37,384 nt of DNA from Candidatus Nitrosocosmicus agrestis (GTDB lineage Archaea; Thermoproteota; Nitrososphaeria; Nitrososphaerales; Nitrososphaeraceae): assembly GCF_008389435.1 (NCBI RefSeq), contig NZ_VUYS01000026.1:1-37384 (forward strand). The letters are read 5' to 3'. Made by a program: the position numbers and the translations under genes. The notes beneath the pieces are model-generated. The model was not told the origin of the DNA. It did not search any database and worked only from the letters and a program-made list of their open reading frames with translations. Shown here in pieces: positions 1 to 37,384 of this stretch. Position 1 is the first letter of the stretch. Each line of letters opens with the position of its first letter.

Positions 1-74
1 AAGGATAGGCCTGAAAAGTACAAATGCAACCCATAGTAAACATACTTTGAAGGTGTTTTATTTCTGGTAAACAT
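1..74 (-). CDS. Transposase N-terminus, IS6-like (partial at window edge)
   Basis: The start codon ATG lies at 74-72 on the minus strand, 52 bases inside the IS end, exactly where the transposase starts in the copy at 11899. The visible 24 codons read MFTRNKTPSKYVYYGLHLYF and continue SGLS; 18 of 24 residues match the other copy. The frame is open as far as the window reaches. The catalytic DDE part is outside, so activity cannot be judged. The family assignment rests on the element at 11847-12526. Confidence 0.75.
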   Translation of the reverse strand, partial: MFTRNKTPSKYVYYGLHLYFSGLS

Positions 75-126
75 AAAGGAGATAAAGCATCTTCAATCTA
101 TAAGAATTCCTTAAATGAACAGAGCC
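1..126 (-). mobile_element. IS6-like insertion sequence, terminal part (cut by window edge)
   Basis: The last 11 bases (116-126) are TGAACAGAGCC, the same terminal inverted repeat that bounds the complete IS at 11847-12526. Read on the minus strand, all 126 bases align without gaps to the first 126 bases of that element, with roughly four in five bases matching. It is therefore a diverged sister copy in opposite orientation. The rest of the element lies left of the window, so intactness and target duplication cannot be judged. Confidence 0.85.
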
Positions 127-282
127 AAAATTTATAATAAATTTTATTATTTCTTTTTGACATATCCATTATATGGTTATTATTAAGTAAAATATTAAAC
201 AGAATTTTTCCTAGTACTTGTTTAACTCAAACTAACTCCACGACATTGATTCATTTTGGGTTTGATTTCCATTTTAATAAAA

Positions 283-290
283 TTTTTATT
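283..290 (+). promoter_or_regulatory. TATA box of the small exported protein gene
   Basis: The T/A run TTTTTATT is centred about 30 bases upstream of the ATG at 317. This is the usual spacing for an archaeal TATA box serving a nearly leaderless transcript. It is a sequence-only call. Confidence 0.4.
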
Positions 291-316
291 TGTGTATTTT
301 ATAGAATGATTTACAC

Positions 317-562
317 ATGAACACAAAAACAGTTTTAGCATGTATAGCTGTTGTGATCGCATTTGCATTGATAGTAGCCCCATTGGCTATTTCTGAAGAA
401 GCATTGGCAAAGAACAAAGCCTCACAGAAAATCATCCAAAAACAATCAAACAAACAAAGCAGCTCATCTGTAAGTGGTGGCTCAAACTTCTTATCCGGAA
501 ACAACATTAACTTCCAATCTCAACACAACCACGGTCACAACGTCCTCGGACAAAGCGACTAA
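317..562 (+). CDS. Small exported protein, His/Asn/Gln-rich, unknown function
   Basis: This 81-residue protein has a clear N-terminal signal or membrane segment (about residues 5-26, a basic start followed by a long Ala/Val/Ile stretch and a possible cleavage region around SEEALA). The rest is hydrophilic and rich in Gln, Asn and Ser, and it ends in a histidine-containing tail (QHNHGHN). No enzyme motif or cysteine is present. Proteins of this design, short and exported with low-complexity tails, are common in soil ammonia-oxidising archaea. The His tail could bind a metal, but that is inference. It is monocistronic: an IS end lies upstream and a convergent gene downstream. The overlapping minus-strand reading frame is a shadow. 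Confidence 0.7.
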   Translation: MNTKTVLACIAVVIAFALIVAPLAISEEALAKNKASQKIIQKQSNKQSSSSVSGGSNFLSGNNINFQSQHNHGHNVLGQSD

Positions 563-577
563 TTTTCTTTTTTTTGT
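563..577 (+). terminator. T-rich terminator after the small exported protein
   Basis: The stop codon is followed at once by a run of T with a single C (TTTTCTTTTTTTT). Oligo-T tracts without a required hairpin are the normal archaeal termination signal. The gene's 3' end lies directly before it. Confidence 0.55.
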
Positions 578-677
578 TGACTTAAATTTCAATAACTTTA
601 ATAAACAACTTTATTTTGAGAAATAATCCTAGTTTAAACCAACCTCTATCGTTTAAGTAATTACAAAGATTTAAAAT

Positions 678-697
678 AGTTACCAGTAGTTGTAACT
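678..697. repeat. Short hairpin, copy 1 of a repeated intergenic motif
   Basis: AGTTAC and GTAACT form a perfect 6-bp stem around an 8-base loop (CAGTAGTT). The same arms with an 8-base loop that also begins CAGT occur at 9594-9613. Both copies lie just downstream of minus-strand genes, here between the convergent genes at 317 and 744. A 3'-end or processing signal is possible. Only two copies are visible. Confidence 0.4.
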
Positions 698-743
698 CTG
701 ATTATCGATGGTTGAATGATTTTTCAGCCGTTTCTTTTTATGT

Positions 744-1331
744 TTACCTAGGAATATATCCTCTGAACTTTTCTTTATTCCGGTCTTTAACATACAATAT
801 GATTCCTACTATGAGAGCAATAATACCTGCGACAAACAAAATAACCCCTAATACCAAACCCCCAAATATTGTTAAATCAATTTCTCCGTTTTCATTTAAG
901 AACGGAAGATTACCAAAGAAGAGATAAACATTAGCTGTTTTTTTGGGGTCCAGATTTGTGATCAAGAGTTTGTAGTCTCCTATTCTGTCTGGAGTAATAG
1001 TTGTAAAGTATGTATTTTGAAAAGTCGAGTTAGATAAAATATTCCCAGCTGGATCAATCACTACCTCCATTAAAGGAATTTGTTCATTATTCGTAGCATC
1101 TATAGTGACAGATAATAATTTGCTTGTAGAATTAACGGCTATACTTGCATTGGAAGACTGTAAAGGTTCAATGTTAACCTGAGATGTTGATAAACTTGGG
1201 TTGTTTTGCACGAAAATCCCACTAAATGAAACTCCCCATGTGAAAAAGATGATTATTGAGGACAAAAATAACAATCCACTAATTATTAGAACCTTTATTC
1301 CTCTTGGCATTCTTGCAATAAAAAGAGACAT
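744..1331 (-). CDS. Membrane-anchored exported protein, unknown function
   Basis: This 195-residue protein has two membrane segments that flank one extracytoplasmic domain. The first is about residues 13-38 and the second about 153-180; the C-terminal tail is short, basic and cytoplasmic (KDRNKEKFRGYIPR). The middle domain (about 40-150) looks beta-rich, with alternating hydrophobics and several N-glycosylation sequons (NAS, NST). No catalytic motif or cysteine pair is visible. The ATG at 1331 is the natural start because the basic stretch MPRGIK precedes the first membrane segment. It is transcribed away from the structured gap at 1332-1942. Function is not recognised; a cell-surface or assembly role would fit the topology. 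Confidence 0.75.
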   Translation of the reverse strand: MSLFIARMPRGIKVLIISGLLFLSSIIIFFTWGVSFSGIFVQNNPSLSTSQVNIEPLQSSNASIAVNSTSKLLSVTIDATNNEQIPLMEVVIDPAGNILSNSTFQNTYFTTITPDRIGDYKLLITNLDPKKTANVYLFFGNLPFLNENGEIDLTIFGGLVLGVILFVAGIIALIVGIILYVKDRNKEKFRGYIPR

Positions 1332-1528
1332 TACTCAAGTATAATATGTTTATTATTATGATTGTGCGAACTAAATACGAACAAGAATTAACGAAATATA
1401 TTTTCTGTAACCAGTTCAACAATTTTTGGAACTTTATTTGGATATTGAACAACAAAATGTAAGGACATGAGTAAGTTAACTGCAGAATTAAGTATAACTT
1501 TTGACTTTTCCGTCGTACTAGGATCAGC

Positions 1529-1537
1529 ATATATAAA
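1529..1537 (+). promoter_or_regulatory. TATA box for a candidate small RNA
   Basis: ATATATAAA is one of the best TATA-box matches in the window. Its centre is at 1533, so a start site is expected near 1558-1562, exactly where the first hairpin begins. No start codon of a plausible protein lies at that distance. Confidence 0.45.
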
Positions 1538-1559
1538 CTATCATATAAATTAACAAATA

Positions 1560-1700
1560 CAACAATCGTTTCTAGTTAACGATTTGTGATTGTAGGGGTT
1601 TGGAGGCAACGTCCATAGTCTGCCTCCAAATTTCTGCAAATTTGACTTGGATGGCAGATCTCATTGGTAAAAATGCATTAATTTTGTCTTTACTTTTTGT
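1560..1700 (+). ncRNA. Candidate structured small RNA
   Basis: Two hairpins follow a TATA box at the expected distance. Hairpin 1 pairs 1562-1570 with 1578-1587 (9 bp, one bulged U, 7-base loop). Hairpin 2 pairs 1590-1608 with 1621-1639: 19 uninterrupted pairs, of which four are G.U, around a 12-base loop. The G.U pairs exist only in RNA read from the plus strand; the opposite strand would have C/A mismatches. A T-rich stretch at 1681-1707 could end the transcript. No C/D boxes, H/ACA signature, tRNA, 5S, SRP or RNase P features were recognised. The 3' end is approximate, and expression is inferred from sequence only. Confidence 0.42.
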
Positions 1701-1942
1701 AATTTTCATTCATTATTCTTCTTTAAGATCCTTTCTTTGTTAGGCTTAATTTTATGACAATCACTAATATTTGTAAATCCGAAATTATTATAATCTCACA
1801 GTCTTTCTTTAATAGTACAAGAGAATGCTGTACGAAATAATAAATCAAAAAAGTGCGATCACATGTTTGCAAAGTTTTGTATTTGTTAATAGTTCAGAAT
1901 TCTTTATTAGACTTGAAAGTGATTATACATTTGCATCCTATT

Positions 1943-2356
1943 ATGCCAGAATTACAAAGAGAGGGACTAAATGGTATGAACCTAAGTAAAAAGAAGTTTG
2001 ATTTTAAATCTACCTATGAATTTATTCTTGGTTTAGATGAAAAAATCCGTTTTGTCGGCATAATTAATGATTTAGGTAGACTAGTGTATGGTGGAATGAG
2101 ACCCGGAGTGATTTCGTTAGAAAACGAGACTGAATCGGTCAAAATGTACATGGAATTTGCCTTGATTTCAAAACTGCATACGGATTTTGACTCAAAATTA
2201 GGAGAAGTGCTTTATTCAATGACCGTGAGAAAAAAAATCAAAATGCTTTCTTTTCCAGTTTTGGATCACCTTATTCGGTTATCACTTGAGACAGACGCCG
2301 ATCATGAAAGAATAATTGCAAACATACTAGCTTATCTTAAAAAAATTCAAGAATAA
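1943..2356 (+). CDS. Small soluble protein resembling a thaumarchaeal roadblock-like (DUF6659-type) family
   Basis: The protein is 137 residues from ATG 1943; a second ATG at 1976 gives 126 residues and is equally possible. The frame is open further upstream but that part does not look coding. The core reads as an alternating strand/helix protein with the segment GLDEKIRFVGIINDLGRLVY followed by GGMRPGV, and a late segment with LETDADHERII. This pattern recalls small profilin/roadblock-like proteins that are multiplied in soil ammonia-oxidising archaea, often placed near signalling or transcription genes. The family call is from memory of the motif, not from a search. No membrane segment, metal site or catalytic motif is seen, and its neighbours give no functional clue. 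Confidence 0.65.
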   Translation: MPELQREGLNGMNLSKKKFDFKSTYEFILGLDEKIRFVGIINDLGRLVYGGMRPGVISLENETESVKMYMEFALISKLHTDFDSKLGEVLYSMTVRKKIKMLSFPVLDHLIRLSLETDADHERIIANILAYLKKIQE

Positions 2357-2362
2357 TATAAT

Positions 2363-2641
2363 TTAGACATTCATTTTCTTTTGATAACTTTGGATTATTT
2401 GCTCAATGGCTTTTATTTCTTGAAAACAAATTTCTCTAAACTCTGGATAAATTCCCATCTTTTTTAACTCTTTTAACCATTCTTCCATTTTTTCAAAACT
2501 CGAAACAAAATCCGCTAATTGCCTTGCAAACTGCTGGTAATTATCCATATCATCCAAATGCGAAAAATAATTGAGTATATAGAGTTGAAATTCAAGCCTA
2601 TAAAGGCGAATTTCAGCAAAAAATCTTCTAAAGGTTATCAT
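2363..2641 (-). CDS. Small helical protein, unknown function
   Basis: From ATG 2641 the product is 92 residues, almost entirely predicted helical and charged, with a heptad-like middle (FARQLADFVSSFEKMEEW) and basic ends. The frame stays open up to a GTG at 2785, but the added residues look non-coding, and a TATA-like sequence (around 2705-2715) would lie inside them, so the shorter start is preferred. No cysteines, membrane segment or known motif is visible. It ends 6 bases from the convergent gene at 1943-2356. A small coiled or DNA/RNA-associated protein is possible, but no function can be assigned. Confidence 0.5.
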   Translation of the reverse strand: MITFRRFFAEIRLYRLEFQLYILNYFSHLDDMDNYQQFARQLADFVSSFEKMEEWLKELKKMGIYPEFREICFQEIKAIEQIIQSYQKKMNV

Positions 2642-2790
2642 CCTTTGTTCGGACGATTGAGAGCAAATAGTCGACAAGTCCGGAGGGGTACATACGTGCA
2701 TATCTATATACTTTAAATTTAATGAACAAAAAATTAAGTCTTTCATGTACTGGGTGGGGAAGGAAGGGGTGATAAAAATAAACACCCTGT

Positions 2791-4167
2791 CTATTTATTA
2801 GAAGCAGAACTTGATACCTTGCTATTTTTTCTAGGTTTGTTTGACTTTAAAGATACTGCAAGTTTGAATACAATGTATCCCAACAACCCTCCAGCAACTG
2901 ATAATGGAATGACAATGACAAAAAAATCATTAATGATTTGCTCATAAACACTCAGCACTACATTTTGGTATATCAGATATCCATAAAATTCCTCATTGTA
3001 AATATACACATTTAGTGGGAACGACAGTGTAAAACTAAGCACCGGGATAACCAGCACTATTAACAATTTGTACAGTTTGGAGTAAATATTTGACTCCAAT
3101 ATCTTTTCTGGCATCTTACCTTTTAGAATCAATTTTGATTGAATCGCTGTGATGATATAAAGCACTAAGAATGGTATCAAATTTAGTAGATACAGTCCTG
3201 ACACTGAAATCAAATGAGGATTAGATGTAATTTGGGTAAATAATGTCATTCCCACAAAAGCAATGCCCACAAGGGGGATTGCCTGACGGAAGAAATGGTA
3301 CTTTGTGTATATAAACTGAAAATAAAATGAAATCAAAAAGGGAAAACCAATTCCGTATACCAATAGACCGACCATAGATGGGGGATTAAAGTTGTAATTC
3401 TTTGTTTCTGAAAACGGTAACGAGAAAAAATAAAGAAAACCTGAAAAAATCATCAAAAGGATAAACAAATTAAGAGTTAACTGGGCGGTCAATAAGTACT
3501 TGTTTGATCCTTGAATCGATGACAAAAAAATAAAAAAAAGATGTTTTCCTTTGCCTTCTTGGTTATCGTTCTTTGAAAAGAAAGACGGATGGTTTGAATT
3601 ATTTTTTGATTTTGTTTTTGATGTTGTTTTTGTTTTTGTTTTTGTTGCTACGTTACTGCTACAGTCATTTTCAAAAATATTTGGATCTGCTAGATTCAGC
3701 TTTCGATTGACTTTCATTAAATTTCCTATGGCTACAAGCAGCCAGCCGGTCAGCAAAGATAGGTGCGGTGGACTCAACAACCCGTCCAACCCAAATCTTA
3801 GATGCCATGAAAAGTCAAAAGGCCCGGCCAATATAATCAAAGTTATCCCAACAAATACAATCTTGTTGGCCCTTTTCGATATCTCAATTTGCCTTGTGCT
3901 GAATTTAATACTTAAAGAAAATGCAACGATAACCAGTAAAATCCCTGAGTAGACCATAGCATGAGGATACGAAAAAAAACTTTCAGGTTTACTAAGGATA
4001 TGATAAGTTATATCCCAGCTTCCTCCAGCGAAGGAAACAATAAGTCCAGCTATCATAAGGAGGTTTTGATACAAAATTACAAAATTCTTGACTTTTTGGA
4101 AGCGACGATGATGATGAATGTTATGATTGTGGTTATGATTACCGTGATCAAATTGATTTTGTTTCAA
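2791..4167 (-). CDS. Multi-pass membrane protein with His-rich N-terminus, unknown function
   Basis: This 458-residue protein has around ten hydrophobic segments. The first follows a cytoplasmic or lumenal start that is strikingly His/Asn-rich (HGNHNHNHNIHHHRR, about residues 9-23). Membrane segment 2 lies near SYPHAMVYSGILLVIVAF, and histidines also occur within or beside membrane segments (DITYHIL, WHLRFG, SPPHLSLL), which suggests metal or haem contact. A hydrophilic loop at about 165-205 is low-complexity (Lys/Thr repeats from a GTTTTT-type repeat in the DNA). The start codon is TTG at 4167; no ATG occurs before the first membrane segment. The family is not recognised. A metal-linked membrane role is a guess from the histidines. 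It lies 83 bases beyond lysS on the same strand. Confidence 0.7.
   Translation of the reverse strand: MKQNQFDHGNHNHNHNIHHHRRFQKVKNFVILYQNLLMIAGLIVSFAGGSWDITYHILSKPESFFSYPHAMVYSGILLVIVAFSLSIKFSTRQIEISKRANKIVFVGITLIILAGPFDFSWHLRFGLDGLLSPPHLSLLTGWLLVAIGNLMKVNRKLNLADPNIFENDCSSNVATKTKTKTTSKTKSKNNSNHPSFFSKNDNQEGKGKHLFFIFLSSIQGSNKYLLTAQLTLNLFILLMIFSGFLYFFSLPFSETKNYNFNPPSMVGLLVYGIGFPFLISFYFQFIYTKYHFFRQAIPLVGIAFVGMTLFTQITSNPHLISVSGLYLLNLIPFLVLYIITAIQSKLILKGKMPEKILESNIYSKLYKLLIVLVIPVLSFTLSFPLNVYIYNEEFYGYLIYQNVVLSVYEQIINDFFVIVIPLSVAGGLLGYIVFKLAVSLKSNKPRKNSKVSSSASNK
3604..3647. repeat. GTTTTT simple-sequence repeat inside a coding region
   Basis: Three exact GTTTTT units (3626-3643) sit within degenerate copies from about 3604. 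On the minus strand they encode a Lys/Thr/Ser-rich loop (TKTKTKTTSKTKSK) of the membrane protein at 2791-4167. The unit length of six keeps the frame, so expansion or contraction would change only loop length. Confidence 0.6.
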
Positions 4168-4250
4168 ATATCTTCCTCCCTCTCTTCCTCTCTACTTTTC
4201 ACCCATCAAAAATTAACTTACTATCAGGCTACCAACAAAAAAAAGAGCAA

Positions 4251-5993
4251 CTAATAATCGCTTGATTTGTCTAGCGTTTTAATAACGTTACCTAGTCCTA
4301 AATCAACAATGTAATTACCTAGACGTGGCCCTTTATCAGCATTAATAAGTATCCTATAAAATAACTTGAATATTTCTTTCGGCTTAAATCCATTACTTTT
4401 TGCGTAATTAAAAATAATGCTTTGTACTTCCTGCGCTAGCGCCTCGTTGTCAGACCCTTTTGTCGCATCAGTAGACAAACCGGGTTTGGAAAGCCTGGAT
4501 TCCAAATTTTTTAGGTCAGTGCTTATACTTTTGAGAATACTTTTTTGCTCTGCCGTTAATTCCCACCTGTTTGAATCTTTGTCATTTTCCACCCCAACTT
4601 CTCCTCCTTTCACTCCTCCAGCAGCATTGTCCATATCAACATCGTCATTCACCCAATTTATAGCAAGATTGATTTTTCTTTGCAAGATGGGATCTTTAAA
4701 GTCAGAATCTCTAATCATTCCGTATTTTTTTAGCCTTTCAAGAACTTGAAGCATTACATTGCTGTCGATATTTTGATTCTTAAACAAACCTGCTTGTTCT
4801 ATCAGTATTCTATATGGTATATGCACAGAGCACAAAATTTGGGGTGGTTTTAAATGATTAATATACTCGTAAATCCCAGTTAACTTTATCCTTTTACTTT
4901 CGTTTTGTTCTTTAACCTTGCCAAAATAAATATCTTCATACAGATCATATTCATCCATAAGGTGTGGAATGTCATCCATTCCAACATGTCTCGTGCCTGA
5001 TATACGTTTATACAGTAACAGTAGTAATGATTCTGGTGTTCCGTATTTTAACCACATCTGGGGGGTTAAAACATTGCCAGAAGATTTGCTTATCTTTTTT
5101 CCACCTTTGTCTAAAAACATTTCATATTTTGCGTGGACGGGGTGATTGTATTTTAAAATCTCTTCAGATACCCAGTCGTTTATTCTAACCGAATCCATAA
5201 TGTCTTTACCGAATGCCTCAAAACGAATATCAAATGCTTGCCACCTCGCAGCAAATTCAACCTTCCATGCAAGCTTTCCACTTCCTTTGCTCAGTCTTAA
5301 TTCCCCAATATGGCCGCAACCCTCAATTTGCTTCTTTCCGATTATATTACCACTACACTTGTAGGAAATTTTTTGCTCTGAGGGATAATATTCCAACGCA
5401 TTGGCCACGTAGAGTCTATTACAATTTTCACAGAGTGGAAAATAAGGTAAATATTTTGTGTATTTTTGTTGACCAGTGGATTCGGAGATTTTGTTTCCAA
5501 TTTTTTGGCTATTTGTTAAGATTTTGTGGGTTTGGTCAGTTAAAATACCGCTTTTGTAGGTTTGTGTACCACTTCGAAACTCGTATTTAATTCCGGATGC
5601 ATTCAATCCTTCCAAAAGTAACCCACTCATGTGGTCACCATAGGAATTATGACAATCACCAAAAGGATCTGGAATCGAAGAAACCGGCTTACATATATGG
5701 TCGTGTAACCAATCAGGTAGCCCAATAGGAACCTTTCTTAATCCATCAAAGTCATCTGAAAAAGCGATTAAACGTGAATTGTAACCCAAATTTTGCAGAG
5801 CCATTGAAATTCCATACGCTCTCACTGCATCACCCAAACTACCAATATGAGGAATTCCTGATGCACCCAAACCACTTTCTACGTTTATAATAACAGTTGG
5901 CCTTTGAAGTTCAATTTCTCTGTCAATAATGGTTTTTGCAATCTTGTCTATCCAAGTTCCTTTGCCGATAGTATTTTCTGCGGTCTGGCTCAT
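4251..5993 (-). CDS. lysS: Lysyl-tRNA synthetase, class I
   Basis: It charges tRNA-Lys with lysine using ATP, in the cytoplasm. The 580-residue protein is the archaeal class I enzyme, unrelated to the class II enzyme of most bacteria and eukaryotes. The HIGH motif is HIGS at 49-52 (context SGIPHIGSLGD) and the KMSKS motif is KISKS near residue 300. A zinc-type cysteine cluster is present between them (CENCNRL, then YKCSG and CGHIG). The C-terminal half carries the helical anticodon-binding region and a variable Asp/Gly/Val-rich insertion near 455-470 (DMDNAAGGVKGGEVG). The ATG at 5993 lies 5 bases after the stop of elp3, so the two are almost certainly one transcript. Length fits the family (about 520-550) plus the insertion. 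Confidence 0.95.
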   Translation of the reverse strand: MSQTAENTIGKGTWIDKIAKTIIDREIELQRPTVIINVESGLGASGIPHIGSLGDAVRAYGISMALQNLGYNSRLIAFSDDFDGLRKVPIGLPDWLHDHICKPVSSIPDPFGDCHNSYGDHMSGLLLEGLNASGIKYEFRSGTQTYKSGILTDQTHKILTNSQKIGNKISESTGQQKYTKYLPYFPLCENCNRLYVANALEYYPSEQKISYKCSGNIIGKKQIEGCGHIGELRLSKGSGKLAWKVEFAARWQAFDIRFEAFGKDIMDSVRINDWVSEEILKYNHPVHAKYEMFLDKGGKKISKSSGNVLTPQMWLKYGTPESLLLLLYKRISGTRHVGMDDIPHLMDEYDLYEDIYFGKVKEQNESKRIKLTGIYEYINHLKPPQILCSVHIPYRILIEQAGLFKNQNIDSNVMLQVLERLKKYGMIRDSDFKDPILQRKINLAINWVNDDVDMDNAAGGVKGGEVGVENDKDSNRWELTAEQKSILKSISTDLKNLESRLSKPGLSTDATKGSDNEALAQEVQSIIFNYAKSNGFKPKEIFKLFYRILINADKGPRLGNYIVDLGLGNVIKTLDKSSDY

Positions 5994-5998
5994 TTGAA

Positions 5999-8029
5999 TT
6001 ATAATGTTTTAGTTACATAAGGACCATTATTAGTATATCCAAATTTCCTGTAATAGTCGCGTGTGCCTATAGCGCTGATAACCGAAAGCGTCTTTAAATT
6101 GAATTCGTCTTTACATATTTTTTCTGCTTCTGCAAGAAGGGATTTTCCCAGCCCCTTGTGCTGTACCGCAAGCTTAGCGAGGTTATCGATGCTTTCTTTC
6201 TTAAAAATGTCCAAACTTATTGTGTTAAAGTAACTGTCTTTTTCTTCTGTTGTGCTTGGCGGCATAGTTTGATTTATTTTTTTATTTGGTCGAGAGATTG
6301 ACTCAACCAAACCATAAACATGCAACTCCCTGACTATCGCCGATACATAATTGTTAGAGGGTTTGGTGGATTCATCAATAAAGCGGTCTTTATTAAAGTA
6401 GGGAGTTGCACCTGATTTTGTTGTTGTTGCTGGTTTTGTAGATATAGGGGAATCTCCTTGCAATTCTTTTCTTAAGGGATTTGTCATAATTCTTAGTCTG
6501 AGAAATCCAAGCAAGAGATTGCCGTTGTCCATTTCATATGAAAGAAAGATTTCTTTACCGCCAGAAGCAAAATAATCTGTTCGCGTTAACGTAGGTTCCA
6601 TATCCAATATTTTTTCGGATTGATTCAAAAGTCCCACCTCCCTGCATCGGATACACTTGCACTTTATTCCTTGGCTTTTAAGTTCATCCAAAACGAGTTG
6701 TCTTACGTTACCTATTTTGGGTCCGGCTACAATATCTTCAGGTTCTATTTCCCTTTGGATTCTCATTATTCGAACCCACGGCGGTATTTTCTTTTTTACT
6801 TCCACCAAAAGTTTTACCAAGTCATTTGTTTGATAGCTATCATATTTTCCCCTTTGATGAAGCTCAAACAATCCAGTATTAGGGACAACCAGTGTTGGGT
6901 AAATCTTTAACATGTCTGGCTTTAGTCGATCGTCTGTAAACAAGGTAACAGCATCTTTTAGGTCCTGTGAAAAATCTGACCCGGGCAAACCGGGCATCAT
7001 ATGCGCTCCTATTTTAAATCCACAATTTCTAGATACATAAAATGCTTCGTAAACATCCTCCAAAGAATGACCACGATTGACCAATCTAAAAACTTGATCA
7101 CTTAAAGATTGAACTCCTAGCTCTATCCTAGTAGTTCCTAAATCTAACATCATATTAACATGACTTAATTTACAGTAATCCGGTTTAGTTTCCACCGTTA
7201 ATCCAACACATCTAACAGATGCAGATTGATTTTCCAGTTGCGCGTTAATCAGAGACTCCAAATTGGGAGCAGGATGATTAGCTGATAAGGCTATCGATGA
7301 TGAGGATGAGGATGAGGATGAGGATGAGAACGCTGTTACCGTTTGCGATGATGATGGTGGTGATAAATGTGATGTCGACTTGTTTAATACAGTTTGCTGT
7401 GATGGGTTATTCTCTTTGACCAGTTCTTTCAAGGATTCTGAAAATAACAGTACAGATTCGTTATTGATTTTGAATGAATTTAATGCTCTATAAAGTTTTT
7501 CAGCAAAATAAATTTGATATTCTTTAGGATAATATGGAAACGTTCCGCCAACTACGACCAATTCCACTTTACTCACTTCATGTCCCCTATCAGCCAATTG
7601 CCTTACTTTGGTAAGTACCTGTTCATATGGATCGTAGTTTAGCTGCTGGGCAATAATGGTAGAGGGTTCTGTCCCTATATAACTAAGTGGTGTGTTATAG
7701 TCCTTTCCACCTGGACAGTATATGCACCTGCCATGGGGGCAATCATAAGGCATTGGCATAACCGTTACAACTGCAACTCCTGACTGCGTTTTCACTGGTT
7801 TTATTCGCAAGAGTTTTTTGTAGTAGCTATCATTCGGAATAAACCTTAAAATTTCACTATATTTTGGGGTGCTATCTAATCTATATTCTGCACATTTAGT
7901 TTTAATTAACTTGTTAATTTGGGCAATCGATAACCTGGTCAATTTATCATTACCATCATGACTTAGAATTGAATTGGCAATATCTAGACAAATTGTGTCT
8001 CGAATACTTTGAGAATTATTGTTTATCAT
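5999..8029 (-). CDS. elp3: Elp3-type tRNA uridine-34 modification enzyme (radical SAM + GNAT)
   Basis: Elp3 installs a carboxymethyl-type group on C5 of wobble uridine in tRNA using acetyl-CoA and S-adenosylmethionine. Archaea use Elp3 alone. The radical SAM cluster is C97-x4-C102-x2-C105 (CPHGRCIYC). The family motifs VGGTFPYYPKEYQ, GLTVETKPDYC, ELGVQSL and KIYPTLV follow. The GNAT acetyltransferase domain fills the last 150 residues, with the acetyl-CoA loop HKGLGKSLL and the end RDYYRKFGYT. At 676 residues it is about 130 longer than usual, because of a Ser-rich insertion (about 210-255) and a Lys/Thr/Ser loop near 540-620. Start ATG at 8029. It is followed 5 bases later by lysS; lysine tRNA is a known Elp3 substrate class in other organisms. 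Confidence 0.93.
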   Translation of the reverse strand: MINNNSQSIRDTICLDIANSILSHDGNDKLTRLSIAQINKLIKTKCAEYRLDSTPKYSEILRFIPNDSYYKKLLRIKPVKTQSGVAVVTVMPMPYDCPHGRCIYCPGGKDYNTPLSYIGTEPSTIIAQQLNYDPYEQVLTKVRQLADRGHEVSKVELVVVGGTFPYYPKEYQIYFAEKLYRALNSFKINNESVLLFSESLKELVKENNPSQQTVLNKSTSHLSPPSSSQTVTAFSSSSSSSSSSSIALSANHPAPNLESLINAQLENQSASVRCVGLTVETKPDYCKLSHVNMMLDLGTTRIELGVQSLSDQVFRLVNRGHSLEDVYEAFYVSRNCGFKIGAHMMPGLPGSDFSQDLKDAVTLFTDDRLKPDMLKIYPTLVVPNTGLFELHQRGKYDSYQTNDLVKLLVEVKKKIPPWVRIMRIQREIEPEDIVAGPKIGNVRQLVLDELKSQGIKCKCIRCREVGLLNQSEKILDMEPTLTRTDYFASGGKEIFLSYEMDNGNLLLGFLRLRIMTNPLRKELQGDSPISTKPATTTKSGATPYFNKDRFIDESTKPSNNYVSAIVRELHVYGLVESISRPNKKINQTMPPSTTEEKDSYFNTISLDIFKKESIDNLAKLAVQHKGLGKSLLAEAEKICKDEFNLKTLSVISAIGTRDYYRKFGYTNNGPYVTKTL
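7296..7328. repeat. GATGAG hexanucleotide repeat in elp3
   Basis: The 33-base tract is made of GATGAG units with one GAT variant at the start. On the minus strand it encodes most of a run of about a dozen serines in Elp3 between two conserved parts of the radical SAM domain. A hexamer repeat changes length without shifting frame, so it is a likely length-variable site between strains. Confidence 0.75.
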
Positions 8030-8066
8030 CGATTAAACCCATATTTTTAAAGACGAGGCGTGTCTC

Positions 8067-8080
8067 TTGTACCAGTACAA
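8067..8080. promoter_or_regulatory. Operator-like near-palindrome upstream of elp3
   Basis: TTGTAC and GTACAA are perfect inverted arms separated by CA. The site lies 38-51 bases before the elp3 start, where an archaeal regulator could act on initiation. No regulator is identified, so the role is inferred from position and symmetry only. Confidence 0.3.
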
Positions 8081-8288
8081 ATAGACCAAAATAATCTTTT
8101 CTGCACAACCTGATAACGGTACCCAAAAAAGCTAAAGGATAGAATGTATGTAAAAAACTATAAATAATTTTCTTATTCTTGTTGACAAAATTATAAAAAA
8201 ATACAGTTAATTTTTTTTGAAAAAGAGAATTATTAGTTTGTTTAGAAAAAAAGGAATATTTTTCTTATAGTGGATATAATAGAAGGCA

Positions 8289-8325
8289 AATAATCAACTT
8301 CAATGAAAAAATAAAGTTGGTTATT
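8289..8325 (-). terminator. Hairpin downstream of purM
   Basis: Bases 8289-8300 pair with 8314-8325 over 12 positions (one mispaired or wobble position) around a 13-base loop. It starts 18 bases beyond the purM stop. The AT-rich tract beyond it is compatible with termination or 3'-end protection; archaeal termination itself depends mainly on T runs. Confidence 0.35.
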
Positions 8326-8343
8326 ACTATGGCTTTGAAAAAC

Positions 8344-9534
8344 TTACAATTTCACCAAGGTGCTGCTGCTTTTGCTGCTTTTTCTTCCTCTTGCTAATTC
8401 TCTTTCTATTCTATGTACTATTTCTCTCCCCATTTCTCTTTTTCTTCCCTTTTCTATTTCTTTGTCTTTTTCATCGGCCAAAACCTTTAGATAAGTCGCT
8501 CCACTTCCGTTACCTTTAATATGACCAATTTTTGTCGATTCAACTCCCTCATTTGCCAAGGCGGTTATAATGTGATCACTTTCTTTTTTTGGAGCAACAA
8601 CGCAAAATCCTATTCCCATATTAAAGGTTCTGTACATTTCCTCAACGTCCATGACCCCATCTATCTGTAGCTGCTTGAAAATACCTTTAATTTGTGGTAA
8701 ACTGTCCAAAATAAAGTCAACTTTTTGATTAAGTCTACCCAGTTTTGTAAATGCACCTCCGGTTATGTGTGCTAAGCCGTGAATTTTTCTTCCAAATGAT
8801 TCTATTACATTTAAAACGGGTTTGGTATAAATTGCTGTAGGTTTTAAAAGTTCCTTTCCCACAGTTGATTTTAAAAACTCTGGTTTTTCATCTATTTTGT
8901 ACTTGTCAAGCAAAATTTTTCGAGCCAATGTATAACCATTTGAATGAAGGCCAGAACTTTTTAACCCGATAATTACATCCTCGTTTCGTATCGAGTCACC
9001 AAGCATTAATCTGTTTCTTTGCTGTACTCCAAGACACATTCCTGCCAAATCAAAATTGTATTTTTCCCTAAATCCTGTGATAATATCTGGAAGGATGGCC
9101 GTTTCTCCGCCCACTATTGCCATGTTTGATAGCCGCGCCCCCTTGACTAGACCCTTTGTCAAATCATTTAACAGCGTATCGTTGGTCTCTTGCAAGGCAA
9201 CATATGAAAGGTAACCAACTGGAGTTGCACCAACACATATAGTATCATTGACATTCATTGCTACACAATCAATACCGATGGTATCATACTTGTTCATCAT
9301 TTGAGCAATCAGAATTTTTGATCCCACCCCGTCAGTGTGCATCGAAAAAAGTAAATCTCCAAACCGGATTATTCCGGCATAATGCCCAAATCCTGTTACT
9401 ACGTTTCCTTTTCTTGGTAAGACATGTGTACTGGCAATTGACTTGCCCATCAAATATTGTAAAGATTTTATTTTTTTTACATCAATTCCTACATCACTAT
9501 ACTTTAGTTTCTTTTTTTTAGGTGATTCATCCAA
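8344..9534 (-). CDS. purM: Phosphoribosylformylglycinamidine cyclo-ligase (AIR synthetase)
   Basis: This enzyme closes the imidazole ring in purine synthesis, turning FGAM to AIR with ATP. Diagnostic stretches are GNVVTGFGHYAGI, FSMHTDGVGSKI, GIDCVAMNVNDTICVGATPV, VGGETAILPDI, LKSSGLHSNGYTLAR and GLAHITGGAF. The 396-residue protein is about 50 residues longer than usual because of a highly charged Lys/Glu/Arg tail (from about 350) that ends in serines. The start codon is TTG at 9534, supported by a TATA box (TTTATAAA, 9563-9570) at the spacing of a leaderless transcript; an ATG at 9530 is out of frame. It stands alone between citrate synthase and elp3 on the same strand. Confidence 0.95.
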   Translation of the reverse strand: MDESPKKKKLKYSDVGIDVKKIKSLQYLMGKSIASTHVLPRKGNVVTGFGHYAGIIRFGDLLFSMHTDGVGSKILIAQMMNKYDTIGIDCVAMNVNDTICVGATPVGYLSYVALQETNDTLLNDLTKGLVKGARLSNMAIVGGETAILPDIITGFREKYNFDLAGMCLGVQQRNRLMLGDSIRNEDVIIGLKSSGLHSNGYTLARKILLDKYKIDEKPEFLKSTVGKELLKPTAIYTKPVLNVIESFGRKIHGLAHITGGAFTKLGRLNQKVDFILDSLPQIKGIFKQLQIDGVMDVEEMYRTFNMGIGFCVVAPKKESDHIITALANEGVESTKIGHIKGNGSGATYLKVLADEKDKEIEKGRKREMGREIVHRIERELARGRKSSKSSSTLVKL

Positions 9535-9562
9535 GAGGCTATCTAGTAAAGTTCTCCAGGCA

Positions 9563-9570
9563 TTTATAAA
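9563..9570 (-). promoter_or_regulatory. TATA box of purM
   Basis: TTTATAAA is centred about 32 bases upstream of the TTG start at 9534, consistent with a transcript whose 5' end is within a few bases of the start codon. It supports TTG as the true start. Confidence 0.45.
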
Positions 9571-9593
9571 TTTAGATCTGGATGTGTTATAAT

Positions 9594-9613
9594 AGTTACC
9601 AGTTTACGTAACT
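9594..9613. repeat. Short hairpin, copy 2 of a repeated intergenic motif
   Basis: AGTTAC and GTAACT pair around the loop CAGTTTAC. Arms and loop size equal those at 678-697. It begins 5 bases beyond the citrate synthase stop on the minus strand, and a T run (minus-strand A run) lies at its edge. It may mark the 3' end of the citrate synthase transcript. Confidence 0.4.
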
Positions 9614-9618
9614 GTTTT

Positions 9619-10848
9619 TTAGCTAGGCTGAAACTTTCTCTTAATTAAATCAATATATTCACAACCCATGGGACCGCAGTACCTTCCTACGTATACGGCC
9701 TTTGGTCTATACAAGGCTGGCTTTGGAGCCGCTTCTGCGAATTTTTCTTCAATTATATGGGCATTCCAACCGGCTATACGGGAAATGGCAAAGATTGGAG
9801 TATTAAGATCCATTGGTATTCCTAAACTATAGTAAAGTGAGGCACTATAAAGGTCTACATTTGGATATATGTGCATCTTACGCGTGTCCCACATTATTTT
9901 TTTAGTAACCAATTCAATTTTCTCTGTCATTTCAAACCACTTCGTATTTTTTTCTTTAGAAATGGCTCGAGAGAGGCTAGCAAGAACTTCTGACCGAGGA
10001 TCGGTGGTTCGGTACACAGCATGTCCCATTCCCATTACTCTGCCCCCGCTTTGTATTCTTCTTTTTATCCAATCTTCAACCTTATCTATACTTCCCATAT
10101 CCAGTAACATTTTCATTACCTGAATATTAGCTCCTCCATGAAGCTCGCCTGACAGCGCACCAACGGCTCCACCAATACTTGCATAAATACTGGCTCTCGT
10201 TGAAGCAATTTCTCTGGCAGCAAAGGTAGAAGCATTGAAACTGTGCTCCGCATGCAAGATAAGACTAATATCAAAAATTTTTGAAACCTCATGTTTTGGA
10301 TTCTCCCCGTATAGCATGTACAAGAAATTATGCGCATGGGAATTATCACCAAGTGGGTTCACCGGCTCCTTGTTGTTTCGTATTCTATCCCAGGCTGCCA
10401 CTAGGGTTGGAATTTTTGCAATTAAAGATACAGCACGCTCGATATTTGCCTCCTTGGATTCATCCGATCTATCAGTATCATAGTCAGCTAGTTCCAATAC
10501 AGAGGACTGCAAAACATCCATTGGGTGTGCAGTCAATGGTCTATTTTTCATATTAAGGAAGACGGACTCTGGAACTGCTCTATATTTTATCAATTTATTG
10601 TTAAAATCGGTTAACTCTTTTTCTAATGGAAGGTCACCGAACAAAAGCAAATAGGCAGTCTCCTCATAGGTGGAATTGTTGGCCAGGTCAAGAATATCAT
10701 ATCCCCTGTAAATTAACTTACCATTTTCGCCGTCTATTGAGCAGATCTTTGTATCTGCTACTTCGATATTTCTCAAACCTATGTTACGCGTATCCAATAA
10801 TGTAATTTTATTATCAAATATGAATATTAAAATAATTCTATTTACCAC
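9619..10848 (-). CDS. gltA: Citrate synthase
   Basis: It condenses acetyl-CoA and oxaloacetate to citrate, the entry step of the TCA cycle, in the cytoplasm. Family motifs are DGENGKLIYRGYDI, LAHPMDVLQSSV-like region (RPLTAHPMDVL), the two catalytic histidines in GELHGGAN and MGMGHAVYRTTDPR, and the catalytic Asp region in NVDLYSASLYY. The length of 409 is slightly above the usual archaeal 375-385 because of about 20 extra N-terminal residues. The GTG at 10848 is chosen since a TATA-like TTTATTTAAG lies about 30 bases upstream (10874-10883). Internal TTG codons at the conserved NIGLRN stretch are the alternative. It is divergent from nadE with a short shared promoter region. Confidence 0.95.
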   Translation of the reverse strand: MVNRIILIFIFDNKITLLDTRNIGLRNIEVADTKICSIDGENGKLIYRGYDILDLANNSTYEETAYLLLFGDLPLEKELTDFNNKLIKYRAVPESVFLNMKNRPLTAHPMDVLQSSVLELADYDTDRSDESKEANIERAVSLIAKIPTLVAAWDRIRNNKEPVNPLGDNSHAHNFLYMLYGENPKHEVSKIFDISLILHAEHSFNASTFAAREIASTRASIYASIGGAVGALSGELHGGANIQVMKMLLDMGSIDKVEDWIKRRIQSGGRVMGMGHAVYRTTDPRSEVLASLSRAISKEKNTKWFEMTEKIELVTKKIMWDTRKMHIYPNVDLYSASLYYSLGIPMDLNTPIFAISRIAGWNAHIIEEKFAEAAPKPALYRPKAVYVGRYCGPMGCEYIDLIKRKFQPS

Positions 10849-10873
10849 AAATCATCACCTATCAGGGTGTTGG

Positions 10874-10883
10874 CTTAAATAAA
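10874..10883 (-). promoter_or_regulatory. TATA-like box of citrate synthase
   Basis: Read on the minus strand the sequence is TTTATTTAAG, centred about 30 bases before the GTG at 10848. This spacing favours a near-leaderless transcript starting at that GTG. Confidence 0.4.
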
Positions 10884-10946
10884 AAAATCCAATTGATGAC
10901 AATCCAAACAAATTTAATTGAAAATTTACTATTTTTTTTAAATTAT

Positions 10947-11753
10947 ATGGAACTTGAAGCTGTTCGTAAATCAATTGTGAGTTTTATCAAAACAGAGGTC
11001 CACAATAGGGGAACCACTGGAGCCGTTATAGGTGTTTCCGGCGGAATTGACTCTGCAGTTATGGTAGCACTTGCAGCTGAAGCACTTGGAAACGAACACG
11101 TCTTTGGGCTAATTTTGCCCGACTCGGACATAACCCCTATTTCTGACGTTATAGACGCTACAAATCTTTGTATAAAATTAAATATTGAATTTCGGAAAAT
11201 CTATATTAACGAGCCAAAGGCAGGTTTTCAAAAGATTTTAGATGAAACCGAAAACAGGTTACTTCAAGGAAATCTTGTAGCAAGGATCAGAATGTGCATT
11301 ATGTATTATTATTCCGGCCTGTTAAAAAAATTGGTTTTAGGAACATCAAACAAAACCGAACTCGAACTGGGATATTTTACGAAATACGGCGATGGTGGAG
11401 CGGATTTGCTTCCACTTGGCGACCTTTATAAAACAAATGTATTTGAATTGGCTAGGCATCTAAACATACCTGAAAATATCACTAACAAAAAAAGCAGTGC
11501 CCGCCTTTGGCCAGGACAGGTGACAGAAGAAGAACTAGGTGTTTCATTTCCCTTACTAGACGGGATTCTTAAACGTATAAATGAGTTATATTGTGCTGTT
11601 GATTCCAAAAAAGTTTACGATTTAGATGAGAAGATTATTAAAGATTTAGCTGAGGATTTTCCTTCTATCGATTTGGATTCTATTAGAGGTGTTTACAAAT
11701 TATCTCGGCTAAACCGTCATAAAGTAACACCACCTCCCGTGTGTAAGTTTTAG
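10947..11753 (+). CDS. nadE: NH3-dependent NAD+ synthetase
   Basis: It amidates nicotinic acid adenine dinucleotide to NAD+ with ATP and ammonia. From ATG 10947 the protein has 268 residues, the usual size of the stand-alone enzyme without a glutaminase domain. The ATP pyrophosphatase loop is SGGIDS at 31-36. Other family stretches are LGTSNKTELELGYFTKYGDG, ADLLPLGDLYKT and SARLWPGQVTEEELG. The frame stays open 54 bases further upstream, but that part adds a hydrophobic stretch foreign to the family. The C-terminal end KVTPPPVCKF is typical. It is divergent from citrate synthase and followed by the IS at 11847. Confidence 0.95.
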   Translation: MELEAVRKSIVSFIKTEVHNRGTTGAVIGVSGGIDSAVMVALAAEALGNEHVFGLILPDSDITPISDVIDATNLCIKLNIEFRKIYINEPKAGFQKILDETENRLLQGNLVARIRMCIMYYYSGLLKKLVLGTSNKTELELGYFTKYGDGGADLLPLGDLYKTNVFELARHLNIPENITNKKSSARLWPGQVTEEELGVSFPLLDGILKRINELYCAVDSKKVYDLDEKIIKDLAEDFPSIDLDSIRGVYKLSRLNRHKVTPPPVCKF

Positions 11754-11838
11754 CAATACGGAAAAGGAAATGAGAGTTGGAGAGGAAGGTAGTTGGAGGG
11801 GAAGACAGTATTGTGAAATCACACTAAAGGAAACCTCT

Positions 11839-11846
11839 AATAATTC
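11839..11846. repeat. Target-site duplication, left copy
   Basis: AATAATTC directly abuts the left inverted repeat of the IS and is repeated exactly at 12527-12534. An 8-bp duplication is the hallmark of the IS6/IS26 family and shows that the element arrived here by transposition. Confidence 0.85.
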
Positions 11847-12526
11847 GGCTCTGTTCACTTAAGGAAATCTTATAGCTTGAAGATATCCCATCTCTTTTAT
11901 GAACACGAGAAACAGAACACCTTCAGAATACATATGCTATGGTTTGTATTTGTATTTTTCAGGTCTGTCTCTTAGGAGAACTTCTGAAAGACTATCTTGT
12001 TTTATCAAGCGGAACCATGTATCGATTTGGAATTGGATTCAGGAATACCATCCCATAAAGATATCATCCAAACGAAAGAGAATTTCAGAATTCATTGTAT
12101 AGATGAGACCCCATGTTGAAGGTCGGCTTAGAGTACATCTGTCTATGGATTGCTATCGAACCAAAAAAAAACAAACAGATCCTCGCACTAACTATCTCAA
12201 AGGAGAGAAACATGTTTGTTGCCGAACACTTTCTAGCAGGTATTGTTAGAGAGTATGGAAAGCATGTATCCAGTTTCTACAGATGGTGGTACATGGTATC
12301 CAATGGGTTGTAGGTTCCTTGGAATTGAACATCACATTCATTCCTCTGTGGAGAAAAGCTTGATAGAACGAACAATGCAATATATTAAGGATAGAACCGA
12401 ATGCTTTGATGACTACTTTCCGTGTAGAATGAAGAATTGTAAGTTAAAGCATGTAAGCAACTGGTTAAATCTCTTTGTCGTCGATTATCATAACAAGGAG
12501 TTAAAACGCGTTAACTGAACAGAGCC
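11847..12526 (+). mobile_element. IS6-like insertion sequence, complete ends, transposase broken
   Basis: The 680-bp element is bounded by perfect 11-bp inverted repeats, GGCTCTGTTCA at the left and TGAACAGAGCC at the right. It is flanked by an exact 8-bp direct repeat, AATAATTC. Size, end sequence and duplication length fit the IS6 (IS240-like) family. The single transposase frame is interrupted, so the copy is probably immobile by itself but could be moved in trans. A diverged second copy is seen at the window's left edge. It landed between nadE and aroA', about 30 bases upstream of the aroA' TATA box. Confidence 0.88.
11899..12518 (+). pseudogene. IS6-like DDE transposase, frameshifted
   Basis: The gene lies in three frames. 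Part 1 (11899-12102) has the N-terminal segment with YGLYLYFSGLSLRRTSERL. It ends at a stop exactly where the first catalytic motif (DET) should follow; the bases GATGAGACC are present just after it in another frame. Part 2 (12113-12313) carries GLEYICLWIAIEPKKNKQIL. Around 12255-12270 the frame shifts again, and part 3 (to 12518) holds STDGGTWYP with the second Asp and IERTMQYIKDRTECFDDYFP with the Glu. Rejoined, it would be about 200 residues, a full-length enzyme. At least two separate indels are needed, so programmed frameshifting is unlikely. Confidence 0.85.
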
Positions 12527-12534
12527 AATAATTC
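12527..12534. repeat. Target-site duplication, right copy
   Basis: AATAATTC follows the right inverted repeat directly and equals 11839-11846. With the IS and one copy removed, nadE and aroA' would be about 0.7 kb closer. Confidence 0.85.
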
Positions 12535-12556
12535 TGATAGTTAAAAAACCATATCA

Positions 12557-12566
12557 CTTTTAAATA
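12557..12566 (+). promoter_or_regulatory. TATA box of the shikimate cluster (aroA')
   Basis: CTTTTAAATA is centred about 27 bases upstream of ATG 12589, as expected for a leaderless transcript. The IS ends at 12526, some 30 bases further upstream, so the core promoter is intact but its upstream context has been replaced. Confidence 0.5.
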
Positions 12567-12588
12567 GGTGAACAAATTTTCTTCTATT

Positions 12589-13401
12589 ATGGTCCTTGGG
12601 AAAGAAATTAGATTAAATCGTATTCTGAAGAATGGAAAAATGCTGTGTATCCCTTTGGATCATGGGATTAGCAGTGGTCCTCTACCTGGCATTAAAAATA
12701 TCTCTGAATTAATAAGAAAAACTCAAACTGCAGGTTTAACTTGCATCTTGCTTAATAAGGGTATAATCAAAACTTTACCCGAACCGCCTCAAATTGGAGT
12801 GATTGCTCATATGTCAGCTGCAACGTCACTAGGACCTGATCCGAATAACAAAATTCTGATGGGATCAGTCAAAGAAGCCATACGCTTGGGCGCTGATGCA
12901 GTTTCATTACATATTAACATTGGCTCAAAGGAGGAACCAAAAATGCTTTACAAACTAGGATTAGTATCTGATGAATGCAATGAGTGGAATATCCCCCTTG
13001 TAGCTATGATGTATCCAAGAGGCGAAAATATCAAGAATCCCCATGATCCAAGTATAGTTGCCCATACCGCCAGAGTCGGTGCTGAAGCTGGTGCAGACAT
13101 TGTGAAAACGGTTTATACTGGAGATATTGATTCCTTCAGAGGAGTAATTCAAAGCTGTCCCGTTCCCATTGTTATTGCAGGTGGCCCTAAAACTCATAAT
13201 GATGCGGAGACACTTGAAATGTGTGCAGATGCAATGAAGGCTGGAGCCATTGGTGTAACTTTTGGAAGAAACATTTTTCAGCATAAGAATCCAAATGAAA
13301 TAATAAAAGCATTGTATTCTATTATTTTTGAAAAGAATTATAATGAAAGAGGTAAATCTGCTGAATTCAAAAACGCGAGGATCAGCAAAAAAAAATCCTA
13401 A
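12589..13401 (+). CDS. aroA': 2-amino-3,7-dideoxy-D-threo-hept-6-ulosonate synthase
   Basis: This aldolase-family enzyme starts the archaeal shikimate route that bypasses DAHP, condensing a deoxy-hexulose phosphate with aspartate semialdehyde. The fold is a class I fructose-bisphosphate aldolase-type barrel with CIPLDHGISSGP near the start, VSLHINIGS, MMYPRGENI, the Schiff-base lysine in ADIVKTVYTGD and the phosphate loop VIAGGPK. From ATG 12589 the protein is 270 residues, the family norm. A GTG at 12568 is in frame, but the TATA box at 12557-12566 leaves no room for it. aroB' begins inside its last 59 bases. The symbol follows the MJ0400-type naming. Confidence 0.92.
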   Translation: MVLGKEIRLNRILKNGKMLCIPLDHGISSGPLPGIKNISELIRKTQTAGLTCILLNKGIIKTLPEPPQIGVIAHMSAATSLGPDPNNKILMGSVKEAIRLGADAVSLHINIGSKEEPKMLYKLGLVSDECNEWNIPLVAMMYPRGENIKNPHDPSIVAHTARVGAEAGADIVKTVYTGDIDSFRGVIQSCPVPIVIAGGPKTHNDAETLEMCADAMKAGAIGVTFGRNIFQHKNPNEIIKALYSIIFEKNYNERGKSAEFKNARISKKKS

Positions 13402-14587
13402 AAAAATTATTGTAAGACCACCATTATCACAACTATCTCCTTCACTGCCTTCATCAGCTAATAGCAGCAATAATAATAACAATAATAATTCCATTTTACA
13501 GTCTAACGCAGACAAGTCTCAACAGAATTTTCAAGATTTTATAAAGTTGGCAAAAGACTCTATTGACAATATAGACTTGATATTTGTGGATCCGAGTAAA
13601 CTTGAAGGCCCAGATGCCGACTCATTTTCTGGCAAGGTGTTGTCTTATTCCTTACAAGCCGACTACATCATAGTAGATGATCTTCCAAGGATTGACGAGC
13701 TTAAACCAACAGGTCAAGATAAGGATGCAAAACCAAAATTTGGTATTTACAGAAAAATCACAAGCAATGAAGATATTGCCGAAATGCAGAAGAATCTTTC
13801 AGACCATGAGCTGGATTTTGTGATACTGGAACTTGATGATTGGAAAATCATCCCCCTTGAGAATGTCATAGCTTCTTTACAGTCAACGAATGTGGAAATT
13901 TTTGCAATGGCAGGATCATCTAAAGAAGTTGAAACTTTATTTAATATATTAGAATTAGGTGTTGATGGTGTTTTGATTTCACTCACATCTAGCACCGATA
14001 TTTCGCAGATTAATAATATGCTTGAACATTCGAGTATTCAAATCAAGGTGGCTCAAATCGATGAAATAATAGATGTTGGAATGGGTGAAAGAGTTTGCAT
14101 TGATACAGTTTCTATGCTTAATTATGGGGAAGGCATGTTGGTTGGTAATAAATCTAACTTTCTTTTCTTAGTTCATAACGAATCGATAGGTTCGTCATTT
14201 ACCTCACCTCGCCCATTTCGAGTGAATGCAGGAGCAGTACATTGTTATACATTGGTATCAGATGGCAACACAAAGTATCTTTCAGAACTAGAGTCTGGGA
14301 GCCAAGTATTGATAGCAGACACTCAAGGTACTATCAGAACTGTAGTCGTCGGACGATCTAAAATCGAATCTAGGCCCCTTCGTCTGTTTAAAGCTTCTGT
14401 TAATACTAAGGAGTTTGGAAGTATAATAGTTCAGAATGCGGAAACTATCAGATTTTTGGATGCAAAAGGTGAATTAATTTCTGTTACGCATGCTAAGCCG
14501 GGAGATAAAATAATGGTTTATTCAATTGAGCCTACTGGAAGACATTTTGGAATGAAAGTCTCTGACGAATACATATTAGAAAAATAA
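13343..14587 (+). CDS. aroB': 3-dehydroquinate synthase II (archaeal type)
   Basis: It converts the aroA' product to 3-dehydroquinate by NAD-dependent oxidative deamination and cyclisation. The conserved part runs from about residue 60 to the end, with LIFVDPSKLEG, ELGVDGVLI, GMGERVCIDT, GSSFTSPRPFRVNAGAVHCY and SIEPTGRHFGMKV. Residues 1-60 are a basic, Pro/Ser/Asn-rich extension with a run of seven asparagines that most homologues lack. It overlaps aroA' by 59 bases in another frame. ATG 13343 is the first good start (a TTG at 13328 is possible), and no start near residue 60 is obvious. The total is 414 residues. Overlap and order imply one transcript with aroA'. Confidence 0.92.
   Translation: MKEVNLLNSKTRGSAKKNPKKIIVRPPLSQLSPSLPSSANSSNNNNNNNSILQSNADKSQQNFQDFIKLAKDSIDNIDLIFVDPSKLEGPDADSFSGKVLSYSLQADYIIVDDLPRIDELKPTGQDKDAKPKFGIYRKITSNEDIAEMQKNLSDHELDFVILELDDWKIIPLENVIASLQSTNVEIFAMAGSSKEVETLFNILELGVDGVLISLTSSTDISQINNMLEHSSIQIKVAQIDEIIDVGMGERVCIDTVSMLNYGEGMLVGNKSNFLFLVHNESIGSSFTSPRPFRVNAGAVHCYTLVSDGNTKYLSELESGSQVLIADTQGTIRTVVVGRSKIESRPLRLFKASVNTKEFGSIIVQNAETIRFLDAKGELISVTHAKPGDKIMVYSIEPTGRHFGMKVSDEYILEK
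13466..13493. repeat. AAT/AAC triplet run in aroB'
   Basis: A run of AAT and AAC codons interrupted once by AGC (around AGCAGCAATAATAATAAC) encodes poly-Asn in the N-terminal extension of AroB'. Its trinucleotide period would permit length changes without loss of frame. Confidence 0.55.
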
Positions 14588-14669
14588 TCCAAATAAGTGG
14601 TATTTTTTTATCAATCAGTTTACATTTTTAGAGTAATAGGATTATGGACTGAACACAAAATCAAGAAAT

Positions 14670-15545
14670 GTGCTAGTCAGACCTGAGTCTATTTACGATA
14701 AAATATTGCAAGGCAATTGTAATAAACTATTAAAGAATATCCCAGCCAATTCCATACAACTAACAATTACGTCTCCACCATACGGAAATGCCATAGACTA
14801 TGACTTGCACGCTACAAAAAAGAATTCCGAATATTACAGAGGTGTTCAAAAGATTTCACTTGATGAATATCTTGAGAACATGGTTTCAATATTTAACGAT
14901 CAGGTTTTTCGTGTAACTAAGGAAGGCGGATATTGTTGCATAGTAATTGCAAATGAAGTGGTTAACGGAACTTTAATCCCACTACCGCATTTATTGCTTT
15001 CACGATTAGTTAATCCAAGTGGAAATTGGAGCTTACATGAAGAAATAATATGGCATAAGGTCACCGGGGGCACTAACAGATATGGTTCATTTGTAATTAA
15101 CCCTTATCCAAAATATTACCGTGCAAATATTATGCATGAGTTTATTCTGGTTTTAAGAAAAGGGGATGTAAAAAGCGGCCGAAATCAAAGAAGGGAAATT
15201 CTTCCAGCTACTCATGAAGAATGGACCAAAGAAATCGCAAATTCTGTTTGGCATATTGCACCTGTCCCACCTGGATATATAGATCACCCATGCCCTTTTC
15301 CTGAAGAAATACCTTATAGACTCATGAAGATTTATTCGTATAATAACGACTTAATTTTAGATCCTTTTAATGGTAGCGGTCAAACTACCAAAGTCGCGTA
15401 TAAATTGGATAGGCACTTTTTGGGAATGGAAATTAAGCAAGAGTATGTGGAGTTGGCAAACAAGAGGTTAGTTAGTGAGAAACTTCACATAAGAGCCGAA
15501 GCTTTAATAGCTAACTGGAAGAAAATAGCATCCCATGTCGTTTGA
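14670..15545 (+). CDS. Orphan DNA methyltransferase (probable N4-cytosine, beta-class)
   Basis: This 291-residue SAM-dependent DNA methyltransferase has the catalytic motif IV TSPPY at 34-38 and, C-terminal to it, the SAM-binding motif I as DPFNGSGQTTKVA near 231-243. That order (IV before I) defines the beta class. TSPPY favours N4-cytosine, though some N6-adenine enzymes share it. FLGMEIKQEYVELANKRL is the typical end of the SAM fold. No restriction endonuclease or specificity gene is nearby, so it acts as a solitary modifier. Start is GTG 14670; an overlapping ATG at 14668 is out of frame. It lies between aroB' and tatC on the same strand, an unusual place for a modification gene. Confidence 0.88.
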   Translation: MLVRPESIYDKILQGNCNKLLKNIPANSIQLTITSPPYGNAIDYDLHATKKNSEYYRGVQKISLDEYLENMVSIFNDQVFRVTKEGGYCCIVIANEVVNGTLIPLPHLLLSRLVNPSGNWSLHEEIIWHKVTGGTNRYGSFVINPYPKYYRANIMHEFILVLRKGDVKSGRNQRREILPATHEEWTKEIANSVWHIAPVPPGYIDHPCPFPEEIPYRLMKIYSYNNDLILDPFNGSGQTTKVAYKLDRHFLGMEIKQEYVELANKRLVSEKLHIRAEALIANWKKIASHVV

Positions 15546-15621
15546 CCAAACTGAAAGGTTTCAGAATTCCATAATCTTTTATTAATTTAATTTAATTTTT
15601 TTGTAAGCATAGTTTATATTT

Positions 15622-15630
15622 TTTATATCT
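15622..15630 (+). promoter_or_regulatory. TATA box of tatC
   Basis: TTTATATCT within a longer T/A tract is centred about 27 bases upstream of ATG 15653. tatC therefore probably has its own promoter inside the aro cluster. Confidence 0.45.
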
Positions 15631-15652
15631 TAACCATAAAACTCTAGGGTAT

Positions 15653-16447
15653 ATGGCACCTGGAGATATGATGCTTATTGAACATCTGAAAGAATTAAGA
15701 AATCGCTTTCTCAGAGTTGTCGTTATTACTATTGCCATAATGATTTTCTGCACGGTATTTGGAGTTCAGATTGTAACCTTTTCAGGCTATACATTCTACT
15801 TTATAGTTCCAACGGTTTATAACAATATTGCAAGCCAAGTTACATTATTTTTAAGTGAGAACCTGATCCCTACCGGTGTCAACCTGATTCAAACTGCTCC
15901 GGGGCAATCACTGTATGCCCAATTGTATGTTGCTGTTTTAATTTCCATATCGACTGCCATTCCTTTGATAGTTAGAGAAATAGTTGCATTCGTTAGCCCT
16001 GCCCTTACAACCACTAGTAAAAATAAAACCCTGGTATCTGCTATACTTCCAATATTTGTTTTATTTGTATGTGGAATCTTGTTTTCGTTTTATTTGGCAA
16101 TCCCGATAACGCTTACATTTTTGTATCAATATGGTCAGTCACTAGGCGTTTTAACTTTTCTGAATATATCTGATTTCATAAATTTTGTATTACAATTCTT
16201 TATAGCATTTGGTATTTCCTTTCAACTACCGTTAATAATGTTTATTATTTCCTTTGCAGGTTTGGTTGGTTTGGACTTTTGGTTGAGGAATTTTAAATAT
16301 GCACTACTGATAATCATTATTTTCGGCGCCGTTATAACCCCAGACGGTAGCGGAATTACCATGTGGTTCATTTCGGGACCTATGTTACTGCTGTATATGC
16401 TTGGAATATTATCAATAAAATTTAAGAACCGATCAGATTCCAATTGA
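15653..16447 (+). CDS. tatC: Twin-arginine translocase subunit TatC
   Basis: TatC is the receptor of the Tat pathway, which exports folded, often cofactor-bearing proteins. The 264-residue protein has the classic cytoplasmic start with IEHLKELRNR and six membrane segments. It has a large first external loop, TTSKNKTLVSAILPIFVLFV before segment 3, FYLAIPITLTFLYQYG, and a short end after segment 6. The usual Thr/Phe-rich stretch FGISFQLPLIMF is present. No tatA gene is in the window. It is flanked by a DNA methyltransferase and aroD and has its own TATA box. Confidence 0.93.
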   Translation: MAPGDMMLIEHLKELRNRFLRVVVITIAIMIFCTVFGVQIVTFSGYTFYFIVPTVYNNIASQVTLFLSENLIPTGVNLIQTAPGQSLYAQLYVAVLISISTAIPLIVREIVAFVSPALTTTSKNKTLVSAILPIFVLFVCGILFSFYLAIPITLTFLYQYGQSLGVLTFLNISDFINFVLQFFIAFGISFQLPLIMFIISFAGLVGLDFWLRNFKYALLIIIIFGAVITPDGSGITMWFISGPMLLLYMLGILSIKFKNRSDSN

Positions 16448-16521
16448 ATCCATTTTTTTAAAGGCATTAAAGTGTTGAGGTAGATTTAGTCGAACATAAT
16501 AATAAATTATGTCAAACCCAT

Positions 16522-17271
16522 TTGATTACATTGCCCGAAAAGAGAAAAGTTTGTGTATCTATTCCCATACGAAATCAAGAAAATGATTTGAGAACTGATT
16601 TAGAAAATATACTTGTCAATATTCAGACAGCTCTTACAAAGGGAGCAGACATGATAGAATGCAGATTTGATTATATGACTGAGTTTGAAGAATTTGATGC
16701 ATTTTTAGAGGTAATTGCTAAATATAAGGCTAGTTGCGTCTACACCCTTAGACCGGTATCTCAGGGTGGAAATTTTGTAGATGATAATGATGATGTTGAC
16801 CACATACAACGATTGAAATTATTGAAGAAACTAATTGATCAAGAACCCCAATTTGTCGATATAGAATATGATACAATATCAAAAAATGATGATCTTGCAG
16901 ACTATGCGGAATTATCAAAAACAAAAATTCTTGTATCATGGCATGATTTTGAAAGAACACCTCATCATACAGAGTTAATAAATCTAGTCAATCAAATGCG
17001 TATTTACAGTCCATATCTAAAAGTTATAACAATGGCGCATTCTTTTGATGATGCTTTAGAAATATTCGAATTGTATCAGAACTTGGATACAAATACTAAT
17101 CTAGTTTCATTTGCGATGGGAGAAAGTGGTACGATAACACGAGTATTGGGTTCGATAATAGGAGACACTCCTTTTACTTACGCCTCTTTGGATGCACCTA
17201 TCGCACCAGGTCAATTATCTATATCTCAGATGCAAAGATTCTATGCTGTTTTGAGAAAAAGGTTGGTATAA
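16522..17271 (+). CDS. aroD: 3-dehydroquinate dehydratase, type I
   Basis: It dehydrates 3-dehydroquinate to 3-dehydroshikimate via a Schiff base. Family marks are MIECRFDYM, the catalytic His in ILVSWHDFERTP, the Schiff-base Lys in YLKVITMAHS, FAMGESGTITRVLG and the C-terminal APGQLS loop. The 249 residues are near the usual 220-250. The start is TTG 16522; an ATG at 16509 is out of frame and no in-frame ATG precedes the first strand. It is the first of the second aro block (aroD-aroE-aroK-aroA-aroC), separated from aroE by 177 bases. Confidence 0.93.
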   Translation: MITLPEKRKVCVSIPIRNQENDLRTDLENILVNIQTALTKGADMIECRFDYMTEFEEFDAFLEVIAKYKASCVYTLRPVSQGGNFVDDNDDVDHIQRLKLLKKLIDQEPQFVDIEYDTISKNDDLADYAELSKTKILVSWHDFERTPHHTELINLVNQMRIYSPYLKVITMAHSFDDALEIFELYQNLDTNTNLVSFAMGESGTITRVLGSIIGDTPFTYASLDAPIAPGQLSISQMQRFYAVLRKRLV

Positions 17272-17448
17272 GACATTGTTGTTTTTAATTAGCTTAGTTT
17301 TTTATCGTTTGTTTGCTGTGATAAAAAATATCTAAATTACAAAAAGTGATATTTTTACTTGGAAAAAATTTAATTAGTAAAATGAAGTCAGTAAGGTTGC
17401 AGGATAGGGTATATACCTATAAGTAGCTTTTAGAGCACAATTTCTAAG

Positions 17449-18315
17449 GTGGATGCTGAAATAAACAATAAGACCTCAAGGACTTTTTGCATTATAGGAG
17501 ACCCGATTGAGCATTCATTGTCACCTCTTATGCATAATGCAGCATTTAAGAAATTGAATCTTAACTACTCATACATTGCTTTTAGAGTTCCGTCAACTGA
17601 ATTGAGCGAATCTGTTGAATCCCTTAAAAGAATACAAATAGCTGGTTTCAATGTAACTATACCTCACAAAGTCAATATTTTAAAATTCCTAGACGACCTG
17701 GATAATGATGCCCAATTAGCGGGAGCTGTAAATACTGTTAAGAATGAAAATGGTTCGTTGATAGGTTATAACACCGACATATATGGTATTATTAATCCTC
17801 TTGAAAACAAGATTTCAGATTTTAATGGTTTGAAAATATTGATACTAGGGGCCGGAGGATCATGCAGGGCAGCTATAATCGGGCTTTCAAGGAAAAAAGG
17901 AATTAAAAAGATAGCAATTTTTAACCGTGATAAGAACAGATTGAATGAAGCAATCAGTTTAGGGAATAAAGTGGGGATTGATTGTTACCCATATGACTAT
18001 AGCGATTCAACCAAGCTTTATGAAGTTTCAAAATCATCTGATATGGTGCTAAATACAACCTCGGTTGGTATGAAAGGTGAACTTAGCCCAATAGAAGCAT
18101 CATACATTACAGCTAACACAATTGTTTTTGATATAGTTTATAAACCAATACACACCGGATTGTTGCTAAGTGCTAAAAAAGCTAATGCTCGGTTGATCTA
18201 TGGGTATGAGATGCTTCTTAATCAAGGATACAAAGCATTTGAGATTTGGACGGGGTTAGAGGCTCCCAGAGATACAATGAAAAAGACCCTTTTTGGAATA
18301 TTTGGAGAACCTTAG
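17449..18315 (+). CDS. aroE: Shikimate 5-dehydrogenase
   Basis: It reduces 3-dehydroshikimate to shikimate with NADPH. The substrate-binding half shows GDPIEHSLSPLMHNAAF, the catalytic Lys in NVTIPHKVNI, AGAVNTV and YNTDIYGI. The nucleotide half shows the Rossmann loop LGAGGSCRAAI and the NRD element typical of NADPH use, then LNTTSVGM and the closing NQGYKAFEIW. The 288 residues fit the family. The start is GTG 17449, and a TATA-like GTATATACC at about 17408-17416 fits a short leader. The next gene, aroK, begins within its last codons. Confidence 0.95.
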   Translation: MDAEINNKTSRTFCIIGDPIEHSLSPLMHNAAFKKLNLNYSYIAFRVPSTELSESVESLKRIQIAGFNVTIPHKVNILKFLDDLDNDAQLAGAVNTVKNENGSLIGYNTDIYGIINPLENKISDFNGLKILILGAGGSCRAAIIGLSRKKGIKKIAIFNRDKNRLNEAISLGNKVGIDCYPYDYSDSTKLYEVSKSSDMVLNTTSVGMKGELSPIEASYITANTIVFDIVYKPIHTGLLLSAKKANARLIYGYEMLLNQGYKAFEIWTGLEAPRDTMKKTLFGIFGEP

Positions 18316-19162
18316 TAAATTGAATTTGTCTGCTTCTGCAACCATGGGTGGTGCGATATCAATCGTAAACGCAATTGCTACCAGTAGAGGATCGACCCTT
18401 GGAATTTCTTTAAAGGTCAAAGTTAAAATTCAGTTAGAACCTGGACATGTAGGAATATCAAGGAACTTTGTCAATGATAAGCTAGTTAATAAAATTATCC
18501 GGTCCGTACTGCCTCCTAGTTTGTTAAAAACCCATTTTGTATCAATAAAATTGTCATCTGAAATCCCAGCGGGTTGGGGATTAAAGAGTTCCAGCGCGGT
18601 CTCAAATGCAGTTTCATTAGTGTGTCATAAAATAGTGAATGAAAAAATCTACGACAAGAATGTGTTAAATACTGCTGTAAACTCCTCGCTCTGGGCAAAA
18701 GTCAGTATAACTGGCGCATTTGATGATGCATGTGCATGCTATTATGGTGGATTAATTATTACTAATAATCAATTTAGAAAGTTGATTAGAAGGGATCCTG
18801 TTAATGAGGATTTGGCAGTGATAATTTATCTGCCAACCGGTGTTGCTAGGGGGGAAACACGCAAACTAAGAATACACAGAGAATTATTCAACCATGCCTT
18901 CAAACTTACCATAAAAGGTGACTACTGGAAGGCAATGAATTTAAATGGAGTTTTGACTAATTCCATCCTGTACAACAACTACTCGCCAATGATAAAAGCA
19001 TTAGAAAGTGGGAGTTTGGGTGTTAGTTATTCTGGAAATGGACCAGCGATCGCTGCTGTTGTGCATAAAGACAATTTGGATAAAGTGAGAAGTTCGCTAG
19101 ACGAAAAATTTGGAAAAATTTTGATAGCAAAAGTCAACAACACAAAGGCTTCGGTAGATTAA
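18293..19162 (+). CDS. aroK: Shikimate kinase, archaeal GHMP type
   Basis: It phosphorylates shikimate with ATP. This is the GHMP-kinase version found in archaea, not the P-loop AroK of bacteria. Marks are GGAISIVNAIATSRGSTLGI at the start, the nucleotide loop PAGWGLKSSSAVSNA, DDACACYYGG and the late SYSGNGPAIAAV. The length of up to 289 residues matches. The start is uncertain: TTG 18293 overlaps aroE by 23 bases, with further TTG codons downstream and an ATG at 18344 just before the first strand. Overlap suggests translational coupling with aroE. Confidence 0.92.
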   Translation: MEYLENLSKLNLSASATMGGAISIVNAIATSRGSTLGISLKVKVKIQLEPGHVGISRNFVNDKLVNKIIRSVLPPSLLKTHFVSIKLSSEIPAGWGLKSSSAVSNAVSLVCHKIVNEKIYDKNVLNTAVNSSLWAKVSITGAFDDACACYYGGLIITNNQFRKLIRRDPVNEDLAVIIYLPTGVARGETRKLRIHRELFNHAFKLTIKGDYWKAMNLNGVLTNSILYNNYSPMIKALESGSLGVSYSGNGPAIAAVVHKDNLDKVRSSLDEKFGKILIAKVNNTKASVD

Positions 19163-19224
19163 GATTTATTTATCGACGTGATATTAAAAATCACCTTCGT
19201 CACCTGTTGTTTGACATTTTTGTC

Positions 19225-19256
19225 TTGGAGACAAATAAGATAAATCTTTGGAGACA
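19225..19256. repeat. Direct repeat TTGGAGACA, two copies 23 bp apart
   Basis: The 9-mer occurs exactly at 19225-19233 and 19248-19256, a spacing of about two helical turns. The first copy is also the right arm of a small hairpin. A paired binding site or RNA structure 5' of aroA is possible; chance is not excluded. Confidence 0.35.
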
Positions 19257-19400
19257 TCGTATTAAAACCAAGATTTCTTGTACCAATAGAAATGGATGGC
19301 TTGGCTTAAAATTTGTTGAAATGTATTTAATCATTAATCATCACTTTTGATTTTATTAATCTTAATTATTTGAAAAGAAAATAGATTTGGGGTTGATAGA

Positions 19401-19408
19401 TATTTAAA
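19401..19408 (+). promoter_or_regulatory. TATA box of aroA
   Basis: TATTTAAA predicts a start site near 19430. That is downstream of the TTG at 19420, which argues for the ATG at 19528 as the aroA start with a leader of about 100 bases. Confidence 0.4.
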
Positions 19409-19527
19409 CACCGCAAATATTGTTAACTCTGACAGAAAAATTTGATAATCCCAAGACAATCTCCCCCGCTAAAAATAATTTAATATTAGGTCTAATTAAA
19501 TTTAAATTTGGTACCAAAGTAAAACCC

Positions 19528-21015
19528 ATGAAAGTCAGAATTAAAAAATCATCTTTATCTGGGGAGGTAAGATGTCCGGCAAGTAAAAGTTATACGCACA
19601 GGGCTATAGCAATTTCCAGTCTTACCGGAGGTAAATCCCGATTAAGTAACATTCTTATTTCAAGAGACACTATCGCTACGCTGAAAAGTTGTATTATGTT
19701 GGGGTCCGAGGTAGAAATCAAGTGTAAAGGAGGCCTACTGGATGATCATTCAGAAAAAACTCTGGGGATTTCTCAACTAGACGCAATCAAAGACCTCCTA
19801 CATAACAAGGCAAATTTAAATGCGAACTATGATGGTACGGTAGATTTGGAGGTAAGAGGGAAGGAGGTTAGTGGGGGATTGAATGTTCCAAATGATGTCC
19901 TCCAAGCTGATAATTCTGGAACCACAATTAGATTGCTTACTTCAATGTGCGCCCTTGTAACAAACGGATATTCAGTCCTCTCTGGAGATGAGAGTTTACG
20001 CAAAAGACCAATGAAGGATCTCCTTAAAGCTCTTTCCCAATTGGGTGTAACATGCTTTTCTACAAATTCAAATGATTTTCCGCCAATCATTGTCAAAGGA
20101 GGGGGCATCGCAGGGGGACGGGCACAATTAAGTGGAAAGATATCAAGTCAATTTTTATCATCATTGCTATTATCTGGTGTTTTCTCAAAAGAAGGAATTA
20201 CTCTTGAGATCTTAGGGCAACAAGTTTCAAAACCATATGTTGAATCGACTCTTCACATAATGAATCGCTATGGAATCAAACTCCGAAGTGAAATATCCTC
20301 TAATGATAATCCTGGAATCAAATATACTAAATTGGAAACAGGCCCAGGGGGAAGTGATACAAAAGTAACTGCAAGGTATGATATTGATAAACAGATGCAA
20401 TACAGGTCAACGGATTTTGTGGTTCCGGGTGATTTCTCTATCGCTGCGCTCTTATTTTCTGCAGCATTTTTGTCTGAAAGCTTAATCAGCGTGTCCTGTC
20501 TAGATTTCAAAACTCCTCAAGGAGACATGCAAATCATTGACATAATAAAAGAAATGGGAGGTAAAATTATTTTAGATGAAGTTAGAGGCACAGCCAGAGT
20601 TGATGGAGGTTCGAAACTAAATGGAGGAACATTCGATTTAAGGAAAACTCCCGATCTTTTACCTGTTGTGGCTGTTTTGTCGTTAAAATCAAATGGCATC
20701 ACCAAGATTACCGGGATTACACATGCCCGTTACAAAGAGACGGATCGAGTGGCCAACATAGCTACAGAACTGACAAAATTTGGTGCTAGAGTGGTTGAAC
20801 AAAACGATTCAATTGAGATTGAACCCCCAAAACAAATTCAAAATGCCTCCGTTCAATCTTATAACGATCATAGACTGTTTATGGCTTTTGCTATTGCTGG
20901 TTTGTCTACATCACATACAGAAGTGGATGGCGCAGATTCCGTAGACGTTTCTTATCCAAAATTTGTTAGCGATATTGCAAGGATAGGAGGCAGAATTGAA
21001 TACATTAACCGCTGA
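19528..21015 (+). CDS. aroA: 3-phosphoshikimate 1-carboxyvinyltransferase (EPSP synthase)
   Basis: It transfers the enolpyruvyl group of PEP to shikimate 3-phosphate. Motifs are ASKSYTHRAIAISSL (residues 18-32), DNSGTTIRLLTS (about 128-139), LRKRPMKDLL, SSQFLSSLLLSG, VPGDFSIAALLF, ARYKETDRV and SYNDHRLFMAFAIAGL. From ATG 19528 it has 495 residues, longer than the usual 420-440. An insertion of about 35 residues sits at roughly 65-103 (Asp/Asn/Lys-rich) and a shorter one near 290. The frame extends upstream to TTG 19420, but that part has no family match. It precedes aroC by 80 bases. Confidence 0.95.
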   Translation: MKVRIKKSSLSGEVRCPASKSYTHRAIAISSLTGGKSRLSNILISRDTIATLKSCIMLGSEVEIKCKGGLLDDHSEKTLGISQLDAIKDLLHNKANLNANYDGTVDLEVRGKEVSGGLNVPNDVLQADNSGTTIRLLTSMCALVTNGYSVLSGDESLRKRPMKDLLKALSQLGVTCFSTNSNDFPPIIVKGGGIAGGRAQLSGKISSQFLSSLLLSGVFSKEGITLEILGQQVSKPYVESTLHIMNRYGIKLRSEISSNDNPGIKYTKLETGPGGSDTKVTARYDIDKQMQYRSTDFVVPGDFSIAALLFSAAFLSESLISVSCLDFKTPQGDMQIIDIIKEMGGKIILDEVRGTARVDGGSKLNGGTFDLRKTPDLLPVVAVLSLKSNGITKITGITHARYKETDRVANIATELTKFGARVVEQNDSIEIEPPKQIQNASVQSYNDHRLFMAFAIAGLSTSHTEVDGADSVDVSYPKFVSDIARIGGRIEYINR

Positions 21016-21095
21016 TTCAAATAAAAAAATAAAGACATGACGAATAAAAAAACCAAAATTCAAAATTTTAAAAAAAATAATAATATAGCAGACCC

Positions 21096-22223
21096 GTGAC
21101 TAAAAATTTATCTATGCCATCTAATACTCTTGGGTCTAACTTTTCGCTATTGAGCTTTGGAGAAAGTCATGGCAAGTGCATAGGGGCCATAGTGGATGGC
21201 TGCCCAGCGGGTTTGCAACTTTCAGAATTAGATATCCAACCATTCCTCGATTTAAGAAAACCCGGCCAATCAGTTATTACAACTCAGAGGAAAGAAGAAG
21301 ATGTTGTTACTATTTTATCCGGTGTTTTTAACGGTTATACCACGGGTGCTCCTATTTGCATGATTATTTGGAATAAGGATTCAGATTCCAGGTCCTATGA
21401 TGTTTTCCGGACCAAACCAAGACCTGGACATGCCGACTACACTGGAATTGTGAAATATGGAGGATTCAATGACTATCGAGGCAGCGGTAGATTTTCGGGA
21501 AGGTTAACTGCTACAATTGTAATGGGAGGTGCTATTGCTCTAAAAATCCTCAAAAAATACCTAAACATTGAAGTTATTAGCTACACCAAATCTATAGGTG
21601 ACATTAGTTTGGATACAAGAGAAATGCCCTTTCAACTATTGAGAGAAAATAGATATTCTAATGACGTTAGATGTCCCGATAATAGGACTGCTCAAAAGAT
21701 GAAGGAATCGATCCTGACAGCAAGAAGAGATGGCGATTCTCTTGGAGGAGTGATTGAAGGTATTATACAAAATGTTCCACCGGGTTTAGGTGAACCAATT
21801 TTTGAATCGCTGGAATCCGAAATTTCGAGGGGGTTATTTAGCATACCTGCGGTAAAGGGTGTTGAATTTGGATCGGGCTTCTTTGGATCTTCGATAAGAG
21901 GTTCGATTAATAATGATTCATTTATTTTGGATCCCCAGTCTAACACTATTAGAACTAAATCCAACAACTCTGGTGGTATTTTGGGTGGTATTTCAGATGG
22001 CATGCCCATTACTTTTAGAGTTGCTTTTAAACCGGCGGCTTCAATACCTAAGCCACAAAAAACAGTGGATTTGGGGAGCATGAGTGAAGCAGAACTTACT
22101 GTAGGGGGCAGGCATGATCCATGTGTGGTTCCAAGAGCTCCTCCTGTAATAGATAGTATCGCTGGTATTATATTACTTGATAATTGTTTGAAATGCAACT
22201 TAATTCCAAGGGTACTCCATTAG
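21096..22223 (+). CDS. aroC: Chorismate synthase
   Basis: It removes phosphate from EPSP to give chorismate and needs reduced flavin. Signatures are LSFGESHGKCIGAIVDGCPAG, RPGHADYTGIVKYG, DYRGSGRFSGRLTA, GDSLGGVIEGI and RHDPCVVPRAPPVIDSI. The GTG at 21096 gives 375 residues, and a T/A box (TTTTAAAA, 21066-21073) 27 bases upstream supports it. ATG 21114 would give 369 residues and is the alternative. The flavin-binding and catalytic histidine regions (ESHGK, HADYT) are intact. It is followed after 12 bases by the chorismate mutase fusion gene. Confidence 0.95.
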   Translation: MTKNLSMPSNTLGSNFSLLSFGESHGKCIGAIVDGCPAGLQLSELDIQPFLDLRKPGQSVITTQRKEEDVVTILSGVFNGYTTGAPICMIIWNKDSDSRSYDVFRTKPRPGHADYTGIVKYGGFNDYRGSGRFSGRLTATIVMGGAIALKILKKYLNIEVISYTKSIGDISLDTREMPFQLLRENRYSNDVRCPDNRTAQKMKESILTARRDGDSLGGVIEGIIQNVPPGLGEPIFESLESEISRGLFSIPAVKGVEFGSGFFGSSIRGSINNDSFILDPQSNTIRTKSNNSGGILGGISDGMPITFRVAFKPAASIPKPQKTVDLGSMSEAELTVGGRHDPCVVPRAPPVIDSIAGIILLDNCLKCNLIPRVLH

Positions 22224-22235
22224 GGGGTATATGAA

Positions 22236-23765
22236 TTGTCGATAGAGAAAGTAAATGAATTAAGAGATCAGATGAAGGATATAACTAATCAAATAATGAG
22301 CTTAATTAATCAAAGAATGAAATTGGCCAAAAATATAGGAGAAATAAAGAATCTATTGAATCTCGAAATTGTAGATGAAAAAGCTGAACATGAACTAAAG
22401 TCCTATATTCTTAATTGTTCAAAGGACTTGGATCTTGACCCTGAATTTTCAGGTAGAATTGTAAATCTGTTAATAAATGAAGCTGTGAGGATTCAAAAAT
22501 ATCAAAGGAACGCGGCGGCACAAAACCCACTCAATAAACCCGAAACTAACAATGAAATTTACAAATCAAAGTTATCTCAAGAATCTGCTCCCTCTAGATC
22601 TTTTCAATCAAATTCGGTGCTCCAGCTTGATATAAAATCACACATGGACGTATTTAATGCAGCCAAATATCTTGAATCGCAAGGCCATAAAATAATCCAT
22701 ATGGAAGTAGGGGAACCTGATTTCTTACCTCCCACGGAAGTTAAAAAAGGTCTTGAGCATGTTTACGAAGAACATAAAGTACATTACACACAATCAGAAG
22801 GAATTTTACCTTTAAGAAATGCATTATCTGAATATATCTCCAAGATTTCAGGCTATGACGAAAATTCCAAATATATCTCTGTAAATCCCTCAAATGTTAT
22901 TGTGACACCAGGTGGAAGATTTGGTATATTCGCCATATTTTCTTCTATCTTGCGCCCGGGTGATGAAATTGTCGTAATAGAACCTGCGTGGCCCGCATGT
23001 GTTGATTGTGCTAACTACATGGGCGCGAAGACTCGCTTTGTCCGGACCGACTTGCAACATAAATGGGAACCTGATATCAATGAGATAGAGAGTCAAGTCA
23101 ACAATAATACTAAAATAATTTGTTTAAATTATCCAAATAATCCTACTGGAAAAATATTACCTAAAAAAACTTTGGAATCTATCGCTCAATTAGCCATTAA
23201 AAAAAATGTGTTTTTGTTGAGTGACGAGGTGTATTCAAATTATAAATATAAAAAATTTTCTAGTGTGGTTAATTTCGAATATAAAAAATCAATCCTACTT
23301 AATTCTTTTTCTAAAACTTTTGCCATGACCGGATTCAGGGTTGGATATCTACATTCCCTAGATCATGATTTGATTTACAAGTTAAAAAAATTTCAGGCAT
23401 TAGCTCTTACTTCAGTGCCTGAACCGATGCAATTTTGTGCTCTCAAAGCCCTAGAATCTAATACAGAAGAAAATTGCAAAGTAATAAAAGAAAGGATTGA
23501 TTTAGTGTGCAATTCGTTAAGAAAATTACCCTTTGATTTTTACATTCCTGATGGAGCAATGTATGTTTTTGCCAAGATACAACATAATCTTAAAATCAAT
23601 GACTTAAAGTTGGTGGAGGCTCTGTTAAAAAATGGTGTAGCAGTAGCTCCAGGCAGTGGCTTTGGATCAAAGTACTCAAATTTCATAAGAATTTCTACTT
23701 GTGTACAAGAGAGCAAAATAAAAAGTGGTATGGATAAAATTGCCAACTGTATTAATCTTCTCTAG
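22236..23765 (+). CDS. Fusion: chorismate mutase (AroQ) + class I aminotransferase
   Basis: Residues 1-92 form an all-helical AroQ chorismate mutase (VNELRDQMKDITNQIMSLIN, then QRMKLAKNIGEIK with the active-site Arg and Lys). A Gln/Ser/Asn-rich linker (about 93-127) follows. Residues 128-508 are a PLP aminotransferase of the aspartate family, with MEVGEPDF, LNYPNNPTG, SDEVYSNY, the PLP lysine at about 360 (SFSKTFAMTGFRVGYL) and FIRISTC. The protein would make prephenate and then transaminate either prephenate or the aromatic keto acids; which substrate it uses is not visible. The start is TTG 22236, with GGGGG about 10 bases upstream; an ATG at 22230 runs into a stop. It lies 12 bases after aroC and 44 before tyrA. 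Confidence 0.9.
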   Translation: MSIEKVNELRDQMKDITNQIMSLINQRMKLAKNIGEIKNLLNLEIVDEKAEHELKSYILNCSKDLDLDPEFSGRIVNLLINEAVRIQKYQRNAAAQNPLNKPETNNEIYKSKLSQESAPSRSFQSNSVLQLDIKSHMDVFNAAKYLESQGHKIIHMEVGEPDFLPPTEVKKGLEHVYEEHKVHYTQSEGILPLRNALSEYISKISGYDENSKYISVNPSNVIVTPGGRFGIFAIFSSILRPGDEIVVIEPAWPACVDCANYMGAKTRFVRTDLQHKWEPDINEIESQVNNNTKIICLNYPNNPTGKILPKKTLESIAQLAIKKNVFLLSDEVYSNYKYKKFSSVVNFEYKKSILLNSFSKTFAMTGFRVGYLHSLDHDLIYKLKKFQALALTSVPEPMQFCALKALESNTEENCKVIKERIDLVCNSLRKLPFDFYIPDGAMYVFAKIQHNLKINDLKLVEALLKNGVAVAPGSGFGSKYSNFIRISTCVQESKIKSGMDKIANCINLL

Positions 23766-23809
23766 GTATTCCGATTTGACAAAATCTTTTTACTAAAACT
23801 TGTAATAAG

Positions 23810-24766
23810 ATGTCAAATTTATTAATTGTCGGTTCCGAGGGTAGAATGGGAAAATGGTTTTACAAATATTTTAAATACCTAAACAAAAAGGGAAAAGATC
23901 AAAACACTAATTATGATTTGTTGCCTATTGTCAATTTTTATCTCATCGATACCCAATATCAAGGTGTTCTTAATTCAAAAATCAAAAGGGATGTGTATAC
24001 TTCTGCTAAAATAAAGGATTTTATCGATAAAGCCGATCTGATAGTGTTTTGTACACCAACAAAAGTTACCCTTGATTTGATAACCAAGAATAAAAGACTC
24101 TTTAGATCAAATTGTCAGATAATTGAAATATCATCTCTAAAGGAAATCGTCCATAATCGCCTTCAATACTTGTCTTCAAAGCCAAACAATCTTAATATCA
24201 TTTCCGTTCACCCAATGTTTGGTCCAGGCGCATCACTGGACTCGAACAAAAACACAATAATTTATGTTCCCATTAACAAAAGTAAGAAAACTAAGGATTT
24301 ACAATCCATAGAAAGTCTTTTTCCTGATTTCAAAATTGCAACGCTAGATTCACCATCAGAGCACGATACATTAATTTCACTGATGATTAGCCTTATATAT
24401 TTCATTAATCTGATTTATGCCCGCATTATTCTCCATGTTTCTAACTCGATTAATCCCCATAAAAAGAATGTAAATATTAACAAAATGAAGGGAATTTCAG
24501 GTAGCTCGTTTAAGATACAAACCTTACTAACTGAAAGTATCATGACCGATGATAATTCTCTCTTTCTGAGCTTATTGCTTGATAGCCCTAAATCGTTAAA
24601 GTTAATCAAAGAATATGGCCGGGTTTATCATGACATGGTTGATCTTTTGGATCAAAAAGATAATGAAAGGTTAACCAAAATAATCTCCCAGACAAGAAAC
24701 GGACTTATGGATGAGATAGATATTTCTGAATCATATAATCTCTTGTATAAATTTATTAACAAATAG
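23810..24766 (+). CDS. tyrA: Prephenate/arogenate dehydrogenase (TyrA family)
   Basis: It oxidatively decarboxylates prephenate, or arogenate, on the way to tyrosine. The 318-residue protein begins with a Rossmann strand and the loop GSEGRMG at 8-14. The TyrA hallmark HPMFGPG is near 134-140, and a helical dimerisation region follows with SLISLMISLIYFINL and KGISGSSFKI. DLIVFCTPTKVTLDLI is the usual segment after the cofactor loop. A stretch near 22-45 is Lys/Asn-rich and poorly conserved. No regulatory ACT domain is present. Specificity cannot be read from sequence; the upstream aminotransferase fusion makes an arogenate route conceivable. The start is ATG 23810. Confidence 0.88.
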   Translation: MSNLLIVGSEGRMGKWFYKYFKYLNKKGKDQNTNYDLLPIVNFYLIDTQYQGVLNSKIKRDVYTSAKIKDFIDKADLIVFCTPTKVTLDLITKNKRLFRSNCQIIEISSLKEIVHNRLQYLSSKPNNLNIISVHPMFGPGASLDSNKNTIIYVPINKSKKTKDLQSIESLFPDFKIATLDSPSEHDTLISLMISLIYFINLIYARIILHVSNSINPHKKNVNINKMKGISGSSFKIQTLLTESIMTDDNSLFLSLLLDSPKSLKLIKEYGRVYHDMVDLLDQKDNERLTKIISQTRNGLMDEIDISESYNLLYKFINK

Positions 24767-24797
24767 TGATTTTGAAATTCATTATAAATCAATAAGA

Positions 24798-24806
24798 ACA
24801 TATATG
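24798..24806 (+). promoter_or_regulatory. TATA box of ilvC
   Basis: ACATATATG is centred about 25 bases before ATG 24827, so ilvC is probably transcribed separately from tyrA. Confidence 0.4.
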
Positions 24807-24826
24807 AATTGACGTAATTTCATCCA

Positions 24827-25831
24827 ATGGCTATACGACGTTGGCTAGATGATCAGGTAACATTAGAACCTCTAAAGAATTTAAAAATTGCAGTTATTGG
24901 GTATGGGATTCAAGGGGCAGCTCAAGCATCGAATATGAAGGATTCAGGCCTTGAGGTTAGTGTTGGATTGAGACCAAATGGAAAGACGTGGGAAAAAGCA
25001 GTTGCGGAAGGACACCGCGTTTTGGAGGTTGATGAAGCTGTAAAAGGAGCTGATATTATTCATATTTTAATTCCGGATATGGAACAAGAGAAAACATATA
25101 AGAATGATATATCCCCCCATCTTAATGAAGGCAAAACATTAAGTTTTTCTCATGGCGCTGCCATTCATTGGAAGTGGATTGAACCTCCTGCAAATGTTGA
25201 TATTACAATGGTTGCACCAAAGGGTCCAGGTCAAAGGGTAAGGGAGTTGTATCTTGAAGGTTTTGGAACCCCATCTCTAGTTGCTGTCCATCAGGATTTT
25301 ACTAAGAAGGCATGGGATAAGACCTTGGCACTTGCTAAATCCATTGGCAGTACTAAGCCTGGTGTTTTAGAAACCACCTTCAGGGAAGAAGTTGAAACAG
25401 ATTGGTTTGGGGAACAAATTGATTTGTGTGGAGGGGTTCATCAAATGATACTCAAATCCTTTGAAACTCTTGTTGAAGCAGGCTATCAACCAGAGATCGC
25501 TTATTTTGAATGCCTTCATGAACTTAAACTAATTGTCGATCTTATTCAAAAATACGGTATCACTGGAATGTACAATAGGGTTAGTGAAACTGCACGTTAT
25601 GGAGGACTAACAAGAGGTAAAAGAGTCATTGATGAAAGTTCAAAAGAAAAAATGAAACAAGTTTTGACTGAAATACAGTCAGGTCACTTTGCTAGTGAGT
25701 GGGTTAATAATTACAAGAAGGATCGCAAAGGGGCCTTTGGAACTATGCTATCTGAATTGGAATCACATCAAATTGAAAAGGTTGGTAAAGACCTTAGAAG
25801 AATGATGTGGCCAAAGGAAAAAATTGAGTAA
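24827..25831 (+). CDS. ilvC: Ketol-acid reductoisomerase
   Basis: It rearranges and reduces acetolactate or acetohydroxybutyrate with NAD(P)H and Mg in valine, isoleucine and leucine synthesis. The Rossmann loop is GYGIQGAAQA (25-34). Other marks are VAPKGPGQRVRELY, the Mg site in ETDWFGEQIDLCGGV, YFECLHELKLIVDLI and SETARYGGLTRG. The 334 residues are the normal short class I size. It is the last gene of the plus-strand biosynthetic block, and no other branched-chain gene is in the window. Confidence 0.95.
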   Translation: MAIRRWLDDQVTLEPLKNLKIAVIGYGIQGAAQASNMKDSGLEVSVGLRPNGKTWEKAVAEGHRVLEVDEAVKGADIIHILIPDMEQEKTYKNDISPHLNEGKTLSFSHGAAIHWKWIEPPANVDITMVAPKGPGQRVRELYLEGFGTPSLVAVHQDFTKKAWDKTLALAKSIGSTKPGVLETTFREEVETDWFGEQIDLCGGVHQMILKSFETLVEAGYQPEIAYFECLHELKLIVDLIQKYGITGMYNRVSETARYGGLTRGKRVIDESSKEKMKQVLTEIQSGHFASEWVNNYKKDRKGAFGTMLSELESHQIEKVGKDLRRMMWPKEKIE

Positions 25832-25895
25832 AATTCTTTAGAAATCAATATTCCCTACTTTTTGCATTTCTATCCATTTACCTTTCTCAATTCTT

Positions 25896-25937
25896 TCTTA
25901 TTGGTCTCTGTAATAAGTTCACCCCCGACCAATAAGA
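25896..25937. other. Inverted repeat 65 bases after ilvC
   Basis: TCTTATTGGTC (25896-25906) and GACCAATAAGA (25927-25937) pair over 11 bases without mismatch around a 20-base loop. Pairing is perfect on both strands, so direction is open. It could stabilise the ilvC 3' end or be a protein binding site. Confidence 0.45.
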
Positions 25938-26393
25938 CATAAGAAATCGCTTAATCGTAAAGTAATTTAGCCAAATCCAAAAACAACATAAGAACTAGAC
26001 GATTATTAACTCATATTTATAGCATATACATCTTGTTTGATGGAGACTATAATTATCTACTGTTATAACATATAAAATAAAACCCATTAGATACTAACTT
26101 TATACAAGGCATAAGGACGTAAAAATACCTAATGTTCCAACCCTTTTGTCGTGAATAACTTGCCCTATTTTCGTAACGAGAATTTCAATATTTTTTTGAC
26201 CAGTGAGCTACCATTATCATAACAACCTGATTCTAGTTAATCAGTCAATAATCCTTTAATATTAATAAACATAAAATAACAGTGAAACCTGTGGGATTCG
26301 AAAAATTTTAAATCAATAGGTCTAAAGAATCAATTTGCTCGACTTAAATGGATCTACTTTTAGTTTACTCTATCAACAAATATCTGTGATTCA

Positions 26394-26405
26394 GATAATT
26401 ATAAT
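26394..26405 (+). promoter_or_regulatory. TATA-like box of cofG
   Basis: The tract GATAATTATAAT is centred about 25 bases before ATG 26424, consistent with a leaderless cofGH transcript. Confidence 0.35.
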
Positions 26406-26423
26406 TAATCCCATTTCCAATAT

Positions 26424-27653
26424 ATGGCTATGCCTGACGATCTTGAGAATCAAATATTAGACCTTCCCTTTAAAGGAGTAAACGTTCGTCAGGATATAAT
26501 AAGTGGACAATTTGTAAATAAAGATAAATTAAAGGAATTTCTTCGAACTGTACAACTCTGTGACCTTGTAAAACTTTCTAAATCGATACGAGATCAAATA
26601 TATGGTAACCATATAACATATTCCAGAAAAGTATTTATAAATCTGGTCAACTTATGCAAGGATTCCTGTTCTTACTGCACTTATAAAAAAGAGCCAAATG
26701 AATTTGGGGCTGTTATGTTGCGGCCATCCCAAGCAATTGCAATAGCAGAGGCGGGAAAAAGAGCTGGTTGTACTGAAGCTTTAATAGTAACTGGAGAAAG
26801 GCCAGAAACCAAGTATATCGAAGCTAAAAAATGGATGAATGATTTGGGATTTGCAAGTTTAACTGAATTAATATCGGATCTTAGCGAAAAAATTCTAGTC
26901 AAGACCGGATTGCTTCCACACACTAATGCGGGAAGTCTTGTAAAAAAGGAAATGTCTATGTTAAAGTCAACAAATGTGAGTTTAGGCATGATGCTTGAAA
27001 ATGCCAGTGAGAGATTATTGGAAAGAGGCCAGGTACATGCTAATGCCTCAAGTAAGATACCAAAAGTTAGACTGAAATCGATTATTTCTGCTGGCGAATT
27101 GAAAATTCCAATAACTACCGGATTGTTGATAGGAATAGGAGAAACGTTTGAGGAGGTAATTGATTCATTAATACTTATCAAAGACCTGAATACTAAATAT
27201 GGACACATTCAAGAAGTTATAATCCAGAATTTCTTACCAAAGATGGGGACACAGATGGAATATTCTAGATCCCCATCTTTTTCATATTTCTTGAGATGTT
27301 TAAGTTCTGCCAGAATTATTCTTGGAGATATTAGTATCCAAGTTCCACCCAATTTAAGTCCAAGAATTTATTCAAAGTATTTGCATGCAGGGATAAATGA
27401 TTGGGGAGGAATTTCTCCCATAACACCTGATTTTGTGAACCCCGAATGTCCTTGGCCCACTATCACCGAAATAGCAAATACCACATATAAAAATGGCCAT
27501 ATATTAAGAGCTCGACTACCTATCTACCCTAAATATATCATTGATCAAAATTTAAATAGGAATTTTGTTCACCCCGACCTCAAAGGATATATAGAACACC
27601 TTGTAGATAATTACGGCTTGGTCAAAGAGGAACATATTAAACATGAATATTGA
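26424..27653 (+). CDS. cofG: 7,8-didemethyl-8-hydroxy-5-deazariboflavin synthase, CofG subunit
   Basis: CofG is the radical SAM enzyme that, with CofH, builds the deazaflavin (F0) of coenzyme F420 from tyrosine and a flavin precursor. The cluster motif is C78-x3-C82-x2-C85 (CKDSCSYC). Further marks are GAVMLRPSQAIAIAEAGKRAG, TGERPE, LPHTNAG, GMMLENASERL and TGLLIGIGETFEE, all typical of CofG rather than MqnE or CofH. The 409 residues are slightly longer than average. The gene overlaps cofH by 11 bases, implying coupled translation and matched amounts of the two subunits. Confidence 0.94.
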   Translation: MAMPDDLENQILDLPFKGVNVRQDIISGQFVNKDKLKEFLRTVQLCDLVKLSKSIRDQIYGNHITYSRKVFINLVNLCKDSCSYCTYKKEPNEFGAVMLRPSQAIAIAEAGKRAGCTEALIVTGERPETKYIEAKKWMNDLGFASLTELISDLSEKILVKTGLLPHTNAGSLVKKEMSMLKSTNVSLGMMLENASERLLERGQVHANASSKIPKVRLKSIISAGELKIPITTGLLIGIGETFEEVIDSLILIKDLNTKYGHIQEVIIQNFLPKMGTQMEYSRSPSFSYFLRCLSSARIILGDISIQVPPNLSPRIYSKYLHAGINDWGGISPITPDFVNPECPWPTITEIANTTYKNGHILRARLPIYPKYIIDQNLNRNFVHPDLKGYIEHLVDNYGLVKEEHIKHEY

Positions 27654-28890
27654 GAGTATTTTTAAAAATATTGACCCAGTTATTTCAAGCATACTTAACA
27701 AATCACTAGATGACAAAGAGATCTCAGAAAAAGAGACAATAGAGTTATTTGAATCGGAAAACTCTGATACTTTTATCATATCCCTTGTGGCCGACGAGAT
27801 TCGAAAACGTAAAAACGGTAATATCGTTACTTATGTCATAAATAGGAATATAAACTTCACAAATGTGTGCATCAAACAATGCGGCTTTTGTGCATTTAGC
27901 AGAGATTTTCGTACCGAGGAAGGATATTTGTTACCAATAAGAGAAATTGTAAGGCGCGCTGAAGAGGCCTGGAAACTAGGTGCAACCGAGGTCTGCATCC
28001 AGGCAGGTTTGCCTCCGAATATGGATGGCATGCTATACGTTGATATTTGTCGAGCTATCAAAGATAGATTACCCGATATCCACATTCATGCATTTTCTCC
28101 TGAGGAGGTATTGTATGGCTCGATCAGGTCTAATAATAGTATTTATGAGTACCTCAAAATTTTAAAGGAAGCAGGATTAGGAAGTTTACCTGGAACTTCT
28201 GCCGAAATCCTGGTAAAAGAGGTACGTAATAAGATTTCACCGGGCAGGATTAAAGTCGAGGATTGGGTCGACATAATTTCATCTGCCCATAGATTGGGAA
28301 TTCCTACAACTTCTACAATTATGTATGGACATATAGAAACACCATACCATATAGTAAAACATCTTGAACTTTTAAGGAATATACAAAAACAGAGTGGAAT
28401 GTTCACAGAGTTTGTTCCGCTTAGTTATATACACAATGAGGCACCCATGTCGGAATTACAGTTAGTGGACAGCTTAAGGAGTGGCGCAAATGGTTTTGAA
28501 GTTATCAAGATGCATTCAATTTCTCGTATTTACTTTAATAATTTTATTCACAACTTACAAGTTTCATGGGTAAAAGAAGGACCAAAAATCTCACAGATGT
28601 TACTTAACTGCGGGGTTAACGATTTTGGAGGCTGCTTAATTAATGAAAGTATCTCGACTGCTGCAGGGGCACAATACGGCCAATTCATGAGACCAAAGGA
28701 GATTAGAAAATTGATATATGAGTCAGGACGAATTCCAGCGCAAAGGTCTTCGAGATATGAAATTATGAAAAAGTTCAACGAATCTCAAGAGAGTAAGGAA
28801 GTAAATAGATTAGATGAAATAAACCCAGAGATATTTGGATCATATAACAAATTAATCAAGCTAAATGAGTTTAGATATAGAATGAAATAA
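27643..28890 (+). CDS. cofH: 5-amino-6-(D-ribitylamino)uracil--L-tyrosine transferase, CofH subunit
   Basis: CofH joins the tyrosine-derived 4-hydroxybenzyl group to 5-amino-6-ribitylaminouracil, and CofG then closes the ring. The cluster motif is C76-x3-C80-x2-C83 (CIKQCGFCAF). Family stretches are RDFRTEEGYLL, GATEVCIQAGLPP, LGSLPGTSAEIL, TSTIMYGHIE, EFVPLSYIHNEAP and CGVNDFGGCLINESIS. The ATG at 27643 lies inside cofG. The 415 residues include about 35 extra at the C-terminus, Lys/Glu/Asn-rich. The gene pair shows that the organism makes F420. Confidence 0.94.
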   Translation: MNIESIFKNIDPVISSILNKSLDDKEISEKETIELFESENSDTFIISLVADEIRKRKNGNIVTYVINRNINFTNVCIKQCGFCAFSRDFRTEEGYLLPIREIVRRAEEAWKLGATEVCIQAGLPPNMDGMLYVDICRAIKDRLPDIHIHAFSPEEVLYGSIRSNNSIYEYLKILKEAGLGSLPGTSAEILVKEVRNKISPGRIKVEDWVDIISSAHRLGIPTTSTIMYGHIETPYHIVKHLELLRNIQKQSGMFTEFVPLSYIHNEAPMSELQLVDSLRSGANGFEVIKMHSISRIYFNNFIHNLQVSWVKEGPKISQMLLNCGVNDFGGCLINESISTAAGAQYGQFMRPKEIRKLIYESGRIPAQRSSRYEIMKKFNESQESKEVNRLDEINPEIFGSYNKLIKLNEFRYRMK

Positions 28891-28961
28891 TAACAATGTT
28901 TCAAATAGTGGATTCCTATTTAAGTGATTTAATTAAAATTTCTAGGTTTGATTTCACAAAT

Positions 28962-28972
28962 ATTTTTATATA
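28962..28972 (+). promoter_or_regulatory. TATA box of the egtD-like gene
   Basis: ATTTTTATATA is centred at about 28967, so initiation is expected near 28994, three bases before the TTG at 28997. This supports the TTG as start. Confidence 0.45.
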
Positions 28973-28996
28973 GTTTTTCAAAAGATCTAATAAAAT

Positions 28997-29977
28997 TTGT
29001 ATCTGGACAAGAGTAATGACGAGTTTAGAAATGATGTCTTAAATGGATTAAAACAGCCTCTCCAAAAATCAACGCCTTCTAAATATTTGTATGATAATCG
29101 AGGATCTCAATTGTTTGAGTTAATCACTGACCAACCTGAATACTATCCTACACGGACCGAATTATCCATATTGAAACAAAATGCCTCTGAGATAACTGAT
29201 AAGATAACCAAAGAAATAATTTTAATTGAACTAGGTAGTGGAAGTTCGAAAAAAACCAGGTATTTGTTCCCAGAAATTTTAAAAAATCAAAATAAGTTGA
29301 TATACTTTCCGATCGACATCTCATTTAATTTTCTGGATTCTACAGTTGCGGATCTTGAATCATTTCATGAAAATCTGACTGTGAAGGGTATACCAAATGA
29401 CTATGTTAACGGAATTAAGGAATGCAATAACATTCTATTTGAAAACAACTATAATTTTGAATCATCAGCTAGGTTAATCCTCTTTTTAGGATCGAGTATA
29501 GGAAACTTTGAACCTGAAGATGCAAGGGATTTTTTGAAGCAAATTAGGTTGACAATGTACGATGATGATTTACTATTAGTTGGATTTGATCTCATAAAAG
29601 CAGAGGAGGTACTAGAACGTGCCTATAATGATAAAGCTGGATATACGGCTGACTTTAATTTGAATCTATTACACCGTATTAACAGAGAATTAGGTGCAAA
29701 TTTTGATGTAAATAATTTTGAACACCTTGCTTTATATAATACTCGTCAGAACCGAATTGAGATGCATATAAAATCTAAAATTGACCAATTCATACATCTT
29801 AAAGGTTGTAAGGATTCAATTCCAATTAAAAAGGGCGAATCAATCCACACTGAAAGTTCTTATAAATATGATGAGCAAAAAATCGAAAATCTTGCCTCAA
29901 GATCAGGATTTTTAGTTGAACAAAATTTTAGGGACGACAAAAATTGGTTCAATTTGGTATTGTTTAGGCCAAGTTAA
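28997..29977 (+). CDS. egtD: L-histidine N-alpha-methyltransferase (EgtD-like)
   Basis: EgtD trimethylates the amino group of histidine to hercynine, the first step of ergothioneine synthesis. The 326-residue length equals the family norm (about 320). Recognisable parts are STPSKYLYDNRGSQLFELI, TDQPEYYPTRTEL, the SAM loop IELGSGSSKKT, FLGSSIGNFEPEDA, LLVGFDLIKAEEVLERAYND and GESIHTESSYKY near the end. The start is TTG 28997, backed by a TATA box. No EgtB sulfoxide synthase or EgtE is seen nearby, so the product may be hercynine itself, or later steps may be elsewhere. It follows cofH by about 100 bases with its own promoter. Confidence 0.85.
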   Translation: MYLDKSNDEFRNDVLNGLKQPLQKSTPSKYLYDNRGSQLFELITDQPEYYPTRTELSILKQNASEITDKITKEIILIELGSGSSKKTRYLFPEILKNQNKLIYFPIDISFNFLDSTVADLESFHENLTVKGIPNDYVNGIKECNNILFENNYNFESSARLILFLGSSIGNFEPEDARDFLKQIRLTMYDDDLLLVGFDLIKAEEVLERAYNDKAGYTADFNLNLLHRINRELGANFDVNNFEHLALYNTRQNRIEMHIKSKIDQFIHLKGCKDSIPIKKGESIHTESSYKYDEQKIENLASRSGFLVEQNFRDDKNWFNLVLFRPS

Positions 29978-30158
29978 CTTGATTGATTTCTGGGCATCTA
30001 TTTTGATTGATAGCACTATCAGATCGAAGAGATGTTAGTTTTTACAGTTGAATGTTTGAGCCTTTGTCTCTGAGTCAAAGAACAGGAAAAGTATCATAAA
30101 AAGATAAAAGCCTGAGAAATTATTCTTTCCAATTAGATTCTAATGGTTTGAAAATATA

Positions 30159-30713
30159 TTACTCATAACTGAATGGAGAGTCAGTCCAAGAGCTATTTAG
30201 TTTTTGAATGCGTTCTACTCCTTTGATTTCAATAATAATTTCTTTTACTGGCGTTGGAACTAGATTTTGCCACTGTAAATTGTTTTCGAGTATCATGTTT
30301 CTAATTTTAGTACCGTTGTAAATATCCTTTAAAATAAATTTAGGATTTCTTAAAACAATACTCTCATGTGCCAATAACGCAGTTATAAATAAATTTCCTG
30401 AATATAAAAGATCAAATGGCGGAACATACGACATGACGTTACTTAACCATCTGGCATTATTGTCATCGTCTGCGACATGAATTAGCAAGATTCTATTCAT
30501 ATCAATCTTCGCATCTAACAAACTATGTCGGATCATTCTAATTCTCTCACCTGTAGTGAATGGGTTATGAGGCGTGTAATTTTCCTGCGAACTACCAATT
30601 ACCAAATAAAGATCCTTACATTCAATCAAGATTTGTTTCACGAGAGCCAAGTGTCCAAGATGAAAAGGCTGAAACCTTCCTAAAAGGACAGCTGCTTTAG
30701 ACCGGTTAGACAT
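30159..30713 (-). CDS. nadM: Nicotinamide-nucleotide adenylyltransferase, archaeal type
   Basis: It joins NMN and ATP to NAD+. The nucleotidyltransferase motif is GRFQPFHLGH with HLGH at 18-21. The archaeal marks VIGSSQENYTPHNPFTTGERIRM (the ISxxR-like second motif) and PPFDLLYSGN follow. At 184 residues it matches the family (168-190). The ATG at 30713 follows the metG stop by 58 bases on the same strand, so metG-nadM may be one transcript. It is convergent with the egtD-like gene. Confidence 0.93.
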   Translation of the reverse strand: MSNRSKAAVLLGRFQPFHLGHLALVKQILIECKDLYLVIGSSQENYTPHNPFTTGERIRMIRHSLLDAKIDMNRILLIHVADDDNNARWLSNVMSYVPPFDLLYSGNLFITALLAHESIVLRNPKFILKDIYNGTKIRNMILENNLQWQNLVPTPVKEIIIEIKGVERIQKLNSSWTDSPFSYE

Positions 30714-30771
30714 TATACATTTTATGATTATCTATTTGATATTATTAAAATTTAGATTTGATGGTTTCGAA

Positions 30772-32577
30772 TTATTTGAAACCATTTTTCATTTTATCGA
30801 TATCAGCCCTCTCAAGTTTGAGAAAAATTGGTGTAATATTTGAATTTATTTTGTGTTTGCCACCTATTAAAAGTTCTCCTGCAGAGTTCCATTTATGTTC
30901 AGTAATTTTGTCTGAATATCCCAACTGAGTCCATATTTTGGACGCCGAATCAGGGATGAAAGGGTATAATAATATCGATAAGGCCCTCACTCCATTGACA
31001 GAAATGAAAATGGTATTGTGAGAGTTGGTGGAGAATTTCCAAGGTTCCTTGTTCTGAAAATACTGATTAAAAAGTGAACTGAATTGAAGAATTTTTTTCA
31101 TAGCTTTATCAATATGGTTATTGTAGATTAAGTGTCCTATTTCTGATGGAGTTTGTTTTAAAAGATCGATTGCTTTCAAATCAAGTTCATCGAAGGTGGC
31201 ACATTCAGGAACTATACCTGAAAATTGCTTCAGGGTAAAGGAAAGCGTTCTATTAACAAAGTTTCCAATATTTGCAATTAATTCGTTGTTAATTTTTTCG
31301 TAGAATGTGTCCCAATCAAAATTAATGTCTGATTGAGAGTATGGTATAATGGAAGATAAATAGAACCTAAGATAATCCTTATTGAAAGTTTGAGTAAATC
31401 CGTTCAAACTAATTGACCAGTTTTTGCTTTTTGATAATTTTTTATTCTGAAAAAGCAAATGTCCCCGGGTTACTATCTTGTCAGGTAATTTATATTCATA
31501 ATTGATTCCCATTCTTATCGCAGGTAAGAACAGATAATGATGATAAACAATATCCTTTCCTATAAAGTGTATGACTTGGGAATTATTCCAAAGCTTTTTA
31601 CCATCCTCTTTGGTTGATTTTTCACAGTACTCTTTAAATGCCGAAATATAGCAAAGATGATTGTCAAACCAGCCATAAAACACCTTATTTTTAAATTCGT
31701 CATTCGATCCTATTTTTGGTATTGGTACTCCCCAGGTTAAATCGCGTGTAATATCCCAATCTTGCAAACCAGAATTAACCCAGCTTAATACGTAATTTAC
31801 TACATCTGTTTGTAAATCGGGATTTTCTGTCAACCATTTATTTAATTTTTCACCAAATTCAGAAAGCTTAAAGAAGTAATGAGTACTATCTTTCTTAATA
31901 GGCGAATTCCCGCATAAAAGGCATTTAGGGTCTTTTATAACCTCTGGAACCCTTCCACATGATTCACACAAATCTGAGTATTGATTTTCGGCATTACAGA
32001 ATGGGCACGTTCCAACTACATATCTATCTGGAAGGAATTTCTTGTCAACTGTGCAAAAATACTGAATAACATTTTCCTCATAAATAAAATTGTTTTTATA
32101 GAGTTTAATAAATACTTCTTGGACGAACTTTATGTTAGCTTCTGAACTTGTCTTGGAAAAAAAATCAAAGGTAATTCCAACTGATTCAAAATCGTTTTTA
32201 TCTTTGATATTCCATTCTCTCACATATTCGGACGGGTTTTTACCTGACTTTTCTGCCCGGATTAGTATTGGAGTGCCAAAATCATCTGTTGCGCATACAT
32301 GGGCTACTTTGTTCCCATTTAAATTCAAAAATCTGGCAAATATGTCCGCCGGAAGATAAGTGGAGGCAATATGTCCTAGATGAATTTCTCCATTTGCATA
32401 AGGTAAAGCAGAGGTTATGATAAAAGATTTATTTGATGGAATTTTTAAAGCGTCGGAAGGATCGATAGATATATTTTTGAACTCAGTTCCGTCAACAACC
32501 CGATGTAAGTGTGAATGAGTTTGATGTTTTTTAGCATTTTTAAGATTATTCTCAGTGTCTTCTGATTGGCCAGACAT
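30772..32577 (-). CDS. metG: Methionyl-tRNA synthetase
   Basis: It charges both initiator and elongator tRNA-Met. The class I HIGH motif is HLGH at 66-69 (ANGEIHLGH) and the KMSKS motif is KLSKSKNW. Between them lies the zinc knuckle with four Cys pairs (CPFC, CESC, CLLC and the earlier CTVD region). WGVPIPK and YGWFDNHLCYISA are further catalytic marks. The alpha-helical anticodon domain ends the protein. There is no C-terminal EMAP-like tRNA-binding domain. About 50 non-conserved residues precede the catalytic core (His/Asn/Lys-rich), yet no later ATG is available. It is divergent from the Rieske gene. Confidence 0.95.
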   Translation of the reverse strand: MSGQSEDTENNLKNAKKHQTHSHLHRVVDGTEFKNISIDPSDALKIPSNKSFIITSALPYANGEIHLGHIASTYLPADIFARFLNLNGNKVAHVCATDDFGTPILIRAEKSGKNPSEYVREWNIKDKNDFESVGITFDFFSKTSSEANIKFVQEVFIKLYKNNFIYEENVIQYFCTVDKKFLPDRYVVGTCPFCNAENQYSDLCESCGRVPEVIKDPKCLLCGNSPIKKDSTHYFFKLSEFGEKLNKWLTENPDLQTDVVNYVLSWVNSGLQDWDITRDLTWGVPIPKIGSNDEFKNKVFYGWFDNHLCYISAFKEYCEKSTKEDGKKLWNNSQVIHFIGKDIVYHHYLFLPAIRMGINYEYKLPDKIVTRGHLLFQNKKLSKSKNWSISLNGFTQTFNKDYLRFYLSSIIPYSQSDINFDWDTFYEKINNELIANIGNFVNRTLSFTLKQFSGIVPECATFDELDLKAIDLLKQTPSEIGHLIYNNHIDKAMKKILQFSSLFNQYFQNKEPWKFSTNSHNTIFISVNGVRALSILLYPFIPDSASKIWTQLGYSDKITEHKWNSAGELLIGGKHKINSNITPIFLKLERADIDKMKNGFK

Positions 32578-32645
32578 TTATGATATATTTACCATCGTCG
32601 AGGGTGTTTTTAATTCAACCGATTAGTGCGGTATTTTAAAAAACA

Positions 32646-32653
32646 TTTATAAT
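32646..32653 (+). promoter_or_regulatory. TATA box of the Rieske gene
   Basis: TTTATAAT is centred 30 bases before ATG 32680, the classic leaderless arrangement. The 102-base gap also contains the metG promoter on the other strand. Confidence 0.5.
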
Positions 32654-32679
32654 TTTTAATCTCAATCAATCAATATTAG

Positions 32680-32985
32680 ATGACTTGGATCAAAGTTGCT
32701 AGTGTAAAAGACGTTAAGGAAGGAAGCGGTAAAGAATTAAACGTCAATGGCCAAAGGATTGCATTATTTGTTTCAAAACAAAAGTATTATGCGATTGAGG
32801 CATTGTGTAGGCATCAGGATGGCTCTCTTGCTCCAGGTAAAGTAGTAGGCGAAATTGTCGAGTGTCCTCTACACTTTTGGCATTATAATATTAGGACTGG
32901 AGAACTCCTAGATTATATGGAAGGCGTAAAGTTAACAACTTATCCAGTAGAAGTAAGAAAAGATGACATATACCTAAATGTTTAA
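32680..32985 (+). CDS. Rieske [2Fe-2S] ferredoxin
   Basis: This is a 101-residue soluble single-domain Rieske protein. The cluster ligands are C43-x-H45 (LCRHQDG) and C62-x2-H65 (CPLHFWHYN), with the standard 16-residue spacing. The closing part TYPVEVRKDDIYLNV is the usual last beta strands. It has no signal peptide or membrane anchor, so it is a cytoplasmic electron carrier, like those serving oxygenases or nitrite reductase NirD-type subunits. The partner is not in the window. The start is ATG 32680. cysS follows after 38 bases. Confidence 0.92.
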   Translation: MTWIKVASVKDVKEGSGKELNVNGQRIALFVSKQKYYAIEALCRHQDGSLAPGKVVGEIVECPLHFWHYNIRTGELLDYMEGVKLTTYPVEVRKDDIYLNV

Positions 32986-33023
32986 TTTTTTATCCCAAGT
33001 CTTGTGAAAACTAAAGGAATAAT

Positions 33024-34442
33024 ATGAAATTATTTAACACTCTTTCAAAGAAAATAGAGGAAGTTGATTTCAATTCTGGAAATATTAACGTATACTTGTG
33101 TGGGGTAACAGTTTATGATGAATGTCATATAGGCCATGCCAGGACCATTATAGTATTTGATGTTCTTAGAAGGTTTCTAGAATCTTTAGAGGTAAATGTA
33201 AATTTTGTCCAAAATTTTACAGATATCGATGACAAGATAATTACAAAAGCATCAAAAGAAAATGTGACAGCCGATGAAATTTCAAAGAAATATATAGATA
33301 ATTATTATCGAGATTTTGATGAACTCAATGTTTTAAGAGCTACACATTATCCTTTGGTTACTGAGAACATTGATGAGATAATTGATTTTGTAAATAATTT
33401 AATCAAAAAGAATATGGCATATGTCGGTTTAAATGGAGTCTATTACAGAGTAAAAAGTTTCCCTGAATATGGGAAATTGTCAAAAATGAATATAGAACGG
33501 ATGGGATTGGGTGCCAGAGTTGAGGTTGATGACTCAAAAGATGACCCAAGGGATTTCGCTCTATGGAAGTTTAGCTCGAAGTCTCCAACATGGAAGGCCC
33601 CATGGGGTAGTGGAAGGCCTGGATGGCATATAGAATGTTCAGTAATGGCCCTAAAGTATTTGGGAGGAAACATTGATATTCATGGAGGAGGACAAGACCT
33701 TATTTTTCCTCACCATGAGAATGAGATTGCTCAGTCTGAAGGTTTGACGGGAACAGAATTTGCAAAATTGTGGATGCATGTTGGCATGGTAACTATGCAG
33801 TCTGAAAAAATGTCTAAATCAATTGGCAACACAGTTAAAGTGGCAGAAATCCTTAAAACGGTTGGTCCCAATGTTGTAAGGTTATTTTGTTTGTCATCCC
33901 ATTACTCAAAACCAATTGATTATACCGACAATACAATTTCAGAGATGAAGAGTAAATGGAGACAAGTCGACAATGCATATTCTGAGTTAGAATTTAGGAT
34001 CAGGAATAAATTATTTTCAGAAGTGGCGAATAGGACACGCGAATCAATTCTCAACGGAAATAAAGAAATATTTGCGGAATTTAAAGCCCATTTGGAAAAT
34101 GATCTCAATTTTTCTGGAGCAACGAGTTCATTTTTTAGATTTGTGAACATCATAAATAACCTCTTAAGTCATGAAGAAAAATTAGATGAAAACGTATTGA
34201 AGAACTCATTCAAAGTTTTACGCGACTTTATTCAAGTATTGGGTTTCAAGCCTCAAGAAGTTAATGAAGAAGAAGCCAAGCAAATAGAAAGTCTAACAAA
34301 ACAAAGGGATCGATTACGAAGAGAAAAAAAATACAAAGAAGCTGATGTTGTCCGATCTGAGCTCGAAGAACAGTTTAATGTTGAATTGATTGACCATAGG
34401 AATTTTACATCTTGGAAAAAAAAGACTATAGACGATATCTGA
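33024..34442 (+). CDS. cysS: Cysteinyl-tRNA synthetase
   Basis: It charges tRNA-Cys. The HIGH motif is at 35-38 (DECHIGHAR), KMSKS near 262-266 (EKMSKSIGN), and the zinc ligands are in LCGVTVYD (C26), WHIECSVM and FPHHENEIAQSE. The ERGRPGWHIE-type stretch is GSGRPGWHIE. The C-terminal helical anticodon region is present, with QIESLTKQRDRLRREKKYKEAD. The 472 residues fit. A direct CysRS means the organism need not rely on the SepRS/SepCysS route of methanogens. ATG 33024 has AAGGAATAAT upstream. Confidence 0.96.
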   Translation: MKLFNTLSKKIEEVDFNSGNINVYLCGVTVYDECHIGHARTIIVFDVLRRFLESLEVNVNFVQNFTDIDDKIITKASKENVTADEISKKYIDNYYRDFDELNVLRATHYPLVTENIDEIIDFVNNLIKKNMAYVGLNGVYYRVKSFPEYGKLSKMNIERMGLGARVEVDDSKDDPRDFALWKFSSKSPTWKAPWGSGRPGWHIECSVMALKYLGGNIDIHGGGQDLIFPHHENEIAQSEGLTGTEFAKLWMHVGMVTMQSEKMSKSIGNTVKVAEILKTVGPNVVRLFCLSSHYSKPIDYTDNTISEMKSKWRQVDNAYSELEFRIRNKLFSEVANRTRESILNGNKEIFAEFKAHLENDLNFSGATSSFFRFVNIINNLLSHEEKLDENVLKNSFKVLRDFIQVLGFKPQEVNEEEAKQIESLTKQRDRLRREKKYKEADVVRSELEEQFNVELIDHRNFTSWKKKTIDDI

Positions 34443-34500
34443 CAATATAATTTACGGTATAAACCCCCAAAGATTAAGTCATATATTGAAGTTTTTTTGA

Positions 34501-34510
34501 ATATTTTTAT
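34501..34510 (+). promoter_or_regulatory. TATA box of the anchored exported protein gene
   Basis: ATATTTTTAT is centred 27 bases before ATG 34533, the spacing of a leaderless transcript. Confidence 0.45.
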
Positions 34511-34532
34511 CCAAGCCAAATAATTCAAATAT

Positions 34533-35024
34533 ATGAATAAAGCTGAGAAGAAGAAAACAGCTTTTTTAATAGGGATTTCAATAGTGGCAATAGCCTTGCT
34601 ACTACTTGTTAATGTTAGGTCGGTGCAGACAAGTGAAAATCAATATGCGAATTATTTTGCGTCAGTGACTCAAAGTTCCGTAAATTTAACTAGGGACTAT
34701 CAAGATAAAATAGGATTATGGGAGCTGGGACAAATTTCCAATTCATCAATGGCACTAATTACAGATGACTATTTACGAAATTTTACTACTCAGTTAGATC
34801 GTTTTAACCAAACCGAGTCTCCAGATGTATTCAAAGATGCAAAAAATAGCCTAGCAAATTCCTTTGCTAATGAAATTAAAAGCTATGAATATTTTAAAGA
34901 TTTTCTAGTTACTGGCAATGAAACTATGAATCAAATTTCAACAGTATACCTATCAAAATCATTAGAAGACGAAGCAAATGCTTTCAAATATTACAAGGAT
35001 GTAATAAATGGGACTAAATCCTGA
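34533..35024 (+). CDS. Membrane-anchored extracytoplasmic protein, unknown function
   Basis: The 163-residue protein has a strongly basic start (KAEKKK), one membrane segment at about 10-29 (FLIGISIVAIALLLLVNV) and an external helical domain. The segment lacks a convincing cleavage site, so it is probably a signal anchor. The outside part carries several N-glycosylation sequons (NLT, NSS, NFT, NQT, NET, NGT) and no cysteine. It has no catalytic motif. The pattern of two long helices with Phe/Tyr spacing resembles small archaeal surface or sensor-input domains, but nothing more can be claimed. It stands alone behind cysS. Confidence 0.75.
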   Translation: MNKAEKKKTAFLIGISIVAIALLLLVNVRSVQTSENQYANYFASVTQSSVNLTRDYQDKIGLWELGQISNSSMALITDDYLRNFTTQLDRFNQTESPDVFKDAKNSLANSFANEIKSYEYFKDFLVTGNETMNQISTVYLSKSLEDEANAFKYYKDVINGTKS

Positions 35025-35099
35025 TTCGTAAATATAACCTGTTGGTTCGCAATTTATGTGTTAAATTGTTTGTTAAGTTTTTAATTGAGGAAAAACAAT

Positions 35100-36098
35100 T
35101 TATTTTGAAAAGATTGTTCCAGCTGGTATAATTGAATCTGGTGGAATCTTACGACCTGGCAGTACAATCACGGATGCGCCAATAGAACTATTGTTGGATA
35201 CGACTGCTCCAAAATGATTTCTTCCGGTATCAACCAATTCTCCATTGATTCGGTATTGTACATTCTTTCGTGTGAGTAATACATTTGCAGTTCCCGAATA
35301 TCCACCAAACCAAACATTCTTTCCTATCATACTATCTAAAATGACATTATGATGAGAAATTTTTGCATTTCCCGCAAAATACGTTTTTCCAATTTCGCAA
35401 TTAAATCCTATATTAGTATTATAATCAAGCATACTGTTCCTTATCAATGATCCCATCCCAATAAAGCTTCCATTTCCAATATATGTCGGTCCTTTTATTT
35501 TGGCAAAGTCATCAATCACAACATTATCTTCTATGATGCAAGGTCCCTCTATGATGGCAGTCTTTGCAATAGATGCTTTGTTTGATATAATTGAGTGAGT
35601 GACTTCATTCTTGAGTAACTCTTGAATTATATCAAGAAATTCCCATGGATATTTGAATCTATAATATTCTAAACTCTTTTTAGTCGACCTTTTTCCTATC
35701 AATGCGTTACAAGGCAGGAACAACAGGTTTTTATTAGAAACAAGGGAATTTTGTAAAATATTGTTCGATAAATGCACACTATCCCCGTCTGAAATTTCAA
35801 GTTTGTAAGAGACACGAGACTCATTTTTGATTAACCTGGCATAGGTATTGTCGTCTATTTCTTCTACTGGTATTCCAGTTGTCGATTTTACCAGTCGAGA
35901 AATGAAATTCATTTTCTTCGGCACAAAAACTGTTTCCAAACCATACAAAGAGTCAAGTAATTCAATATTTCTAGTCACAAGTGCTCTTCCAAAGAGGTAT
36001 AATGAGCAATTTGACGGGATTGTGCTATCAACTTCACTTTCATTGTAGTCTAAGAAGGAATATGTAGTAGAAGAAGATTGCATAAATACTATTTTCAT
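35100..36098 (-). CDS. GlmU-like left-handed beta-helix protein (putative sugar acyltransferase)
   Basis: Residues from about 180 to the end form hexapeptide-repeat coils (IIEGPCIIEDNVVIDDFAKI, then YIGNGSFIGMGSLI, IGASVIVLPGR) as in the acetyltransferase half of GlmU and archaeal sugar-1-phosphate nucleotidylyltransferases. The stretch YPWEFLDIIQELL is the usual hinge before the coils, and GRNHFGAVV with a His resembles the active-site coil. Residues 1-150 occupy the place of the nucleotidyltransferase domain but lack its glycine-rich GxGTR signature. The protein is therefore probably acetyltransferase-only or non-catalytic at the N-terminus. It likely serves surface sugar synthesis. The start is ATG 36098. 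Confidence 0.8.
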   Translation of the reverse strand: MKIVFMQSSSTTYSFLDYNESEVDSTIPSNCSLYLFGRALVTRNIELLDSLYGLETVFVPKKMNFISRLVKSTTGIPVEEIDDNTYARLIKNESRVSYKLEISDGDSVHLSNNILQNSLVSNKNLLFLPCNALIGKRSTKKSLEYYRFKYPWEFLDIIQELLKNEVTHSIISNKASIAKTAIIEGPCIIEDNVVIDDFAKIKGPTYIGNGSFIGMGSLIRNSMLDYNTNIGFNCEIGKTYFAGNAKISHHNVILDSMIGKNVWFGGYSGTANVLLTRKNVQYRINGELVDTGRNHFGAVVSNNSSIGASVIVLPGRKIPPDSIIPAGTIFSK

Positions 36099-36211
36099 TA
36101 TACCATCAATGATGAGTATAAAATAATATAATTAGATTTTGAAACAAGTATAATGATTTTTTGATGGTCAAAAACAACTATTCAAAAAATACATAAACAT
36201 TAACTATAACT

Positions 36212-37201
36212 TTAATGTTTATGTTTTGATACTTTGTAAGCCTCAATCAGATCAAGAAAATAAAACAAATAAGTCCTTTCATTTATTTTCAAAATCCACG
36301 GAATGTATGATTCCTTCTTTGTTTTGATTGTTACCTCAAAACCCATTTTTTCTAATTTTAAACGTAATACTTGATCATTTAGGTCGGGGTTAAACACGAT
36401 TTCTCTATTGTAGTCGTATGGAGTGGTAGTTACAAACATACAATTTGGCTTCAACAAAGCATGAATCTGGGGAAGTAATTCTTCAATAGGCAAGAATTCA
36501 AGGATATTTAAGCCAAACACTAAGTCAAATTTTTGATTATTGAAAGGAAGATTGAGTATATCTGCAACAAAGAATTCAGTATTGGTGATCTTTGACTCAA
36601 GTGATTTTCTCTTAGCTTCCACGATAAAAGAAAATGAAGTATCCACCCCAAAGACAAAGGAGAATTTTTTTGATAATTCAAATGTGGAAAGTCCTAAAGC
36701 ACAACCAAGGTCCAATGCTATTCCCTCAGGATTAAAATTTATTCCAGTAGTTAACTTCTTATATATATCTGAGGGTTTAATTTTCCACCGTAGTAGATGA
36801 AGGAATTTATCACTCTCAAAAGATTCATTATGAAGCCATTTATATGTGTGAAAGTATCTACCATATGATTCGTATCTATCTTCTATTGTCACATCTTTAT
36901 TACTCATATTCATTGACAAATCCTTAAGAAATTCTTTCATAGCCTGACTTTCACATTCGGAATACCATTTCCCAAACAAGGTTGGCCTCTGCGCGGCATA
37001 TTTTAACAAGTCTTTTACTATTATTGCAACACCCGAGATAATTGGATATTTAATACCACATTTGGAACAATTTAAAAACCCTTCCAGACATTCATTTTTT
37101 GCTTCAGGATGGATTATAAGTGATTGAAGAGTCAACGGAGTTCTTTTCTCATCATGATTAATACAATACAAAAAATTAAAGTTAAATAGAGATGATTTCA
37201 A
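36212..37201 (-). CDS. SAM-dependent methyltransferase with Trm112-like zinc segment
   Basis: The first 60 residues look like a Trm112-type zinc ribbon. There is a C-x2-H (YCINHDEKRTPL) and a C-x2-C (NCSKCGIKYPIISGVAII), so the first pair is changed from the usual two cysteines. The methyltransferase fold begins near 165 with LDLGCALGLSTFELS, VFGVDTSFSFI, NLPFNNQKFDLVFGLNILEF and MFVTTTPYDYNRE. Such fusions methylate small molecules or surface lipids and sugars; the substrate is unknown. The start is TTG 37201, as no ATG occurs before the zinc segment. It is upstream of, and on the same strand as, the GlmU-like gene, which suggests a joint surface role. Confidence 0.82.
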   Translation of the reverse strand: MKSSLFNFNFLYCINHDEKRTPLTLQSLIIHPEAKNECLEGFLNCSKCGIKYPIISGVAIIVKDLLKYAAQRPTLFGKWYSECESQAMKEFLKDLSMNMSNKDVTIEDRYESYGRYFHTYKWLHNESFESDKFLHLLRWKIKPSDIYKKLTTGINFNPEGIALDLGCALGLSTFELSKKFSFVFGVDTSFSFIVEAKRKSLESKITNTEFFVADILNLPFNNQKFDLVFGLNILEFLPIEELLPQIHALLKPNCMFVTTTPYDYNREIVFNPDLNDQVLRLKLEKMGFEVTIKTKKESYIPWILKINERTYLFYFLDLIEAYKVSKHKH

Positions 37202-37384
37202 TTGATATTTCTTTTTATTAATGCATTATAGATGTTTGTAGCAATTTATTCAGTTAGGGGATTTAAACTCCTAGTTGTAATAGTCGACCGATGGATTGCA
37301 CCAATTTATCATATCAGATTTTATGTTCTTCTTACATGGAAGAAGTAATAATTGAAACTTGACCCTTCTTCCTAATTTATTTAC

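Follow-up and report, generated by a model that had tools for sequence, protein, structure and literature searches.

Does a short intergenic stretch in Candidatus Nitrosocosmicus agrestis, lying between two divergent genes, encode a structured RNA that has so far gone unrecognised and is driven by a promoter of its own, and what might such an RNA do? The locus stands near the start of a contig of which 37,384 nt were analysed (hereafter the window), and it was compared with the other genomes of the genus, labelled G001 to G014, G000 being the present one. No published regulatory sRNA from ammonia-oxidising Thaumarchaeota was found in the open-access literature. According to a review that leaves Thaumarchaeota unmentioned, the functions of archaeal sRNAs are still poorly understood (PMC5867862), and small or non-coding RNAs are absent from the main text of two Nitrosocosmicus genome and transcriptome papers (PMC11559005, PMC12448741). 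The analysis yields a covariation-supported RNA family with exact coordinates and defined sister genes, and it points to candidates for the regulator site and the target. The family can soon be checked, because published transcriptomes exist for a cultured relative, Nitrosocosmicus franklandianus (PMC12448741).

Architecture and fold of the locus

The features of the locus and of its sister genes are collected in Table 1. The TATA box, the two hairpins, the 19 uninterrupted pairs of the second (1590-1608 with 1621-1639), its four G.U pairs and its 12-nt loop (ACGTCCATAGTC, 1609-1620) were all recovered at the coordinates given in the original prediction. Hairpin 1 pairs 1564-1570 with 1578-1584. 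A conserved CTAT directly follows the TATA box. The box upstream of it reads TGATCA in most relatives, with a gap of 3-4 nt to the TATA box, and may be an operator or a specialised BRE.

Table 1. Positions of the hairpin RNA, its neighbours and its sister genes (window coordinates unless a genome is named)
Feature	Position	Strand	Basis or remark
Upstream box GGATCA	1521..1526	+	GATCA invariant in 10/10 homologues
TATA box ATATATAAA	1529..1537	+	sequence and alignment of 10 promoters
Predicted transcription start	1556..1562	+	inferred from archaeal TATA-to-start spacing
Hairpin 1 (AATCGTT / AACGATT; 7 bp, 7-nt loop)	1564..1584	+	fold
Main hairpin (hairpin 2; 19 bp, 4 G.U, 12-nt loop)	1590..1639	+	fold, covariation
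Loop core TCCATAGTC, proposed pairing region	1612..1620	+	TCCATAGT invariant in 10 genomes
T-rich stretch, terminator candidate of the original prediction	1681..1707	+	not conserved; 3' end uncertain
Flanking gene A, divergent	744..1331	-	195 aa, predicted membrane segments, no Pfam family, conserved neighbour
Downstream DUF6659 gene	1943..2356 (start 1943 or 1976)	+	conserved neighbour
Copy of the present RNA, G004	C1:126584-126710	-	
Sister gene, this genome	G000:C13:22794		
Sister genes, G004	C1:1844132 and 2290697		
Tandem partner of the first G004 sister gene (1844132)	G004 1844321		
Sister genes, G006	C1:2531566 and 2953309		
Sister gene, G012	C52:5732		

The RNA from 1555 to 1710 folds with a free energy of -42.9 kcal/mol (z = -4.2), and none of 200 shuffled sequences was equally stable. 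The G.U pairs had been taken to mark the transcribed strand, and the fold energies agree: the main hairpin reaches -28.2 kcal/mol on the plus strand versus -16.0 kcal/mol on the minus strand. Through such pairs, the plus strand is also clearly better folded in most genomes with a homologue. Stem length is less telling. A 19-pair stem appeared in one of ten dinucleotide shuffles of the AT-rich 37-kb window and a second such stem is present at 47-96, so the stem alone lies within chance expectation. The hairpin is nevertheless far beyond chance, because its structure and loop are conserved in nine relatives.

The second hairpin of the window (47-96; TTGAAGGTGTTTTATTTCT / GGTAAACATAAA / GGAGATAAAGCATCTTCAA) likewise has 19 pairs and a 12-nt loop, with G.U pairs favouring the plus strand. 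It lies so close to the contig end that any promoter would be cut off; a CCATAGTAA sequence stands upstream at about 31-40. In six relatives, the region upstream of the orthologous gene gave no such hairpin. Two protein families near the locus are multicopy. DUF6659 proteins (1976-2356 and paralogues) occur in 5-15 copies per genome in this genus and a close relative. A small predicted secreted protein at 317-562 (81 aa, SNFLSGNNINFQSQHNHGHNVLGQSD tail, no Pfam family) belongs to a very large paralogous family, matched 86 times in this genome and 12-91 times in the genomes of relatives.

Conservation and covariation among relatives

A DNA BLAST of 1500-1720 against 40 relatives returned chance AT-rich matches only and no repeat copies. 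Homologues were reached solely via the flanking genes, gene A and DUF6659, which also lie next to each other elsewhere in the genus. The gap between them holds a hairpin in G004, G005, G006, G008, G011, G012, G013 and G014, and in G009 a homologous hairpin lies upstream of DUF6659 with gene A several kb away. The stem sequences of these nine differ from the present one and the loop core, TCCATAGT, is the same. When aligned from the promoter, all ten loci share GATCA, TATA, CTWT or GTWT, a short hairpin and a long hairpin, with the promoter consensus K-GATCA-N3/4-TATA. In the host and its nine relatives, the folded shape and the exposed loop have been preserved and the rest of the RNA sequence has changed.

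A covariance model was built from the promoter and both hairpins. As the original prediction had proposed, it was used in a search, which gave one strong copy each in 10 of the 15 genus genomes (E 1e-10 to 1e-19). The family and order searches, of 70 and 250 genomes in all, added no clear match, the large searches having been run with stricter filters that may lose weak matches. Since the other five genus genomes are without a detected copy, the hairpin RNA appears, by this search, to be confined to one clade of Candidatus Nitrosocosmicus. In three of the five (G001, G003, G007) the flanking genes are only 90-230 nt apart; in G010 DUF6659 is present, with no neighbour or motif detected, and G002, whose assembly is incomplete, is without both orthologues.

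The compensatory changes that had been suggested as a test of the stem were found. Across the ten genomes, 92.8% of main-stem cells are paired, and 5 of the 14 pairs show double changes. In the whole alignment 88.4-88.7% of cells are paired versus 82% with shuffled partners, and sliding the 3' side by 1-3 columns lowers the value to 35-51%. Double-change cells numbered 15, with 5 expected, and the covariation score exceeded that of every slid register and was reached by none of 500 shuffles. Hairpin 1 occupies the same place in relatives with another sequence (81% of cells paired); its general form is kept and its register varies between sub-clades. Together with the box and TATA conserved in ten genomes, the covariation upholds the predicted RNA, structured, not recognised before and with a promoter of its own.

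These results bear on the reading of the locus as a chance inverted repeat, or the decayed palindrome of a mobile element, with no RNA function. The AT-rich window could by itself supply a 19-pair stem, as the shuffles indicated, but promoter, place, structure and loop are conserved in ten genomes with covariation, and there are no repeat copies. Covariation and synteny refute this reading, which we regard as hardly credible.

Conservation ends with the main hairpin, as no sequence conservation was seen 3' of it among the ten genomes. The T-rich stretch had been put forward as a terminator, and here the original prediction fared badly, with T-run positions varying among genomes. The same stretch would represent hydrophobic codons if the transcript served a 30-residue membrane peptide (ORF 1651-1743, MADLIGKNALILSLLFVIFIHYSSLRSFLC) and the hairpin were its leader. 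This ORF begins 11 nt past the hairpin and encodes a plausible membrane segment; however, no homologue exists at the syntenic loci of other genomes, the best foreign matches (E 0.1) lie elsewhere, and the missing conservation 3' of the hairpin largely refutes the peptide, leaving it very improbable.

Sister hairpin genes with the same promoter type

Weak matches of the covariance model led to loci with the same promoter and other hairpins. This recurrence of promoter and architecture, elsewhere in this genome and in relatives, was absent from the original prediction. A pattern of the promoter alone gave 21 matches in 20 genomes, of which 9 were the present RNA and 12 were non-homologous; G001, G003, G007, G010 and 5 outgroup genomes had none. 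Among the 20 genomes scanned, the box plus TATA pattern was restricted to this genus. A strong hairpin followed in 6 of the 12 non-homologous matches versus 1.3-1.5% of control windows (binomial P about 1e-8). It starts 64-91 nt past the box in five cases and 112 nt in one, the present RNA having 66-69 nt. The loops of the sister hairpins measure 10-33 nt and are unrelated. In G004, the three best matches of a promoter matrix within the 2.0 Mb (70%) scanned were the three hairpin genes; as the matrix was trained on those genes, the informative part is the clean gap below them, with nothing further down. From these comparisons, the present RNA is one member of a small family of hairpin-RNA genes with a regulated-looking promoter.

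A further promoter match, L208 (G005:C105:3341), has a 10-bp hairpin (TACCTTACCT / AGGTAAGGTG, 30-nt loop) at +37, in a stable fold. It is possibly another family member with shorter spacing.

The neighbours of the sister genes suggest a link with signalling genes. A response regulator lies near both G004 sister loci and one G012 locus (the G012 protein being judged by eye), and the sister hairpin genes L120, L121, L207 and L119 stand near small response regulators or a weakly DUF6659-like protein. Proposed members of the set are often found beside signalling genes, counting both response regulators and DUF6659 proteins.

The sister genes also help to weigh the strongest rival explanation, in which the hairpins are a cis-acting element, riboswitch-like or protein-binding, in a long 5' leader of the DUF6659 mRNA. 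Strand and downstream gene are constant in 10/10 genomes, the G009 element has stayed with DUF6659 despite the several kb to gene A, and in G006 a gene weakly similar to DUF6659 follows ~115 nt downstream of a sister element, all as such a leader would have it. Against this, an unconserved spacer of 300-520 nt precedes the DUF6659 gene, which in this genome possibly has a TATA box of its own (TTTATTAG, about 1911-1918), and sister elements stand upstream of an O-methyltransferase, of a PLP-dependent enzyme or of no nearby same-strand gene. We consider a DUF6659 leader unlikely.

Class, proposed mode of action and a candidate target

No Rfam family (Rfam 15) was matched by covariance model above its gathering score and no conserved protein starts at the locus, in keeping with the original prediction, which recognised no known RNA class and saw no plausible protein start there. 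Archaeal C/D-box and H/ACA guide RNAs are likewise small and structured with an exposed guide sequence, and both were rejected as assignments. The C box (RUGAUGA) is missing from 10/10 members and there is no C/D pairing; the long stem is continuous or nearly so, with no pseudouridylation pocket and no consistent ACA box. The hairpin terminates neither flanking gene, because the locus sits between two divergent genes, both of which lead away from the element; an intrinsic terminator was rejected accordingly. A pseudoknot between the loop and downstream sequence (GTCCATAGTC with GACTTGGAT at 1644-1652) was also rejected, being absent in relatives and relying on a short linker to span the 19-bp stem.

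Three traits of an archaeal intergenic sRNA were found: an intergenic promoter of its own, no conserved ORF and a conserved secondary structure. The locus very probably encodes a genuine regulatory RNA and belongs to a few sister genes with the same type of switch, and as far as could be found the RNA gene was previously undescribed. In Methanosarcina mazei, sRNA162 is likewise intergenic, with conserved stem-loops and a distribution limited to close relatives, and an exposed part of it pairs across a ribosome-binding site, with repression of translation as the most likely effect (PMC3510493). That pairing uses a single-stranded linker between stem-loops, whereas the region proposed here is the apical loop of a long stem (PMC3510493). 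No sequence relation between sRNA162 and the Nitrosocosmicus RNA is known, and the target of the latter is only a candidate. Haloferax volcanii s479 and sRNA132 are also archaeal intergenic sRNAs tied to mRNA targets; s479, seemingly matured by Cas6, has a crRNA-like handle, and the putative target of sRNA132 is a phosphate-transporter operon, whereas the accessible parts of these reports describe no layout of promoter box and hairpin common to sister genes (PMC8155600, PMC6560208).

We favour, as the probable reading, a free-standing gene on the plus strand for a small non-coding RNA that belongs to a GATCA-switched set and acts in trans through pairing of its loop with mRNA. Promoter, fold, covariation, loop conservation, synteny, restricted distribution and sister genes come from comparison of genomes. 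From them we infer an RNA of roughly 85-150 nt, whose transcription would run from its own promoter between the predicted start and an end past the main hairpin. A regulator or a dedicated TFB would act at the GATCA box and switch the set of RNAs on. Each RNA would then act in trans and offer its loop for base pairing with an mRNA, most likely over the translation start, so that initiation would be blocked. Base pairing is suggested because a free-standing RNA carries an invariant exposed loop, and the loop is a plausible candidate for a guide or antisense region.

The loop might instead be a binding site for a protein, the RNA serving as a decoy or scaffold. An invariant core on a freely varying stem would be expected equally in that case, and the sister loops are without detectable long complementarity to mRNAs: a longest-match search with four G004 loops, three of them sister loops, over 2.0 Mb of that genome gave no complementarity above that of shuffled loops. 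However, the loops of sisters that share promoter and layout are unrelated, so that a common binder would have to ignore the loop, and we find this explanation doubtful.

The leading target candidate for the trans-acting RNA is the start codon of a GHKL-ATPase (PF13589) gene, a suggestive lead that we would sooner doubt than accept. Read as its reverse complement, TGACTATGGA, the loop includes a start codon, and this sequence falls on the start codon of the orthologous GHKL ATPase gene in G008, G005, G009, G012 and G013, with up to 14 contiguous pairing bases in G008 and G009. Compared with 1615 gene starts of G004, the single genome that served as background throughout, none was as good as the GHKL duplex in five genomes, and 1, 4, 11 and 21 were as good in four more. 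In this genome the duplex is weak, equalled by 149 of the 1615. The base before the GHKL ATG differs in G000, G004 and G006 with no matching change in the loop, and the pairing is interrupted. Column-permuted loops equalled the joint energy with some gene in 5 of 169 trials, and the flanks of the site are conserved even where a genome is without the RNA. Orthologous TGACTATGGA sites were compared in the fully listed genomes, covering about half of the sites in ten genomes. Two clusters of TGACTATGGA, one in a signal-peptide-like and one in a kinase-like protein (judged by eye), were discarded, as they lie at internal coding positions.

A wider version, in which one to four such genes found per genome form a small paralogous sRNA regulon under one GATCA-TATA promoter type, each loop being a replaceable antisense 'head' against the start codons of near-leaderless mRNAs, is offered tentatively, as a possibility we do not expect to hold in full.

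The GHKL start region itself varies among the genomes. At L177-L191 it reads TTGACTATGGAATTA and has two in-frame start codons, TTG and ATG; in genomes without the hairpin RNA it is present in the TTG version only (TTGACATTAGAA and similar).
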